A stretch of 64,000 nt of DNA, taken from positions 194,221 through 258,220 of the forward strand of contig JAMLIO010000002.1 of the NCBI GenBank assembly GCA_023954155.1, in the 5' to 3' direction. Below, piece after piece: positions 1-64,000 of this stretch. Made by a program: the position numbers and the translations under genes. Every line of letters begins with the position of its first letter. Positions within the stretch are counted from its first letter, which is position 1. Source of the DNA: Pseudobdellovibrionaceae bacterium (lineage in GTDB: Bacteria > Bdellovibrionota > Bdellovibrionia > Bdellovibrionales > UBA1609). The notes under the pieces are model-generated. The model was not told the origin of the DNA. It saw nothing but the letters and a program-made list of their open reading frames with translations, and searched no databases.

Positions 1-224
1 CTCTTGAAAAAAATCATCAAACGCGCTTAGGAAGTCAGACGGACTCTTTAGATGTACGCTCTGCTTTGTGGAAGACCAAGTTGGCAGAAAGCACACGGAT
101 TAACCCCATTGCCACTCCAGGCTCGTTGCATTCTGAATTGCCACAAAAACCTACGTCGATTCATTCCCACAAGATTGAACCTCAGTTGACTCCTGACCCT
201 ATTGATGAGCCCAGCAGCATGTAA
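1..224 (+). CDS. C-terminal end of an unidentified protein (5' end outside window)
   Basis: An open frame runs from the window edge (first full codon at base 3) to a TAA at 222-224, giving 73 residues rich in Ser, Thr, Pro and Gln and ending in DEPSSM. No stop interrupts it and a strong terminator follows, which supports a real gene end. The low-complexity polar composition suggests a disordered C-terminal tail. No family can be named from this fragment. Confidence 0.5.
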   Translation, partial: LEKNHQTRLGSQTDSLDVRSALWKTKLAESTRINPIATPGSLHSELPQKPTSIHSHKIEPQLTPDPIDEPSSM

Positions 225-232
225 CCCTAGGA

Positions 233-276
233 CCACTCACTAGATAGTGAGTGGCATCTTATTTGATATTTTTTTA
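233..276 (+). terminator. Rho-independent terminator after the first gene
   Basis: The arms CCACTCACTA and TAGTGAGTGG form a 10-bp stem starting 8 bases after the stop codon. A T-rich stretch including seven Ts follows, so it should end rightward transcription from the partial gene. Confidence 0.75.
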
Positions 277-362
277 AAATTTCTTGTAATCATAAGACTA
301 CGATTTATAGGGCTAGATTCGTATAAAATGTGGCAGGATCAAAATCTTTTGTGTCCAACAGA

Positions 363-848
363 TCATTTGATTTTGATTCGGCGTAAAACGGTGTCCAGCT
401 CAAGTTGGCGTTGGGTTTTGTAAAATAGTCTTATCTCTTCCCACCCTGATGAGGAGAGCTGTTTCATCGAGCCGACAAAGTCCACTTGGGCTTCGGCCTT
501 CTTTTCGATGTGAACTTGAGTCGTGCGTGGTCCAATTCTAAAGACTTCAATCACCAGAATCTGCCTGTAATTGGAAGGTAAAGGCTCTTCAAAGGGAGCC
601 CGCCACACCTCTCCTGGGCCTAGTTTTTGAGTTTTGATCACCCCACTCTTCTTGTCATTATAATCTAAGGGGTAAGTTCCCATGACGTTCTGTAAGGCGT
701 CCCAAACTCTGTTGTAAGACGCATTATAGAGTTGTGTTTTTCTATTGGTCAGACCAGAGGCTTCAGGGATAGATGTTTGTGAAAAAGCTGGTGTAAAACA
801 CCAGCTTGATAGATATAAAGCGATAAGAATTTTAAATTTCAATGGCAT
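363..848 (-). CDS. Small exported protein of unknown function
   Basis: A 161-residue protein with an N-terminal signal peptide (about residues 1-23, cleavage near AFS-QT). The mature part is a mixed alpha/beta domain with the motif YNRVWDAL near residue 45, of the kind seen in small exported proteins whose first segment packs against a beta sheet. Its ATG lies inside the last 17 bases of the upstream lipoprotein gene, so the two are very likely co-transcribed and translationally coupled. I do not recognise the family. Confidence 0.7.
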   Translation of the reverse strand: MPLKFKILIALYLSSWCFTPAFSQTSIPEASGLTNRKTQLYNASYNRVWDALQNVMGTYPLDYNDKKSGVIKTQKLGPGEVWRAPFEEPLPSNYRQILVIEVFRIGPRTTQVHIEKKAEAQVDFVGSMKQLSSSGWEEIRLFYKTQRQLELDTVLRRIKIK

Positions 849-1995
849 TTTTAGTTACAAGTTCCGTAGTTTCAAAAAGAGTTTCATGATCATTAGGAAT
901 ATCATTGGACGAAGAGGCGTGCAATGAAACTTCGATACGATACTTTTTGCCAGACTGTCTTAAGGTTTCCAGTGCGACTAAGTCTAATTGTCCTGACCAT
1001 GGGCCAAGTTGGTATGAAGTGTAAATCACTTCGTTGGTGGTGGCATCAAAGACCTGCGCACTTGCTCCAATCGCATTTAATCCTGTAGGGATTTGAGGTG
1101 CGGTGTAATTGATGTGTCCCCCTGCGTAGTTCAATTGATCCACAAAACCTAATAGAGGATGAGCATTGGTGTTTGCGCTAAATTGTAAAGACATTTTATA
1201 GCGCAAAAGCCCTTTGGTATCGGACTCGGCAAAAGTAGAGTGAAAAAGGCCTGTGAATAAAGCAGAGCGCCCTCTTTCTACTTTGATCTGCGCGCTTCTA
1301 CTGGGATTGATCACTTTGATGTCTGTAGGATAAAACTTATTTCCTGCAGTAGCTTGTAAAAGAGAGACAGCCACAAAATTAAAATCTCTAGGAACAGAAG
1401 TAGGTGCAGCAATGGTGTCTGTTTCGCTCAGGCGGTTTTGACCTACGGCAAGATCTTGAAAGATCACTTGGGGACTGTCTACAGTGGTGCCCACATATTC
1501 TGTATAAGAAAGAATATTAAACAAACCAGCAAGTTGTAATAGGGAGGTGCCATTTCTAAAACCATCAATCACATCAGAGAAGGGAAATTGACCATGGAGG
1601 ATGATCAAAGAGGTGTCCTGTCCAGGCTCAAAGTACAAGCGGTAGTGAGGTTTGTTTAAACGGATAGAAAAAATATATCTCTCTCTTTGATCTGGAAGAG
1701 CCACGTTACTGGGTAAATCTAAGTTGTAGCCAAAAACAGAAAGGCGATCTGTCGATGTGCTCATCAGGTCATCAAGTTCAATTTGAAAAAGATCCTGTTT
1801 GTTGAAGTTTTTAAGAATAAGACCAAAATCGGCACGACCGTCCTCGCGTAGATTACCATAACCGTTTGTGGAACCTTTAATTTCTACTTGTGCGGATTTT
1901 AAATTAGCTTTTGGAGTGTGAACAGAGTTTTCTTTAAAACACCCTGTAAACCAAAATGCAGTGACCACTAATGCTAACGTACTTGTTATTTTCAA
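832..1995 (-). CDS. Lipoprotein of unknown function
   Basis: A 387-residue protein. The start is a TTG preceded at 6 bases by AAGGAGG, a strong ribosome-binding site. The N-terminus is a lipoprotein signal with lipobox FTGC, so it should be lipidated at Cys19 and anchored in a membrane. The rest looks beta-rich, with segments on expected loads and derived quantities but no motif I can assign. It overlaps the downstream exported protein by 17 bases and forms a two-gene leftward unit. Confidence 0.75.
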   Translation of the reverse strand: MKITSTLALVVTAFWFTGCFKENSVHTPKANLKSAQVEIKGSTNGYGNLREDGRADFGLILKNFNKQDLFQIELDDLMSTSTDRLSVFGYNLDLPSNVALPDQRERYIFSIRLNKPHYRLYFEPGQDTSLIILHGQFPFSDVIDGFRNGTSLLQLAGLFNILSYTEYVGTTVDSPQVIFQDLAVGQNRLSETDTIAAPTSVPRDFNFVAVSLLQATAGNKFYPTDIKVINPSRSAQIKVERGRSALFTGLFHSTFAESDTKGLLRYKMSLQFSANTNAHPLLGFVDQLNYAGGHINYTAPQIPTGLNAIGASAQVFDATTNEVIYTSYQLGPWSGQLDLVALETLRQSGKKYRIEVSLHASSSNDIPNDHETLFETTELVTKNAIEI

Positions 1996-2049
1996 CTCAT
2001 CCTCCTTGGTCGAGTTTAATTTTTTGCGTTCCCTTTAAGTTTACGGGGT

Positions 2050-2083
2050 AAAAAATAAAAAAACCAAGCAAAATGCTTGGTTT
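2050..2083 (-). terminator. Rho-independent terminator, leftward
   Basis: On the minus strand, arms AAACCAAGC and GCTTGGTTT close a short loop, and an uninterrupted T run follows. It lies about 70 bases after the stop of the 2151-2936 gene and separates it from the next leftward gene. A second hairpin, GGGCGG/CCGCCC, lies just upstream at about 2093-2113. Confidence 0.85.
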
Positions 2084-2150
2084 CAACGCTATAGGGCGGT
2101 AAGAAACCCGCCCCCAGCCTTAAAAGACAGAATTTTTAATAGATTTCTAA

Positions 2151-2936
2151 CTACTGTCTTAAAATTTTAGACTTTCCATCGCCTTGGACAAAGACAGAAA
2201 TGCCTTGTCTAAATTTACTAAGTGGAGAAGACGCCAACCACTTTACATCCACTTGCATTCCTGCAACGGGTTGGTCGACAGTGCCTAGGTTGACTAAAGA
2301 AGGAATGTCTACGCTGGCATCCAAACTGAATCCCCAGCCCACATACACGTTACGTGGATGGACTTGCACGTTAGTGAGGTAAAGACCTTTTCCTTGAATG
2401 TCGCCTCCGTAAGTGAACACCACATCAAAATCAAAACGGATCACTTCTACACCAAAATAGTTTTTAAAAGACTGGCTGTAACTTCTGACCGCAGGCACTT
2501 GCCAGTTAGACAGTTCATCCCAACAGCGCACACCTCTAGGAAGCGCGTTGGCAGAGTTGTCCATGCTCAGATTCATCACGGGTTGACCAGAAACAATGAT
2601 CTCCCAAATCTTTTTACCAATGTTAATAATGCCATCTACAACCTTACCTGTTTCGTCTACGATTTCGGCTGCAACTTTGACTTCTTCTTTTACAGGGTCT
2701 AAGACTGCTTTACCTGTATCAAAGATTAAGTTAGAGCCCGCAAGATCATCCTGACAAGCCATGTGCATATTGCTTTGAGCGTAATTGTTTAAAGTTTTCT
2801 CATCGACTGGAACTTCCATCAATTCGGCTTTCTCGATAGAATAAAATTTTTCAGAATAATTGCTGAATTGATCAAGACTATTAGCCCCTGCTTGCAGGCT
2901 AAAAGCCGCTACTACTAAGAAAAGTAATGCTTTCAT
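2151..2936 (-). CDS. Exported protein of unknown function
   Basis: A 261-residue protein with a typical Sec signal peptide (MKALLFLVVAAFSLQAGA, cleavage near residue 18). The ATG is preceded by AAAGGGGAG. The central part has an acidic/Val-rich amphipathic helix (about residues 75-115), followed by a beta-rich C-terminal domain (about 130-255). No lipobox is present, so it is probably periplasmic or outer-membrane associated. The gene is monocistronic with its own terminator. No family recognised. Confidence 0.7.
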   Translation of the reverse strand: MKALLFLVVAAFSLQAGANSLDQFSNYSEKFYSIEKAELMEVPVDEKTLNNYAQSNMHMACQDDLAGSNLIFDTGKAVLDPVKEEVKVAAEIVDETGKVVDGIINIGKKIWEIIVSGQPVMNLSMDNSANALPRGVRCWDELSNWQVPAVRSYSQSFKNYFGVEVIRFDFDVVFTYGGDIQGKGLYLTNVQVHPRNVYVGWGFSLDASVDIPSLVNLGTVDQPVAGMQVDVKWLASSPLSKFRQGISVFVQGDGKSKILRQ

Positions 2937-3108
2937 AAAATCTCCCCTTTGCTTTAGAAAACCACTTTAGGCAGTAAAATTGTCATCAAAGGATGTATTG
3001 AATGCAAGAGTTGATTCTTCTTTAAGCACAAATATTGCGGCGCAAGACCAAAGTCTGGTTCAAATCCTAACAAAGCTTACTTTTTAAGCCCACAAAGGAA
3101 AGTAGAGC

Positions 3109-3939
3109 TTATTGCTTGGATAAGGTTTGCCTTATAGCGACGTTAATTTCAGCACCTAGGATGAGTAAAAATCCGATCAAATAGAACCAAAAAAGCATCA
3201 CAATCACGGCGGCAAGGCTTCCGTAAATATCACTATAGTGAGCCATCTTTTTAACGTAAAGTCCAAAGAGATGAGTGAGGGCCATCGTAGAGACCGTAGT
3301 AAAGAGCGCCCCAGGGACTAGGTGTTTGAGCTTTTCTTTTACGCTGAGCCTATACAAGCTTAAGCAAGAGGTGAAGATCAACACAAACAAAGAGAAAAGA
3401 GTCAGGGACGAAAATAAACCACTGTCTGCAAGAGGAATATTGTTAAATGTTTCAAGTTTATGGATTGTTTTTCCAAAAACCAAAATCAACAAAGACACAA
3501 GTCCCGTAAAACAGATGATCATGATCAACACCACAGATGAAAGCCTATTGGCAATCGCACCTCGACGTCGATGGGATTTATGAACTTGATCAATCTGTCT
3601 TACTGCTGCTGTGATCCCGTTACTGACCGTCCAAACGGCGGTCACAGCTGCGATAGACAGGGCGTGCAGCTTCATGCCATTTTCGCCTTTAAATTCACGC
3701 AGGGCTCGCAGTAAAACCGTTTGCACATCATCGGGCACGTGTTGTAACAAAAGCAGAAGCTGCTGTTCAAGGTCCTGTAAGGAGAAAAAAGAGAGCAGGA
3801 TCAGGCTCAGCATCAGAGCGGGCAGGGTGGCCAAAAGAAAATAAAAGGACAGGGCTGCGGCGCCGTCAAAAATAGAACTGGATTTGAGTTGTCTCATTAG
3901 CTGCTTTAAAACCAATAAAAAACTTAAGCGTTTAGTCAT
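3109..3939 (-). CDS. YihY/BrkB-family inner membrane protein
   Basis: A 276-residue polytopic membrane protein. The N-terminal DGAAALSFYFLLATLPALM segment matches the hallmark start of the YihY/virulence-factor BrkB family. About six hydrophobic segments follow, including VIVMLFWFYLIGFLLILGAEIN near the C-terminus, the family's second signature. The family was once annotated as ribonuclease BN in error, and its real role (envelope or transport) is not settled. It is divergent from the S1/P1 nuclease gene. No good ribosome-binding site sits immediately before the ATG, so the exact start is slightly uncertain. Confidence 0.88.
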   Translation of the reverse strand: MTKRLSFLLVLKQLMRQLKSSSIFDGAAALSFYFLLATLPALMLSLILLSFFSLQDLEQQLLLLLQHVPDDVQTVLLRALREFKGENGMKLHALSIAAVTAVWTVSNGITAAVRQIDQVHKSHRRRGAIANRLSSVVLIMIICFTGLVSLLILVFGKTIHKLETFNNIPLADSGLFSSLTLFSLFVLIFTSCLSLYRLSVKEKLKHLVPGALFTTVSTMALTHLFGLYVKKMAHYSDIYGSLAAVIVMLFWFYLIGFLLILGAEINVAIRQTLSKQ

Positions 3940-4034
3940 AGAGTAAGTTGTCGTCCTTTTTTATATTTTAATGTTATATAAGTTCTGCCTAAGAAGGTAT
4001 TGTTTTTTGATCGCAGCACAGTAAAGGAATGTTT

Positions 4035-5042
4035 ATGGAAAAACTAAAGAGTGTCGGGATTTTGCTTGTCGTACTTTTGGCCTCCCAAAACTCGTGGGCG
4101 TGGGGCAAAAGAGGACATCAGATCAGCGGAGAGGTGGCAGCTTTAGTGGCGTCTGAAGTGACTATCAATAATTACTCTGCGCGTTTTTTAGTGGAACACA
4201 GTTATGATTTTGGTTTTTACAACAATGTACCTGACCTCGTTTGGAAGAATCCTGCCACTTACAACCAAGAGGCCCATAATCATTTTATGGATATGGAAAT
4301 TTTTGAAAGAAAGCTAAAGCCCCATAAAGTGGATTTGAAGACAGCTTTTAAAATGACCCGTAAAGAGTTTGAAAAAAAATACCCCGAGATTGAAACCAAA
4401 GAAGGGAGAGCATTTTGGAGAGTGAGAGAGTTTGTAACTCACCTTGAAACCGTCACGCAAAAACTCCGAGAATCTTCTGTTCAGATTAAGCAAAAACAAC
4501 GTAAAGGCGAAAACGTGGAGGACTTAATTAAAAGCCATCGTAAGTTACAGGAGCGATGGTTGGTGTACGCGGGTGTAGTGGGGCATTACGTATCGGATAT
4601 GGCTCAGCCTTTACATGCCACTGAAAATTATGATGGACAACTTACAGGACAAAAGGGCATTCATCATATTTATGAAACAGACTATGTGAATGAGTTGTAT
4701 CCACAGATTATGGTGGATGTGCTTAAGCGGGCAAAAAAGCAGTGGTCACAGTTCACTCAAGAACATCAAAACCTTCCGCTGTTAGATTTATTGATCAAAG
4801 AGGTGGAGCAGTCGGGTAAAGACTTAAAAACAGTTTTAGATTTAGATAAAAAATTAGGACGCAAAGCAAGCAAGAAGAATGCTCAGAAGTTTAAATCTAT
4901 TTTAGAAAAGAATTTAGTTCTTGGAAGTTTGACTCTAGCAGAAATCTATCGTCGCAATTTAGGCTGGGAATTTTACGGAGAAAAATTCTATTTTATAGAT
5001 ACTAAGCCAAAATTTATCACGCCTACACATCAAGAGAGATAA
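4035..5042 (+). CDS. S1/P1-type zinc-dependent nuclease, exported
   Basis: A protein of about 335 residues. I chose the second ATG (4035) because AAGGA at 4024-4028 is correctly spaced for it and too close to the ATG at 4029. A signal peptide ends at WA, so the mature chain would start WGKRGHQ. In S1/P1 nucleases the mature N-terminal Trp is itself a zinc ligand, followed by a conserved His. Further ligand-like motifs are HNHFMDME and HYVSDMAQPLH, then a GIHHIYETDY segment. These match the three-zinc phospholipase C/P1 nuclease fold. The likely role is hydrolysis of nucleic acids in the periplasm or in prey. An insertion rich in Lys and Gln (about residues 150-180) is unusual. Confidence 0.85.
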   Translation: MEKLKSVGILLVVLLASQNSWAWGKRGHQISGEVAALVASEVTINNYSARFLVEHSYDFGFYNNVPDLVWKNPATYNQEAHNHFMDMEIFERKLKPHKVDLKTAFKMTRKEFEKKYPEIETKEGRAFWRVREFVTHLETVTQKLRESSVQIKQKQRKGENVEDLIKSHRKLQERWLVYAGVVGHYVSDMAQPLHATENYDGQLTGQKGIHHIYETDYVNELYPQIMVDVLKRAKKQWSQFTQEHQNLPLLDLLIKEVEQSGKDLKTVLDLDKKLGRKASKKNAQKFKSILEKNLVLGSLTLAEIYRRNLGWEFYGEKFYFIDTKPKFITPTHQER

Positions 5043-5090
5043 ATTTTACCAACCCGCAATCCGCGCCGAGCTTGACATCGCCATGGGACA

Positions 5091-5112
5091 GCCCCAAGAG
5101 TGTGACTTGGGG
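5091..5112. other. Hairpin between two rightward genes
   Basis: GCCCCAAG and CTTGGGGC form a perfect 8-bp stem with a 7-nt loop. No T run follows on either strand, so it may be a weak terminator or an mRNA processing structure between the nuclease and phosphatase genes. Confidence 0.45.
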
Positions 5113-5189
5113 CCTCTCCTCCATGCCCTCTGCGTCATGGTGTTTACCGCAGACCTTCGGTAATGCTAACAAGCCTAAAAGGGGGCTCT

Positions 5190-5831
5190 ATGAGACTTTT
5201 TTGCTATCTCATTATTGGTCTTTATTCCTTAAATGTATTTGCGGATTATAATCTGCGAAAGCCTGATACGTATCATGTACTTCCTCCACCTGTAAGTGAC
5301 TCGGCAGAAGAGCAGCAAGAGTATAAACTTTTACGTGAACGACAAAAAAATCGAACTCAGTCGGAGTGTTATTTTGCAGGACAGGCTGCTTTTGCCACCT
5401 TTGAAGTCTTTTGGGAAATTGTATTTGCAGAATATGTTCAAGAGTTTTATCAGACTGCCCCTGTTTTTACTGAGCAAGACATCCAAGATTTTAAAGATCA
5501 CATCAAAGGTGTTATGAGATACACCGATCGGGTGACTCGGCATTTTAAAAATAAATATAAAAGAGTTCGTCCTTATGACAAAGACAAGAGTTTACAACCC
5601 TGCACCTTTATACCTGGGGGCCAAACCTCTTATCCGAGTTCGCATGCGTCTAAGGTCTTTGCATCTGCCTGTGTACTGTCTTCTATGTATCCTGAGCACA
5701 AAGACATCCTTATGAGTTACGCTGAATTTATGGCGGACCTTAGGGTTCTGGGCGGTGTCCACCATTCTTCTGACATTGAAACAGGAAAAGATATCGGTCT
5801 ACAAGTTTGTGCCGAGGTCCTCAAATATTAG
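5190..5831 (+). CDS. PAP2-superfamily (class A-like) acid phosphatase, exported
   Basis: A protein of about 213 residues from the ATG at 5190, which follows a G-rich ribosome-binding site and begins a clean signal peptide (MRLFCYLIIGLYSLNVFA). An upstream in-frame ATG at 5163 would spoil the signal. The three PAP2 motifs are visible: K-x6-RP (KNKYKRVRP), PSSHA (usual form PSGH) and LRVLGGVHHSSD, where the His and Asp are catalytic. This predicts a vanadium-haloperoxidase-fold phosphomonoesterase of the periplasm. The stop overlaps the convergent Rrf2 gene by 4 bases. Confidence 0.88.
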   Translation: MRLFCYLIIGLYSLNVFADYNLRKPDTYHVLPPPVSDSAEEQQEYKLLRERQKNRTQSECYFAGQAAFATFEVFWEIVFAEYVQEFYQTAPVFTEQDIQDFKDHIKGVMRYTDRVTRHFKNKYKRVRPYDKDKSLQPCTFIPGGQTSYPSSHASKVFASACVLSSMYPEHKDILMSYAEFMADLRVLGGVHHSSDIETGKDIGLQVCAEVLKY

Positions 5832-6223
5832 AGAGTAATATCGTTAAGGGTCTTTTCTGCAAGAGAATTTAAAAAGCTATCCAAGGCTTTTTTAAGGCTT
5901 TGTTTCAGTAAACAGTTTTTCACAAAAGAACAGTCACATCTATTGGATTTAAAACATCCAGCTAAGTGAAAGCTTTCTTCGGTTTCAAGTAAAATTTCTT
6001 TAAGTGTTCGGCTTCCAGTATCTTCGTTGATCACAAGGCCGCCTGTGCGACCTCTAGTGGTGGTGATATAGCCGAGTTTGGCCAGTTGATTTGACACTTT
6101 GATCAGGTTGTTTTTAGAGACATCAAGCTTTTCAGAAAGCTCATTTAAAGTGGCAGGCTGTTTTTTTTGATTGAGGTACATCAGCACTCGAAATGAATAA
6201 TCAGTATGATCTGTCAGACGCAT
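5828..6223 (-). CDS. nsrR: NsrR-like Rrf2-family transcriptional regulator
   Basis: A 131-residue protein starting MRLTDHTDYSFRVLMYL, the typical Rrf2/NsrR N-terminus, with a winged helix covering about residues 10-65 (recognition region SKNNLIKVSNQLAKLGY, wing TTRGRTGGL). A cysteine cluster near residues 90-106 (C-x5-C-x-C-x5-C) supplies the Cys ligands expected for an NO-sensing Fe-S cluster. NsrR proteins repress NO-detoxification genes until their cluster reacts with NO. NnrS and the cbb3 cluster next door fit this role. Calling it NsrR rather than another Rrf2 member is an inference from the cysteines and neighbours. Confidence 0.8.
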   Translation of the reverse strand: MRLTDHTDYSFRVLMYLNQKKQPATLNELSEKLDVSKNNLIKVSNQLAKLGYITTTRGRTGGLVINEDTGSRTLKEILLETEESFHLAGCFKSNRCDCSFVKNCLLKQSLKKALDSFLNSLAEKTLNDITL

Positions 6224-6298
6224 AAACTTAAAATCTCCTTAATTAAATCATAACCCCAATTTTAAAACATTAGCCCAGGATTAAGATTGAGGGGGCGG

Positions 6299-7426
6299 CT
6301 AGCATGATGGTGTTCTCATCGGACCAGGTTTAAAAATCTTTCGTATATAATCCACGCTCCAAATGATAACTGCTAGAGCCCAAAATGTGGCAGCCGAATG
6401 CATCATGCTCTTTCTCCACATGGGGTCGTAAGTGAATCCATAAAAGATTCTTGCTATTAGCGCAAGAATTAAAAGCCCTACCATCCACCATAGCACCTTA
6501 GACCTTAGCTCTAGATCAGTGGGGTAAGCTCCATGGGCTAAGGTGACTCTTGTGGCCACGGCAAAAGTGATCATGGTAAAGCAGCCAATAAATAGAATAT
6601 GCATCCATGTGACAAACAAAAGTGGTTTGAGCCAAAGCAGAAGAAAACACAAGGGAATGCTTAAAGCCACTACGCGGACTCCATACTTCAGAGCAGAAGG
6701 GCGTGAAGAAGGACGAAATATCTTCCAAACATCAATAACGTAATACAATGTGAGAAGAAAGAGAGGTAAATACGCCCATGACAGTCCTCTCCCAGCTAAA
6801 AATAAAAATACAGCAATAAGAACTCCACAAGTGTGAAAGCCTAAACGTTTGATGTCTGAAGCCGAGCCTTCAAAGATAGAGGGCAGTCCTGAGAGGAAAG
6901 AAAAGAATCGAGTTCCAATGCCTAAGACTAAAAGTAGTACGGGCCCCATGTGATACAGATGTAAGCCCATATAGTTTTGTCCCTTGATGTAACAGGCGGC
7001 TCCTAGAAGTGTTAAAATCATGGCTAAAATAATATGAGAGAAAAACACGGGAATAGACTTTTGGGATTTAAGCACTCGTCTTCCAGCATAGGTGAGTAAA
7101 AATAAGATCAGCAAAATGTGAGTGACATAATAGTATTGAGGTGTTGTCATCCACGAAAAGACAATCAAACTGACAATGAGCAAAAACGCACAGAGATATT
7201 CCGCCAAATGCGCTGAGGGCGTGCCTGTCATTCTAGGCACGGCGGTCATTAAAAACCCCACAATAAAACTCCATATAAATCCACCCATAACCAGTTTAGA
7301 GTGGATAATGAGTACAGGAGCACTGAGCCATCCTAAGTCCTGTATAAACCATACCGAGATAGCCACAATGGCGCATAAAGTTCCAATGGGAAAAAAGATT
7401 TGATAGGGTGCTAAATGGTGTCTCAT
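6299..7426 (-). CDS. nnrS: NnrS-family membrane protein
   Basis: A 375-residue protein with about 12 predicted membrane segments. Conserved His-containing helices are present: HSKLVMGGFIWSFIVGFL near residue 43 and LYHMGPVLLLVLGIGTRFFSFLSG near residue 157. NnrS proteins are haem- and copper-containing inner membrane proteins that help cells survive nitrosative stress. The ATG overlaps the stop of the upstream ccoI-like gene by 4 bases, so the two are an operon. Genes of this family are commonly controlled by NO-sensing repressors such as the nearby NsrR-like protein. Confidence 0.88.
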   Translation of the reverse strand: MRHHLAPYQIFFPIGTLCAIVAISVWFIQDLGWLSAPVLIIHSKLVMGGFIWSFIVGFLMTAVPRMTGTPSAHLAEYLCAFLLIVSLIVFSWMTTPQYYYVTHILLILFLLTYAGRRVLKSQKSIPVFFSHIILAMILTLLGAACYIKGQNYMGLHLYHMGPVLLLVLGIGTRFFSFLSGLPSIFEGSASDIKRLGFHTCGVLIAVFLFLAGRGLSWAYLPLFLLTLYYVIDVWKIFRPSSRPSALKYGVRVVALSIPLCFLLLWLKPLLFVTWMHILFIGCFTMITFAVATRVTLAHGAYPTDLELRSKVLWWMVGLLILALIARIFYGFTYDPMWRKSMMHSAATFWALAVIIWSVDYIRKIFKPGPMRTPSC

Positions 7427-9579
7427 GATTGATCCTCCTCAAAAAATTGTAGTCGAAAAACACTTAAAAGCATCAATGAAAAACTAAATGACATAGATAT
7501 GACAGCCCCCAAGGGCGAAAAGACGCCGTATAATGCTAAAGAGATTGTCACCACATTATACGCAAGAGCGGCAAGTCCTGTTTGAATCAAAACTTTCTTG
7601 TATTTACGAGCGTACTTTAAAAGAGCTAGAACTTGATTTAAATGTGGACGAGTAAAATAGATATCTACAGGAACCAACCCCGTAATGCGATGACCTAATC
7701 TTAAACTCACATCAGCATGAGCCAATGCTATCGTATCGTTGAGGCCGTCACCCAAAAAAGCACTGCGTGGTTTTATTAAAGCACTTTTGTCTTCTGGCGA
7801 GAGATTTCCTTTGTATTGAATGCGAGGATCAATGGAGGTATATCTGGCTTGGGCCTCAGGTGCGGAGTCCCCAGAAAGAATCTGTAACTCAAGCTGAGGA
7901 AAAAGTGTCAGAAGGTTTTTTAAGAAGTCTTTGGTGGTGGCATTGAAACTTTTTTGCAATAAAATATAACCCACAATCTGATTATTTACTGCCACATAAG
8001 TTTCATGAGGCCAAAGAGAAGGGTGCGCATTGACATTCTGGGTACGTAAAAAACTGGGACGACCTAAAAAGATATGATCGCCTTGGGGGGACCTAGCTTT
8101 AATACCCTGTCCTGGAATTTCTTTAAGGTCTTCTAGAGGCAGAGGAACAATAGCATCAAGTTCTTTTAGTTCCCTTAAAATGATATGTCTGGATTTAATA
8201 GAGAGTTCCTTTAAATATGGGAGAATAAAGTCGTTACTTTCAAAGGCCACAAATTGGGATTCCACATTTTCTAGGGTTCCAGTTTTATCAAAATAAAATC
8301 TTTGAATAGAACATAAATCTAAAAGGGCACCAGAACGTGAAAGTAAAATACCTTTGTTAAAAAGCGCAAAGTGAGCCCACCTCTTTGCTAGAGGTAAAAT
8401 GCTTGCAAAAAGACAGGGGCAAAAGATCAAGATGCCTACAAAAAAAGACTCAATGATCTGTGTCAGAGAGGCACCTCGATAAATATATGAGCCTGCAATC
8501 AATAAAGCTCCAGAAAAGGCCAGAAGCACTAAGCGTTGTTCTAATTTCATAAAAAAGCTTTGCAACTCTGTTTTATAACTTTCAGAAAGAAGAGCCTTTT
8601 CCGCCCAGGCATCAATCCTTCTTTGGCCTTGAGAAGAGGTGACGCGAATGAGCATCTCAGAGTTTGCAATGGCTCCTGCAAGCACGGTATCACCCATTTT
8701 TAAATTTATAGGAACATCTTCACCGCTCAGTAAGTGGTTGTTGATCTGTGCTGTTGAGCTTTCGAGTTGACCGTCTAAGGGCAGTGTTTGGTTCTCTTTA
8801 ATATGAATCAAATCTCCTGATCGCACTTGATGGGTATTTGCCAGAGTCCATTTTTTTTGTTTGAAAACTAAAACTTGATCCAGTTCGGGTTGAATTTGAA
8901 ATAGAATTTTAGATGTGGATTTATGAGCTAAAACGTTCTCAAGTTTTTTGGTTAAAAGTAAAACAGCTAAAATCATAGAACTTGAATCTGCATAAGAAGT
9001 AGACGCATGATTGACCAGTGAATATAGGGTCACACAAGTGGCGGCAACAGCTCCTATAAAAATAAAAAAGTCTAAAGTAAGCCATCGGCTGTGGATTAGG
9101 GCTCTAAGGCCAGATTGGGCATAAGGCCAAGCTCCTAACGCCACGGCAGGCAGTCCTAAGGCTGCTGAGGCTAAACTGAGGCCATAAATTTCGGATTCTG
9201 AAAGCCCACCCAGATAACTGGTCAGTCCTAACATAGAAGACCACATGGCCAAAAACCAAACCACACCGACTTGCACCCAAGTGATCTTTTGCGCTGCCTC
9301 ATTTTTTAAATTCTCATGGAAATGTTGCAGCCAATTTTGTGTTTGCTTTTTAATTCCAAAACCGATGTGTGAGACCTTTTCTTGAATCAGAGTATCTAAG
9401 GAGGTGGGGGCATGGAGGTCAGGCCGAGTCTTCACCAATAAAAGTTTTGTGGAATAATTCACTTGAGCAGAGCGGACACCATCCAGACGAGTGACAGATT
9501 TACTTATGCTTTTGGCACAAGTTGAACACCACATCCCAGAAATAAAATAGATCAGCTCATTTTCGACTTTAACAGCCAC
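7423..9579 (-). CDS. ccoI: CcoI/FixI-type copper-translocating P-type ATPase
   Basis: A 718-residue heavy-metal P1B ATPase. An N-terminal HMA domain carries GMWCSTC (about residues 15-21). A membrane CPC motif (FCPCLF), the phosphorylation motif DKTGTLE and the hinge motif GDGLNDT are all present. In cbb3-containing bacteria this protein (CcoI) delivers copper for the CcoN active site, and the gene here is divergent from ccoN. Two departures from the family pattern are visible. The actuator loop reads SGEDVP instead of TGES/TGEP, and no HP dipeptide appears where the nucleotide-binding SEHP motif is expected (the aligned segment reads SRHIIL). Confidence 0.88.
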   Translation of the reverse strand: MAVKVENELIYFISGMWCSTCAKSISKSVTRLDGVRSAQVNYSTKLLLVKTRPDLHAPTSLDTLIQEKVSHIGFGIKKQTQNWLQHFHENLKNEAAQKITWVQVGVVWFLAMWSSMLGLTSYLGGLSESEIYGLSLASAALGLPAVALGAWPYAQSGLRALIHSRWLTLDFFIFIGAVAATCVTLYSLVNHASTSYADSSSMILAVLLLTKKLENVLAHKSTSKILFQIQPELDQVLVFKQKKWTLANTHQVRSGDLIHIKENQTLPLDGQLESSTAQINNHLLSGEDVPINLKMGDTVLAGAIANSEMLIRVTSSQGQRRIDAWAEKALLSESYKTELQSFFMKLEQRLVLLAFSGALLIAGSYIYRGASLTQIIESFFVGILIFCPCLFASILPLAKRWAHFALFNKGILLSRSGALLDLCSIQRFYFDKTGTLENVESQFVAFESNDFILPYLKELSIKSRHIILRELKELDAIVPLPLEDLKEIPGQGIKARSPQGDHIFLGRPSFLRTQNVNAHPSLWPHETYVAVNNQIVGYILLQKSFNATTKDFLKNLLTLFPQLELQILSGDSAPEAQARYTSIDPRIQYKGNLSPEDKSALIKPRSAFLGDGLNDTIALAHADVSLRLGHRITGLVPVDIYFTRPHLNQVLALLKYARKYKKVLIQTGLAALAYNVVTISLALYGVFSPLGAVISMSFSFSLMLLSVFRLQFFEEDQS

Positions 9580-9604
9580 TGCAAAAATTCCTACATTGGG
9601 TTGA

Positions 9605-9635
9605 TTGACAGGTCTTATTTAATGTTGCATATAAT
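9605..9635 (+). promoter_or_regulatory. Sigma-70-type promoter of the cbb3 operon
   Basis: TTGACA at 9605-9610 and TATAAT at 9630-9635 are both perfect consensus hexamers, with a slightly long 19-bp spacer. Transcription would begin near 9642. That excludes translation starts at 9601 and 9622 for the oxidase gene and favours the ATG at 9718, leaving a leader of about 75 nt. Confidence 0.6.
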
Positions 9636-9643
9636 ATACAACA
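9623..9643. promoter_or_regulatory. Palindromic operator overlapping the cbb3 -10 box
   Basis: A 21-bp near-perfect palindrome of the form TGTTG-N11-CAACA, with 9 of 10 positions paired around a central A and a single C/C mismatch. It covers the -10 box of the rightward promoter and lies 44 bp before the leftward ccoI start. Its AT-rich TTGyATA/TATrCAA shape resembles Rrf2/NsrR-type sites more than an FNR box (TTGAT-N4-ATCAA). The NsrR-like protein encoded nearby is the obvious candidate ligand, which is an inference. Confidence 0.55.
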
Positions 9644-9717
9644 ATTCAATAAAAAACTGGGATCTGCAAAATTTATCAAAAGTTCCTATTTTGTATGACC
9701 ACTTCTGGGCGGTATTT

Positions 9718-11256
9718 ATGGATGTGACGTTAATTTTTCTTATTCTTACCTTTACCATTTCAGTATTAGGAATGCTGGCCTTCGTGGTGTCTCTCATTCA
9801 AAAGCAAGTTCTTGTCCCACCCTCGGCAGCACGTTCTATTTTTATAGATCAAAAAGTGGGACGAGTTGAGCTAGACCAAAGAACATCATTAAGTGAGCAG
9901 TGGAAATTCCTGGATCAGTCAGCAAAGATCCCCATTTTATTTTTTCTTGTCACCTCGGTGATATGGCTGGTGATAGGGTCTATTTTTGGACTTTTGGTTT
10001 CATTTAAATTCCATGCTCCAGATTTTTTAGGTACACAAGCTTTACTGACTTTTGGGAAATTAAGACCTCTGCATCTTAATATCATCACTTATGGTTGGTT
10101 AAGTCCTGCGGCTTTAGGTGTAGCTATGTGGCTTGTACCGCGCCTAACAAAGGTGCCTTTGCAAAATATTAAAACGCTTTTTGCTGCAGGTCTGATTTGG
10201 AATCTCGGCGTCATTTTGGGGTGCGTAGGTATTCTATATGGAGTGAGTGATGGGTTGGAATGGTTAGAGTTTTGGTGGCCCATAGATATTCTTCTGGCTG
10301 TTGCTGGGGCCATGATTGCCATTCCTCTTTTTAGAACAGTTTATTTAAGTACTGAAAAGCATCTGTATGTCACCATGTGGTACACCATTTGTGCGTTGAT
10401 TTGGTTTCCCGTACTTTTTGTGATCGCTAACTCTCATTTTTTACATTCAGGGGTTGAGCAGGCAATCACCAATTGGTGGTTTGCTCATAACGTACTTGGG
10501 CTTTGGGTGACACCACTTGGATTGGGAATTATTTATTATTTACTTCCTAAAATTACGGGACATCCTATTTTTTCTTATCAGCTTTCGTTATTTGGCTTTT
10601 GGGGTTTGGCTCTTTTTTATTCTCAAGTGGGAATGCACCATCTTTTGGGTGGTCCCATCCCAACATGGGTGGCCAATCTGTCAGTAGTCATGAGTGTGGG
10701 TATGGCCATACCTGTTGTGACTGTAGCCATCAATCACCATGTGTCTACATATAGACACTTTCATGTTTTAAAGGACTCTGTGGTTTTAAGGTTTATTGTG
10801 TTCGGAGCCATGTCTTATACTGTGAGTTCCTTGCAGGGATCGCTTCATTCTTTAAGAACATTTAATTACATCACTCACTTCACGCATTGGACAGTGTCTC
10901 ATGCACATCTTGGTCTGTATGGTTTTACCACCATGGTGCTTTTTGGTGGTATTTACTTTGCGCTCCCTCGTCTTGTGGGACGTGATTTTAAAAATCCACA
11001 GTTGCTCAATTGGCATTTTTGGATTGCTGCGATAGGTATTTTAGTTTACGCCATTGCATTGGGGATTGGTGGCTGGCTTCAAGGTGTGGAATTAAGAAAT
11101 GTGCATGGAACTTTTGAACACTCTGTGCGTTTAACTATGCCGTATCTGGTTTTACGAAGCGGGGGTGGAACGCTCATGCTCATCTCGCATATCTTAATGC
11201 TTTATAACGTCTTAAGTCTTCTATTTTCTAAAGACAAAAAGGAGCCTTTATCATGA
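9718..11256 (+). CDS. ccoN: cbb3-type cytochrome c oxidase subunit I with N-terminal CcoS-like segment
   Basis: About 512 residues from the ATG at 9718, the start chosen because the promoter lies at 9605-9635. Residues 1-50 (one membrane helix, then a segment around PPSAARSIFID) resemble the small assembly protein CcoS. The oxidase core follows. LRPLHLNIITYGW contains a low-spin haem His, WWFAHNVLGLW contains a copper-ligand His, HH occurs in MHHLLGG and INHHVS, and WTVSHAHLGLYGF provides the high-spin and low-spin haem His pair. It reduces oxygen with high affinity at the inner membrane. The stop overlaps ccoO by 4 bases. Confidence 0.88.
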   Translation: MDVTLIFLILTFTISVLGMLAFVVSLIQKQVLVPPSAARSIFIDQKVGRVELDQRTSLSEQWKFLDQSAKIPILFFLVTSVIWLVIGSIFGLLVSFKFHAPDFLGTQALLTFGKLRPLHLNIITYGWLSPAALGVAMWLVPRLTKVPLQNIKTLFAAGLIWNLGVILGCVGILYGVSDGLEWLEFWWPIDILLAVAGAMIAIPLFRTVYLSTEKHLYVTMWYTICALIWFPVLFVIANSHFLHSGVEQAITNWWFAHNVLGLWVTPLGLGIIYYLLPKITGHPIFSYQLSLFGFWGLALFYSQVGMHHLLGGPIPTWVANLSVVMSVGMAIPVVTVAINHHVSTYRHFHVLKDSVVLRFIVFGAMSYTVSSLQGSLHSLRTFNYITHFTHWTVSHAHLGLYGFTTMVLFGGIYFALPRLVGRDFKNPQLLNWHFWIAAIGILVYAIALGIGGWLQGVELRNVHGTFEHSVRLTMPYLVLRSGGGTLMLISHILMLYNVLSLLFSKDKKEPLS

Positions 11257-11840
11257 ATAAAGCCTATATTTTTGTGTTTGGCGGTACGAGTACCATCACT
11301 CTTTCTATTTTTTTATTTGTACTACTTCCTCGTTTGCAATTGATCCCCATTGATCGAGAGGCAATCAGTGCTCAGGCTCCTTATAGTGCTGATGAACTTA
11401 TGGGACGACAAGTTTATGTGGCACAAGGATGTGTGTACTGTCATACTCAGCAAGTCAGAGACCCTATAGCAGGAGCAGATAAACACTTTGGCTGGGGACG
11501 TGCGAGCATAGCATCAGATTATATTTATGATAAACCGCATCTGTTAGGAACAATGCGAACGGGGCCAGACCTGTCTAATATAGGTTCTCGACAACCCAGT
11601 TATGATTGGCAGCATCTGCATTTGTACAATCCACGCATTTTAGTCCAGTGGAGCATTATGCCAGGCTTTCCTTTTCTTTATAAAGTGTTGAAGTCCCCCA
11701 ATCGTCCACAAATGAAGGCCATCGCGGTTCCTGGTGAAGAGGGGACGTGGATTCTTCCTACACCTGAGGCGGAAAATTTAGTGGAGTATTTAATGAGTCT
11801 AAAAAGAGATCGCGACCCTTTTAAGGCCAGTGAGGAATAA
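11253..11840 (+). CDS. ccoO: cbb3-type cytochrome c oxidase subunit II (mono-haem)
   Basis: A 195-residue protein with one N-terminal membrane anchor (about residues 6-28) and one c-type haem site, GCVYCHTQQVR. The following residues DPIAG and LLGTMRTGPDLSNIG are typical of CcoO, and the axial Met is probably in WSIMPGFPF. It passes electrons to CcoN. The ATG overlaps the ccoN stop (ATGA), so the two are translationally coupled. Confidence 0.9.
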   Translation: MNKAYIFVFGGTSTITLSIFLFVLLPRLQLIPIDREAISAQAPYSADELMGRQVYVAQGCVYCHTQQVRDPIAGADKHFGWGRASIASDYIYDKPHLLGTMRTGPDLSNIGSRQPSYDWQHLHLYNPRILVQWSIMPGFPFLYKVLKSPNRPQMKAIAVPGEEGTWILPTPEAENLVEYLMSLKRDRDPFKASEE

Positions 11841-11846
11841 AAAGTG

Positions 11847-12500
11847 ATGTTTAAGCAAGATCGTTTAGAAAATGAGAAGAAAGACCCTCTTGAGGCTTCT
11901 TCATTGAAATTCATCAATATCCCTATAATGTTGATTTCACTACTTGTCGGGTTTGGAATCACTTACATTGCTTTAAAGACTCCCAATACATCTATGTTAG
12001 AAGGTGACAGCCGTACCGTTTCACCTTTAGCCAAGGAAGTGCCTATGAGCACACAAGAGAATGATGGAAACACAGAGGGTGTGGCTCCTCCACTGAGTCG
12101 AGAGTTAGATCTTGCGGAGTTGATGAAACGAGGCCAGCAAATTTACACCACCACCTGTCAGGCATGTCATCAAGCCAGCGGTGAAGGACTACCTGGAGTT
12201 TTTCCCCCTTTAAATGGAGCGGAGTGGGTCGGAGGTTCGGGTAAATGGGCTGTGGCCATTGCGCTAAATGGTGTCCAAGGGGAGATCACTGTCAAAGGAC
12301 AAAAGTTTCAAAGTATGATGCCAGGGTTTAGAAATCAATTCAGTGCGGAGGACATTGCCTCTGTGGTGACTTACATAAGAAGGTCCTTTGGCAATGACTT
12401 TGAACCTGTCACTGTAGAATTTGTGGAGTCATTTAAAAAAGACTTAAAAAAAGACATCTGGAACGGAGAAGCTGAGTTAAAAGCCCAAAATTGGGAGTAA
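11847..12500 (+). CDS. ccoP: cbb3 oxidase subunit III-like mono-haem cytochrome c
   Basis: About 217 residues from ATG 11847 (a GTG one codon earlier is equally possible; GAGGA precedes both). There is one membrane helix near residues 30-50, a linker, then a single cytochrome c domain with CQACHQASGEG and the axial-Met region MMPGF. Canonical CcoP has two haem c domains, and this one has only one CxxCH. It starts 6 bases after the ccoO stop in the same operon, so it most likely serves as the electron-input subunit. A separate soluble-type cytochrome function cannot be excluded. Confidence 0.8.
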   Translation: MFKQDRLENEKKDPLEASSLKFINIPIMLISLLVGFGITYIALKTPNTSMLEGDSRTVSPLAKEVPMSTQENDGNTEGVAPPLSRELDLAELMKRGQQIYTTTCQACHQASGEGLPGVFPPLNGAEWVGGSGKWAVAIALNGVQGEITVKGQKFQSMMPGFRNQFSAEDIASVVTYIRRSFGNDFEPVTVEFVESFKKDLKKDIWNGEAELKAQNWE

Positions 12501-12579
12501 GATCATTTTTTCTGTGGTGCAAAACCAAAGATAAAAAAGCAAGGTTTATAAAAAATCAATAAGGTGTACACTTAGTTCT

Positions 12580-13176
12580 ATGGACCCTTTGTTAAAAAAA
12601 ATTAAAAAGTGCACTTTGTGCAAAGCCCATTTACCCTTTGCTCCTCGTCCGATCTTAAACTTTTCTAAAACTTCTAAGATCATGATTATTGGACAAGCTC
12701 CTGGAATTAGGGCTCATGACACACAAACCCCTTGGAATGATCCTAGCGGCGACCGATTAAGATTATGGTTAGGAATAGACAAAGATCAATTTTATGATGC
12801 CAGCCTTGTGGCCATCGTGCCCATGGGGTTTTGTTATCCTGGTAAAGCCAAAACGGGGGATAAGCCCCCAAGACCAGAATGCGCCCCCAAATGGATGCCA
12901 GAGGTCCTAGAGCATTTAACAGAAGTAAAATATAAGTTTTTAATAGGACAGTACGCAGTCAAATATTTTTTAGGTGATAAAAAACCATTTAAGCTGACCG
13001 ACATCATTAAAGAATGGTCTCAAGGTAAGGACGGTCTGTTTATTTTACCTCATCCTTCGCCAAGAAATAATATTTGGCTCAAACAAAATCCTTGGTTTGA
13101 AAAAAAAGTTTTACCTGTGATTAAAAAAAATGTCACAAATCTTTTTGCAAAGGGCCGCAGTCGCTCGACTTTATGA
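12580..13176 (+). CDS. Uracil-DNA glycosylase superfamily protein (family-4-like, Fe-S)
   Basis: A 198-residue protein. Four cysteines at positions 11, 14, 85 and 101 match the spacing of the [4Fe-4S] ligands of family 4 uracil-DNA glycosylases. Motif 1 reads GQAPG (residues 38-42; GE-x-PG in characterised enzymes), and motif 2 reads HPSPRN near residue 157. Family 4 enzymes remove uracil from DNA at the start of base-excision repair. The Glu-to-Gln change in motif 1 and the GQAPGIRAH form point to a less studied subgroup, so the exact substrate is uncertain. Convergent with the following lipoprotein pseudogene. Confidence 0.78.
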   Translation: MDPLLKKIKKCTLCKAHLPFAPRPILNFSKTSKIMIIGQAPGIRAHDTQTPWNDPSGDRLRLWLGIDKDQFYDASLVAIVPMGFCYPGKAKTGDKPPRPECAPKWMPEVLEHLTEVKYKFLIGQYAVKYFLGDKKPFKLTDIIKEWSQGKDGLFILPHPSPRNNIWLKQNPWFEKKVLPVIKKNVTNLFAKGRSRSTL

Positions 13177-13183
13177 CTTTAAT

Positions 13184-14015
13184 CTATGGGCTGCTCACAA
13201 AATGTGATGAAGGAAGGGCGGGCCAGATTTCAATTTTGCTCCACGCGGTTCCATAGGATTCAAGAGCTTCAACACTTAAAATCACTTTGGCAAGATCGGG
13301 ATTGTACTTCGCCCAAAATCCATAACCACTTGTTAAAATACTTCGAGACATAGACCAGTCATAAGGGGCATATCCAAAGCCCAAGCGTCCCTTCGTTAAA
13401 GATCCATCGCAGCAGGTGGTCTTCGAGGTTAAGAGTCCAGAAGGTGTTGATCAAAGCCTCTACTTTGGGGTCTTTAAGTTGTTTGGTATGAGCAAAGTAC
13501 CATATTAGCTTTACAATGGGATATAAAAACTGTGCGCTAACTAAAGTGGATTCTATCCCGACAGAAAACTCACTCCCAGCTTGCGGAGCATCCAGCCACA
13601 TTCGATAGGGACGATCTAAGGTTTTTTCTGCTTGGTAAGCGGTGGTGAATCCTGATTCATTAAAGTCTATGGGGTAGTAAAACAAGTATTTATTTGTTGT
13701 GGTCAAGTGCTGTTCTGATAAGCTATAAATATTTACTAAGTCCATGAGCCATTTTTGATTTTGAGTTTCTAAGGCATAAATCAAAAAAGGACCAGTCGAA
13801 AGTTGAACATTATACAGAGGATATAAAGATTGAGGGTTGATGTTTTGCATATAGTTGGCAAAACTCTCTTGTTTCTGTTGCCACTCTTGATCTATAGAGT
13901 TTTGTTTTAATCCAGAAGACGATAGCTCCACCGTGAAAGGGTTGCCGCAATTTTGAAACAGTAACATTGTGGCTAAAGAGGCTATGATGATCACAAAAGT
14001 AGATCGGGTTCTCAT
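13184..14015 (-). pseudogene. Lipoprotein gene interrupted by a frameshift
   Basis: The 5' part (14015 down to about 13380) encodes a lipoprotein with lipobox FQNC and about 215 residues in one frame, ending at a TGA near 13359. The sense continues in the next frame (LGFGYAPYDWSMSRS...), which stays open to 13184. The two frames meet around 13379-13386 within gaagggacgcttgg, where a one-base change would join them into a protein of about 276 residues. The whole reads like an alpha/alpha-toroid-type protein (WIFNEG, WYFAHTKQ segments), but I cannot name it. It may be a recent pseudogene or a sequencing error. Confidence 0.65.
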
Positions 14016-14360
14016 TATTCAATTCTATTCATTTTACAATCTATAGCAATATCGGGTCTCGTTCTTAAGCCCTACTCAAAGGTGTGTGTGTCAGGTTTAT
14101 ACATAACCAAGAGAGCTTTATGGGAAATAAAGTCTTAGCACAGTAACAGGGGGAGCGTTGAACTTGGTATTGTATAGAACAACGTAACGTCGTCGTGTGG
14201 GGGGGGGGGATTGAGGGGTCTGGATTTGCTAGAGGCTGATCAGAGCCATTTTACCCAGTGCCGAGCCCATTTTTTTGTCATTTTCGCTTAAAAACTCATC
14301 GTTTTAAAGGCTTGTCGTTGACTTCAAAACCGAACAACTTTAACACTATAACTTCCAAAT
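14016..14360. other. Gene-free spacer before the tRNA
   Basis: No convincing open frame. It contains a run of ten Gs near 14200-14209 and a TTGACT at 14318 that could be part of a tRNA promoter, although no well-spaced -10 box accompanies it. Confidence 0.4.
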
Positions 14361-14437
14361 GGCGGGGTAGCTCAGCTGGTTAGAGCAGCGGAATCATAAT
14401 CCGCGTGTCGGGGGTTCAAGTCCCTCCCTCGCTACCA
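14361..14437 (+). tRNA. tRNA-Met (anticodon CAT), elongator type
   Basis: A 77-nt cloverleaf can be drawn: acceptor GGCGGGG pairs with CCTCGCT (two G-U pairs), the D-arm is in GCTCAGCTGGTTAGAGC, the anticodon stem GCGGA/TCCGC encloses loop ATCATAA with anticodon CAT, and the T-loop is TTCAAGT. CCA is encoded. The anticodon stem lacks the three G-C pairs of initiator tRNA, so it is elongator Met or, less likely, tRNA-Ile2 with modified C34. It marks the left edge of the accessory island. Confidence 0.92.
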
Positions 14438-14594
14438 TTCTTCGGCAATCGCAAAAAGTGAAATTAAATATTAACTAACCAAACTAAATAGTTGAAATTA
14501 CTAAAGGGGCTTGGGTCCCTTGGATGGAATATTTCAAAATCTTTCGGTGGATTTCGTGAGTTTGCTTCTTTTTTGCTTCTCGGATGCTTCTTGT

Positions 14595-14716
14595 GAGTAT
14601 AGGAAAAACAAACGCCCTTTTTAAGTCCAGGTCAAAACATAAGCGTTAATTATCAGAAGGTTTTCCTAGGTCCTTTGGCTAGTTTTTCGGCTTTTTTGCC
14701 AGAAGAGGGCTGTTAA
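14595..14716. repeat. 121-bp direct repeat, left copy
   Basis: This segment (from GAGTATAGGAAAAACAAACG to GGGCTGTTAA) recurs at 16164-16284 in the same orientation with about ten differences, one of them an indel. It begins 37 bases after the end of the leftward M23-like gene. No reading frame runs through it. The role is unknown. It could be a recombination site or a shared 3' untranslated cassette end. Confidence 0.85.
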
Positions 14717-14753
14717 AAAGTAAGATATTTTTTAATTTTTTTCATTTAAGTAT

Positions 14754-15371
14754 TTACGGTTGTACGGTAGGCACTAAACACGCAGACTCAAAATATCTAG
14801 GATCCCCAACGGTATAACCAGCGTTATTTAAGTGGCGGGCCATATCGATGGAGTCATTAAAAGCGGTGTTACCAAAGTCCTCGGGACATTCGGCTAAATC
14901 AGTACTATCATTGTTAATTTGTAATTCTATGCGGCCTTGCCCACCGCCATAATCGCCAACGGTGCCCAGTATGGTGCCGGGTACGACCGTGTCACCCACA
15001 TTCACGGCCACATTATCTACATGGTCATAAATTAATAAATACACCGAATTTTTTTTAGGTCTTACAAAAATTTCATAATCATTTTGCCCAGGACCGCCGC
15101 CATTAAATTCCACACGCGTGACGACTCCATTTGATGCTGAAAAAACTTGGGCAGTGGTACCTGAAACTATAATTTCATAGGCCGGGCTAAGTTGAGTTGA
15201 CATAAGCTCATACCCAAAAGCTAAAAATTCTTCAGTTAGGTCTGTGTCAACAAAGGGGGCCAAAAGTTCAGGAGGAGAGTGATCTTTAGTGGTTTTGTCT
15301 TTTTTGTTATTACAACCGGCTACGGCTAAACATAAAAAAAGACTTTTTATTAAAGAAACTTTTAAATTCAT
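14754..15371 (-). CDS. Lipoprotein with a degenerate M23/LytM-like domain
   Basis: A 205-residue protein with a lipoprotein signal (lipobox VAGC, Cys20) and a GGGGGATC ribosome-binding site. Residues about 75-160 follow the LytM pattern: YDHVDNVAVNVGDTVVPG, then GTVGDYGGGQG. In active M23 endopeptidases the next motif is HxH, but here it reads RIEL, so a zinc ligand pair is missing and catalysis is unlikely. Such inactive LytM domains usually act as regulators or wall-binding modules. The gene lies between the two 121-bp repeats. Confidence 0.65.
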   Translation of the reverse strand: MNLKVSLIKSLFLCLAVAGCNNKKDKTTKDHSPPELLAPFVDTDLTEEFLAFGYELMSTQLSPAYEIIVSGTTAQVFSASNGVVTRVEFNGGGPGQNDYEIFVRPKKNSVYLLIYDHVDNVAVNVGDTVVPGTILGTVGDYGGGQGRIELQINNDSTDLAECPEDFGNTAFNDSIDMARHLNNAGYTVGDPRYFESACLVPTVQP

Positions 15372-15396
15372 TTGATCCCCCCAAATGACAAAAAAA

Positions 15397-15615
15397 TTAA
15401 TGTTTACTGCCAGCGCCGCCAGCGTCCTGCATTTTTTTTAGTACAATTGCAATAGTGTTCGGATCTAGCCCCGCTTTTTTCATAAGGACTTTGGCTTTAG
15501 AAAAATCATCCGAGTCGATTGCATCAAAAAACTCATCTAACATGTCAACTTCAGCCATCTTTTCTAAAACCAAGGTTCCCTCAAAGTGCTGATCAATCAT
15601 GTTAAATGTATCCAA
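15397..15615 (-). CDS. Small acidic helical protein, unknown
   Basis: An open frame of 72 codons (TTG start at 15615, or ATG at 15600). The protein is helical and acidic (EFFDAIDSDDFSKAKVLMKKAG) and ends in a Gly/Ser/Lys tail. It lies 25 bases upstream of the M23-like lipoprotein gene on the same strand, so it may be its operon partner. No family is recognised, and the start codon and expression are uncertain. Confidence 0.5.
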   Translation of the reverse strand: MDTFNMIDQHFEGTLVLEKMAEVDMLDEFFDAIDSDDFSKAKVLMKKAGLDPNTIAIVLKKMQDAGGAGSKH

Positions 15616-15671
15616 TTCTTAAAAATAATTTAAAAAAGGGCAGAGGTAGAGACTGCCCTTTTAAAAGTATA

Positions 15672-16163
15672 TTAGAACTTATACTTTAAACCAACATTAA
15701 AGTTGGTGTAGTTTTCGCCTGAAACTAAATCAAGCGGACTTGGATCATAACTTAATCCTGAATTATCTAGATTTAGGTTATAATCAAGAACTCCAGTGAC
15801 GTAGAGGTTAGGAATAATTTTAACTTCAGCACCAAGACCAATTAAGGCCAAAATACTAGTTGATGAATCCGTGTCGCCCCAATACGAGTCCCTTACAGAT
15901 CTATAGGAGTAATTTAAACCGCCACGAAGAAGTAAACGCACAGGTCCTGCCGGTAAAACTTTATAATTTAAAATAACAGCTAAATCATTTTGGTCAAATT
16001 TTGCATCGTAGCCATAACCACCGTAGTAACCATAATTATAAGTGTCTTCAAACTCAGTAAAAATATATTGAAGTTCAATGTTTAATCTAGGGTTTAAATC
16101 ATAACCAAATGCAAAACCAAAAGAAAAAGTCGAATTAATATCAGAAATTGTAGTGTACGTGCC
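15672..16163 (-). pseudogene. C-terminal fragment of an outer-membrane beta-barrel protein
   Basis: An open frame extends from the edge of the 121-bp repeat (16163) to a stop at 15672, about 163 residues. It has alternating hydrophobic/polar beta strands (FGFAFGYDLNPRLNIELQY, LLRGGLNYSY) and ends ...NFNVGLKYKF, the terminal aromatic signature recognised by the BAM machinery. No start codon or signal peptide is available because the frame runs straight into the repeat. The 5' half of the gene has therefore been lost or replaced at the repeat boundary. Confidence 0.7.
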
Positions 16164-16284
16164 GAGTATAGGAAAAACAAACGCCCTTTTTAAGTCCAGG
16201 TCAAAACATAAGCGTTAATTATCAGAAGGTTTTGCTAGGTCCTTTGGCTGGTTTTTAAACTTTTTGCCAGAATATGGCTGTTAA
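16164..16284. repeat. 121-bp direct repeat, right copy
   Basis: The second copy of the 14595-14716 repeat. It sits between the stop of the leftward HExxH gene (24 bases away) and the broken end of the outer-membrane protein fragment. Both copies thus follow the 3' end of a leftward gene. Internal imperfect inverted segments (AACAAACGC versus GCGTTAATT) are present. Confidence 0.85.
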
Positions 16285-16307
16285 GATCGCTTTTAAAACG
16301 CTATAAC

Positions 16308-16799
16308 CTATAAAGCCGAAACAGTAGACTCTCTTAAATAAGTTTCTCTAAACCAAGTTTGAATTTCCACGGCTTGCAATTCTAGGTAATCACCGCCGTC
16401 TGCTAAAGAAGCATTGCTATACATCACTTGAACATAATGAACCAGCTCGTGAACCAATGAATCTTCAATATAGCGGTTGGTTTTTTTATAATAGGTGGGA
16501 TCATCTAAAAGATAGATTTCATTAAGGGTCACAATATAGGCATTGAGTACAAAATCAGGTCGCATGCCCCACTGGGGCTCAACAGCATCTTGAAATTGTC
16601 GAAGTGGAATTTGGCTTTCAAAAAAAACATCAGGTAAAGGCTTTTGAGGATCAAATTGCTTTCCCATTTTATCCAGTACAACTTCTAGCACAAAAATTAA
16701 GTCATACCTTAATGTTTTGGCCTGGGCCATTGAAGTGCTAAATAAAAACACACTCCCTAATAAAGCCATCATAGAAAATCTAACTAAATATTTACCCAC
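16308..16799 (-). CDS. Exported HELVH-motif metalloprotease-like protein
   Basis: A 163-residue protein starting at a GTG after GGGAGGCGG, with a signal peptide ending near AQA-K (residue 28). A zinc-binding HExxH motif is present in SLVHELVHYVQVMY (about residue 115). Small secreted proteins with HELVHYVQ are found in the DUF6647-like group; the third zinc ligand may be one of the Glu residues in YLELQAVEIQTW. Proteolytic activity is plausible but unproven. It is followed immediately by the 121-bp repeat. Confidence 0.7.
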   Translation of the reverse strand: MGKYLVRFSMMALLGSVFLFSTSMAQAKTLRYDLIFVLEVVLDKMGKQFDPQKPLPDVFFESQIPLRQFQDAVEPQWGMRPDFVLNAYIVTLNEIYLLDDPTYYKKTNRYIEDSLVHELVHYVQVMYSNASLADGGDYLELQAVEIQTWFRETYLRESTVSAL

Positions 16800-17222
16800 G
16801 GTCCGCCTCCCTTACCAATGAGAAAACAAAACTTATTAACCATAGCCAAATTGGTCAATTTAGGTTTTTTTATGGAATGTATAAGGCAGTGGCTTCTTTA
16901 CCGCTGGAACGCCTTGAGCCCGTTCCAGCGCCTTAAAATCGAGAATTAAGGAAAGGCGAGGAAAAATTGATTGAAAAAATTGCCTTAATTTAAAAGCCCA
17001 AGGCAGTAGTTAACAAAGGTTTCATCTATACTTCGACACCTTCAACCACAAGAACTCTAGCCCGTCGCGAGCTTAAAAAAAAACTGGCGGGCGCAATGTG
17101 AGATGGGTTTAGAACGTGGCTTGCTTAAAAAGTATATCCTTAACCCTTGTGTTTTTTAATGCGGTGTCATTTTGAGATATTAATTCCGCCACTTTTGAAA
17201 CGGCGGAATTATGGCGGAATAA
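16800..17222. other. Gene-free spacer with two small hairpins
   Basis: No credible gene. Hairpins: GCTGGAACG/CGTTCCAGC at 16903-16929 and AATTCCGCC/GGCGGAATT at 17182-17210. The stretch at about 17073-17118 (AAACTGGCGGGC...GTTTAGAAC) is an imperfect copy of the sequence at 17622-17664 that forms part of the large palindrome, so this spacer carries a degraded repeat family. Confidence 0.5.
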
Positions 17223-17478
17223 TGGCGTTACTATGATATTTGTAATTTAAATTTATATGAATTTTCTAAAAAGCTTGGAAATTGTGAATCAGTAGGTGAT
17301 ACGGCTTATATCCTTTTATTTAAAAATGGTAAATTAGTTGTAAGGATACCTGCGGATTCTATGGTTCATCGAAAGGGACAAGAAGACTCCACTTCAGAAA
17401 AAAAAAGGCGCCGTCATCTTGTTTGAAACAGATGGGCATGGTCGTATGTTCAAAGACGCCATAGACAACAAAGACTAA
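17223..17478 (+). pseudogene. Small decayed gene fragment with a poly-A frameshift
   Basis: From 17223 a frame without an ATG reads a coherent beta-rich sequence (AYILLFKNGKLVVRIPADS) up to a run of ten As near 17398. It then continues sensibly in another frame (AVILFETDGHGRMFKDAIDN) to a TAA at 17476. Both the lack of a start and the frameshift mark it as a remnant. No family recognised. Confidence 0.5.
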
Positions 17479-17494
17479 TTCTTAAAGCAAATAA

Positions 17495-17639
17495 GCCAGT
17501 TCTTTTTTTAAATCCATTATTTTATTCCACGTCGATTGCGAGTTCGGCTTGGCGCAATTTTGCGAACGCAAAATTGTGACAAACGTATGTCTGAGCAATC
17601 GATGTGGAATAAAATAATGGATTTAAAAAAAGAACTGGC
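17495..17639. repeat. Long palindrome A with conserved centre
   Basis: Arms 17495-17538 and 17596-17639 (44 bp each) match at 43 of 44 positions and enclose a 57-nt centre, 17539-17595. The centre contains its own hairpin, CAATTTTGC-GAAC-GCAAAATTG, and is nearly identical to the centres of two other palindromes at 27394-27542 (inverted) and 30044-30194, whose arms are unrelated. It lies between a rightward remnant and a leftward gene. The function is unknown. Confidence 0.92.
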
Positions 17640-17676
17640 GGGCCCAATGGGACGAGTTTAGAACTGATTTGTGTAG

Positions 17677-18330
17677 TTAGATTGGTATAATGTCTTTTGG
17701 CAAACAGGCTTCATCGATCTTATCCAATAGAAGCATATCTGACTTAAAATTCTCAAACGTTCTCCATCCTAGGATATTTATTACTGCAAAGCCTAGATTT
17801 TGTGATTTAAACATTCCGAATTGTGCAAGCCCATGCTCTCGGCATAGATTTTTAAAGCAATTTACGGCTTCAGGTCTTAATTTGCCTTCCTCCCAGTGTA
17901 GAGACTGATTTCTGCCATGCCATATAATTGATTTAAGGGTTTGTGATCCAATTTGTCTGCCATCAGGACAGTTTTGTGAATCTCCATGAGTAATACTGAT
18001 TCCCTGCTTGGCGATTTGAAGAAGATTTCCTGCTAAAACATTTACAGCAAACATTCGAGCTCTAATGCGGCGTTTTAATAAATCTAATTTATCATTTCTA
18101 TCAAAAAGTATTTTTAACTCTTCTGAGTTGTTCCACCAGGAGTATAAGATGAATGGATTGTTCTTTTGATGAGCAACTGCTTGCTTTTTTTCATATTCTG
18201 ATGTGGTCTTTTGAAAAAGCTCGCCAAGTTCTTTATTCATTTTTTTGTATTCTGAATGTTCATGCCATATGGCATGCAGAATCTTGGTAGCTGCAAATTC
18301 AACTTCATTTAAATAAAATTCTATTGTCAC
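17677..18330 (-). CDS. Unknown soluble protein of the accessory island
   Basis: A 217-residue protein from a GTG start. It is largely alpha-helical in the first 110 residues (KKMNKELGELFQKTTSEYEKKQ, then RRIRARMFAVNVLAGNLLQIAK). A central segment, IIWHGRNQSLHWEEG, resembles the RNase-like or HEPN-type conserved H-x-R-x-x-x-x-H pattern, but the match is weak. It lies 20 bases downstream of a small membrane-protein gene on the same strand, suggesting a two-gene unit upstream of and divergent from the retron-like locus. A defence role is possible but is only inferred from its position. Confidence 0.6.
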   Translation of the reverse strand: MTIEFYLNEVEFAATKILHAIWHEHSEYKKMNKELGELFQKTTSEYEKKQAVAHQKNNPFILYSWWNNSEELKILFDRNDKLDLLKRRIRARMFAVNVLAGNLLQIAKQGISITHGDSQNCPDGRQIGSQTLKSIIWHGRNQSLHWEEGKLRPEAVNCFKNLCREHGLAQFGMFKSQNLGFAVINILGWRTFENFKSDMLLLDKIDEACLPKDIIPI

Positions 18331-18350
18331 AAAAAAATCTCACTGCTCAA

Positions 18351-18740
18351 TTAATCTTTACTTTTGAGTAAATAGTCATAAGGCCATTCATTGGGTTCGT
18401 ATTGATTCATTGTTTCAACAAAATCAAGTAAAGTTCCATGGGATCGAGTTTTATCTTCTGTTTCAATAAACTCTTCATAGGCTTGCAGTATAAGATTTAT
18501 TTTATCGGGAAATAGCTCTCTCATTCTTGCCCCTGCGCGTTGAAGTGCGCCAGGTGAGTCGACTTGTTTTAATAAATTTTTGCATCTTAATTTTATTTCT
18601 TTGTTATTTTCGTTAGTCATTCGATCATTATCATTTTTTACGAGCTTTAAGTAAAAGTAAGTTGTTACTAACACAAGAAGTACTTGAGTTATAAATAATA
18701 AATATTGAGAAACTAAGTAGTTCTTTTCAAAACATGTCAT
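18351..18740 (-). CDS. Small membrane-anchored protein, unknown
   Basis: A 129-residue protein with one N-terminal membrane helix (about residues 9-33, YLLFITQVLLVLVTTYFYL) and a charged cytoplasmic helical domain. AAGG lies 6 bases before the ATG. It is the first gene of a leftward pair with the 217-residue unknown. The pair is divergent from the retron-like locus, and the 206-bp gap would hold both promoters. No family recognised. Confidence 0.55.
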   Translation of the reverse strand: MTCFEKNYLVSQYLLFITQVLLVLVTTYFYLKLVKNDNDRMTNENNKEIKLRCKNLLKQVDSPGALQRAGARMRELFPDKINLILQAYEEFIETEDKTRSHGTLLDFVETMNQYEPNEWPYDYLLKSKD

Positions 18741-18946
18741 TGGGGGCCTTTGAGTTTTTTACGTTAATTCTAAAACTATTATATTGGTCTCATTGTGTCA
18801 AATTGAGAAAAATATTCGCCTATCGGTGAAAAAACTTGTGTTTTATATATATCCGAAGTTTAATGGTCCTGTGTTTAGGGATTTGCTGAGGATACCCTTC
18901 AGTTTTTTCCAGATGTTTTAAATAACATTGTGAATTATTTGTTTAA

Positions 18947-18964
18947 AACAAGTAATTTCTTGTT
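18947..18964. promoter_or_regulatory. Operator-like palindrome before the retron RNA
   Basis: AACAAG-TAATTT-CTTGTT is a perfect 6+6 bp inverted repeat. TTGTGA at 18929 and the AT-rich segment at 18953-18958 could form a weak promoter across it. Its size suits a dimeric XRE-type repressor such as the one encoded 300 bp downstream. It could alternatively be the first hairpin of the RNA. Confidence 0.45.
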
Positions 18965-19150
18965 GGGCCACCATCGTTTCTAGTGACACTAGAGACAACA
19001 GTAGACCCGATGAGGGCGAAGCGTAGGAGTACGCTTCGCGAATGATGGAAGTGAGTTAGGTTTTTAGTAAACACCTATGTTGTGGAGGGAGAACTGCAAT
19101 TATGCAGTTCTATAACATAGGAGCCAGTAATGGATGAAAAATCTAACTTA
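18965..19150 (+). ncRNA. Candidate retron msr-msd RNA
   Basis: The 170 bases before the first gene of the operon are unusually structured. There is a stem TCTAGT/ACTAGA with loop GAC (about 18979-18993), a perfect 10-bp stem GCGAAGCGTA/TACGCTTCGC with loop GGAG (19016-19039), and a long hairpin (19074-19121) with base CCTATGTT/AACATAGG and tip AGAACTGCA/TGCAGTTCT. All of the last is enclosed by a 14-bp RNA helix between 19052-19065 and 19137-19150 (12 Watson-Crick plus 2 G-U). Two short stem-loops followed by a long hairpin upstream of the RT match the msr then msd layout. The exact ends and the branching G cannot be set by eye. Confidence 0.65.
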
Positions 19151-19276
19151 AACACTATTAAAAATGTCAGACGTAAACCGCCATCAAGGCCGTCTTTAAA
19201 GAGATTAATATTCAAGCTTATAATAAAGCTTATTTTTCTTTTCGTAGATTGGTTTTTGGTTGGTGAGGATGACTAA
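19130..19276 (+). CDS. 48-residue basic/hydrophobic membrane peptide, candidate toxin or effector
   Basis: ATG at 19130 with AGGAG at 19119-19123 (6-base spacing) opens a 48-codon frame. The peptide has a basic N-terminal half (VRRKPPSRPSLKR) and a hydrophobic C-terminal half (RLIFKLIIKLIFLFVDWFLV) ending GEDD, the pattern of a single-span membrane peptide. Its stop overlaps the ATG of the XRE gene by 8 bases. The ribosome-binding site lies in the stem of the putative msd hairpin, and the first codons form one arm of the 14-bp helix, so translation should depend on the state of that RNA. No annotated homologue is known to me. Toxicity is an inference from size and composition. Confidence 0.6.
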   Translation: MDEKSNLNTIKNVRRKPPSRPSLKRLIFKLIIKLIFLFVDWFLVGEDD

Positions 19277-19607
19277 GCTCACTCCATCACATTTTTTAGG
19301 AAGGTCAATGTTAAGTGATGCATTAAAGTATTTAAGAAAATTTAACGGTGTTTCATTAACACAGCTTTCAAATGAATTGAAAATATCTGTAAGCTACTTG
19401 TCTGAAATCGAGAATGGTAAAAAAAAACCTAACTTGGATATTATAGAAAAATATGCTGAGCGTTTTAAAGTCCGTAAGTCAGCAATCTTGTTTTTCGCAG
19501 AAGAGATAAATGAACAAACATATGGGAATCAATTTTTTAAGAAAAATATTATTAAATTTATGAAAATTATGGATGCTTTCAATGATACAGATGACGAAAC
19601 CTTGTAA
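19269..19607 (+). CDS. XRE-family helix-turn-helix protein of the retron-like operon
   Basis: 112 residues from the ATG at 19269. A canonical XRE helix-turn-helix covers about residues 15-70 (VSLTQLSNELKISVSYLSEIENGKKKPN), with the usual S-x-S-x-x-S-x-I-E-N recognition pattern. A short helical C-terminal extension follows. The start overlaps the 48-aa peptide by 8 bases, and the stop lies inside the RT gene. It is likely a repressor of the operon, perhaps acting at the palindrome 18947-18964, and by analogy with XRE-associated retrons it may act with the RT as part of the defence or antitoxin machinery. Confidence 0.85.
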   Translation: MTKLTPSHFLGRSMLSDALKYLRKFNGVSLTQLSNELKISVSYLSEIENGKKKPNLDIIEKYAERFKVRKSAILFFAEEINEQTYGNQFFKKNIIKFMKIMDAFNDTDDETL

Positions 19608-20547
19608 GCTTTATAGGTTGAAAAATAAAAGACTTTTGGTGAACGTTATTTTAGCCAAAGCAAATATTTCGTTTGCAGAGTTATCTCATATTGTAAAAAA
19701 CCCTAATTCTTATTATAAGGAAAGCCTAAAAGTAACTAAAAAAAAAGATAAAGCAGGTAATTTTAAAACAAGAAAGACTGAAGTGCCATGTCCGAAGTTA
19801 AAATTAATTCATAAAATTTTAAAAAATGAACTTAATAATATCAAAATGCCTGATTATGTAATGGCAACAAAGGGACGAGGGCACGTGCTAAATGCTCAAC
19901 AACATATAGGTTCAAAGTTTTTGTTGAATATGGATATAGCAAATTTTTATCCATCGTCTAGATCTGATTATGTATTTAGATTTTTTTGTGATCAATTAGA
20001 AATGCCAGCAGATATTGCTAAATTTGTGACGGGACTGGTTGTTTATAATCAGCACATCCCAACTGGGAGTCCAATAAGTACAGTTTTAACATATTTGATG
20101 CATAAAGATCTATTTGATGAGATTTTTAATTTATCTTATAAAAATAATATCAAATTTTCTTTATACATCGACGACATGTCATTTTCATCTAACTTACCAA
20201 TTCCGCTCTGGTTTAGAGCCAATGTAAACAAAATAATAAAAAAACATAATTTAAAAATCAAAAAATCTAAGACTAAGGCTTTTGGGAGCAACAGAGTTAA
20301 ATCTGTAACTGGTGTTGAAATTGCCTTAGATAATACATTAAAGGCTCCTTATAAGTTGACTGCTAAGTTGTTTGGCGAGGAATTTATAAAAATTAAAAAA
20401 AATGGAGTTCAAGTATTAAGTGATAAGGAGTTAATGGTTTTAATGGGATATTTGTGCTCTGTTAGGTCTATAGAACATGATGCATATCCAACGTTATATA
20501 ATACTTTAATAAGTGAACAACGTAGAAGGCAAAAGAAAGTAAGTTAA
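19573..20547 (+). CDS. Retron-type reverse transcriptase
   Basis: Up to 324 residues (ATG 19573; ATGs at 19582 and 19591 are also possible), the usual size of retron RTs. Retron hallmarks are visible: NAxxH as NAQQH (residues 107-111), FLLNMDIANFYPS with a catalytic Asp (121), PTGSPIS (about 163-169), the catalytic box YIDD (198-201) and the VTG triplet (245-247). The box is YIDD rather than the common YADD, and the usual QG before SP is TG. The C-terminal segment (about 255-324) would be the thumb that binds its own RNA. The gene overlaps the XRE gene by up to 35 bases. The enzyme should copy part of the upstream RNA into msDNA. Retrons act in anti-phage defence. Confidence 0.9.
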   Translation: MLSMIQMTKPCKLYRLKNKRLLVNVILAKANISFAELSHIVKNPNSYYKESLKVTKKKDKAGNFKTRKTEVPCPKLKLIHKILKNELNNIKMPDYVMATKGRGHVLNAQQHIGSKFLLNMDIANFYPSSRSDYVFRFFCDQLEMPADIAKFVTGLVVYNQHIPTGSPISTVLTYLMHKDLFDEIFNLSYKNNIKFSLYIDDMSFSSNLPIPLWFRANVNKIIKKHNLKIKKSKTKAFGSNRVKSVTGVEIALDNTLKAPYKLTAKLFGEEFIKIKKNGVQVLSDKELMVLMGYLCSVRSIEHDAYPTLYNTLISEQRRRQKKVS

Positions 20548-20595
20548 CAGACGTTGTGTGGCTATTTTTTAAATAATTTACTATGTTGAATAAGG

Positions 20596-21192
20596 CTAGT
20601 CTGTTAATTCATAGTTAAAAACTAATAAATACTTTGTAAGTTTAAGAATGGTATTTGCATTATCTTCTGTATAAATTTTTATAGTATGATTTGCTTCATT
20701 CCCCATTATTCTGATTTTCTCTACTGAGGGTCTTCCTTTAGGTGGTATTAAGCCACTTTCATTTAAAAAGTCTATATATTGTGTAAAGGCGAGCCCTTCT
20801 TTTGCACCATTTTCAACGCTTAAATTCATTAAAATTTTTCTACATAACATGACAACAGAAGTAAATGATGAAACAGAAAAAGAAGCTAAAGCTTCTTTGT
20901 ACAAATTTGCTACTAATTCAGGAACGTTATCGGGGAGAGTGTATTCGCTGAAAAGTGGAAATTGAGACCCGTAGCTAAACAAAGTTGGAGCGCGGCAGTT
21001 CGGACAAATCTGGATAATATTACTGCTATTAGCATCTCCAAAGCTTTTATTTGAGTGTATTTGTTTAGTGCAAAATGGACACAAATAATTACGTGCGTAA
21101 TCAATTCGTTTCCATTCATAAACATTATATGTATTAATACCAAAATTTTGAGGATCTTTTTTCACCTGCGCTCCAGGTTTAATTCTAGCCAT
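20596..21192 (-). CDS. Zinc-ribbon plus DUF4145 protein
   Basis: A 198-residue protein. A zinc ribbon with CPFC and CPNC pairs (about residues 38-65) is followed by a helical DUF4145 domain (about 95-195) with the pattern VVMLCRKILMNL...FLNESGLIP...GNEANHT. DUF4145 domains occur alone or fused to restriction and other defence proteins. The gene has a good AAGGAAAC ribosome-binding site and is convergent with the RT gene, with 48 bases between stops. It may be an independent island gene or an accessory of the retron-like locus. Confidence 0.75.
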   Translation of the reverse strand: MARIKPGAQVKKDPQNFGINTYNVYEWKRIDYARNYLCPFCTKQIHSNKSFGDANSSNIIQICPNCRAPTLFSYGSQFPLFSEYTLPDNVPELVANLYKEALASFSVSSFTSVVMLCRKILMNLSVENGAKEGLAFTQYIDFLNESGLIPPKGRPSVEKIRIMGNEANHTIKIYTEDNANTILKLTKYLLVFNYELTD

Positions 21193-21287
21193 TACTTAAA
21201 GTTTCCTTTGAGTAAAAATAAAAGGTTATTTAATTCCTTGGTATAATTAACTACATGCATCTAATTAATAGCGATAATTTGTAGTTT

Positions 21288-21440
21288 TTATTCGTAATCA
21301 ACAAGTTTTTTTATTGACACATCAAGTACCTCAGCAATTCTAGCTAAGGTATAAATTTCTGGACTAGTTAGTCCATTCTCAATTTTACTCATGGTACCCC
21401 GAGAAAATCCTCCTTCTAAATATATACGATCTTGGCTATT
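21288..21440 (-). pseudogene. Truncated XRE-family regulator gene
   Basis: The minus strand from 21440 reads about 50 codons of an XRE domain C-terminal half (FSRGTMSKIENGLTSPE, then LARIAEVLDVSIKKLV) to a TAA at 21288-21290. The N-terminal half and start are missing because the frame runs into the IS-like segment at 21440. It is a remnant and is unlikely to be functional. Confidence 0.7.
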
Positions 21441-21604
21441 GACCTGCCCCCGAAGTATGAACCAAATACTAAGAGACTATCTGTATAGCAAGATTTGACC
21501 TTCCCCCGATAGATCGATCCTTTTTCCTCGTGGCATCTTCTTTCTCCCATTTTTTCAGCCCTAGTTTATCATACTTTTTGGCTCAACTTTTGGGGAGCAG
21601 GTCA
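21440..21604. mobile_element. IS3-like insertion sequence relic (165 bp)
   Basis: The segment is bounded by TGACCTGCCCCC on the left and GGGGAGCAGGTCA on the right, imperfect terminal inverted repeats. A second internal copy of the left end (TTGACCTTCCCCCGA) lies at about 21486. On the minus strand the right side begins a short frame MPRGKR that resembles an IS3-type OrfA start. Only the ends remain, so this is a non-autonomous remnant that cut the adjacent XRE gene. No clear target duplication is seen. Confidence 0.6.
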
Positions 21605-21623
21605 GTTTTTTATAGAGGACTTT

Positions 21624-22199
21624 TTAAGGGTTTTGATGACCACTTGATAAGTTACGAATAAGATCTAAGGTTTTTTGGCGTTTAACGTCCCAGTCAGGGT
21701 GATAGGGAATGAATATATAATTAGGGTGGGGGCTCCATATGGATTTAAGTTTTTGCTCCATTGCGAGGCTTGTTTGAATGTCCTCTGTGCGTACAGGACT
21801 ATTTTGATAGTCCTCTTGGTGGGCCACCCCTAGCTGAATGACAAGATCATAGCGTTTATAAACGTGTTGGGGATGGATTTGCATGATGTCCATAAAGCTT
21901 GAAGCCTCTTCGGGCCAATAACATAGGCCATCCAAAAGCCCGCGATCAAAAAATAAATATTTGGCATCATGACAGGTGTCTAAGGCGATATTTTCAAGAG
22001 CCTTTTGCAAATGAAATATAGCATATTGGCGGTTCTTTAAACCTTCAGGCCAATCTTGTCTGGGGAATCCCCCTCTAAAGAGCATCTCGGCAGCCTCCTG
22101 GCATACATGGGCCTCGACGGATAAGAAATTTTTTAACTCTTTAGTGAGGCTAGTTTTACCAGAGGAGGGCCCTCCTGTGAGTACAATTTTTAAAGTCAT
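21624..22199 (-). CDS. P-loop NTPase, NadR/AAA_28-like kinase family
   Basis: About 191 residues from the ATG at 22199. A longer frame from 22259 would run through a terminator and is less likely. Walker A is GGPSSGKTSL (residues 8-17), a Walker-B-like segment is KYLFFDRGLLDGLCYW (about 80-95), and an RTEDIQ segment may be the lid. This layout matches the AAA_28/NadR-type ATP-binding group of nucleoside or nicotinamide riboside kinase-like proteins. The substrate is unknown. Confidence 0.75.
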   Translation of the reverse strand: MTLKIVLTGGPSSGKTSLTKELKNFLSVEAHVCQEAAEMLFRGGFPRQDWPEGLKNRQYAIFHLQKALENIALDTCHDAKYLFFDRGLLDGLCYWPEEASSFMDIMQIHPQHVYKRYDLVIQLGVAHQEDYQNSPVRTEDIQTSLAMEQKLKSIWSPHPNYIFIPYHPDWDVKRQKTLDLIRNLSSGHQNP

Positions 22200-22404
22200 A
22201 GCTTTATGTATTGAATTCTGTGTCGTTAGGCAAATAAAAAAGGCCTTATAAAAGGCCATTAGGTTTGAGTTTAAGATTTTTTATTGAAAGCTCGCTTTCA
22301 TTCCGCAACGCAAGGATGGTGGACCTGTAGGTCCCCCATAGTCCCAAGTCCTCATTGCCGCAAGCATTCAGATAGCGGAGTGGAGGGATGATGGGGAGGG
22401 AAGA
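22200..22404. other. Spacer with leftward terminator and an inverted repeat
   Basis: On the minus strand, GGCCTT/AAGGCC with a TTAT loop is followed by a T-rich stretch (22234-22258), a Rho-independent terminator for the PilZ gene. A separate inverted repeat, GGACCT-GT-AGGTCC extended by ATGG/CCAT, lies at about 22313-22338. No gene is present. Confidence 0.6.
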
Positions 22405-23076
22405 TTAGGCCACGCTAAACGATGGGCCGTAATCTAGCCCTTTGATTCTTAAGCCAAAGACTTCGCGTACGGCATGCTCTGAGGTTCCTTGTAAGATGCA
22501 CATGCGAATCAGGTTGTGAATGATTTCGCGCTGTTCAGTGCTTAAGTTTTCAAAGTTGATGCCAAAGTAATCAAACTTATTGTCAGACTTATCTAATTTA
22601 CGAACAATGATTCCGTTTAAGTTAATGGCAGGAATCTTCTGTTCGTCATTCTTATAAACGTGCATGCGCAGTTTAGAGTTTTGTTTCAAGCCAGATTTTA
22701 GAGTTTTAATCATAAGTCCTGTTGTGCTCATATCCATAGATTGGGCTTTAAACATACGACCATCACAGATCAAAGCAATCTCGGCACTTAAAGGCACACG
22801 GATAGACTTTCTGAGTGGAATATCGCTATCAAGGTTGATGTTGTTTTCGTCCAAAAACTTTCTTACAGCTAAAGGCTGAAACAGATCATCCGTACTGATC
22901 AGCACCCACTCTCCATGTCCTAAATAAGTGACTTCTTCTGTATCCAGAAGGTCTTTATTTGCTAACATAATACAGAGTTCGGCGTAAGAATAAGGGCCAG
23001 TCTCTTTGTCTTGAACCTTGGTGTACCATTTTTTTACGAACGGGTCTTTAAGTTCTTTTTCGTCAATTTTAAACAT
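22405..23076 (-). CDS. PilZ-domain protein with N-terminal GYF-like domain
   Basis: A 223-residue protein with AAGGAGAG before the ATG. Residues about 15-65 (KWYTKVQDKETGPYSYAELC) match the GYF_2-type domain. Residues about 88-190 form a PilZ domain with RKSIR (RxxxR) and DMSTTG (the D/N-x-S-x-x-G motif), the two cyclic-di-GMP-binding signatures. It should act in the cytoplasm as a c-di-GMP effector for motility, adhesion or predation control. It is monocistronic with its own terminator. Confidence 0.88.
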   Translation of the reverse strand: MFKIDEKELKDPFVKKWYTKVQDKETGPYSYAELCIMLANKDLLDTEEVTYLGHGEWVLISTDDLFQPLAVRKFLDENNINLDSDIPLRKSIRVPLSAEIALICDGRMFKAQSMDMSTTGLMIKTLKSGLKQNSKLRMHVYKNDEQKIPAINLNGIIVRKLDKSDNKFDYFGINFENLSTEQREIIHNLIRMCILQGTSEHAVREVFGLRIKGLDYGPSFSVA

Positions 23077-23269
23077 TATGCTCTCCTTACATGGGTGCGC
23101 TATGAGTGTTTATCGGAATAGGGTCTAGAAATATTTAAGAAAAATCATAAACCAAAAGAAGTGTTTCAAAATAAGGCGGGCCTTTGGGCAGGGGTCTAGT
23201 TTTTGATTCAAATTAGCAAGCTTTAATAAAAATTCCCCGATAACAAATTCAGTTATGGTTTTAAATGGT

Positions 23270-25063
23270 ATGAAAAAAATCTTACAGAAGTCCTTTGTGA
23301 AAAAAGTGGTGCTTGTTGCCAGTAGTGCTAATTTGATTTTAGCTCCAGCAATGTCTTCAGCAATGGAGATCGTTTTTGACAAGACCTACAATATTTCCAG
23401 AAAAGCCAATATGACCACTCTAAACTGGAAGACGGTGTCTTTTGAAAAGCTGAGTGGCAACAGAGTGAAATACAAATTAGTTGCTGAACATCCAAATGCA
23501 AAAAGTTTAGAATACTTGCAGAATGTGGATGCTGTCGTATCTGAAGACATTAAATCCAGACTTGTTAGAAAATTTGATATTGTGACATCTAATATTGAAT
23601 TTAAAAACGGAGAGGCTCACTTTGAGCTAGAACTGCCCTATGACTTCGAAACCAGATATCTGCCAGTCAAGTTGGTTAAAGATAATGGTTATGAGGACTA
23701 TGTGGTGAGATTTAGATTTGGAGACTACAGATTTTTAGTCGCCAATAAACTGATCAACAATGCCGTTAAGAAAGATATTTCTAATATTGCCTCGAAAGAT
23801 CCCAATGATTTGTATCAAGTTCGACGACAAGCAAAGCGACGTGTGATCATCAGAAAACAAGAGTCAACGGTTCCTGTGATCTCTGTGGATGAGATTTATG
23901 CAGCTTCTAAGTCTGCAACGAGCGGCAGTGTTGCTAGTGAGACTGCAGGACAGCGTACACAGGCCTCCGAAACCCCTGCGGTTAAAGAAGAGCAATCCTT
24001 ATTTTCACAGTTTGAAAATTTAGCCAACCAATACGGTACGGATACTGTGGATGTGAAAAAGGCCATTGCTAGAGAAGAGGCCGCTGAGGCAAATTCTATA
24101 GACCACGAGTCATCTAGCCTTGCAGAGGTTTTACCAGAGAAGACTGTCTCTGCATCAGAAGTGGATCGACTTATTGGTATTGAGAGTATGACTTTTGAGG
24201 ATCATGCGGCGAACAACGAAGAAGATGAAGTGCTTGAGTTTAATGCAGACGCTATGGATGCCACTGAGACGGTGACTGAAGTGACAAGTGCGCAACCTGA
24301 AGCCACCGAGCAGACTCCAGAATGGATCACGCCCGCAGAAAAGCCACAACTTGTTGAACAAAAAATCGACGAAATTCAAGAAGAAGAACCTTCTTACGAA
24401 GATTATGAAGGCAGCTTATTTTCCAAATTTGAAAGTGCGGCTAATAAATATAATGAAAGACTAGATCAGATTCAAAAAACCAATGAAGAAGAGATCAAAA
24501 TGAGTCAAGAGGCCGCAGAGCGTAAGGAACGCGAAGAAGAGATGGTCTCAGCCCCTGCGGATCTTGCTGATCAGTTACAAGAAAAACTAGCCGAACAAAA
24601 TGCAGAAGTGGTTGAAGAAAAACCGTCTCAAAATGAGTTCTTAGTTTATGAAGAAGCTGAAGCTTTAGATGAAGAGGACTTTATCACCCATACTCCAACG
24701 ACAAGCACAGAGGTCGCTAGTATAAGTCCCACTGTTATTGAGGATGAATACACTAAGGTACCAGATGACGGTTCGATTCCTTGGTTAGAAACTGGAACTA
24801 CAACTGATGCTGTATTAAATAAAAATACCGATTCACAAAGAGACCTGTCTTCAACGACACCGTCTGTATATGATGTGGCTCCGCAAGAGTGGGTTTTTAA
24901 ATTCAGTAAAGGCTTTGTATTCAAAAGCACTTTATCTAAAAATTCTGAAGACGAATCCAGAGAGCCTAGTTCTAAAAAAGACGAAGGGTCTTTTGAAGAC
25001 TATGAATCAGGCGTGAGCTTTGAAGATGAAGAGCTGGGTTTAGATTTTAAAAAAAAAGATTAG
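23270..25063 (+). CDS. Large acidic exported protein, N-terminal part (frame ends at an A9 tract)
   Basis: About 597 residues from ATG 23270. A signal-like N-terminus (KKVVLVASSANLILAPAMSSA) is followed by a folded domain of about 170 residues and then a long acidic, low-complexity region. That region contains two related motifs, SLFSQFENLANQYG and SLFSKFESAANKYN, and two EDYE boxes. The frame stops at 25061, just after TTTT followed by nine As. The next frame (-1) is open from there for about 335 codons without any credible start, so the gene appears to be one unit of about 935 residues divided by a frameshift. Confidence 0.7.
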   Translation: MKKILQKSFVKKVVLVASSANLILAPAMSSAMEIVFDKTYNISRKANMTTLNWKTVSFEKLSGNRVKYKLVAEHPNAKSLEYLQNVDAVVSEDIKSRLVRKFDIVTSNIEFKNGEAHFELELPYDFETRYLPVKLVKDNGYEDYVVRFRFGDYRFLVANKLINNAVKKDISNIASKDPNDLYQVRRQAKRRVIIRKQESTVPVISVDEIYAASKSATSGSVASETAGQRTQASETPAVKEEQSLFSQFENLANQYGTDTVDVKKAIAREEAAEANSIDHESSSLAEVLPEKTVSASEVDRLIGIESMTFEDHAANNEEDEVLEFNADAMDATETVTEVTSAQPEATEQTPEWITPAEKPQLVEQKIDEIQEEEPSYEDYEGSLFSKFESAANKYNERLDQIQKTNEEEIKMSQEAAERKEREEEMVSAPADLADQLQEKLAEQNAEVVEEKPSQNEFLVYEEAEALDEEDFITHTPTTSTEVASISPTVIEDEYTKVPDDGSIPWLETGTTTDAVLNKNTDSQRDLSSTTPSVYDVAPQEWVFKFSKGFVFKSTLSKNSEDESREPSSKKDEGSFEDYESGVSFEDEELGLDFKKKD

Positions 25064-26067
25064 AGACTGAATTTCTAGTTGCCAGCCAAGACCTAAGACC
25101 TGTTTGGAAGTACTTAGCGCAAGCTCATATCGCATCTGGGGCTGAAGCTGCAGTTGAGTTTGAAGCTGAAGTATCTTCCCAAGAAGCGACCATTCAAACT
25201 CATCAAGATGCTCCCCCTCAAGAGAACCCAGAAACTAGTGCGTCTGAAGCTGTTGTGACAGAAGAGCCGCCCTCAAATTTGACAGAGCAGTCAGTCGAAG
25301 CTCCACCTAAAGACGATAATCCTACACCCAAAGCCTTAGTGGTGCCCATGGGGAGTGCAAGGCCAAATCTCTTTAAGTTCACGACTCAACAAGAAACCGA
25401 TTTTTCTTTTAAACTCAGAGCGTTTGCGGGTCTAACGGCTTCTATGAGCACATATCAAGAGTCTTTACCTTTTGAGTACACCTCTTTAAAACTTCCTGCT
25501 TGGAGTGTGGAAGCACAGATGCGAGTGCAGAATTTTTTATTAGAAGGGGACTTTAAAAGTCTGCCAGGAAAAGTTCACAGTGATTCAGGACATCTTAATT
25601 TTTATGGTTGGCGCTACAGGCATTTGTGGGGAAGTGTCAGTTTGGGATGGCTGTTTGAAGACACTCATCATATTTATTTAAAAAGTATGGTGCATTATGC
25701 TCCCATACTGTTTCCGACTCTTGTGGGGCCCTTTCATACAGAAGCTGCGTTGGAAAAAGTCTTACTGTTTGGCGTGGGTGTGGGGTATAAAGCTGACTTT
25801 TCGTTTTATGACTGGCCTTTCACTCTGCAACTAGACCTTTTCAATGTGATGACCAACGATCCTGCTTATGACTTAAAATATGGACTTGCGTGGAATGTGA
25901 GGCTTACCCGTTACCATGAATGGAGAAATATCAGATTGGGTGTTTCCTACGATCAGGTGGGGCAGGCATTGAGCTTTACCGAGCTTCATACGGGGCAATA
26001 TTATCCCGTCAAATCCTTTATAAGACTTCACCAAATTCTTTTGCACGTCGAATTCCCTTTGCTGTAG
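25058..26067 (+). CDS. C-terminal beta-barrel-like part of the split acidic protein
   Basis: An open frame of about 335 codons in the -1 frame relative to the preceding gene. It begins inside the A9 region and ends at 26067. No ribosome-binding site or ATG lies near its beginning, and the first 80 residues continue the acidic, Pro/Glu-rich composition of the preceding frame. Residues from about 125 on have strand patterns with many aromatics (FYGWRYRHLWGSVSLGWLF) typical of an outer-membrane barrel. It is most simply the C-terminal domain of the same protein, reached by programmed slippage or lost by mutation. Confidence 0.6.
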
Positions 26068-26177
26068 TGCCGCATATTCTAAATCCACTTGGGCTAAAAC
26101 TTTGACCTTAAGCACAGACTTAGACAGAATATATGTGTAAGCAAAGTAATCTTTGTCGATCATCATAGGAGTTCAAC

Positions 26178-26924
26178 TTGCCTGTTGTATCAATTATCAA
26201 TCAAAAAGGTGGAGTTGCGAAGACAACTACTGCCGTCAACGTCGCACATGAATGGTCTAATATGGGAAAGAGGGTTTTGCTCATTGACTTGGACCCTCAA
26301 GCCTCTGCCACAAAGTCGATCTTTGGGGATACGGAATTTGAATACACTTCGTTTAATGCGATTACACACACAGCTTCTGCCAAGCAGATCATTCAAAGGT
26401 CAGAAAGCTTTGGCATTGATGTGATGCCTGGAGAGATTTTACTCAGTGGTGTGGACATCAAACTTGCCGCACAGTTTGGACGCGAGAAGTATTTGCGCCG
26501 CAGTCTGATGCCAGTAAAGTCCAACTACGACGCCATTATTATTGATTGTTCACCCACTTTGGGACTTTTAACGGTCAATGCCTTAATGGCCTCTGATGAG
26601 ATCATCATTCCGATCTGCCCAGAGTACTTTTCTCTTAAGGGCATTGAGTTGATTTTAGACACCTTACGCAATATCCGTGCAGGCTTAGGCCATAACGTGA
26701 AGATCAAGGGCATTATCATCACCAGATTTAAAAATCGTAAGGTGATTGGTTCTGTGATTGATCGAGTGGGTGAGCTGTATGGGCTTAAAGTTTTTGAAGA
26801 TTATATTCCAGATAACATTGCAGTAGAGGAAGCTCATCATTTGCACTTGCCAGTGAAAAAACATTCACCAGATTCTAAAGCGGCACAAGCCTATGCGGAT
26901 CTGGCTAAGGAACTTTGGGATTAG
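26178..26924 (+). CDS. ParA-family ATPase (orphan)
   Basis: A 248-residue protein starting at TTG 26178, with AGGAG 6 bases upstream. The deviant Walker A NQKGGVAKTT (residues 8-17), LIDLDPQAS and IIIDCSPTLG identify the ParA/MinD/Soj group. No ParB gene or parS-like repeat follows. The partner is instead a 150-residue unknown. Orphan ParAs position protein clusters, pili or chemoreceptors on the nucleoid or at the pole, so a role in placing the large envelope protein encoded upstream is possible. Confidence 0.9.
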   Translation: MPVVSIINQKGGVAKTTTAVNVAHEWSNMGKRVLLIDLDPQASATKSIFGDTEFEYTSFNAITHTASAKQIIQRSESFGIDVMPGEILLSGVDIKLAAQFGREKYLRRSLMPVKSNYDAIIIDCSPTLGLLTVNALMASDEIIIPICPEYFSLKGIELILDTLRNIRAGLGHNVKIKGIIITRFKNRKVIGSVIDRVGELYGLKVFEDYIPDNIAVEEAHHLHLPVKKHSPDSKAAQAYADLAKELWD

Positions 26925-26933
26925 GGCTACCGA

Positions 26934-27386
26934 ATGACACAAAAAGATAATCCTCTTTTTCAAGATTCTACCATCTCTACAGGGACTAACATTCGTACAC
27001 AGTTTGAACTGGGTAAGGTTTTTCTTTATGAAGGCGAATCGGTTTGTCTTTTACTAAAGGATGGCAAAGAGCAAAGAGTTCTGGGCATGAGATGTATTGA
27101 TGCCAAGACAGGAACTTACACCTGTTCCCATTGGCTTAAACACCGTCAAGAGATCACTTATCAGTTTGCTATTAAAAACAAAGAAGGCGTAGTCTTTCAA
27201 AGTCCTATTCAAAAGGGGCTTGCGATGTACACTTTACTTGAAGTGTGGGAACCCTGCTTAGATGAGGATCAGGTCGTCATGGCTGATCTTTGCGAAACTC
27301 TAATTGAAGATGTGCAAGAAGAAGTGGAAGCCAGTGGGGAGCCTGAGGATGTCATCGGGAACTTGATTGACAAGTGGGGCCTCTAG
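26934..27386 (+). CDS. Unknown protein coupled to ParA
   Basis: A 150-residue protein starting 9 bases after the parA stop. The N-terminal 100 residues look like a compact beta-rich domain, including VFLYEGESVCLLLKDGKEQRVLGM. The last 35 residues are very acidic (DVQEEVEASGEPEDVIGN), a tail of the kind that could contact a ParA. No family recognised. A long palindrome begins 7 bases after its stop. Confidence 0.65.
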   Translation: MTQKDNPLFQDSTISTGTNIRTQFELGKVFLYEGESVCLLLKDGKEQRVLGMRCIDAKTGTYTCSHWLKHRQEITYQFAIKNKEGVVFQSPIQKGLAMYTLLEVWEPCLDEDQVVMADLCETLIEDVQEEVEASGEPEDVIGNLIDKWGL

Positions 27387-27393
27387 GCGATTC

Positions 27394-27542
27394 GCCTTCT
27401 TTTGGAAGTCTCTAAATTTCGTTATATATATTCAAAATGCTCAGACATGACGTTTGGCACATCTTTGCGTTCGCAAAGTTGCGCCAAGCCGAACTCGCAT
27501 TTTGATTATATATAATGAATTTAGAGACTCCCAAAAGAAGGC
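27394..27542. repeat. Long palindrome B with conserved centre (inverted relative to A)
   Basis: Arms 27394-27440 and 27497-27542 (about 46 bp, four differences, one an indel) enclose a 56-nt centre. The reverse complement of the centre matches that of palindrome A at about 50 of 55 positions, including TTTGCGAACGCAAAG. The arms are unrelated to those of A. It lies between the convergent ParA-partner and FadL-like genes and starts right after the stop codon of the former. Confidence 0.92.
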
Positions 27543-27643
27543 TCAGCTGTGGGTTTGGGATTGGGGTGGTGCGATGGTTTTGTGGGTGTTGCGGCAGAGT
27601 GGTTGTGATTATGTGAGCCAGTAGTTGTATGGGTAATGAAAAT

Positions 27644-27678
27644 AAAAAAGCTAACTCTTGGGAGTTAGCTTTTTTTAT
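27644..27678. terminator. Bidirectional terminator
   Basis: AAAAAAGCTAACT and AGTTAGCTTTTTT form a stem with a short loop (CTTGGG region), flanked by A and T runs, between convergent genes. It can serve both the rightward ParA unit and the leftward porin gene. Confidence 0.85.
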
Positions 27679-27719
27679 TGGACTTAATTTTTATAAGTCT
27701 TTTGTTTGTGTTTGTGGAT

Positions 27720-28947
27720 TTAGAAACGGGCGCTTACGCCTACTCTTACTGCAGTGGCCATGTTGCCTTTGTATTCGCCTTCAAGTGGAGCTAAGTGAGT
27801 GGGTGGAGCGGCAGGTAAGTCTACAGTAGGTGCACTGGCGTAAAATAATTGTGTTAAGGCACCGTTAATGGTCATGGATTCCGAAAGTGCATAACTTGCA
27901 CCTAAACCAAGAGTGACACGATCAGAGTCTACGCTTCTAGGTGTTCTATATTTGTCTGGTGGCGCTCCTGTTTCATAAGAAAGTCCTCCACGGAAAGTCC
28001 ATTGGTCGCTGAAGTAATAGTCTGCTCCAAAAGCCACAAAGAATGTATCATCCCATTTAGTTTCCACTGGTGCTGGAGAAGCCGCAGGTGTTGTTGTGTT
28101 TTCCACAGCAAGTTGATCAAAAACAGACCAGCTACTCCAAGAAACCGATCCATGTAGATCTAACTTTTCTTGTAGTAAGTAAGAAGCCCCTACAGTGATG
28201 ACGTCTGGCGTAGAAAGTTCTAGCTCAACGTTGTTACCATCAAGTCCAATAGGGTTGGGGTCCATTGAAAGTTTACCTTCAATAGTGTGTTTGATTCGGC
28301 TTTTGTAGTTAAAACCAATTCTTAAGGCATCACTAGCTTTGTACAGTGCGGAGAGTGTGAAGCCAAAACCTAAGTGATCTCCATCCATACCTGTGAGGGC
28401 TGTAGGAGCAGGGGGAGCGGCAAGAACTGTAGCTTGTGAGAGCTCACCTTTGATAAATTGAATTTGTGGTCCCACAGAAAGAGCTAATTGTTCACTCACT
28501 TCATACACAAATGAAGGAGATAGGTTGTATGTAGCCAAGTAAGTTTTAAGTGCGTGAGTTTCACCAGCCCAGCCGCGATCATACTCAGTATTTGTCGCCC
28601 ATGGAACTGTGAAGCTTACAACTACACCCATTTTGTCTGCGAACTTTTGTCCATAATAAAGGCTGGGAATGAAAGATGCAGAAGCAAAACCATCAGTGTC
28701 AGCACCACCACCTGTATTTTCAAAGTCACCCATAGGAAATAGTCCCATAAGTTCCACGCTGCCGTGGATGCCGTCTTCTAAGAACATCAGTTGTGAGGGG
28801 TTGTTGTAAAAACCACTTGCCGTTTTAGAGCCCGTAACATCAGATGCGAAAGCTGTCCCCATTGTTTCAGCACTTTGATATCGCATTTGATATCCTGCTC
28901 GCCATGGTCACCATGGGTGTTAATAGTGTGAGTAAAAACAATTTCAT
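27720..28947 (-). pseudogene. FadL/OmpP1-family outer-membrane porin, frameshifted after the signal peptide
   Basis: The main frame (28886 to 27720, 388 residues) is a FadL-type barrel: SAETMGTAFASDVTGSKTASGFYNNPSQL is the plug region and the chain ends VGVSARF. Its first available ATG has no signal peptide. In another frame an ATG at 28947, preceded by AAGGGGGA, encodes MKLFLLTLLTPMVTMA, a perfect signal peptide, and then stops after about 26 codons. A one-base change around 28898-28912 would fuse them (…TMA then GYQMRYQ…). FadL proteins take up long-chain fatty acids or other hydrophobic compounds. As read, the protein would not be exported. Confidence 0.7.
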
Positions 28948-29132
28948 AATTCCCCCTTAAATTAGGTTTTTGTTAAATTGCGCGATTTAGTAGAGCTATT
29001 GTCCTTACAGACCTAGGCCTTTGTCTTTGAACGGTGCGTGAGAAAAACGCCCAAAATAAGGGCAAAGTTAATCTAATTGTTTAAGGCCAAACTTTGCTGC
29101 GGTGAGAGACAAGATGAGGGGGATCAATAGGA
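28948..29132. other. Divergent spacer
   Basis: Upstream region of the porin gene (its ribosome-binding site is at 28951-28957) with no other gene visible. It leads into palindrome D. Confidence 0.35.
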
Positions 29133-29295
29133 GGGGCTTTACTCCGATGTTTTTCTGTTTCCTCTTTCCTTTTCATGACAGACCTCCAGCAAGCGGGACG
29201 CGCTTTGCCCGAAGGGCAAATGCTGGCGAGCCCAGGATGGGCGTGTCTGCCATGAAAAGGAAAGAGGAAACAGAAAAATATCTAAGTAAAGCCCC
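29133..29295. repeat. Long palindrome D with a different centre
   Basis: Arms 29133-29183 and 29245-29295 (51 bp, four mismatches) enclose a 61-nt centre with nested stems: CCAGCA/TGCTGG outside and TTTGCCC-GAA-GGGCAAA inside. The architecture equals that of palindromes A-C (long unique arms, structured 50-60 nt centre with a GAA apex), but the centre sequence is different. It lies upstream of a lipoprotein gene. Confidence 0.9.
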
Positions 29296-29345
29296 GTCAC
29301 TTATAGAGACTTGAAGTTTTTAAAAAATTGAAGGAAGGTGGAGGG

Positions 29346-29960
29346 ATGAAAAATCTTTTGCTTCTAGTTATATGCGCAGTGCTACTGAACTCCTGTCAGT
29401 GGGTGGAAGACACAAAGATGCGGGCTCAGTTATGGCTCTCTCAAATCCAGTACGACGCTCTTAAAGCGGAGGATTCAGCTTTTGCTGAGGTGCTTAAAGA
29501 GGGTAAAGGACAGGTGATTGCAGGCTCTGAAGTCACGATTAAGGCGCAAGAGACGACCTTGATGTTTGAGCCTCAAGAAGTTCTGGCTTTGCCAGGGCAG
29601 AAGATCAAAATCAAAGTGGTGAACAACTTAAAAGACCCCCTTAATTTTCTGCTGCTTCATCAAGGTGATGATCCCGTTGTGGTATCGCAACTGGCTTTAC
29701 AGATGAGTGATGAGAATCAGAACTGGATGCTCCCACAAGACTACTACATCGCAGCAATGGGCCCTGTTTTACCTAGAAAAAGCGATAAGATCACAGTGCA
29801 AATGCCCGATGCCGAAGGTGTTTATTATTTCGTTTCCACTTACCCCAGCTCACCCGCAGTCCTCAGGGGCAAGTTCATTGTCGTAAAAAAGAAGATCTCA
29901 GAAGAGGCCAAAGATAATTCTCTGGCTGCTGAATCCATAGCCAGTGAACAGACATTATAA
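29346..29960 (+). CDS. Cupredoxin-fold lipoprotein lacking copper ligands
   Basis: 204 residues from ATG 29346 (GGTGGAGGG upstream). A lipoprotein signal has lipobox LNSC, so the protein is membrane-anchored. Residues about 55-185 align by eye with azurin: KIKIKVVNNL-x-DPLNFLLL corresponds to the VKVVNN...GHNWVL region, and VYYFVSTYPSSPAVLRGKFIV to the YxFxCTFPGHxxxMxG loop. At the copper-ligand positions His is Leu, Cys is Ser, His is Ser/Pro and Met is Leu. It is therefore a cupredoxin-like scaffold unlikely to bind type-1 copper. Palindrome C follows the gene. Confidence 0.65.
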   Translation: MKNLLLLVICAVLLNSCQWVEDTKMRAQLWLSQIQYDALKAEDSAFAEVLKEGKGQVIAGSEVTIKAQETTLMFEPQEVLALPGQKIKIKVVNNLKDPLNFLLLHQGDDPVVVSQLALQMSDENQNWMLPQDYYIAAMGPVLPRKSDKITVQMPDAEGVYYFVSTYPSSPAVLRGKFIVVKKKISEEAKDNSLAAESIASEQTL

Positions 29961-30043
29961 AAGTGTTAGCACCATATTTAAAACTTTATAGACACAATAT
30001 ATTTCTCGACATCAAACTCCTAAAGCGCAAATTCAAACATGAA

Positions 30044-30194
30044 GCCTTCTGCAGGGAGCTTCCTATTTATTCCATACATAGATTTAAAGTGCGATCTCGG
30101 CTTGGCATTATTTTGCGAACGCAAAATCATGCCAAACGTCACTGAGCATTTTAAGTCTATGTATGGAATAAATAGGAAGCTCCCTGCAGAAGGC
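30044..30194. repeat. Long palindrome C with conserved centre
   Basis: Arms 30044-30092 and 30146-30194 (49 bp, 47 identical) enclose a 53-nt centre that matches the centre of palindrome A in the same orientation: CTCGGCTTGGCAT, TTTTGCGAACGCAAAA, CATGCCAAACGTC, TGAG. The GGCAT/ATGCC pair extends the inner hairpin. Arms are unrelated to A, B and D. It lies between two rightward genes. Confidence 0.92.
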
Positions 30195-30311
30195 GATTAA
30201 AAATCGTGCCAAGATTTTGGGGCTAAAATATGTAACTTTTGCTAATGAAAGTGGGCACCTTGAAAAAAAGTCTCACCTGGGCTATAAATTGTCACTTCGG
30301 AGGAAAATAGT

Positions 30312-30722
30312 ATGGAGACTATGGACAACATGGAGATCATGGAAGAGGAAACGTCGTCTGATCTTGACCTAGACCAAATTGACAATATTTTGGCCCTAGA
30401 AGAGTCCCAATACCCTAAATTCACTTTAGCCAAAAATAAAGCTCGGTTTTTAAGAATGGTGAACTGGTATAAAGCCAAAGAAGAGTGGATTGATGTGGCC
30501 CCTATCAGTGGTGTGACTAAGCATTTCAAACAGCAATCCAAAGAATTAGAAAGCATTCGTGCCAATAAACTGGATTATGAAATGGAGTTAGAGACTGGAA
30601 CTTTAACCCCCAGTCAGAGATCCTATAAAAAAGACGAACTTAAAATGTGCAAAGTGCAAGAGAAGATGGCCGTGCATTTGATCACAAAACTACAGAAGAA
30701 GATCAAGTCTGGACGTAGGTAA
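30312..30722 (+). CDS. Small cytoplasmic helical protein, unknown
   Basis: A 136-residue protein; GGAGGA is spaced correctly before the ATG. It has an acidic first third (EEETSSDLDLDQIDNILALEE) and a basic coiled C-terminal two-thirds (KKDELKMCKVQEKMAVHLITKLQKKIKSGRR). It has no signal peptide or membrane segment. A strong terminator follows. No family is recognised. Charge distribution suggests a nucleic-acid or protein adaptor, but that is only a guess from composition. Confidence 0.65.
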   Translation: METMDNMEIMEEETSSDLDLDQIDNILALEESQYPKFTLAKNKARFLRMVNWYKAKEEWIDVAPISGVTKHFKQQSKELESIRANKLDYEMELETGTLTPSQRSYKKDELKMCKVQEKMAVHLITKLQKKIKSGRR

Positions 30723-30760
30723 AGCTACATTTCAGTTTAAAAACCTTAAAATTAAGATGA

Positions 30761-30800
30761 AAGCCAATTTAAGCTCTAAATTGGCTTTTTTTAATTTTTT
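30761..30800 (+). terminator. Rho-independent terminator
   Basis: AAAGCCAATTTA/TAAATTGGCTTT forms a 12-bp stem with an AGCTC loop, followed by a T-rich tail. It ends the transcript of the 30312-30722 gene. Confidence 0.9.
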
Positions 30801-30856
30801 ACTAAATTCTCAGATTGAACCGCCGATAAGCATGTAAATACAAGGGGGTATTTCTA

Positions 30857-31252
30857 ATGGCGCGTTCTATGGTGATAGTGGTTTCTGATGATCACGAGAT
30901 TGTACAGAAAGCGAGAAACTTCGCTTACACTATGGGTTTAACCCTAGAAATTTATTCTGTATCGCAGTGGGAAGAAAAACAGAGCTCTCAAGGGGCATCA
31001 GTGCAAAGCTTGATTTCTGGATCAAATCAGAACCCTAGTAATGTCATTCAATTCCCTCAAGCCAGTTTAAATAAAAAAGTGAAAACTATTGATGAACTTG
31101 AAAGTGTGGCAATTGAAAATGCAATCCATGAGTACAAGGGCAATCTGACTGAAGCCGCTCGTGCTTTAGGAATTGGCCGAGCTACTTTATATAGAAAAGT
31201 AAAGCAGTATAAGATTGATCCGTCCTTAGCACGCCGTAAAAAAGTGGCTTAA
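30857..31252 (+). CDS. Fis-type DNA-binding regulator, stand-alone
   Basis: 131 residues; AGGGGG precedes the ATG. The C-terminal 45 residues (LESVAIENAIHEYKGNLTEAARALGIGRATLYRKVKQY) are a Fis-type helix-turn-helix like the last domain of NtrC-family activators. The N-terminal part (VIVVSDDHEIVQKARNFAYTMG) resembles the beginning of a receiver domain but is far too short and lacks a phospho-acceptor context, and no AAA domain is present. It may be a relic of an NtrC-type activator or a true small regulator. It begins a rightward gene cluster. Confidence 0.8.
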   Translation: MARSMVIVVSDDHEIVQKARNFAYTMGLTLEIYSVSQWEEKQSSQGASVQSLISGSNQNPSNVIQFPQASLNKKVKTIDELESVAIENAIHEYKGNLTEAARALGIGRATLYRKVKQYKIDPSLARRKKVA

Positions 31253-31278
31253 TCCTTTCCGCTGGGTAGCGGTGGTCC

Positions 31279-32556
31279 ATGCTAGAACGCGATCAAAATT
31301 TACAGCATGTTATTGTAAAGCAAAAAAACCTGTTACTGGTTTTTTTGCTTTTTTTATTGGTGTGCCTGATTTGTGGTGGATTATTTTATTATCGCACACA
31401 GCAGTTCAAAAAAGCCAATCGGGTCATTTGCCAACTGATGACAGACAATTACATTGATAAACTTTCGGATGATGTTTTAGAGGAATGCTTAGAGTTCACC
31501 ACAAAAGGATTTTACACAAAGCAATCACAGTTTTTAAAAGATATCAATTTATGGCTTTCTAGTTTTAATATTTCCCACTTGTATTTATATAACAATGCAG
31601 AAAATAAAAAAATGTGGGAAGGCATTGGGCAAGAAAGTGGGATTTTGGCTAAACATATTTTTGGCCACTGGACAGTGACAGAAGTGCACAACCCTCAGGT
31701 GGATATTCAAGTGGGGGATTACATTCTTAAAATCAACAAAGAAAAGATTCGAGATGCCCAACATATTTTGGTCAGCGAAGGGGACTTTTTGATTCAACGA
31801 GAGGGTGAAAAAAAAGTAGTTCCTGTTAAAATCAGACAGATTCATTACAACGAAAACATGGTGGTCAAAGAGGTCAATAAAGATTGGACCTATCTTAAGA
31901 TTCCTACTTTCAAATCAGATTATTTTGATTATAAAAATCTAGAAGAAAAATTGACTCCTGCCCAAGGAAAATCAGTGATCTTAGATTTAAGAGGCAATTT
32001 GGGTGGGAACTATGTTTCGATTCTTCGAGTCTTATCCCGCTTTTTGTGTGAGTCTAAGCGTGTAGGAAAAATCTATCACCAAAGAACTCCTGCAACCTCA
32101 GAGCAAGAGTTAGAGGATGACCTTGATGACTCGGCCCAAATCTTAAGAGTCACACAACATAATCCCATTTACTTAAAAACCTTTCCTGTAAAGGCGTGCA
32201 AGCCTGTGAAACGAGTCATTATGTTGATCAATGAAAAGTCAGCTTCAGTGACTGAACTTTTAGTTAAACTGATTCAAAAAAATATTAAAAACGTGAAAAG
32301 CTATGGGACCACAACAGCAGGTCACATGCTACTTGCCATTTGGTATCCCATCGAAGACTTAGGACAGGACATTATGATGTCGGTTCCTTACGCGTGGTCC
32401 ACCGACCTCGAGCAAGATGTCTTAGAGGGAACAGGTGTGGCTCCTACAGAAAGCCTTCAGTCAGAGCAGTTGCTGAAGTATCAAGGTTCGCATGATCCTC
32501 TATTAGATTATATTTTAGATGAGATAAAATCTAATTTAAAGGCCAAACAGCTATAA
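31279..32556 (+). CDS. Membrane-anchored S41-family (CtpA/Tsp-like) peptidase
   Basis: A 425-residue protein with one N-terminal membrane helix (about residues 18-42), a PDZ-like segment (about 125-180, VDIQVGDYILKINKEKI) and an S41 protease core. The core has LDLRGNLGG (about 235-243) and INEKSASVTELL (about 315-326), where the second Ser of SAS fits the catalytic position. The expected general-base Lys in the following G-K/R-x-T-x-G loop is replaced: the loop reads YGTTTAGH. Activity is therefore uncertain or follows the tricorn-like variant. Likely periplasmic. It starts 26 bases after the Fis-like gene. Confidence 0.75.
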   Translation: MLERDQNLQHVIVKQKNLLLVFLLFLLVCLICGGLFYYRTQQFKKANRVICQLMTDNYIDKLSDDVLEECLEFTTKGFYTKQSQFLKDINLWLSSFNISHLYLYNNAENKKMWEGIGQESGILAKHIFGHWTVTEVHNPQVDIQVGDYILKINKEKIRDAQHILVSEGDFLIQREGEKKVVPVKIRQIHYNENMVVKEVNKDWTYLKIPTFKSDYFDYKNLEEKLTPAQGKSVILDLRGNLGGNYVSILRVLSRFLCESKRVGKIYHQRTPATSEQELEDDLDDSAQILRVTQHNPIYLKTFPVKACKPVKRVIMLINEKSASVTELLVKLIQKNIKNVKSYGTTTAGHMLLAIWYPIEDLGQDIMMSVPYAWSTDLEQDVLEGTGVAPTESLQSEQLLKYQGSHDPLLDYILDEIKSNLKAKQL

Positions 32557-32604
32557 AGGATCAGTTCAAAAAAACCGTTAAAGGTCTAGTAAAGGGGTGG
32601 ATTT

Positions 32605-33195
32605 GTGGCTAAGGTTATTCGATTTCCTGAAAAAGGTGATAAGATCAATGCTGTGAAAACGGCGAACCAGAAAGCTCTTTTATTTCTCTCTTTGGCTTCA
32701 GTACTGCTTTTTGCGGTGATCTTAAATCTGTCTTATCAATCTAAATTAAGCAAAGAGCGTGATGTCGCCAACATCGGTGATGTGGAAAATCGTGTGATGG
32801 GCCAAGGTGTCTCAAATTTAAACGGTTGGGTTTTAACGCATCTGAATTCCTCTAACCAAAGAAATGAGATCGTATTTTCGGAAAAACCTTCTGCGGAAGA
32901 ACAACTGGTGTTTGCGTCTTTAATTGGAAGATACAGTATCACTAAGAAAAAAGAATTCATCACAGAGCTTCACCTCAAAGACGGAGCAGAGCCTGTGCCT
33001 TTAAGTCATTTACCCAAACTTTTGAATCAGTACCGACAAGCTAATGGAGTAGAAAACATTGAATTTCGTTTGGTTAAACAAGACCACAATGAACACACTT
33101 ATGAGATGTACTCTGCGGATAAAAAAATTGGTGATGTTCATCTTAAAATTTCCAAAAACAATGAACTGCTTTCTTTAAGTTCTAACTGGAACTAG
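32605..33195 (+). CDS. Membrane-anchored protein of unknown function
   Basis: A 196-residue protein from GTG 32605 with AAAGGGGTGG upstream. There is a short cytoplasmic N-terminus, one membrane helix (about residues 22-44, ALLFLSLASVLLFAVILNLSY) and an alpha/beta extracytoplasmic domain of about 145 residues. It lies 48 bases after the S41 peptidase gene in the same direction, so it may share its transcript. No family recognised. Confidence 0.65.
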   Translation: MAKVIRFPEKGDKINAVKTANQKALLFLSLASVLLFAVILNLSYQSKLSKERDVANIGDVENRVMGQGVSNLNGWVLTHLNSSNQRNEIVFSEKPSAEEQLVFASLIGRYSITKKKEFITELHLKDGAEPVPLSHLPKLLNQYRQANGVENIEFRLVKQDHNEHTYEMYSADKKIGDVHLKISKNNELLSLSSNWN

Positions 33196-33288
33196 AAGAA
33201 GGTCTAAAACCCTGTAAAATCAAGCTCCCAAGCCTATTTTAAGGCGCATTTTGCTTATCACATAAACCCCTTTTACCGATAAAATATT

Positions 33289-35061
33289 GTGGTTATTGGA
33301 CATGACTTTCCAAAGGCGAAAGAGCTTAAAAACACTGAAAGTAAAGAGGCATCCCCTCAAGGTGCATTTCTTGCGCCTGCTCTAGATCGGGTGGCTGCGG
33401 CTATTGTGGATCTTATGGTGCTCTTACCCATCATGAAGGTGTTTAGCAGTAAGCTGATCATCACTTTAAAAATCACCTATTCATTTCAGATGTACATTGG
33501 ATTTTTGTCGGCCTTGTTTGTGTTAGCTTGGACCGCTTTTGTTCTCTATATCTGTTACCAAGCCACAAGCATCATTATCTTTAAAAGAACTTTAGGGCAG
33601 TACTTCTTTGGTATTGAGCTTAAGGAGCACAACACTTTAAAGCGTCCAGACGCTTACATTTTGATCTTAAGATCTCTTTTAAGTTTTGGCGCTTTATGTT
33701 TTGCCATTCCTTTGTTTGCCATTTTGACGGACGAGAAGGGCAGAACCTTTTACGACAAAATCACAGACACCATCATGATCAGCACCAAACCTAGAGGGGA
33801 GACGCTTCGTACTACAATGACCTTCCATAGGGTTTTGGGATCATTTTTAATGTTTAATTTTTTATTGATTATTGGTGCGGTGAGTTTTTTTCTAAGCAGC
33901 AATTTTTATAAATTTAAAACAGACTTGTCCTCTTCAGAGAAATTATGTGAAGAGGTCACAAACACTTATGATAAGTGGTGGGACTCTGGAGTTTACGAAA
34001 GTCGATTAGAGGTTGCCCTTGCCTTATTCTCTGCATTTCGCGTAGGGACTCCATGTTTAGACCAAGAGGCTAACTTTGAAATAGGATTAAATAATAAAAA
34101 TCCACTGGCTTATTTAGCAAAAGGTTTTGTGGCGTCTCAAACTAATGATGCTCTGGCCTTAGAGTATTTTAATAAAGTTTGCCAAGTGTCTCCTGACAGT
34201 AAGCCTTGTGAGTTAGTCCTTTGGATCAATAAATGGCCTAATCGTTATGAGGGAGAAAAGAACTTCCACATGAGTGAAAACCCCTTCTATTTGCAAATCT
34301 GGTCTTTAAAAAGAGACCTTGCAAAAGGGAATATGGGCAAGTTCAGTAATGACCTAGAAGAGTTTGAAGTGCAGAGTGGAGTTGAGAATTTTTTTGCTGA
34401 AATGCAGATGAAGTCTGCGGGGTATCTGAACCGTCCCGAAGAATACGCCAGTGTGCTTAAGGTGCTAAAAGGGAATAACCCTTCAAGCTCTACTTTTAAT
34501 GAACGCATCTGCTCTTCTTTATTGGCGCAAGGGTGTATGGCTCTGCAAAGCCAGAACTGTAAAAGTCTTAATATCCCCAAAAGCACAAACTCCCATATCA
34601 AAAACACGTATTACTCTTGTATTGGTGAAAAACATAATATCTACACTTCAGATATTACTTTAAAAAAGTTTTATGAAGGTTTTGCGGATGATGCACTTGT
34701 GGATTTGGATGTGGTTAAGAGCATTCTGAAAAATAACTCGCATTCGGCTGATGTGCGGCTTGCCGCTTTGAACAAAGGCTTTATGCAAATCAATAGCCTA
34801 GATTATTTAAAAGAGATGCTTACAGATTGGCAGAACATGAATTACAGGGACTATGTGTGGCGCATGTGGGGAGAGGCTCTACTAAGTAAACTCTCTGAGC
34901 ATGATGATAAAACTCATAGCTTTATGGTGTTTAAATCTCTGAACAAAGAATATAACGAGTCTATGGGACTTAGAGACATCAAGGCGCGTGATTTAACAAA
35001 AGTACGTGGTCTTGATACATCAAGGTTTCCTGCTAAAACTGGTGGAACCAAAGGGGAATAA
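33289..35061 (+). CDS. RDD-family membrane protein with a large C-terminal domain
   Basis: A 590-residue protein. Residues about 25-170 are an RDD domain (APALDRVAAAIVDLMVLLP, RTLGQYFFGIEL, DEKGRTFYDKI) with several membrane helices. A further helix lies near 185-205, and an exported helical domain of about 380 residues with paired Cys follows and resembles TPR-like solenoids (YLAKGFVASQTNDALALEYFNKVC). The GTG start at 33289 lacks a clear ribosome-binding site, so the start is uncertain. The next gene begins directly after its stop. Confidence 0.75.
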   Translation: MVIGHDFPKAKELKNTESKEASPQGAFLAPALDRVAAAIVDLMVLLPIMKVFSSKLIITLKITYSFQMYIGFLSALFVLAWTAFVLYICYQATSIIIFKRTLGQYFFGIELKEHNTLKRPDAYILILRSLLSFGALCFAIPLFAILTDEKGRTFYDKITDTIMISTKPRGETLRTTMTFHRVLGSFLMFNFLLIIGAVSFFLSSNFYKFKTDLSSSEKLCEEVTNTYDKWWDSGVYESRLEVALALFSAFRVGTPCLDQEANFEIGLNNKNPLAYLAKGFVASQTNDALALEYFNKVCQVSPDSKPCELVLWINKWPNRYEGEKNFHMSENPFYLQIWSLKRDLAKGNMGKFSNDLEEFEVQSGVENFFAEMQMKSAGYLNRPEEYASVLKVLKGNNPSSSTFNERICSSLLAQGCMALQSQNCKSLNIPKSTNSHIKNTYYSCIGEKHNIYTSDITLKKFYEGFADDALVDLDVVKSILKNNSHSADVRLAALNKGFMQINSLDYLKEMLTDWQNMNYRDYVWRMWGEALLSKLSEHDDKTHSFMVFKSLNKEYNESMGLRDIKARDLTKVRGLDTSRFPAKTGGTKGE

Positions 35062-36060
35062 ATGATTTTAGTTCCCTTTCCTAAACATAAAAAAATTAAA
35101 AAGTGCTATGTGACATGTTTGTTGATTGCCTTGATTGCGGTCGTGCAACTTTTGGTCAAAGAGTACGAAGTTGCGGACGTGTCGTTGATGGTTCCTGTGT
35201 CTGAAAGTGAAATGTTCCATAGTGTGAACGCCAAACTTTATAAAAACTTTTTAAATTCAGAAAAAAATTTAGATAAAAACCAAAGAATGGTGGCAAGTAT
35301 TGGTAGCCAAGACAGAGACACCAAGTTGATCAGTCAGATCGCCTTAAGGGACCCTTTCTTTAATCCACTCACCGCATCTAGAGTGGGTGTGGATGATGTG
35401 TCTTATAAACATTGGCAAGAGACCTATTATCTTTTGCAAGAGTACGCATCTGTGAACTCTGCAAGTTTACTAGGAATTAAGAGTGACAGCTTAAATTGGC
35501 AAAGATGGTTTAGTTATATGTTTGTTCATGCGGGAGCCTACCATCTGATTTCTAATCTGATCTTTTTGTTTTTATTTGGGGCTTTGGTTGAAAGAGCCTT
35601 TGGTGGACTGATGACAGTAGTGATCTTTTTAGGGTCAGGACTGCTTGTAGTGCCTGTGTACCTCTTGTTGACAGGCGAAGCCAATATCCCTTTGATCGGG
35701 GCCAGTGGGGGAGTGTGTGGCCTGATTGCTTTTTATGCTATTTGTAAGTTCAAAGAACCCTTGCGGTTTTTTTATTGGGTGCTGCCCTTTGAGAAGTATT
35801 ACGGCTTTGTCACTTTATACACGGGAGTGGTGTTATTCTTGTGGTTGTTCTCTGACCTTGCGGGGTACTTAGCCTCAATTCCTCCTTTTGATGGCGTGGC
35901 TCACGCCGCTCACTTGGGAGGATTTATTGCAGGAGCTAGCGCGGGGTTGGCCGTGCTTGCTTACAGAAAATATAAAGGCATTCCTATCATAGACCTTGAA
36001 GAGTCTTCGGATGTTGTGGGTCAGCGAACCCCTTTGATTGCACTGCCGCCACTTCGATGA
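35062..36060 (+). CDS. Rhomboid-family intramembrane serine protease
   Basis: A 332-residue protein with an N-terminal anchor and an extracytoplasmic stretch (to about residue 140), then a six-helix rhomboid core. The core has FVHAGAYHLISNLIFLFLFG (His/Asn of helix 2), IGASGGVCGL (catalytic Ser) and AHAAHLGGFIAGA (catalytic His). It cleaves membrane proteins within the lipid bilayer. The ATG follows the RDD gene stop without a gap, so the two are coupled, and the RDD protein could be a partner or substrate. Confidence 0.92.
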   Translation: MILVPFPKHKKIKKCYVTCLLIALIAVVQLLVKEYEVADVSLMVPVSESEMFHSVNAKLYKNFLNSEKNLDKNQRMVASIGSQDRDTKLISQIALRDPFFNPLTASRVGVDDVSYKHWQETYYLLQEYASVNSASLLGIKSDSLNWQRWFSYMFVHAGAYHLISNLIFLFLFGALVERAFGGLMTVVIFLGSGLLVVPVYLLLTGEANIPLIGASGGVCGLIAFYAICKFKEPLRFFYWVLPFEKYYGFVTLYTGVVLFLWLFSDLAGYLASIPPFDGVAHAAHLGGFIAGASAGLAVLAYRKYKGIPIIDLEESSDVVGQRTPLIALPPLR

Positions 36061-36072
36061 TCATTTTGCCTT

Positions 36073-39057
36073 TTAGTTGACTAAGTCAGGGCTAAATCCG
36101 CGTCGCATGGTGTTTTCAGTGGTCACCTTAGGATACATGAATCCTTTTAAGTAATCAGGTCCTCCAGTTTTGCTTCCAAGACCTGACATTTTAAACCCTC
36201 CAAACGGATGACGGTTCACCATAGCTCCTGTGATTGAGCGGTTGATATAAATGTTTCCTGCTTCTAAAGTCATCTTAGCTTTTTCAATGCTTGAGGGCGA
36301 ACGAGAGTAAATGCCAGAGGTCAGAGCGTACTCTGTGCCGTTGGCAATTCTAATCGCATCGTCTAAGTCTTTGGCTTTGATGACAGCCAGTACGGGACCA
36401 AAAAACTCCTCTTGCGCTAAGAAGGATTTGGGGTCCACGTTAGTAAAGATGGTGGGGGGCACGTAATAGCCATTTGTAGGCAACTCAGTAGCGCTGTAGG
36501 CCAATGTGGCCTCAGTGCTCTTGGCGCGCTCTATAACGCCTAATAGACGCTTATAGGAGTCCTCGTCCACCACAGGTCCCACATAGCATTTAGGGTCTTG
36601 GGCATTGCGTATCTCTATGCTGGAAGTGGCTTCAATCAGGCGTTCGACAAACAGGTCATAGTTTTGCGGAAGCACAATCACACGCGAGCACGCCGAGCAC
36701 TTTTGCCCTTGAAAACCAAAGGCGGAATACAGCACACCTGCCACGGCTTCATCCAAGTCGGCATCACTATCAATGATGATGCTGTTTTTTCCACCCATTT
36801 CAATGACGGCAGTTTTGACCTTTTGCTGACCAGGCTTGACCTGTCCTGCTTGTTCTAAAATCGAAAGCCCTACAGATTTAGAACCAGTAAAGGCAATCAT
36901 ATTTACATCGGGGTCTTTTACGATTTGTGCACCGATATTTTCTCCAGGGCCTGGCAAGAAATGGTAAGCCTCAGCAGGAATTTCTGGAATTTGTTTTAAA
37001 AGTTTATACAACCAATAGGCTGTGGCTGTGCTTTGTTCGGCTGGTTTGATTAAAACTGTATTGCCTGTCACAAGAGCTGCGGCCACCATTCCCGTTAAGA
37101 TCGCAAATGGAAAGTTCCATGGTGCGATCACTCCTACGACTCCTTTGGGAATGTAGTGATAGATGCTGGTCTCTCCAGGAACAGAACCTACTTTTTCACC
37201 TGCTCCTAAACGTTTAATGTCTTCGGCATAATAACGACAGAAGTCGATGGCTTCAGTCAGGTCCCCATCGGCCTGCTCCCAAGATTTACCTACTTCAAAT
37301 ACTTGTAGCGCAGCAATTTCATGGCGATGTTTGGCAATCAGGTCAGCAAGTTTGTGAATCGCTGTGGAGCGTGTTTGATAGGGGACATATCTCCATGTGG
37401 CAAAAGTCTTTTGTGCCGAAGCGATGGCTTCACTGACATCTTCGGGGCTAGGGTAGTGAAAGTCACACACTTTAAGTTGTGTCTCGTTGGGGGAGTAGCG
37501 TTCTAATTTTTGTCCCGATCTTTTTTCTTTTCCTGCCACAGAGTAAGGAATGTCATTCATGGGCAGTTGGGATTTTACGGTTTCTAAAGTTTTAACAAAG
37601 GCTTTGCGCTGTTCTGTTTTAGAAAAATCAACAAGAGGCTCATTGATAAAACCTGTAAGCCCAGGATCACTGGATGTTTCTGGTAAATCCATTTTGGGAT
37701 CTTTAAGTAAAACGTCAAGGGGCAGAGTCTGCTCAGAACTTGTACGTAAGAAAGATTCGTTAGAAGTATTTTCAAGCAGACGGCGAACAAGGTAAGCCAT
37801 TCCTGGAATCATCTCTCCTACAGTAGCATACTCGCGCAGACGGTAGCCTTTTGCGATGAGTGCGGCTTTAAAGTTATCCGCCATGCCGTAAAGCATTTGC
37901 AATTCAAAGGCATTGTTTGGCAGTCCAAGCTCTTGGGCTCTTTGAATGGCATAGGCAATAGAGCGCACATTGTGAGACGCAACAGCAACATGAACATAGG
38001 CGTTGTTTTTAAGGAAAAGGTCACAGCACTTTTCATAGTTGGCATCTGATTCTTGTTTTTGTGTGTAGACGGGAACGGGCCAAGTGCTTTGCTTGGCGTG
38101 GATCACCTCAGAGTCCCAGTAGGCCCCTTTGACTAGGCGGACACTAAAGGGTGTGCCTCTGTGTTTGGCAAAATCCACTAAGGCCTGCGCGTCTTGATAA
38201 GAGTCACGCAGGTAAGCCTGAAGGACGATTCCAAAGTGAGGATAGCTTTTATATTCTGGAAGCATCAGAAGCTTTTTAAACACTTCGAGTGTCAGGTCTT
38301 TGATCGCATAGTGTTCCATATCCACGTTGATAAAAATATTTTTCTTCACCGCTAAATCAAAAATGGGTTTTATTCTTTCAATTAAAATCTTTTGGGTCTC
38401 TTCCCACGCCGTCACGTGCACTTGGCTGTAAAGTGAAGAGAGTTTGACAGAGACATTCACTTTTGGAATTTCACCTAAGTGATTGCTGTCCAGTTGTGGA
38501 TTGTGAGACCAGCTTACACTTTTTTCTGCAAGAGCTTCGATCAGCTCCATATAACGACGTTGGTAATCCGCAGCTTCTTTTTCTGAAAGCGTGGCTTCAC
38601 CCAAAAGATCCACAGTGAAGGCTAAGTTTTTTTTACGACCAGCTTCAAGTTTAGGTAAAGCCTCTTCGGGGGTTTCTCCTGTAATAAAAAGTTTCGCCAT
38701 CTCAGTGACGTTTTTACGAACGGAATTTGCGAGTAAACCTGGAGCCATGGCACCTAAGTTGGCTCCCATCTGAAAGACGGAAGGCATTTGGGAACCATCT
38801 TCAGAAAAGTATTCTTTTAAATGTTTAGCGACATCTTCATTGTCGTTTAAGTAAGGCAACACATCCACAAAGCGAAACATTTGAGTTTTAAAGCTAGGAC
38901 TTTTCATCGACAAGTCCATGATCTTTCCATACCACCAGTCTTTGTTAAAAAGAGATTTGGATTCGGCTTTGCCCGATAAAATTTCAGAACCTAATTGCAG
39001 AATGGGATTGTCAGTTTGAGAGTAGTTTGGTGTTTTGTTTTTACGCGAAAAAAACAT
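36073..39057 (-). CDS. putA: Bifunctional proline dehydrogenase / glutamate-semialdehyde dehydrogenase
   Basis: 994 residues from the ATG at 39057, preceded by AGGGGGA; a longer frame upstream lacks support. Residues about 60-440 form the FAD-dependent proline dehydrogenase barrel ([35 protein letters not shown]). Residues about 500-980 form the aldehyde dehydrogenase ([37 protein letters not shown] with catalytic Cys). Together they oxidise proline to glutamate. The protein lacks the ribbon-helix-helix repressor domain of enterobacterial PutA. It supports amino-acid catabolism, which suits a predatory, protein-rich diet. Confidence 0.95.
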
Positions 39058-39529
39058 GGATTCCCCCTGTATAAAATGGCTGAAGTTGAGGAGTTCAACA
39101 CGCCATAAAATTGTCTGCATTGAAAGGCCGAAACCCCATTCAGTCAATAGGCAAGGAGGAACTGACACCAGTGTCATTTTGCACCCCTAAAAAAGATTAA
39201 AAAATAAGCAAAAGTGGGGTTTTGCAAGGGTTTTGGGGCCAAAAGGGCTCCAAAAAACATGGCCTAAGTCTTGAAATATAGGGAGTATCCTTTCGGGCTT
39301 TTGCCGCAGTCGCGGCTCCAGAACAGAGCCCACAGTCACACCAACATTTCCTGCCAGCAAGATGGGTGCTCAGAGAAGCAGCCCCATCCCTTGTCGCGCG
39401 CTCAGCCGCGTGCTCCAGAGCTCAGAGTCTGAGGCCTGAGTTCAGGTTTCTGGTCTGGGCTTCGAGCTTCTAATGTCTGAGCTTAGGTCTCTAAGTTTTG
39501 TGTGCGTGTGTGAAAACACGGTTTTTTAA
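39058..39529. other. Gene-free spacer of about 470 bp
   Basis: No credible gene. The section 39380-39500 is rich in short repeated words around TCTGAG, GAGCTTC and CAGAG, which looks like low-complexity decay rather than a defined element. Confidence 0.4.
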
Positions 39530-40102
39530 TTATTTCTTTTTAACTTTAGGCTTACTAGGGGTATTAGGTGTAAAAACTTGCCCTGAATAGGTGTTGATCT
39601 GGGGAGAACATTTATCCCCGATTTTTTTAGCCGTAGAAACCACCTTAAGCTTTTCGCCTTTAGGTCCCTTGCCCCCAATAAACGCGGACTCATAAGTAGT
39701 AGGAGTGAGCATCTTGGTTGTGACAATCCCTTTGCCCCGTACCTCTCCGCAGTCAAAGTGAGCGGTGATCTGCTGAGCAGTGGCTCTGGTCAGGGTGTAT
39801 TTGCAGTATTTGCTGTCCTGCTGTTTTTGATAAAAATTTTGTGGCTGGAGCATATCTTTGGTGATGCAAATCTGTGTATTTTGGTACTGACGAATATTTT
39901 GGGCGGCTTCAGTCTTTTGTTTGCCATTGGGCATAGCAAGGGCCTGCTTTTTGGCGGCCAAGAAGGGGTCATTGAGCTTCCCATTGAGGTAGACTTTAGA
40001 GACTGAGCTGTAAAGCCCAGGTTCAAGCCCCAAGGGTTCTAGTTTTTTAGACCACGTTGTTGTGGGAAGGAAAAAAAGAAGAAATAGGCTTAGATACTTC
40101 AT
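39530..40102 (-). CDS. Exported DUF3617-like protein
   Basis: About 190 residues from ATG 40102, where a clean signal peptide begins (MKYLSLFLLFFLPTTTWS); an in-frame ATG 21 bases upstream is possible. The mature chain has the DUF3617-like arrangement: LEPGLYSSVSKVYLNG at the start, QICITKDM near residue 88, a CKYTLTRATAQQITAHFDC pair and a Lys-rich tail. Periplasmic, function unknown. Confidence 0.65.
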   Translation of the reverse strand: MKYLSLFLLFFLPTTTWSKKLEPLGLEPGLYSSVSKVYLNGKLNDPFLAAKKQALAMPNGKQKTEAAQNIRQYQNTQICITKDMLQPQNFYQKQQDSKYCKYTLTRATAQQITAHFDCGEVRGKGIVTTKMLTPTTYESAFIGGKGPKGEKLKVVSTAKKIGDKCSPQINTYSGQVFTPNTPSKPKVKKK

Positions 40103-40367
40103 TGGATAAAATCTTTTCGACATTCCAGAGAATTTCTTGACCCATTAACATGGGATGCAGATGAGAAGGCCTTAGAAGTACAAAGAAGCCTTCTTGAATA
40201 GGTCAATCTTGGTTTTAGCCCTTTTTTGTCGGCGATGACTAAAACATAGAGGCTTAAGGGCTTAAGTGAGGTTTTTGGGAATCCTTAAAAGTCTATATAT
40301 TTCAGTATGTTACTAACGTCTCTTGAAGTGCCGTCTGCTGGCACATCGGTTGCTCTGTAAGGGCAAT

Positions 40368-41093
40368 ATGGCACAGCAAAAGTTTAAATACTTATTTATG
40401 ACTCTCACCTTGGCAGCATTGCTACTAGCATGCAGTATGGAAACAGAATCTTTAGGGTCTGCGTCCTGTAACTTTGTCACCAACTCTTCAAAACAGAGGG
40501 TGTCATGGAAACACACCCTTCCTATTAAGTTCCGTTTGCACGAGAGTGTGCCTCCAGAGGCTATGGCTTCCATTTATGAGGCCGCAGACTTGTGGAATAG
40601 AATGTCTGTAAAACCAGTTATTGAGGTGGTCAGCGTGGGGCACAAAGGGGCTCCTTCTACCAGAGACCAAATCCCTGTGATCTATTGGATGCACGAGTGG
40701 GAAGACGATCGCTTTTTAGAGCAGGCCAGAACCACTGTACGCTGGCTTCAGGATCAATTGGTGGATGCGGACATTAAAGTAAATGCCAAAAATTTCAGCT
40801 TTTTTTATCATAATCAAGAAAGACAACTGGGAGCGGTGGATTTCGTAGGATTGATGGTTCATGAATTTGGCCATGCCCTAGGATTCGCTCATAATTCGGT
40901 TCAAGAGAGTGTGATGTTCTATCAATTAAGAAGAGGTCAGGAGCGTCGTAAGGCCAATAATGGACTGGTCTTCCACGAGACGGACATAGCTTCTTATCAG
41001 TGTGAATATGGCGAAGATATGGTTTTGAGCTTTTATGTGGACGCTATAAAAACAGGCGATAGCGGTATAGTAAGCGGCGCGTCAAATCCATAA
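40368..41093 (+). CDS. Matrixin-family zinc metalloprotease, lipoprotein
   Basis: About 241 residues from ATG 40368. A lipoprotein signal ends in the lipobox LLAC. The catalytic motif HEFGHALGFAHN (about residue 165) is the full HExxHxxGxxH zinc site of metzincins, and SVMFY a few residues later can be the Met-turn. An upstream fold with YEAADLWNRMS fits the matrixin core. It should cleave proteins at the cell surface. This type is common in predatory bacteria for degrading prey or matrix proteins. Confidence 0.88.
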   Translation: MAQQKFKYLFMTLTLAALLLACSMETESLGSASCNFVTNSSKQRVSWKHTLPIKFRLHESVPPEAMASIYEAADLWNRMSVKPVIEVVSVGHKGAPSTRDQIPVIYWMHEWEDDRFLEQARTTVRWLQDQLVDADIKVNAKNFSFFYHNQERQLGAVDFVGLMVHEFGHALGFAHNSVQESVMFYQLRRGQERRKANNGLVFHETDIASYQCEYGEDMVLSFYVDAIKTGDSGIVSGASNP

Positions 41094-41160
41094 TTTCAGG
41101 TTTTTTAAGTTGGATAGTTGAAAATCTATGCAATTATATTGTGTCAAGAGGACAGAAAAG

Positions 41161-41391
41161 ATGAGTTTGAACACTAAGTCAGTAATTAGAGAAGAAATCC
41201 AACGCCAGCTGTTTAGCGGCCCTAACGCCCTTCCTACAGAAGGTACGTACACTCAATTAGACCATGAGTCATTGAGCAAGGGACAAAACATTTTAAGTGC
41301 TTTGGCGCAAAATCTTCAAGAGCTGTCCCTTATGGAATCTAAGCTAAACTTCATGGTAAGAGAAGTCAGTTCTTCATTAAGAAGCAAGTAA
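41161..41391 (+). CDS. Small helical protein, unknown
   Basis: 76 residues from ATG 41161, with GAGGA 8 bases upstream. A largely helical, charged sequence (LSALAQNLQELSLMESKLNFMVREVSSSLRS) with no membrane segment. The heptad-like spacing in the last 40 residues suggests a coiled coil. No family recognised; it could be a chaperone or rod-type subunit. Confidence 0.55.
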   Translation: MSLNTKSVIREEIQRQLFSGPNALPTEGTYTQLDHESLSKGQNILSALAQNLQELSLMESKLNFMVREVSSSLRSK

Positions 41392-41445
41392 GATCGCCTC
41401 TAGTTTGCTAACTATTTTTGCAAATCTAAATAAAAATCTTAAAAA

Positions 41446-41775
41446 TCAGTGAACCAGTTTTGTGGTGCGCTTGATGGTGTTTTCAACGATATGAAAGTAG
41501 GCTTTGATCAGCAGTTCGCGATCTTCTTCGTTGAGTTGTGAAAGGTATTCTTCTTTTTCGGCAAAGCTGTTCTTCTCAATAAAGTTGCCAAAGATGTCTT
41601 GCACTTTATTGCGATCTTCTTTGTCAAAGTCTTGATTGCCGTTCACGGGCTCTTGCAGAGCGCGTTTGATGTGCGACTTGTGAAATAATAAATGTAGTCC
41701 CTTTGTTGATTGCGCAAGCAGGTATTCAATCTCCTGCATGTTTTGCTCATCAAAACAATCGAGCGTGATGGACAT
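41446..41775 (-). CDS. Small acidic cytoplasmic protein, unknown
   Basis: A 109-residue all-helical protein with many acidic residues (DKEDRNKVQDIFGNF, SQLNEEDRELLIKAYFHIVENTI). It has no signal or membrane segment. It is convergent with the preceding gene and divergent from the following one. No family recognised. Confidence 0.6.
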   Translation of the reverse strand: MSITLDCFDEQNMQEIEYLLAQSTKGLHLLFHKSHIKRALQEPVNGNQDFDKEDRNKVQDIFGNFIEKNSFAEKEEYLSQLNEEDRELLIKAYFHIVENTIKRTTKLVH

Positions 41776-41912
41776 CCGTGTCTCCTCTGGCTCAAGTCAA
41801 TAAATTTATTATCGTTAAAGATAACCCCAACTCAAATTTCATTTGATTCTTAAATCTTAATCAAGTCAAATGTGATAATAAGGTTAAGAAACTAGCCTAA
41901 GGTGGAAGATCG

Positions 41913-42743
41913 TTGAGAAAAAAAAGCAAAGTGCAAAAGGATGAAGAAATGATAGTGATAGATCCCATAAAAGATCTTTCTTTTGCAAGTGAGGAAGAGC
42001 TGTTCACCTACTTTCGCCCCCAGATTGAAGACATCGAAGGTTTTTATTTCGAGTGGCGTAAACAATTTAAAAAAGACATCGCGCAAAAAGACTTTGAAAA
42101 GTACGAAAAGCATCTTTCGGGATGTCTTTTAAATCCAGACGAAGCTCTGATCAATGGCGACATTACAGATCAAGAGGTCGCAATTTTTATTAAAAAAATA
42201 GATGAAAAGAAATCCATCTACTATGTGGCCTTTTGTTATTTGGTCGAAGATGATCCTAGTTTTATCTTTTTGCACTTCCCCACAACATCTAATGAACTCT
42301 TAAATGAATTAAGACAAAGATCAGTGTTGCTGTTTGATAGCCAAACTAAGGATGTCTATCCTGGAGCTATCGAAGGGGACTCTTTGACTGAAGGCGATGA
42401 GTTGGCGAAGGGCCATTACAAGGCCATGCTGGTGTTAAGGGGCGAGAACGACATTCCTGTGGATCAGTTCAAGGCCTATGCTCATCTTCGAGAAGAAAGC
42501 ATAGAGTATGCTGATGAGATTTGGAGACACTCAGATAGTTTTGGACAAAACCTTGTGACTTTTATTAAGAGTTTTTCTGAAGGGGAAAATCTGTATTATA
42601 TTGTGGTGACCCTTGAAGATGTGATTTCTGATAGTAATATTTTACTGTTCTCTTTTCCCACTAAAGATGAAACTTTAATGGAAAGATATAGAACGGGCGA
42701 GAACTTACAAGCTGATGAAGTGATCCAGGAGAGCAGTCATTAA
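41913..42743 (+). CDS. Cytoplasmic protein of unknown function
   Basis: A 276-residue acidic protein. The TTG start at 41913 has GGAAG about 5 bases upstream; an ATG at 41940 is an alternative. The sequence falls into two related halves that each end with a similar run (YYVAFCYLVEDDPSFIFLHFPTTSNELLNELRQRS and YYIVVTLEDVISDSNILLFSFPTKDETLMERYRTG), so it is an internal duplication of about 120 residues. Function unknown. The next gene starts inside its stop region. Confidence 0.65.
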   Translation: MRKKSKVQKDEEMIVIDPIKDLSFASEEELFTYFRPQIEDIEGFYFEWRKQFKKDIAQKDFEKYEKHLSGCLLNPDEALINGDITDQEVAIFIKKIDEKKSIYYVAFCYLVEDDPSFIFLHFPTTSNELLNELRQRSVLLFDSQTKDVYPGAIEGDSLTEGDELAKGHYKAMLVLRGENDIPVDQFKAYAHLREESIEYADEIWRHSDSFGQNLVTFIKSFSEGENLYYIVVTLEDVISDSNILLFSFPTKDETLMERYRTGENLQADEVIQESSH

Positions 42744-43530
42744 AAACTTAGGCCTTATTCTTTTGAGCGTTGTTATTTTATCCTGTCAGTCCTCAGTAAA
42801 GAGCATGGACATTGAAGGCCCTCTGCTTTTACAAGCCAGCAGTTTGCAAAATTCCAACTCTGAGTATTTTTATACAACAAAATCAGATGTGGTGGTGATG
42901 GACCTAGGTAAAAAGACCCGCTCCTATGTGGACTTCGCGGAGTTTCGCATTCAAAGACACACTCTGCATCTTGGAGAAAACGGCGAGATGCAATTTCGCG
43001 TCAACACCTCTCATAAAAAAGGCAATATGAGTTTAAATGATATGGGTTACCCTGAACCCAATGAGACTCTGCTTGAGGTGATCGACAGTTACGGTAAGCC
43101 CGTTGTGGTTAAGGACTATCCTATTGGTTCGGTCTTTTACTTGCCCCGTGTCTCTTTACCAGAAAACCCAGTGAATGAAGGGGACAAGTGGAGTTATCGT
43201 GGACGTTGGATTTCTAGGGACACGGGTTGGCCTTTTGAAATTGAGATCAACTCCAAGTTGACCTCTTGGGCTGATTGCCAAGGCACTCTGTGCGCGGTGA
43301 TTGATTTTACAGCGCGTGTGATCTTGCCTGAAGATTTTCCTTTAAGAAGTACTATTAAGAGTAACATCAAGGGGCGATTGCATTATTCCCCCCATTCTTT
43401 CGATGTCTTATGGGGAGAAAGCGAAAGCGATGAAATGTTTGAAATCGCCGAGCTAAAAAAGCAGATCATCGTCAAAACCAAATCCTGCTCTTACAAAATC
43501 GGTTACAACAAAAACTGCCCAAAGTTGTAG
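42739..43530 (+). CDS. Lipoprotein, probable ATT start coupled to the upstream gene
   Basis: The frame only gains its complete lipoprotein signal when read from ATT at 42739 (M-KNLGLILLSVVILSC, lipobox ILSC). AGGAGAG at 42727-42733 is ideally spaced for that codon, which overlaps the previous stop (ATTAA). A TTG at 42763 would leave the signal without its basic start. The mature chain of about 245 residues is beta-rich with a GRWISRDTGWPFEIEI segment and three Cys near the C-terminus. Function unknown. Confidence 0.65.
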   Translation: MKNLGLILLSVVILSCQSSVKSMDIEGPLLLQASSLQNSNSEYFYTTKSDVVVMDLGKKTRSYVDFAEFRIQRHTLHLGENGEMQFRVNTSHKKGNMSLNDMGYPEPNETLLEVIDSYGKPVVVKDYPIGSVFYLPRVSLPENPVNEGDKWSYRGRWISRDTGWPFEIEINSKLTSWADCQGTLCAVIDFTARVILPEDFPLRSTIKSNIKGRLHYSPHSFDVLWGESESDEMFEIAELKKQIIVKTKSCSYKIGYNKNCPKL

Positions 43531-43650
43531 GGCGAAGTGTTCTGCCTATTTTAACTAACGCATGAACCGCATCCTTGCTTGTGCATCCAGCTAAAACTTA
43601 GGGTGTGAGGCATCCTACCGTTAACTTTAATTTGAAATCGAAAAAAGTGA

Positions 43651-43700
43651 AGGCCATGACAGTTCATGGCCTAGTTGTTTTGCTGATCAACTGTTTTTTT
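43651..43700. terminator. Terminator between convergent genes
   Basis: AGGCCATGA/TCATGGCCT with a CAGT loop is followed by a second stem AGTTG/CAACT and then GTTTTTTTT on the plus strand. It ends the rightward lipoprotein transcript and may also serve the leftward gene. Confidence 0.8.
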
Positions 43701-43704
43701 TGAA

Positions 43705-45492
43705 TTATAAATAGTCTTTGTGTCTATTTTTAAATTCTGCTTTGTTACACATATCCATCATGTACAGCTGAGCTCGTATGCTTGTGTCTGTAGCCCCTCT
43801 TCTATTCCATGAGCTTAACTCTCGTTGAAACTCAGTGTAACACCATTCTTGATTGTTAGGACAAGTGCTAACAGGCAAACGCCCTAGGGCCATTTGGTAG
43901 GCACTGTTCACAAGGGCCGTAGCGCTATCATGACAGACGGGAAGCCCGTCATCACCTTGTTTGGTTTTGCACTTTTCCCATAATAAAAAGTTAGTTAAAG
44001 TCATCGGGCAATATTGTGAAGGCGAATAACGTCTTAAGGACACTTGTTGATCAAAGTGCTGACGACTTCGATAAACACCAATAAATTCACAGTACATCCA
44101 AGCCACACTGGCTCGTTCGTCCCCAGATTTAGCTAAATTTTTCCATAAAGCTTTGTCGGTAGCAGTGCAAGTAGAATGGGCTGCAATACATTTATTGCCC
44201 ACAAAGATTTCGTTATTGGCGCATTGGTAGCTACCGTTACTACCACCACCGCCATCGCCACCAGTAGAGGGGGTGCTACCTCCTGTGCCGCCAGAACCGT
44301 CGCCAGGGTCGTTGCCGCCGCTGTTTCCACACACTACATATTTATATCTGTTGTCGCCATTAAATTTTCCATTGGTACATTTTCTAACCTGTCTGTCACA
44401 CGTGCCATCTTCTTTTTCAGCCGAGAAGGCCTCCATATTAGAACCATGAGAAAACAGTCGACCATCTAAAATACAAGATTTAGGGTTGCCCACGTTACAA
44501 TCAGGAAACATATATGATCCGCTTAAAGTTCCATTGCTACAGGTGCGTGTTTGTTTTTTACAAGTTTCACCATAAGGCACGGTGGAATTTTGAAAAGCTT
44601 CAACTTGTTGTCCGTGTACTACAGCCACGTGGTTGAGTTTACAATGTGCAGGTGCACCCACGTTACAGGAAGTAAAAAAGTAGGTGCCAGTTAAAGCTCC
44701 GTTATTACAAGTTCTGGTTTGTGATTTGCAAGTTGTTCCATAAGGTACGGTTGAAGACTCAAAAGTGGTGATCTGACCTTGGTGAGGCACGACAGTATTA
44801 TTAAATAGACAAGTTCTTGGCACATTCACTGCGCAGAAAGGATGTTGATAATTACCAGAGAGGACACCATTTGTACATAGTCGTAGCTCTTCAATACAAG
44901 TTTCTCCTGTAGTCACAGTGGAGTTTTGAAAGGCTCTCACCACACTGCCGTGTTTGATGGTTTGTCCGTTAAATAAACAATTCGCCTCACCTGTTCCTGA
45001 GTTACAACTGGCATAAGGATAACTTCCAGATAAGACGCCATTATTACAGGTGCGTCTTTCGTAATCGCAGTTTCCTGATCCATTTAAATAGGCCGTTACA
45101 CTTTGGCCGTTAGCAATGGTTTTGTTTCCAAAGATACAAGCACCTGGTACTGTTTCTCCAGGAGTACAAAAGGCAAAGGGATATGAACCCGTTAAGGTTC
45201 CGTTCACACAGGTTCTGTCTTCAGATTGACAGCTGCCATTGGAACTTAAAAAGGCTTTAAAACTTTGGCTATTACGAATTAAGGTTCCATTAAATTCGCA
45301 GTACGCACTATTAGTTCTGTAATCATCACAACTGGGATCAATACAGGCCGCAAGACTTTCTTCAGTGATAGAATAAAATCCTGGCCCAATACAGTTTTGA
45401 AAACTAAATAGAATCAGCCCTAAGGTCAAAATAGAAAATATGACCTTGGCACGTATATCCTTATATTTGAATTTCAGATTTAACTGCATCAT
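43705..45492 (-). CDS. Cysteine-rich repeat lipoprotein
   Basis: A 595-residue protein with lipobox FQNC (Cys34). Residues about 60-380 hold six tandem modules of about 50 residues with the pattern C-x-F-N-G-x5-HG-x3-AF-x5-G-x-C-x5-R-x-C-x-NG-x-LSGSY-x4-C. Each has four Cys that could form two disulphides. A Gly/Ser/Asp linker (about 395-425) leads to a C-terminal all-helical domain of about 160 residues with several Cys. The architecture suggests a surface adhesin or scaffold with a terminal binding domain. No family name can be given. Confidence 0.75.
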   Translation of the reverse strand: MMQLNLKFKYKDIRAKVIFSILTLGLILFSFQNCIGPGFYSITEESLAACIDPSCDDYRTNSAYCEFNGTLIRNSQSFKAFLSSNGSCQSEDRTCVNGTLTGSYPFAFCTPGETVPGACIFGNKTIANGQSVTAYLNGSGNCDYERRTCNNGVLSGSYPYASCNSGTGEANCLFNGQTIKHGSVVRAFQNSTVTTGETCIEELRLCTNGVLSGNYQHPFCAVNVPRTCLFNNTVVPHQGQITTFESSTVPYGTTCKSQTRTCNNGALTGTYFFTSCNVGAPAHCKLNHVAVVHGQQVEAFQNSTVPYGETCKKQTRTCSNGTLSGSYMFPDCNVGNPKSCILDGRLFSHGSNMEAFSAEKEDGTCDRQVRKCTNGKFNGDNRYKYVVCGNSGGNDPGDGSGGTGGSTPSTGGDGGGGSNGSYQCANNEIFVGNKCIAAHSTCTATDKALWKNLAKSGDERASVAWMYCEFIGVYRSRQHFDQQVSLRRYSPSQYCPMTLTNFLLWEKCKTKQGDDGLPVCHDSATALVNSAYQMALGRLPVSTCPNNQEWCYTEFQRELSSWNRRGATDTSIRAQLYMMDMCNKAEFKNRHKDYL

Positions 45493-45902
45493 TTATATTT
45501 TTCGGTATAAGCCTGAGGCTGATTTAATAAAGTGTACTCAAATATATACCACTTTGAGAAAGACTTTAAAAAAAAGCAAAGAGCCTTATGATGTAGCAAC
45601 ACTTTAAAATCCATTTAAATAGCCCATTTTCCTATCCAGACTTTAGACGGCTTATACTGGTACATCGAATATATTGACGATGGTTTCTTTAAAGTGTGTC
45701 AGCCTAAAACGAAAAGAGCTAAGAGGAGCAATATATGAGAGATGGCATTTTTTAAATCTTTGGTTCGTCGTGGTTCTGATGTCAAAGTTCTTTACGATTT
45801 TCTCAAATTGGTCATTTCATTGTCGATTTTATAGATTTTAAAGGAGTTTAGTTTGGCAAAGCTTTTGCTCAATATACCTAGAGCGAAGCCAAGGGGGGAA
45901 CC
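45493..45902. other. 410-bp spacer, possible tiny ORF
   Basis: Divergent promoter region. A 31-codon frame beginning MAFFKSLVRRGSDVK at 45742-45837 has AAGAGGAG about 12 bases upstream and a hydrophobic end, but spacing and length make it doubtful. Nothing else is recognised. Confidence 0.3.
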
Positions 45903-46340
45903 ATGACTTCTGGAATTTTAAAGAACAACTTTTTAATGAGCGTACTTGCTTTAACCTTTGTTGTTCTATTTTTTGGAGTAAATCAAGCACATGCCGCACC
46001 AATATGCGTGACAAAGTGGAGTGAATTGCCTCAATTAAAACCAATCAATGGGATCAGTGATTTTGATACAAAAGTTAGAAATGGAAGCATTCAATTTAAA
46101 ATGCCAAGTGGAAAGACTTTTACCATTAGAGAAAGAAGCGGAAACATCTATGCCGAAACTCCAGAAGGTAATGCCGATATTCAGCTTTGCAAAGAAAAAG
46201 GAAATAACAAGCAACTCACAGCCATCGCCAATACCATTCTAGGTAAAAAAGTGATTGTGGTTCATAATACTGGCGGTAAGAAATTCCAAATTATTGATCA
46301 AGGTAAACCTAACGAACCAGTAACAGCGACAGTAATGTAG
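45903..46340 (+). CDS. Exported protein of unknown function
   Basis: 145 residues; AAGGGGGGAACC precedes the ATG. A signal peptide runs to about residue 30 (cleavage after AHA). The small beta-rich mature domain includes FKMPSGKTFTIRERSGNIYAETPEGNADI and two Cys. A terminator follows, so the gene is monocistronic. Not recognised. Confidence 0.65.
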   Translation: MTSGILKNNFLMSVLALTFVVLFFGVNQAHAAPICVTKWSELPQLKPINGISDFDTKVRNGSIQFKMPSGKTFTIRERSGNIYAETPEGNADIQLCKEKGNNKQLTAIANTILGKKVIVVHNTGGKKFQIIDQGKPNEPVTATVM

Positions 46341-46357
46341 TTTAAAACTATAGAATC

Positions 46358-46397
46358 AAAAGGCTCATTGAAATGTTTCAAGTGAGCCTTAATTTTA
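46358..46397 (+). terminator. Rho-independent terminator
   Basis: AAGGCTCA/TGAGCCTT closes a long hairpin with an inner TTGAAA/TTTCAA stem, followed by AATTTT. It ends the preceding gene. Confidence 0.75.
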
Positions 46398-46439
46398 TAA
46401 AGACATTTGTAATAAAATAAATCGAGGAGCCAGAGAGTT

Positions 46440-46958
46440 ATGAAAAACCAAATTTTAATCAAAGGAATTTTTCTAACTGTAGTTTTATTTTCTGTATCAT
46501 CACAAGCTTTTGTGGATGATCGGTTTGCGGTGATGGCTCCTGGGTGGACGTTCCATTCTCCTAATATGAATAATGAACTTCTTAGTTCACCGTCTCCTTC
46601 TTTTAAAGGCACTTTTACTAAAAGAGGGGACAATCTGATCTCTTCTATGATTATTATAAAACAACCTCTTCCAAGAAGTATCAATAATACTATTGCCCTA
46701 AAGGATTGGATTAACGGCAGTTATTTTGAGGGCAAAGCTGAAATGGTGTTTTCGACTCAAGTTAAGGGTGCAGAAGACAAAGGTCAGATGTTTGTGTTTA
46801 AACAAGATCAAGATGGCGCTTTAAGAATCACCTTTGCCTACGCCTTTGTGAAAGGTTTTGAGGTGATTATCCTTGCCCAAGCTACAACTCCTGAGAGTTA
46901 TAAAGAAGACATGAAATATTCTGTGCAAGCCATGAAAAGTGTTAAGTTCATTTTATAG
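46440..46958 (+). CDS. Small exported protein, unknown
   Basis: 172 residues from an ATG with AGGAG 10 bases upstream. A signal peptide covers about residues 1-22 (cleavage near SQA-F). The mature part alternates beta strands and helices with no lipobox or membrane anchor, and ends EDMKYSVQAMKSVKFIL. It resembles small periplasmic proteins of the DUF1795/PsbP-like class in general shape (SxxIxIxxxPLP...KxWI), but I would not assign it. Convergent with ychF. Confidence 0.65.
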   Translation: MKNQILIKGIFLTVVLFSVSSQAFVDDRFAVMAPGWTFHSPNMNNELLSSPSPSFKGTFTKRGDNLISSMIIIKQPLPRSINNTIALKDWINGSYFEGKAEMVFSTQVKGAEDKGQMFVFKQDQDGALRITFAYAFVKGFEVIILAQATTPESYKEDMKYSVQAMKSVKFIL

Positions 46959-47096
46959 AAGTTTCCATCTTAAAACGAAATAGGCAACATATACATATCT
47001 CAGTTTGTTTGGTCAGTTCATCTAAAAGTTGTCCACAGTAGGTTCTAGTAATGCTTGAATCATAGCGCCTAGTAGAATATGTGGAAGGCACTTCGT

Positions 47097-48197
47097 TTAA
47101 ACATTAAAGCGGAATAGCAAAATGTCTCCGTCTTTAACCTCGTACTCTTTACCTTCTGAGCGGTACTTGCCCGCATCTCTGACCGCAGCTTCACTGCCGA
47201 GTTTGAAAAGCTCTTCGCAATGATAGGTTTCTGCGCGAATAAAACCCCGTTCAAAATCAGAGTGGATCACACCTGCCGCCTGTGGAGCGAGTGCACCAGC
47301 AGGAATCGTCCAGGCTCGCACCTCTTTTTTTCCAGCCGTAAAGTAGGTTCTTAAGTTAAGTAGAGAATAAGATTCGCGAATCAAACGGTTAAGTCCTGGC
47401 TCACTTAAACCTAAGTCTTCTAAAAAGACCTTTTGCTCTTCGGGATCGAGTTGAGAGACTTCGGCTTCAATGGCCCCAGAAATGATAAGTGCCTTTTGCC
47501 CTTCACCTTGAGCGTATTCAAAAACTTTTTTTGTAAACTCATTCCCGTCTTTGGCATCAGATTCAGCCACGTTGCACACATAGATGATGGGTTTGATAGA
47601 GATCAAGTGCAGTTCTTTGATGATCTTTTTTTGTTCGTCAGATTCAATTTGAAAGTCACGGGCATTTTTACCTGCGCTAAGAAGGTCATAGATGCCTTTT
47701 ACAGTTTGGTATTCAAATTTGATTTTAGAATCTTTGCTACTTTGAGCTAGTTTTTCAATCTTCTTTACGCGCTTTTCGACACTGTCAAGATCGGCAAGGA
47801 TAAGTTCTGTGTTGATCACTTCGATGTCGCGTAATGGATCGACGTTACCAGAGACGTGAACGATATTAGAATCTTCAAAACAGCGCACCACGTGTAAAAT
47901 GGCGTCTGTTTCTCTGATATGAGACAGAAATTGGTTACCTAAACCTTCACCTTGAGAGGCGCCTTTAACGAGGCCCGCGATATCCACAAATTCAATAGTG
48001 GTGGGGATGGTCTTTTCAGGGACCACAAACTTTGTAATACGCTCCAAGCGATCGTCAGGAACGGTGACTACACCGACGTTAGGGTCAATAGTGCAAAAAG
48101 GATAGTTGGCGGATTCCGCACCTGCTTGTGTGATGGCATTGAATAAAGTGCTCTTTCCTACGTTAGGGAGTCCTACAATTCCAACCTGTAATGCCAT
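47097..48197 (-). CDS. ychF: YchF/OLA1-type ATPase
   Basis: 366 residues, the standard YchF length. G1 motif GLPNVGKSTLFNAIT near residue 8, switch region NYPFCTIDPNVGVV, G3 DIAGLVKGASQGEGLGN, the N-x-x-E-type G4 (NVAESD) that gives ATP preference, and a C-terminal TGS domain (LRTYFTAGKKEVRAWTIP). The family hydrolyses ATP, binds the ribosome and acts in stress and translation control. It is the last gene of the leftward housekeeping cluster, 27 bases after pth. Confidence 0.96.
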   Translation of the reverse strand: MALQVGIVGLPNVGKSTLFNAITQAGAESANYPFCTIDPNVGVVTVPDDRLERITKFVVPEKTIPTTIEFVDIAGLVKGASQGEGLGNQFLSHIRETDAILHVVRCFEDSNIVHVSGNVDPLRDIEVINTELILADLDSVEKRVKKIEKLAQSSKDSKIKFEYQTVKGIYDLLSAGKNARDFQIESDEQKKIIKELHLISIKPIIYVCNVAESDAKDGNEFTKKVFEYAQGEGQKALIISGAIEAEVSQLDPEEQKVFLEDLGLSEPGLNRLIRESYSLLNLRTYFTAGKKEVRAWTIPAGALAPQAAGVIHSDFERGFIRAETYHCEELFKLGSEAAVRDAGKYRSEGKEYEVKDGDILLFRFNV

Positions 48198-48224
48198 AAA
48201 TGTTCTCCTGTTCTAAATTAGTGT

Positions 48225-48818
48225 TTACTCTTCGATTAGACCCAATTTGCGATTAAAATTATTCGCCGCTTTAACGGGCCCGTTTTTAAGAAAATCAAGA
48301 CTGGCCTTGCTGATGTCATCCAATAAGTGGGGGATATGGTCCATTTCTTCGGATGAAAAATTGTGCAGTACAAATTTATCAGCAGGCATTTTGAGATCTT
48401 TGCGTGAAATGCCAATTTTTAAACGTGTATAGTCGGCGCCGATTTTATTGTGAATGTCTTTGATTCCGTTATGTCCACCTGGACTTCTGTTAGTCATAAA
48501 ACGTAAAGACCCAAAGGGCATATCCAGATCATCATGTAGAACCAAAATATTTTGTTTTTGGATTTTATAATAAGCCATGATGGACTGTACAGAGTCACCT
48601 GAAAGATTCATAAAAGTTTGAGGTTTACACAATAATATTTTATAACCGTCAAACTCAAGCTTTGCCACCTCAGCTTTGTGTTCAGATTTAAAACCCGAAG
48701 CTTGAGAGTGACTTTGTAGCCAGTCTATGGCCATAAAACCAATATTGTGACGAGTAAGAAGGTATTTATCCCCAGGATTGCCTAGGCCAATAAATAAATA
48801 TAAATCTTGCGACATCGT
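48225..48818 (-). CDS. pth: Peptidyl-tRNA hydrolase
   Basis: 197 residues from ATG 48818 (MSQDLYLFIGLGNPGDKY), which avoids overlapping prs. Catalytic His and neighbours appear in TRHNIGFMAID, and the conserved LVLHDDLDMPFG and RSPGGHNGIKDI motifs are intact. It cleaves peptidyl-tRNA released from stalled ribosomes. Directly downstream of prs (10 bases), it follows the common prs-pth-ychF order. Confidence 0.96.
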   Translation of the reverse strand, partial: TMSQDLYLFIGLGNPGDKYLLTRHNIGFMAIDWLQSHSQASGFKSEHKAEVAKLEFDGYKILLCKPQTFMNLSGDSVQSIMAYYKIQKQNILVLHDDLDMPFGSLRFMTNRSPGGHNGIKDIHNKIGADYTRLKIGISRKDLKMPADKFVLHNFSSEEMDHIPHLLDDISKASLDFLKNGPVKAANNFNRKLGLIEE

Positions 48819-48828
48819 ATTTTGAACC

Positions 48829-49776
48829 TTACTCGTCAAAAAGAATACTGACAGAATCGTTGCCGTAAATTCTTTGAATAGCATCAGAAACCACAGAAGC
48901 TACAGAGATCACTTTGATCTTCTTACACTTTTGTGCATTTTCGTTTAAAGGAATGGTGTCAGTCACCCAAAGTTGTTCGATAGGACTGTCGTTAATACGA
49001 TCAATGGCAGGGCCAGTCAGAAGTGGGTGAGTGGCTACAGCAAAGACTTTTTTAGCTCCATTGTCCACTAAACTTTTAATTCCTTCAGTGAGAGTTCCTG
49101 CGGTGTCCACCATATCATCAGCCACAATGGCAATCTTACCTTCAACAGACCCAATTAAGTTATAAGCTTTAGCTTCATTGGGGCCAGTACGGCGTTTATC
49201 AATGATAGCAATGGGGCACTCTAATTTTTTGGCAAAAATTCGAGCGCGCTCCACACCCCCTGCATCAGGACTCACGACCACAAAGTCGTCTCCTGCGCCC
49301 ATCTCCTCACGCCATGCTTTAGCTAAAGTGGGAAAGGAAAAAAGATGATCAAAGGGAATATTAAAAAAACCTTGGATCTGAGCACTATGCAGGTCCACAG
49401 AAACCACTCTGTTTGCTCCAGCAGCAGAGATCAAGTCAGACACACACTTGGCTGAAATAGGAACGCGGGGTTTGACCTTACGATCTTGTCTTGCATAACC
49501 GAAGTAGGGAATGACGGCTGTGATGCTTTTTGCGGAAGCTCTCTTTAAGGCATCAAGTAAGATGAACAGCTCCATATAGTTTTCATTTACGGGAGGACAA
49601 GCGCTTTGAATCACAAAGACATCAGCACCTCTGATGCTTTCATGAATTTCGACTTGGATTTCTCCGTCAGAAAAACGATTGATTTTAGATTTACATAATT
49701 CCAAGCCTGAGTGCTTAGCTACTTTTGCCGCAAAATCAGGATTGGCGTTCCCCGCGATAATTTTTAATTTTCCCAT
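48829..49776 (-). CDS. prs: Ribose-phosphate pyrophosphokinase
   Basis: 315 residues, the usual length for class I PRPP synthases. Conserved motifs include FSDGEIQVEIHESIRG, ATP-binding YFGYARQDRK, and the PRPP loop IVADDMVDTAGTL. It makes phosphoribosyl pyrophosphate from ribose-5-phosphate and ATP for nucleotide, His and Trp synthesis. In operon with pth and ychF. Confidence 0.97.
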   Translation of the reverse strand: MGKLKIIAGNANPDFAAKVAKHSGLELCKSKINRFSDGEIQVEIHESIRGADVFVIQSACPPVNENYMELFILLDALKRASAKSITAVIPYFGYARQDRKVKPRVPISAKCVSDLISAAGANRVVSVDLHSAQIQGFFNIPFDHLFSFPTLAKAWREEMGAGDDFVVVSPDAGGVERARIFAKKLECPIAIIDKRRTGPNEAKAYNLIGSVEGKIAIVADDMVDTAGTLTEGIKSLVDNGAKKVFAVATHPLLTGPAIDRINDSPIEQLWVTDTIPLNENAQKCKKIKVISVASVVSDAIQRIYGNDSVSILFDE

Positions 49777-49835
49777 ACCCCATCTTGTACCCCATTTGGG
49801 CTTTAAATGTCTAGGAATGACCTGAAAAAGCTCAA

Positions 49836-50447
49836 TTATGCTTGGAGCAGGCGCTCAAGTTCTGTTTTCAGGGCGGTGCAGGCTTTTTGACGGTGAGAGA
49901 TTTGATTTTTGATTCCCATCCCTAGCTCGGCCATGGTTTTGTCAAAGCCTGTGGGAATAAAAATAGGATCATAACCAAAACCCTCTTTACCCTTAGCCGA
50001 ATGCGCAATCTGTCCTTCAAGTTCGCCAAATACGCTGAATTCCACATCAGGACTTTTAATATAAATGTAAGAGACGTATTTGGCTTTACGATTCAGGGGG
50101 CTTCGGAGTTTGAGCATTTTAAGGAGCTTGTCGTTATTCAGTAGGTCAGAGGCTTTGGGGCCTGCGTAACGAGCAGAGTGAACACCAGGAAGACCACCTA
50201 GGCCCTCCACCATGATCCCAGAGTCTTCAGCAAGCACCCATTCCTCTTGTCTTAAGATTTTAAAAAGGGAGTAGGCTTTGATTTTAGCATTGGCCTCAAA
50301 GGTGTCCCCAGTCTCTTCGGGGGACTCATAGCCTGCGATGTCTTTGGCTAAACGCAGATCAAAACTCTGCTGTTCAAAAAGTCTTCTAAACTCTGTGAGT
50401 TTTCCAGGATTAAAGCTTGCGATCCAAAGGGTTTTAAGGGGTGTCAT
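49836..50447 (-). CDS. rdgB: XTP/dITP diphosphatase (RdgB/HAM1)
   Basis: 203 residues. N-terminal WIASFNPGKLTEFRRL (usual T/S-x-N-x-x-K phosphate-binding motif), ESPEETGDTFEANAKIKA, LAEDSGIMVEGLGGLPGVHSARYAG, and FGYDPIFIPTG are the family signatures. It removes non-canonical purine nucleotides from the pool. Placed next to rph, as in many genomes where the two are even fused. Confidence 0.95.
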   Translation of the reverse strand: MTPLKTLWIASFNPGKLTEFRRLFEQQSFDLRLAKDIAGYESPEETGDTFEANAKIKAYSLFKILRQEEWVLAEDSGIMVEGLGGLPGVHSARYAGPKASDLLNNDKLLKMLKLRSPLNRKAKYVSYIYIKSPDVEFSVFGELEGQIAHSAKGKEGFGYDPIFIPTGFDKTMAELGMGIKNQISHRQKACTALKTELERLLQA

Positions 50448-50563
50448 ACTTTAAGGCTCCTTGCCAATGTGAGATCATGTTCGGTTTAATTTGGTGCGAC
50501 TCAGTTCAAGTAAAATAAAAAACCCACACCTACGAAATCGGAATGGGGCCTTGTGTTGAGTGG

Positions 50564-51268
50564 CTAGAGGTACTTGGTCTGTCGTTCAAAGATGTGTTCG
50601 CCTGTTTTAAGAGCTAAACCCATCATAGCAATCAAGTCATCTTGAGAAAACGAGTTGTTCTCGGCTGTGCCCTGAATTTCAATAAATTCTTTTTTTGAGT
50701 TCATCACAAAATTCACATCGCTTTCACAGTGGGAGTCTTCTTCGTAGTCTAAGTCGACATAACATTGTCCATTAAGACGTCCGATGCTAACGGCAGCAAT
50801 CTGTGTTTGCGTGGGATCTTGTTGTAAAAGCCCTTGTTTGAGCAGAAAGTTAAAGGCCTGTCTGAGGGCCACATATCCGCCTGTGATCGCCGCAGTTCGT
50901 GTGCCTCCGTCAGCCTGGAGGACATCACAATCCACCACAAAACTCTTCTCAGGAATTTTACTCAGATCAAAACCTGCACGTAAAGAACGACCAATCAATC
51001 TTGAGATCTCTTGGGTGCGCCCTCCTGTTAAGGCTTTGTCACGTCTTATACGTTGATGAGTGGAGCGAGGGAGCATGCAGTATTCAGCGGTGATCCAGCC
51101 TTCATTTTTTCCAGCCAGCCATTTGGGTACGCCCTCTTCAAGAGTGGCTGTGCATAAGACATGAGTGTCGCCAAATTTAACTAAGCAACTGCCTTCCGCA
51201 AATTTATTCACGCCCACTTCAAATTCTAAAGGGCGCATTTGGTCTAAGGGACGATCATTTTGTCTCAT
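50564..51268 (-). CDS. rph: Ribonuclease PH
   Basis: 234 residues from ATG 51268 (MRQNDRPLDQMRPLEFE); the longer frame lacks support. Phosphate-binding RTxxE-like region GRTQEISRLIGRSLRAG, CDVLQADGGTRTAAITG, and VDLDYEEDSHCESDVNFVM match RNase PH. It trims tRNA 3' ends phosphorolytically. The start overlaps the amidase stop by 14 bases. Confidence 0.95.
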   Translation of the reverse strand: MRQNDRPLDQMRPLEFEVGVNKFAEGSCLVKFGDTHVLCTATLEEGVPKWLAGKNEGWITAEYCMLPRSTHQRIRRDKALTGGRTQEISRLIGRSLRAGFDLSKIPEKSFVVDCDVLQADGGTRTAAITGGYVALRQAFNFLLKQGLLQQDPTQTQIAAVSIGRLNGQCYVDLDYEEDSHCESDVNFVMNSKKEFIEIQGTAENNSFSQDDLIAMMGLALKTGEHIFERQTKYL

Positions 51269-52094
51269 CAGTACTTCCTTTTGGTTTGGAAAGGTATTGG
51301 GATAAACCCTCAGCAAGTTGCTTGGCAAGCTCAAAACGCTGGGTTTCATCATTCAGACGATGAAAGTCCTTTTCGTTAGAGATGTATCCCAGCTCTACAA
51401 GCACACTGGTGAAGGGCAAGCTTCTGAGCAAATAAAAATTTCCTTCACGAATTTGGGAAGAGCCCTTCCAATTTTTTTTCAAGGACACTGCCAGCGCAAG
51501 ACTCTCTCCGCGTGTCTTCATTCGAAGCATATCTAGAAGGATCACCTTTAGGTCTTTAGGGACCTCAACTTGATCCATATCGGGATAAAAGAAGCGAGTG
51601 TTGTAAGCTTTTAGCGCAAAATCAGCCATATTATTGCTTTGGCTGGTCACAGAAAGAAAAGATAAAAAATCTTGGTGTCCTATTAAAGCATCTGAGGGTT
51701 CAATATAAAATTCAGCCCCTGAAATCCTCTTATTGCGATGAGTGTTGGCATGGAGAGAAATAAAAATTTGCGGTCTTTTTTGCAGGGCGATCTGCACGCG
51801 CTCTTCTAATCCTAGTCCCTGATCGGATTCACGGATCAGCTCGGCCTTGATGTTTTGATTTAAGAGCTCTAGGTAAAGCTTTTGGGCCACATCAAATACA
51901 ATAGGCTCTTCATAGGTGTTCCCAATAGTGATTCCCCCTCGATCAATGCCACCGTGCCCAGGATCAATCAGCACCTGCAATCTGGGCGTGGCTAGAGCGT
52001 CATCAGAGGATGTCTCTTGAGCCATGGCCTTAAGTCCATAAAAAGAAAATACGATAAGAATGGTAATGAGGACGTGCCCCAGTTTGTGTGACAT
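51255..52094 (-). CDS. N-acetylmuramoyl-L-alanine amidase (AmiC/Amidase_3 type), exported
   Basis: About 279 residues from ATG 52094, with a signal peptide ending near AMAQ. The Amidase_3 zinc motifs are VLIDPGHGGIDRGG (His), then YEEPIVFDVA (Glu), and SLHANTHRN (His), followed by the catalytic Glu in VLVELGYISNEKD. It cleaves the peptide stem from glycan in the periplasm during cell separation or prey-wall modification. No targeting (AMIN or SPOR) domain is present. First gene of the leftward operon. Confidence 0.92.
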   Translation of the reverse strand: MSHKLGHVLITILIVFSFYGLKAMAQETSSDDALATPRLQVLIDPGHGGIDRGGITIGNTYEEPIVFDVAQKLYLELLNQNIKAELIRESDQGLGLEERVQIALQKRPQIFISLHANTHRNKRISGAEFYIEPSDALIGHQDFLSFLSVTSQSNNMADFALKAYNTRFFYPDMDQVEVPKDLKVILLDMLRMKTRGESLALAVSLKKNWKGSSQIREGNFYLLRSLPFTSVLVELGYISNEKDFHRLNDETQRFELAKQLAEGLSQYLSKPKGSTDETK

Positions 52095-52141
52095 AGATTC
52101 AAGCATAATATGAATGGAGTTGAAAACAAGGACATCTGGGC

Positions 52142-52183
52142 AAAAAAAAAGCGACCTGGGGGTAAGGAGGGGGCCAGGCCGCT
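52142..52183 (-). terminator. Terminator-like hairpin upstream of the amidase operon
   Basis: On the minus strand AGCGGCCTGG and CCAGGTCGCT (9 of 10 pairs) enclose a C-rich loop and are followed by nine Ts. It lies about 50 bases upstream of the amidase ATG in a divergent region with no leftward gene before it. It is either an attenuator of the amidase operon or a block to antisense transcription. Confidence 0.6.
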
Positions 52184-52323
52184 AGGGGGATATAATCAGG
52201 ACCATATATAGCAACCTATATGCCAGCCTCTAGTCCAATTAAAGCCACGACCTTGATGTTGCTATGGTTGCAAATCGGTTCTCACGCTGTATTATTTTCA
52301 TTAGATATATAAGGAGTCTTAGG

Positions 52324-53145
52324 ATGAAACTGACTACACTTTCTGCGCTAATTTTAGTTTTTTCGACAATGACCATCGGGGTGCAAGCCTTTGCTGAACG
52401 TTCTATTGAGTTAGCAAAAACTGAACTTGCAGACGCTAAGAATGCAGCTAAAGTTTTAAGCACTCAAGAAAAGATCATGCAACAGCAGGCTGAAAGAGCA
52501 GCGAAACGAGCCGCAGACGAAATCAAAAAAGTGGATGACGAAAAGGCTAAGATTGATGCCTCTAATGCAGAGTTAAAGCAAAAGATCGAAGAGTATAACA
52601 AAACCAAAGAAGAGCAAGAGTCTACTTATGAAAAGCAAAAGACAGAACTTGCTAAACTCAAAGAAGAAAGCGGTAGACTGAATAAAGAAATTCAAGAGCT
52701 TAAAGTCAATCTAAGTAAATTGGTGTCTGGCCGTATTGACCTGACAGGACAATTGCAACAAGAGCAACAGAGCATTAACAAGTTAAATGCTGAACTGAGT
52801 AGCTTTAAAGCCAAAGAAGCAGAAGAGAAAGCTAACTTTGATCGTTTCCAAGCTGAACTTGCTCGTGCAAAAGAGCAGAATGAAGCGCTTAAGACTCGTT
52901 TGGATGATGCCATTCAAATGGGACAAGCTGCGATCGTTGAATACGATCAACAAAAGATTCAACTTAAGGCCGAGTCTGATCGGTTAAATAAAGAGATTGA
53001 AGCTTTACGTAATAAAGAAAAAGAAATGCAGAAGAAGCGTGATAGCGCCAGAAAGAGCTTTGAAACTGAAAACGAAAAGCATCAAATTATAAAAGAAAGA
53101 CACGCCCAACTTTCTGCTCGCCATAATCAAGCAAATAGTCAATAA
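52324..53145 (+). CDS. Exported coiled-coil protein
   Basis: 273 residues from ATG 52324, with AAGGAG upstream. A signal peptide (MKLTTLSALILVFSTMTIGVQAFA) is followed by about 245 residues of nearly continuous heptad-pattern coiled coil rich in Glu, Lys and Gln. This is the general shape of periplasmic structural or EnvC-like proteins, but no LytM or other terminal domain is present. Divergent from the amidase gene. A 9-bp hairpin (TGAGCCGAA/TTCGGCTCA) at 53163-53188 follows. Confidence 0.8.
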   Translation: MKLTTLSALILVFSTMTIGVQAFAERSIELAKTELADAKNAAKVLSTQEKIMQQQAERAAKRAADEIKKVDDEKAKIDASNAELKQKIEEYNKTKEEQESTYEKQKTELAKLKEESGRLNKEIQELKVNLSKLVSGRIDLTGQLQQEQQSINKLNAELSSFKAKEAEEKANFDRFQAELARAKEQNEALKTRLDDAIQMGQAAIVEYDQQKIQLKAESDRLNKEIEALRNKEKEMQKKRDSARKSFETENEKHQIIKERHAQLSARHNQANSQ

Positions 53146-53206
53146 TGGCCCAAATTGACTTTTGAGCCGAAATCTAAAGTTCGGCTCAGCAACAAAGGTG
53201 ATTCTT

Positions 53207-54286
53207 GTGCCGCAAAATAACGAAAATAAATTTTGGATAACTGAAGCAAGATTAGGAATTTGGAGTATGGCAGCCTTGGCTGCCATAGCTATTTCATTTG
53301 CTCTTTCTTACACCAAGGCCATCATGGTGCCCTTTGTCTTCTCTTTGTTTCTTTATTTTATGCTTTTGCCCTTTCTAAGATTTTTAAAAAATGAGGTGAG
53401 GCTTCCCAGGTGGCTGGCCTTAGTGATCACTTTTACTTTAGTGTTTGTAATTGTCCTTGTGTTGACTCTGATTGCAGTGGCCTTTGTGCGGGGTTTTTTA
53501 GATGGGTATCAAGACTATTACAATCGTTTGGTCATTGCACTAGAAAAAGGCCGTCGTTATCTGGTGGAACAAGGTTTTACGATGGCACAGGAATTCGATG
53601 CTCCCAGTTATTTAAGTCGTTTGCCTTTGCTCAACATTATTAGAAATGCAGGTTTTGGAGCTTTAAACTTTATCAGTTCACTTTCTTTAGTTTTTATCTT
53701 TTTACTGTTTTTATTTATTGGCACTGCTGCTGCTGAAACGCCTACAGATTCTGAGTCCTCAAATGTTGATGTGGATGATGTGTCTGGCAATGAATTTTTG
53801 ATGGAAGTGGATTACAAAATTCGTCAATATCTATTGGTTAAATTAACGACGTCTTTGATCACTGCGATTGTGATTGGGACGTTTTTCATGTTTATGGGCT
53901 TGGACTTTGCTCTGACTTTTGCCACGGCGGTCTTTGTTCTAAATTTTATTCCCACCATTGGCTCTATCGTTGCCACGATACTGCCTGTGCCCATTGCTCT
54001 CATTCAGTATGACAGTTCCTTGATGGTTTGGCTTATTGTTATCATTCCAGGTCTGACTCAATTTATTATAGGAAGTGTGATTGAACCCAAAATCATGGGA
54101 GACAGTTTAAAGATTCATCCTGTGGTGATTCTTCTGTCTTTGATGTTTTGGGCTTTGATATGGGGCATTCCTGGTGCTTTTATGGCCGTGCCTTTAACTG
54201 CGGCCATTAAAATTATTTTGGAAAAGATCGAAGGTGGGCACTATATTTCTCAGTTGATGTCAGGAGATATCACTAGAAAGAAGTAA
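53207..54286 (+). CDS. AI-2E family permease (PerM/YdiK type)
   Basis: About 359 residues. I prefer GTG 53207 because AAAGGTG is well spaced for it and an upstream TTG at 53162 lies in a hairpin. About eight membrane segments follow, with the family's characteristic gap in the middle and the terminal signatures LNFIPTIGSIVATILPVPIAL and PKIMGDSLKIHPVVILLSL. Family members have been linked to AI-2 export or Na+/H+ antiport. The substrate here is unknown. Confidence 0.85.
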   Translation: MPQNNENKFWITEARLGIWSMAALAAIAISFALSYTKAIMVPFVFSLFLYFMLLPFLRFLKNEVRLPRWLALVITFTLVFVIVLVLTLIAVAFVRGFLDGYQDYYNRLVIALEKGRRYLVEQGFTMAQEFDAPSYLSRLPLLNIIRNAGFGALNFISSLSLVFIFLLFLFIGTAAAETPTDSESSNVDVDDVSGNEFLMEVDYKIRQYLLVKLTTSLITAIVIGTFFMFMGLDFALTFATAVFVLNFIPTIGSIVATILPVPIALIQYDSSLMVWLIVIIPGLTQFIIGSVIEPKIMGDSLKIHPVVILLSLMFWALIWGIPGAFMAVPLTAAIKIILEKIEGGHYISQLMSGDITRKK

Positions 54287-54300
54287 GATTAAGACGCTTT

Positions 54301-54397
54301 GTTTTGAGGAGGAGAATAGCCCTTCTTCAAAACGTAAAGCAGATTCTCTTTTGTATTACGTCATAAAGACAGTTCTTCTGTATTACGTCAGAAGAAC
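54301..54397. repeat. Hairpins and 12-bp direct repeat between convergent genes
   Basis: TGTATTACGTCA occurs exactly twice (54352 and 54379). The second copy is flanked by GTTCTTCTG/CAGAAGAAC, a 9-bp perfect stem. A weaker stem GTTTTGA/TCAAAAC lies at 54301-54333. These probably act as bidirectional transcription ends. Confidence 0.55.
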
Positions 54398-54436
54398 AGT
54401 TCTTCGAGAAAACAGGCTGATAAGCACATGCCGCGT

Positions 54437-55732
54437 TTAATATAAAAGTCCTGCAATACAAGCCGTCATAAAAGCAGCGAGTGAGCCACCTATAATGGCC
54501 TTAATTCCCATTTGTGCCAGATCTTTTTTGCGGTTGGGAGCAAGTCCACCAATGCCCCCAATTTGAATGGCAATAGAACTAAAGTTAGAAAAGCCACATA
54601 AAGCGTAAGACAAAATGATTCGTGAACGAGGAGAAAAAGATTCTCCCATTTGTGCCAGATCAAAGTAGGCAAAGAATTCATTGAAGACGACCTTTTTTCC
54701 TAAAAGTCCCGAGGCTAAAAAACACTCTTCCCATGGAATCCCAAGAAAAAAAGATGCGGGTATAAAGAGCCAGCTTAAAATCACAGTAAGATTCAGCTGA
54801 GGCACTTCGCTTTCTGCAAGTCCAGGAGTTAAAAATTGTCCCCAACTGGCAAAGCCGATCCATTCTCCTATTTGGATTAAGATCGCATCACACATATAAA
54901 TCAAAGCCACAAAGGCTAAGAGCATGGCGCCAACATTGGCTGCTAATTTGAGCCCATCAGCCGCACCCGATGCGGCAGCATCAATCACATTTTCATAACT
55001 AAGAAGTGTTTGTGTAGGAGTATCACCCATAGTTTCTGGCGTTCCTGTTTCTGGAAACATCATTTTTGCAAACAAAATAGCCGCAGGAGCGGAGAGAACA
55101 CTAGCCACCACCAAGTGTCCTGCAATGTCTGGAATGCTTGCGGATAAAAAACCCACATACACAGCCATCACACCACCAGCAACTGTGGCCATCCCGCCCA
55201 CCATCACGGTGAACACTTCAGATTTAGTCATACGTGGCAGATAGGGTTTAATGGTCAGAGGTGCTTCTGTTTGACCGACAAACACATTGGCCACTGTAGA
55301 GAGGGCCTCTGCGCCACTAATATTGAGGGTCTTTTTAAGAACCTTAGAAAACCCCGCAATGATAAGGGGAAGAATTTTAAAGTGGTAAAGCACTGAACTT
55401 AGCGATGAAAAAAAGATGATCGTAGGTAAGACTTGTAGTGCCATAACAAATCCTGTTTTTTCTACATCGACCAAGGGGCCAAATAAAAATTCGGTCCCTT
55501 TTTGAGTAAAGTTTAAAACATTAAGAAAAAAACTATTAGCCCAGGAAAAGATAAAAAAGAAGGGAGCAGGGAGATTAAAAAAGGGCACACCTAAAAGCAA
55601 AATAGCAAGGGCAAGCTGAATCAAGGTAGCATTGATGACCAGTTTATAATCAATTTTACGTCGAGAATTTGAAAGCCCGTAGGCTACGGCCAAAAATACA
55701 GCAATTCCAAGTAGACTTTGTGCTTTTTCCAT
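54437..55732 (-). CDS. NupC-family concentrative nucleoside transporter
   Basis: 431 residues, GGAG before the ATG. A polytopic protein with NupC signatures: the gate and nucleoside-binding stretches VFVGQTEAPLTIKPYLPRMTKSE (about 158-180), AANVGAMLLAFVALIYM and LVTNEFFAY-like FNEFFAYFDLA, and the final SYALCGFSNFSSIAIQIGGIGGL. It imports nucleosides with Na+ or H+, useful for salvaging prey nucleotides. Confidence 0.93.
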   Translation of the reverse strand: MEKAQSLLGIAVFLAVAYGLSNSRRKIDYKLVINATLIQLALAILLLGVPFFNLPAPFFFIFSWANSFFLNVLNFTQKGTEFLFGPLVDVEKTGFVMALQVLPTIIFFSSLSSVLYHFKILPLIIAGFSKVLKKTLNISGAEALSTVANVFVGQTEAPLTIKPYLPRMTKSEVFTVMVGGMATVAGGVMAVYVGFLSASIPDIAGHLVVASVLSAPAAILFAKMMFPETGTPETMGDTPTQTLLSYENVIDAAASGAADGLKLAANVGAMLLAFVALIYMCDAILIQIGEWIGFASWGQFLTPGLAESEVPQLNLTVILSWLFIPASFFLGIPWEECFLASGLLGKKVVFNEFFAYFDLAQMGESFSPRSRIILSYALCGFSNFSSIAIQIGGIGGLAPNRKKDLAQMGIKAIIGGSLAAFMTACIAGLLY

Positions 55733-56082
55733 ATTTCTCCTAATTCATCAGCAAAACACATATCATAGTAAGGTTTAGCTCTATGCCAAGTGGATTTTAA
55801 ATATGGGTCTGTGCATATTACCCCTAGGGAAGCGTCCTTGGTATTCTACGGATTTCATGTAGATAAAAAGATCGCAGTTTAAGAAGGGCTATGACAATTT
55901 TGGTCTGGCTCATTTGCTTTATAATGGATTTCAATTTTTTCTATTTAACCAAAAACTAACAGGAAATTGGGGTCATATATGTTAGCTTTTAAGGTCAAAG
56001 CGTGGAGTAAAAAGACTTAAAGGCCTTTTCAAGAGGCCAATAAAAGTGATGTAGTGTCAAAATTGTTGAAGGAGACAGATCG
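55733..56082. other. Divergent promoter region before pst
   Basis: No gene. A TATAAT at 55920-55925 without a matching -35 box fits an activator-dependent promoter for pstS. I do not see a clear pair of Pho-box repeats, so control by PhoB is only inferred from the operon. Confidence 0.35.
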
Positions 56083-57111
56083 TTGTCGCGTCAATTTTAT
56101 GGCTCAGTTTTAGTGGTGCTTATGATTTTTGGAGCCATCATTTATCAAGCTTTACTTGGTTCTGACACCTTTATCAATGGTGCTGGGGCCTCCTTTCCTT
56201 ATCCGTTATATTCAAAATGGATTAAAGTTTATCATTCTGAACACCCCTTAGTAAAAATCAACTATCAGTCTATTGGTAGCGGAGGAGGAATTCGTCAGGT
56301 GATCCAGGGTACTGTGGACTTTGGTGCCACAGATGCTCCTATGAACGAGCACGAACTGGCTAAAGCTAATTTTAAAGTGTGGCACATTCCCACCGTGATG
56401 GGTTCTGTGGTGCTCACTTATAATTTACCTGAACTTCAGGAAAGACTTCAGATCACACCTGAAATTTTAGTGGCGATTTATCTTGGGGAGATCAAAAGTT
56501 GGGATCATCCACGACTTGTAGCTTTAAATCCTGAGCTTAAAGACAATTCAACTTATATTTTACCTATTCGTCGTTCAGATGGCAGTGGCACAACGGCCAT
56601 CTTTACCGATTATTTGTCAAAAGTGTCTCCGCTTTGGAAGATGGAAGTCGGAAGTGGCAAGTCCTTAAAGTGGCCTACGGGTCTTGGGGGCAAGGGTAAT
56701 GAAGGTGTAACGGGACTTGTAAAGCAAAATCATGGGGCCATAGGTTATGTAGAGTTGACCTATGCTGAAGCGAGTGGACTGTCTGTGGCTGCTTTGCAAA
56801 ACTCTTCGGGTAATTTCGTCTTTCCGACTTTAAACTCTGTATCTAAAGCCGCTGAAGGGATTGAGATCCCCGAAGACTACCGCGTGTCTCTATCAAACTC
56901 TTCTCATCCCGAAGCCTATCCTATTGCCGCGTTCACCTACATGCTATTCCCCGAAAACATTTCCAAGTCTAAAGGTAAAGAACTTAAAAAGTTTATGGAT
57001 TGGGCGATGACAGAAGGACAAGATGTGGCTGCGGAGCTAAAGTATGCTCCTCTTCCTAAAACATTAACAACACGACTGCGCAAAGAGGTTGAGGAGATCA
57101 CAATTAACTAA
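56083..57111 (+). CDS. pstS: Phosphate ABC transporter substrate-binding protein
   Basis: 342 residues from TTG 56083 with AAGGAG upstream. It has an N-terminal hydrophobic anchor, then the PstS phosphate-binding motifs GAGASFPYPLYSKW, SIGSGGGIRQV, DFGATDAPM, and RSDGSGTT. There is no clear lipobox or cleavage site, so it is possibly anchored by an uncleaved signal. Overlaps pstC by 1 base. Confidence 0.95.
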   Translation: MSRQFYGSVLVVLMIFGAIIYQALLGSDTFINGAGASFPYPLYSKWIKVYHSEHPLVKINYQSIGSGGGIRQVIQGTVDFGATDAPMNEHELAKANFKVWHIPTVMGSVVLTYNLPELQERLQITPEILVAIYLGEIKSWDHPRLVALNPELKDNSTYILPIRRSDGSGTTAIFTDYLSKVSPLWKMEVGSGKSLKWPTGLGGKGNEGVTGLVKQNHGAIGYVELTYAEASGLSVAALQNSSGNFVFPTLNSVSKAAEGIEIPEDYRVSLSNSSHPEAYPIAAFTYMLFPENISKSKGKELKKFMDWAMTEGQDVAAELKYAPLPKTLTTRLRKEVEEITIN

Positions 57112-58043
57112 TGGCATTGCTAAAACCCAAAGATCATCACCCAGGTGATCGACTTTTTTATTACGTCCTCACGCTTGTAGCCTTAATGACCGTAGGGCTT
57201 TTGGGTCTTATGATGGGTGCCATTTTTGACATGTCCTTTGAGGCGATCAAAACCTTTGGTTTAAAGTTTTTTATTACCAATGACTGGGATCCCAGACGAC
57301 AGATTTTTGGGGCTTTACCTTTTATTTTTGGAACCTTAGTGTCTTCGTTTCTGGCTCTTTTGTTAGCTGTACCTATCAGTTTAGGTATGGCTTTGTATGT
57401 GAATGAGATTGCTCCAAAGGGTGTGGCCAGGGCTTTGGCTTTTTTAGTGGAGATGCTTGCGGCCATTCCTAGTATTGTGTATGGGCTCTGGGGGCTTTTT
57501 GTCTTAGCCCCTTTTCTAAAAAATTATCTGCAACCCGCTTTGCAATACACTTTGGGTTGGCTGCCTTTCTTTCAGGGCGAACCTATTGGTGTGGGCATGT
57601 TGGCCTCGGGAATCATTTTAGCGTTTATGATCACTCCTACTATTTCTACAATCTGCAGAGAAGTCTTTGCGTCTGTTCCAGATATCATTCGTGAAGCGGC
57701 TTACGGTTTGGGGGCCACTCGTTGGGAGATGCTTAAGCTTTCAGTGCTGAGAGCCTCTTTGCCTGGAATTTTAGCGGCTGTGATCTTGGGATTAGGTCGC
57801 GCTCTGGGAGAGACCATGGCTGTGACCATGGTGATTGGAAACGTTGCACAGATCAAGTGGAGTTTATTTGAGCCCGCACAAACCATGGCCTCTTTAATCG
57901 CCAATGAATATGCAGAAGCAGAAACCGACCTGATCATGTCTTCTTTGACTGCTGTGGGACTGACTTTATTTGTGGTGTCTTTGATTGTGAATTCACTAGC
58001 AAGACTCATCGTTTGGAAAAATAAAGAGAAGTACAAGCTATGA
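57111..58043 (+). CDS. pstC: Phosphate ABC transporter permease PstC
   Basis: 310 residues with six membrane segments. Contains the permease EAA loop (VPDIIREAAYGLGATRWEMLKLSVLRASLPGILA) and PSIVYGLWGLFVLAP. The ATG is the last base of the pstS stop, and its own stop overlaps pstA by 4 bases. Confidence 0.95.
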   Translation: MALLKPKDHHPGDRLFYYVLTLVALMTVGLLGLMMGAIFDMSFEAIKTFGLKFFITNDWDPRRQIFGALPFIFGTLVSSFLALLLAVPISLGMALYVNEIAPKGVARALAFLVEMLAAIPSIVYGLWGLFVLAPFLKNYLQPALQYTLGWLPFFQGEPIGVGMLASGIILAFMITPTISTICREVFASVPDIIREAAYGLGATRWEMLKLSVLRASLPGILAAVILGLGRALGETMAVTMVIGNVAQIKWSLFEPAQTMASLIANEYAEAETDLIMSSLTAVGLTLFVVSLIVNSLARLIVWKNKEKYKL

Positions 58044-58924
58044 AACCATTTAATATCAAAACCCAGCTTAGCTTTTCTATGATGGATAGAAAAAGAAAAC
58101 TCAAAAGCAAGATCATGGTGTTCTTCTTGATGCTGGCCGCAGTGCTTGCTGCAATTCCGTTTGTGTTCATCACATCTTATGTATTTTATAAGGGTTTAAG
58201 TTCCATCAATCTTGATTTTTTCACCCAACTTCCCGCAGCCCCTGGTCAGCTTGGAGGAGGCATAGGGAATGCGCTCTTAGGAAGTTTGATTATGGTCTTT
58301 ATGGCCTCTGTATTTGCTGTCCCTTGGGGGATTTTAGGTGGGGCGTATTTAAGCGAATATTCTTCGACTAAACTGGCCAAGTATTTAAGTTTCAGTGTGG
58401 ATCTGTTGACCAGTGTCCCTTCTATTGTGGTGGGAATTTTTGTGTATGTGATTTTAGTGACCACAATGGGTAAGTTTTCAGGTCTTGCTGGGGCTATGTC
58501 GTTATTTATCATTATGATTCCGATTGTGATCAGAACCACCGAAGAGATTTTAAAACTTGTGCCCTTTCATATTCGTGAAGCGGGATTAGGTTTGGGGCTT
58601 CCTCGTTGGAAGGTGATTCTGCTGATTGTGATTCCAGGGGTAAAAAGCTCTTTGATTTCAGGGGTGATGCTCGCCATTGCCAGAGCCGCAGGTGAAACGG
58701 CCCCGCTTTTATTCACAAGTTTAGCCAACCAATACTGGTCTTCAAATATTTTAGAGCCTATGGCTTCTGTTCCCGTGCAGGTTTATAACTTTGCTATCAG
58801 CGGATTTGAAGATTTGGAAAGACAAGCCTGGGCAGGCTCTTTGGTTTTAGTGTTTTTTGTGGTGACCATTAACTTAATAACGCGCTTTTTGCTTAACCTT
58901 AATAAGTTAGGTCGAAAGAAATAA
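58040..58924 (+). CDS. pstA: Phosphate ABC transporter permease PstA
   Basis: 294 residues with six membrane segments and the EAA loop IREAGLGLGLPRWKVILLIVIPGVKSSLISG. AGETAPLLFTS is a family signature. Translationally coupled to pstC by an ATGA overlap. Confidence 0.95.
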   Translation: MKPFNIKTQLSFSMMDRKRKLKSKIMVFFLMLAAVLAAIPFVFITSYVFYKGLSSINLDFFTQLPAAPGQLGGGIGNALLGSLIMVFMASVFAVPWGILGGAYLSEYSSTKLAKYLSFSVDLLTSVPSIVVGIFVYVILVTTMGKFSGLAGAMSLFIIMIPIVIRTTEEILKLVPFHIREAGLGLGLPRWKVILLIVIPGVKSSLISGVMLAIARAAGETAPLLFTSLANQYWSSNILEPMASVPVQVYNFAISGFEDLERQAWAGSLVLVFFVVTINLITRFLLNLNKLGRKK

Positions 58925-58943
58925 AAAGTGGATCAGGTGAAGT

Positions 58944-59699
58944 ATGTCATTGATTGAAGTCAAAAATTTAAATGCAGGATTCGGTCCTAAACATATCTTA
59001 AAAGATGTGAGTTGCGCTTTTGGACAAAATGAAGTGGTTGCCTTGATTGGACCTTCGGGTTGCGGAAAGTCCACCTTTATTCGTACCCTTAATCGTTTGC
59101 ACGAAGAGATCGACAACGCGTGGATGGAAGGGGATGTGTTCTTTGAGGGCTTTAACATTTATGACACCAAAGTTGACCCAGTTTTGATTCGTCGAAGAGT
59201 CGGGATGGTGTTTCAAAAGCCGAACCCTTTCCCAGGGCTGAGCATTTATGAAAACGTGGCCATTGGGCTTAAACTTGCGGGTTATCGCAATAAAAGCTCC
59301 ATTGATGAGCTGGTAGAATCAGCCCTTAAACAGGCCGCCTTGTGGGAAGAGGTGAAAGATCATCTTAAAAACCCAGGAACCAGCTTATCTGGAGGACAAC
59401 AGCAAAGACTTTGCATTGCTAGGGCTCTTGCCGTCAAACCTCCTGTGCTTTTAATGGATGAACCCACAAGTGCCCTAGACCCCATTTCCACAGGAAAGAT
59501 TGAGGAGCTGATTGAAGCTTTACATAATTCTGTTACAGTAATTATTGTGACTCATAATATGCAGCAAGCAGCTCGTATATCTGACAAAACAGCGTATTTT
59601 TTAATGGGGAATCTGGTGGAGTTTGGACAAACATCGGAAATATTTACGAACCCCAAAGATGAAAGAACGGAGTCTTACATCACAGGACGATTTGGATAG
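58944..59699 (+). CDS. pstB: Phosphate ABC transporter ATPase PstB
   Basis: 251 residues. Walker [11 protein letters not shown]-loop [10 protein letters not shown], signature LSGGQQQR, Walker [14 protein letters not shown], and the switch His in [15 protein letters not shown]. It powers phosphate import through PstCA. Nineteen bases after pstA. Confidence 0.97.
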
Positions 59700-59792
59700 G
59701 TGGCATCACAGATTGGAATTGTGAGAACAAAGAAGCTAGCTGCATAAAATTATTGAGTGCGTATAGGACGTAAAGGGAGATAAAAGGCAAAT

Positions 59793-60473
59793 ATGTCAAA
59801 GGCGACCATTGAGACTACGATTGAAAATTTAAAAAAACATGTTTCTGAAGTAGGGACCTTAGTAGAAAAGGCAGTGTCCCATGCTTGTAAAGCTGCTGTT
59901 GAAAAAAGTGAATATGAAATCCTTCAAGTTTTAAAGTTCGAAGAGATGATCAACGAACATCACCGAAGCTTAGATGATCATTGTATGCAGGCTTTAGCTA
60001 AGCTTTCTCCTTTTGGACAAGACTTAAGAACTATTATTTCTGTAATTAAAATCAACGCGGATATGGAACGCATGGGCGATCAGTCCCGTAATATCGTCCG
60101 CATTTTAAAAGATCATTTCGAAAAGATGGACACCCCCAACTCCAAAGCCTTCGTGCAGATGATGGCTGACGTGAATTGGATGGTCAAAGAGAGCATAGAA
60201 AGCTTCTCTAAAGGCAACGCCCAAAAGGCCATCGAAATCTTAAAAAGAGAAGAAAAAGTAGATGAAGGTAAAAAACTTTTAACCAAAGAACTCTTAGAAC
60301 TGATGCAACAGCAACCTAATAGCGTAAAACCAGCACTAGATTTCATTTTGATTGTCAGAAGCCTAGAACGAATCGCTGACCACTGCACCAACATTGCAGA
60401 GGAAACCATCTTCGTCCTCACTGGCCAAGACATCCGCCACCGCCAAGAAATCCTACAAACAAAAAAAACCTAG
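59793..60473 (+). CDS. phoU: Phosphate signalling protein PhoU
   Basis: 226 residues, two repeated three-helix bundles typical of PhoU, with the metal-site type motifs IKINADMERMGDQSRNI and LIVRSLERIADHCTNIAEE. It damps the Pho response and Pst uptake when phosphate is plentiful. Last gene of the pst operon, convergent with phoX by 11 bases. Confidence 0.95.
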   Translation: MSKATIETTIENLKKHVSEVGTLVEKAVSHACKAAVEKSEYEILQVLKFEEMINEHHRSLDDHCMQALAKLSPFGQDLRTIISVIKINADMERMGDQSRNIVRILKDHFEKMDTPNSKAFVQMMADVNWMVKESIESFSKGNAQKAIEILKREEKVDEGKKLLTKELLELMQQQPNSVKPALDFILIVRSLERIADHCTNIAEETIFVLTGQDIRHRQEILQTKKT

Positions 60474-60484
60474 GACTAAGCTTT

Positions 60485-62080
60485 TTAGAGTGTGAGGTTT
60501 TCTAGGCTGGGGCCTGTGATGGTGAGGACTGAGGATAGGGGTTTGTGGGGTGAGCCGTGCGGCCAGTGGCTGGTGTAGGGTTGGCCTTTGCGGCTCATTT
60601 CTCCTGGGTGCTGGACGCTTAAGAATAGGGTTTTATAGTCGGGGGAGAAACAGGGGCCAGTGAATTCGGCGTCGTTGGGTGCTGAAGCTATCTGAATTGT
60701 CTTTCCTGCTTGAGGACCTAATCTTGGAATGACATATAAGCCGTTGTTTCCAAAAGCTTCGTATGGGGCTTTGCCCATAGCAGAGCCCGAAATGTCACAT
60801 GTGAGCCATAGGTTTCCGTTTTGATCAAAGGCCATATTGTCGGGAGAGGAGAAACCTGATTCTTCGCCGCCAGCTCTAAAAACTTCAGATTTAAAAGTCA
60901 AAGAGGTGTGGTCGTTGTGGGCTTCAGAAATTTTTAAAATTGAACCGTGGTAGTCACCTTTGGGTTTATTGTTGGTCAGTGCGATAAAAATATCTTTGCT
61001 GATGGGATCTTGCTCGATGTCTTCGGGGCGAGCTAGTGGAGTGCCCCCTAACAGAAATGCAGCTCGACGACATTGTACAAGAACATCGGTTTGATCTTTG
61101 AAGTTTTTTTTCAGGAGGGGCTGCTTATCAATGTCTAAACTGATCCACTTTTGTTGTTCCAGATTTGCGACAAATAGTTCTCCTGTATCCAGGCTATCAG
61201 GTCGGTCAGGAATAAATTTGTAAAGGCAGTGATCGTCTCGGTCGTCACCAGAGTACACTACCAGTTTGTTGTTTTTAGTCTGAACCACTTTTGCACACTC
61301 GTGGGCGTAGCGGCCAAGACCTAAAAGTTTTTTGCTATTTCCCGTTTCAGGATCAAATTCGACCACCCAACCATAATGGCGTGGATCAAGGGCAGAGATT
61401 TTGCTCCAGTTGTAAGGGTATTTGTCGGGGACGATTTTGCCTTGTCCATCTTTTGTTGGGAACCATTCGCCGTAATAACTTTCGTAGTTCTCTTCGCAAG
61501 TTAAAATGGTGTTCCAAGGAGTCAGTCCTCCCGAGCAATTTCCAAAGCTTCCTATGCCATAGGTTTCGCCTGCGATGGGGGCTGTGAATGGAATTTGACT
61601 TGATCCGCTTAAGCGTTTGTTGTCAGAGTGAGGACCTACAAACTTCCATTTGCCTTGGGCATTTTTTTGAAGGGTTAATAGACTCCCACCGACAGTTTCG
61701 CGTTCTTTTAAATACTGAGCGCGTGAAGGGATGTCAGAGCGGTTTCTTCCAGAAACTAACACAGAGGAGAAGTACTCGTTGTTGACCCATAAAAAAGCGG
61801 TGTCTGAATTTTTGCGGCTGACAAATTGTGTGAAGTCATTATTGGCTCCAAAAAACAAACCACGCCCTAAAGGCGCACCTTCAGAGATTAGAATTTCAGA
61901 CTCAAAGCCTTCAGCTAAAATGACCTTGTCTTGTCTTTGAGGGGAAAGGGGGCGCAAAGCTTTAAAGCTCTTGTGCTTAACGTGTGAAAGTAAACTGGTG
62001 CATGCAGGACCTGTCAGCGAGAGGGCACTGGCTCCACCTAAAAACTGAAGAAAGCTTCGGCGGGAGGTGGGTCTCATCAT
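60485..62080 (-). CDS. phoX: PhoX-family alkaline phosphatase, Tat-exported
   Basis: About 531 residues from ATG 62080, with AAAGGA upstream. A twin-arginine signal (TSRRSFLQFLGGASALSL) leads to a DUF839/PhoX beta-propeller: WVNNEYFSS, NCSGGLTPWNTILTCEENYE, GRYAHECAKV, SGDDRDDHCLYKF, and PDNMAFDQNGNLWLTCD. PhoX enzymes use iron and calcium to release phosphate from organic esters in the periplasm. The neighbouring pst-phoU genes fit a phosphate-scavenging role. Confidence 0.92.
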   Translation of the reverse strand: MMRPTSRRSFLQFLGGASALSLTGPACTSLLSHVKHKSFKALRPLSPQRQDKVILAEGFESEILISEGAPLGRGLFFGANNDFTQFVSRKNSDTAFLWVNNEYFSSVLVSGRNRSDIPSRAQYLKERETVGGSLLTLQKNAQGKWKFVGPHSDNKRLSGSSQIPFTAPIAGETYGIGSFGNCSGGLTPWNTILTCEENYESYYGEWFPTKDGQGKIVPDKYPYNWSKISALDPRHYGWVVEFDPETGNSKKLLGLGRYAHECAKVVQTKNNKLVVYSGDDRDDHCLYKFIPDRPDSLDTGELFVANLEQQKWISLDIDKQPLLKKNFKDQTDVLVQCRRAAFLLGGTPLARPEDIEQDPISKDIFIALTNNKPKGDYHGSILKISEAHNDHTSLTFKSEVFRAGGEESGFSSPDNMAFDQNGNLWLTCDISGSAMGKAPYEAFGNNGLYVIPRLGPQAGKTIQIASAPNDAEFTGPCFSPDYKTLFLSVQHPGEMSRKGQPYTSHWPHGSPHKPLSSVLTITGPSLENLTL

Positions 62081-62089
62081 GTCTTCATT

Positions 62090-62189
62090 CCTTTTCAGAA
62101 TACAAATTCTGTGTAGGCACATCTGATTGGTGAGTGTAATACAACCAAGGCCTCTATAAGTCCTTTTCAGGATACGAATCCTGTATAGG
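62090..62189. promoter_or_regulatory. Two covarying palindromes upstream of phoX
   Basis: The 28-bp units at 62090-62117 and 62162-62189 share the frame CCTTTTCAG-n-AT...CTGT-n-TAGG and differ at four positions. Two of the differences exchange an A-T for a G-C pair symmetrically within the palindrome (CAGAAT/ATTCTG versus CAGGAT/ATCCTG). This covariation indicates that the inverted symmetry is maintained. Centres lie 72 bp apart in the divergent promoter region, and the first touches the phoX ribosome-binding site. Confidence 0.6.
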
Positions 62190-62329
62190 GTTTATACATC
62201 TGTCTAGCAAGTGAAAGTTATGTTTGGATTCAGTTAGAGCGAAAAAAAAGTCTCAAGTTGGTACACAAAGTGGTCGAAAATAAGACATCTGGCCGTAAGT
62301 CGAAACCAATAAAAACAAGGGGAAAACGC

Positions 62330-63112
62330 ATGAAGAGCTTTAAAGCTTTTTTGGTAGGAGTTTTAATTTCATTGATGAGCATTTCGCAGGCCCAGGCCTG
62401 TATTGCTGACTTTTTGGCAAAGGTGGATTTCCATCCCAAGGATGGAAGTGAGCTGGTGATCCATATTGAAGATGGAATATCAGGAAAAAAAAGAGCCATT
62501 TATCGTTATAAGTCTGACTTTGATGGTTCCTTAAAACTGACCGCCATTGCTTTAGCAGGTAAGAACTTGGATGAGAGTCAGTTGCAAGCTTTAAAAGTAG
62601 AACTCAGAGATGGGTTGATCAAATTCATTAACTATTGGGATGATCCACAAAGAAGTAAAAGGACCAGCAAGGCCGTCAAGCAGGCTGTATTTGAAGCCAG
62701 AAAGATGTTGGCTTCATTAAAAGAAAATAAACTTTCAGAAGATGATTTAGAAAGACTGACTGCAAATGTGATTAGCAAAGTGAACGAAGAAAAATCTGAC
62801 AGTTTAAGAACAAATAGTTTTCTTGTTTACAATGAGCATGGAAAACTTGAAAAAGAGGGCGAGATGACAGGGATATCTAAATCTTTAGAAACTCAGTTGC
62901 CCAAAGGATTTTATTCCTCAGCCATGGATCGCACTATTAGCCGAAGTTTTGGCGAAGACACAGCAAGCTGTGGTGGTAAGTCCTATGTTGCTGAAGTACT
63001 CAGCAAGCCTCGTGATAGAAAAGAAGGGTTTCTTCAACAGGTTGAGGCCCCTCCTGCGGCACGCCAATCAGATGCTCAATTAGGAGATATCAGTGCCACA
63101 GCTACCGAATAG
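62330..63112 (+). CDS. Exported protein of unknown function
   Basis: 260 residues from ATG 62330, with AGGGG upstream. A signal peptide ends at AQA-C (residue 23), so it may be a Cys-bearing mature start, though it does not fit a lipobox well. The mature protein is alpha/beta with a long helical middle (KQAVFEARKMLASLKENKLSEDDLERL). A terminator follows. Not recognised. Confidence 0.65.
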   Translation: MKSFKAFLVGVLISLMSISQAQACIADFLAKVDFHPKDGSELVIHIEDGISGKKRAIYRYKSDFDGSLKLTAIALAGKNLDESQLQALKVELRDGLIKFINYWDDPQRSKRTSKAVKQAVFEARKMLASLKENKLSEDDLERLTANVISKVNEEKSDSLRTNSFLVYNEHGKLEKEGEMTGISKSLETQLPKGFYSSAMDRTISRSFGEDTASCGGKSYVAEVLSKPRDRKEGFLQQVEAPPAARQSDAQLGDISATATE

Positions 63113-63505
63113 CTAGCCGTACAAGCTTTATATTTAAGGTCTTAAAAAAAGAGGGGAGTCCCTCTTTTTTTGTTTATCATGGATTTGCGTCGCATCAATC
63201 AAGTTATTGATAGCTGCTACAGTCATGTTTGAGTACCCTAGTCTGGAAATTACAAGCACACAAAATAATAGATGAGATTAAAAAACAAACTTATTTAGGG
63301 CAAAAAAAATGGGCTCCGAAGAGCCCATAAAAGCCAAAAATAGGCTTGTTGTTCAAGAAGGGGGAGGACTTGAAGCAACGCTCTTATTAAAGCAAGGCGC
63401 AGACCAGTCCCAAACCCCTTTATTTTTTATTTCAGAATAAACTTAAGCAAAATTTCGACCCTTGGCCCTACTCTTGTGACCCTTTTGGGTCCTTGCGGGA
63501 TGGGC
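63113..63505. other. Gene-free spacer with two terminators
   Basis: GAGGG/CCCTC with A and T runs at 63144-63171 ends the rightward gene. TGGGCTC-CGAA-GAGCCCA at 63310-63327, followed on the minus strand by a T run, ends the leftward gene at 63506. No gene lies between them. Confidence 0.7.
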
Positions 63506-63775
63506 TTAAAAATCGAACTTTTGTTTCCAATTTAGGGGTGCAAAGCGTAGGCGAAAGATATTGAGGTCATAGTCGGTGTCTAAGAGGTCGCGAAGACGGC
63601 TTAAGACGTACTCTTCGATATGATTTTGAGTGATGAAACTGTGGCTGTCGTTCAGATTAAAAAAGCGGTAGCACACTTCAGCGATGAACTCGTAGGGAGT
63701 TTCGTTTTCGTGATCTAAATCAAACAGGTGATCTTCGATGATGCTATCAATTTGTTGTTTTGAGACAATTTCCAT
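63506..63775 (-). CDS. Small acidic protein, unknown
   Basis: 89 residues, acidic first half (IEDHLFDLDHENETPYEFIAEVCYRFF) and a C-terminal LRFAPLNWKQKFDF. No signal or membrane segment. A terminator lies about 180 bases after its stop. No family recognised. Confidence 0.55.
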   Translation of the reverse strand: MEIVSKQQIDSIIEDHLFDLDHENETPYEFIAEVCYRFFNLNDSHSFITQNHIEEYVLSRLRDLLDTDYDLNIFRLRFAPLNWKQKFDF

Positions 63776-63843
63776 ACCTGCTTATCGGGGAAGAATTTAA
63801 AATTTTGACCTGCCTAAAGAATAGGTTTTAGAATGCTAAGGCT

Positions 63844-64000
63844 ATGAATACGTTAGAAATAGACCAAAGCCTTGAGGAAATTGAAGCCTATTTGGGCGCA
63901 GAGGTGCAAAGCATAGGCTTTACGCGTGGGACTCTCGTCGTGGGTCTCTTTCACGGTCTCACATCGCAGGTGGCCCACCTGATCCTTTGGGCTAAGCCTC
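63844..64000 (+). CDS. N-terminal part of an unidentified protein (runs off the window)
   Basis: ATG 63844 opens a frame continuing to the window end: MNTLEIDQSLEEIEAYLG, then a hydrophobic stretch with GLFHGLTSQVAHLILWAKP. Gene identity cannot be decided from 52 residues. Confidence 0.45.
   Translation, partial: MNTLEIDQSLEEIEAYLGAEVQSIGFTRGTLVVGLFHGLTSQVAHLILWAKP

Follow-up and report, generated by a model that had tools for sequence, protein, structure and literature searches.

A predicted outer-membrane barrel gene interrupted at a nine-adenine tract, a candidate for bridging by RNA polymerase slippage

When two long reading frames meet at a run of nine adenines, are we looking at two genes, at one gene broken by mutation or by an error of assembly, or at one gene whose halves are rejoined during expression? 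This question is raised by a locus in a 64,000-nucleotide stretch of DNA (the window) from an uncultured Bdellovibrio-like bacterium of the Pseudobdellovibrionaceae, for which a preliminary description proposed an acidic envelope protein split by a -1 shift, with transcriptional slippage or ribosomal shifting giving a short soluble and a long barrel-anchored form. The break involves three elements:

ORF1: 23255-25063, + strand, 602 aa, holding a probable signal peptide, an N-terminal beta domain and an acidic linker, and ending D-TAG
A9 tract: 25049-25057, + strand, read AAA AAA AAA in frame 0
ORF2: 25051-26067, + strand, in the -1 frame, 338 codons open, 335 of them past the tract, with no start before GTG 25255

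The sequence here runs TTTT (25045-25048), A9 (25049-25057) and GAT, followed by the TAG at 25061-25063, which places the ORF1 stop one codon 3' of the tract (an internal ATG at 23270 is an alternative start, giving 597 aa). On the 5' side the -1 frame is shut by a TAA at 25048-25050 that overlaps the start of the tract, and because the open frames share 25051-25060 only, the frame can change at A9 alone. Over the following 1014 nt the ORF2 frame is free of stops, whereas the two remaining frames contain 19 and 21; its coding signal starts immediately 3' of the tract, the codon-usage score per codon is 0.21 in ORF1 and 0.23 over the first 68 codons past the tract, and there is no sign of decay across the 335 codons. 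The earliest ORF2 start is the GTG at 25255, some 200 bases in, with an in-frame ATG further 3', and inspection of the sequence revealed neither a plausible ribosome-binding site at these starts nor a signal peptide after them. The preliminary description had read the site in just this way: a first frame ending just past TTTT-A9, then an open -1 frame of the same composition, with no start signals. An A8 run, for its part, is not rare in the 64-kb window given its dinucleotide composition.

What would be encoded by the two frames together? Reading through both of them gives the following layout:

Probable signal peptide: 23270-23362, + strand, MKKILQKSFVKKVVLVASSANLILAPAMSSA, recognised by sequence inspection only
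N-terminal beta-rich domain: 23363-23749, + strand, common to the orthologue and the barrel-less paralogue described below
Acidic linker: 23750-25329, + strand, 527 aa with a net charge of about -71, spanning the frame break
C-terminal outer-membrane beta-barrel: 25330-26064, + strand, 10 strands in an AlphaFold2 model

The AlphaFold2 (AF2) model of the N-terminal domain is mainly beta (pLDDT 68.8), and comparison with the PDB gave no match at E<=0.001. For the C-terminal domain (25330-26064), AlphaFold2 places 10 long beta strands (pLDDT 67.7) in what is predicted to be a closed barrel with an even strand number, and its matches in the PDB are barrels, which bears out the barrel-like domain of the preliminary description. 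The best fold match is OpcA (VIA-align Z 15.6, rmsd 3.2 over 193 residues), and OmpT/Pla score Z of about 13-14 with the same program. These are 10-stranded outer-membrane barrels, like the predicted domain in strand number and fold; as sequence identity in those alignments is just 5-8%, only a common fold is shown. The barrel here also differs from OpcA and OmpT/Pla in being preceded by a large N-terminal domain and an acidic linker. Neither half matches any family in Pfam or NCBIfam. Taken together, the models predict that the product is an outer-membrane protein, comprising an exported beta domain, an acidic linker and a 10-stranded barrel. As ORF2 starts without a signal peptide, the barrel would presumably not be exportable from ORF2 alone.

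Relatives of the gene were sought with each half as a single sequence in 59 related genomes, and with profiles of the gene in 141 genomes of the order. In the first search, both halves matched the same single other genome, a related Bdellovibrionales MAG (L042), which carries both in one uninterrupted 555-aa ORF (716-2383). The N-terminal domain is 29-30% identical to its counterpart there (E 1.4e-19) and the barrel 31%. That ORF lies directly upstream of a ParA gene with 69% identity and of the same 150-aa partner as in our window, where the two neighbours are:

ParA-family ATPase: 26178-26924, + strand, a conserved neighbour used for synteny
150-aa ORF: 26934-27386, + strand, the conserved partner of ParA across Bdellovibrionales

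Because a single-ORF orthologue holds both halves, ORF1 and ORF2 are one gene, not two, interrupted at A9. The preliminary description had named a relative with an uninterrupted gene as grounds for refuting its reading, and the only relative found is of this kind: the tract and the split are absent from L042, a distant orthologue (about 30% identity) whose A runs do not exceed five. This single orthologue thus offers no evidence that the tract is conserved.

When relatives were sought with the neighbouring ParA gene, nearly all of those found belonged to the Bdellovibrionales. As an observation on this neighbourhood, ParA and the 150-aa ORF (26178-27386) are paired in 23 of 24 loci, the exception being a Planctomycetota match, and the gene upstream of the pair varies across most loci. 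In other Bdellovibrionales (L049, L050, L052 and Bdellovibrio bacteriovorus, L061), the genes upstream of ParA were tested for remote homology to ours, and none matched significantly. The gene itself was found in 2 of the 141 genomes of the order, and one genome (L041) has matching neighbours without it; on this distribution it is dispensable and sporadic, and it is fast-evolving. A paralogue in the same genome (C8:9773-10504, L006) combines the N-terminal domain with an acidic tail but lacks a barrel, and its existence indicates that a protein of this type can at least be viable without one. The L042 orthologue and this paralogue were the only homologues found in the searches of 59 and 141 genomes, and phages and viral contigs gave no match to the gene.

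Could the break simply reflect poor base-calling in long runs? For each homopolymer in the whole genome (2.44 Mb in 15 contigs, with 1712 confident genes) we compared the best-scoring coding frame before the run with that after it. Across the 2.44 Mb, this A9 is the only homopolymer of at least 7 that breaks a coding frame. Frame is kept at all 88 A8/T8 runs and all 84 G/C runs of at least 6 that could be scored, as it is at the remaining 15 A9/T9+ runs within genes. Eight A7/T7 runs with a changed best-scoring frame were set aside as ordinary gene junctions or overlapping-frame artefacts. Since the other scored A/T runs of at least 8 keep frame, systematic miscalling of homopolymers is unlikely.

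The same genes allow us to consider how the genome tolerates such runs. With synonymous codons shuffled within the 1712 genes to obtain expected counts, coding A9+ runs number 11 against 118.7 expected (sd 7.6) and coding T9+ runs 5 against 54.2, so that the pooled count (16 against 173) shows about a tenfold depletion, whereas coding A7 runs are in excess (845, with 713.5 expected). Baranov et al. (2005, PMC1088944) took an abrupt fall of this kind, which many genomes show at nine, as a criterion for slippage-prone genomes and as a mark of selection against transcriptional slippage. Indirectly but strongly, these counts suggest that this organism pays a cost for runs of nine bases; part of the same selection could stem from replication slippage. 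By the same token, the A9 appears to behave here like a slippage-prone tract.

Some further runs and features deserve mention in their own right. Outside called genes, A9/T9+ runs are dense: of 55 in all, about 39 fall in this roughly 0.44 Mb. G13, C13 and C10 runs lie at or near contig ends (the end of C3, 600-700 of C4 and the start of C1) and are possibly sequencing artefacts at assembly breaks. Elsewhere in the window, a reverse transcriptase gene (19573-20547, + strand; PF00078, E 6.9e-11) has an in-frame A9 at 19738 and is flanked by an opposite-strand protein of unknown type (20596-21192), an arrangement that is possibly retron-like; a duplicated copy of this gene, suspected in the window, proved absent. 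At about 17495-17639 lies a 145-bp imperfect palindrome, 84% self-complementary, in an ORF-poor region that also contains A9 runs at 17075 and 17398.

How, then, might the two halves be expressed? We put at about 0.5 the probability that the gene interrupted by A9 is bridged by RNA polymerase slippage, giving short and long forms, with a tract that is itself variable in length. Standard decoding would yield the 602-aa exported form without a barrel as the main product. Slippage of RNA polymerase on A9 would add an extra A in part of the mRNA, and this A would join the frames into a roughly 937-aa barrel-anchored protein, a minority product, with the peptide ...LDFKKKRLETEF... expected across the junction. 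Replication slippage probably varies the length of the tract too, and the present A9 is therefore most likely one state of a variable tract. That the tract slips, in which direction and ratio its products arise, and that both forms are exported are what we infer. Nine-base runs of A or T are sites of efficient slippage in living bacteria (PMC5009743). For the frames to be joined, the mRNA must gain one A or lose two, or else the ribosome must shift by -1, and in an E. coli reporter study insertions outnumbered deletions threefold, while poly(A) slipped less than poly(T) (PMC6260861). One candidate structure lies directly 5' of the tract:

Weak RNA hairpin: 25004-25048, + strand, -11.7 kcal/mol

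The hairpin ranks in about the top 4% of the gene's 45-nt windows and was picked after looking. The known case of a 5' hairpin promotes deletion (PMC5009743), whereas the locus here needs insertion. The genome's own dnaX, considered as an internal control, has no A run over six and thus provides no precedent.

The same run of As could instead be read by the ribosome, and programmed -1 frameshifting on A_AAA_AAA (25051-25057) as the main route to the long form has some features to recommend it: the heptamer is of the X_XXY_YYZ type in the right phase and direction, the sole tRNA-Lys found in the genome has the anticodon UUU, and the stop is the second codon past the slip site. Yet the downstream 45-nt windows, of average or below-average stability, revealed no 3' frameshift stimulator, and in E. 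coli frameshift-prone heptamers without a stimulator increase frameshifting only 2- to 10-fold from a background close to 0.05% (PMC4066793). With no such stimulator found, we rank transcriptional slippage above ribosomal -1 shifting, which we hold to be very unlikely as the main route. Of the two mechanisms offered by the preliminary description, what stands is a break lying exactly on an A9 that resembles slippage-prone tracts; the ribosomal route loses ground. Still further down the scale we place two separate genes, with ORF2 translated from its own start: possible starts exist in the GTG at 25255 and in an ATG further 3', but the lack of a plausible ribosome-binding site and of a signal peptide on inspection, the coding signal that begins right at the 3' side of the tract and the fused orthologue make this hardly credible.

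More serious are those readings in which nothing bridges the gap. Perhaps replication slippage has recently truncated the gene, as a loss-of-function indel or a phase-off state with no useful bridging. Singleton frameshifts with intact homologues have been attributed to errors or indel mutations (Antonov et al. 2013, PMC3711429), the gene is sporadic and fast-evolving, and in Vibrio cholerae manA, A9 tracts undergo reversible changes of length that modify a surface antigen (PMC3441752). Against this, ORF2 is undecayed over 335 codons, for which reason any indel must be recent or tolerated; a single deletion needs a ten-A precursor, and an in-frame A10 occurs in one other gene only; and transcriptional slippage at the tract, if it occurs, would still supply some of the long form. 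All in all, we consider a recent indel unlikely, if deserving to be taken seriously. An error confined to this one homopolymer, the true gene being a single ORF, is in our estimation more doubtful: errors are likeliest in the longest A runs and the relative L042 is uninterrupted, but the genome-wide comparison (0/88 A8/T8 runs, 0/84 G/C runs of at least 6 and 0/15 other A9/T9+ runs breaking frame) speaks against it.

It is tempting to go beyond bridging and to posit a maintained switch, in which a selected A9 would set the ratio of soluble periplasmic to barrel-anchored protein in a genome that otherwise purges coding A9. This we regard as a tentative and rather improbable idea: conservation, the chief criterion for a programmed event, does not hold as far as one distant orthologue can tell, the 5' hairpin is weak, and no 3' stimulator was found. 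A single genome does not decide between design and accident. As for the short soluble and long barrel-anchored forms of the preliminary description, the assignment of both frames to one gene holds, while their being a programmed or useful output is conjecture.

Should bridging by slippage be real, an outer-membrane barrel protein would join the short list of slippage-decoded bacterial genes; a limited literature search found no case of slippage in predatory-type bacteria. Should there be only an indel, this is an ordinary disrupted gene. In either event, comparing a break with all runs of the same length in the genome is a cheap test against bad assembly.

The closest precedent for the proposed bridging is tssM1 of Citrobacter rodentium, where an envelope protein has a poly-A run just 5' of the stop and added As join the frames, producing a short form without the C-terminal beta-domain and, by way of a slipping A11, a long form at about 25% (PMC4256274). 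There too, the whole protein is encoded by related canonical genes, as with the L042 orthologue here, and since tssM1 slips though its related genes are uninterrupted, an uninterrupted relative is compatible with slippage. The two cases differ in the tract (A11 there, A9 here), in protein family and in the C-terminal part, which here is a predicted membrane barrel; moreover, slippage, ratio and function were measured for tssM1, whereas our locus is known from sequence alone. Two experimentally proven systems likewise turn a homopolymer run into two protein lengths (PMC1088944): in Shigella mxiE slippage is required for the longer product, as proposed here, although the run there is of Us, while Thermus dnaX has nine As, as here, but slippage there yields the short form. 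Finally, Vibrio cholerae manA (A9) and wbeL (A8) are poly-A contingency loci in cell-surface genes, in which a one-base change truncates the protein; their variation has been observed between strains, against the one genome available here (PMC3441752).
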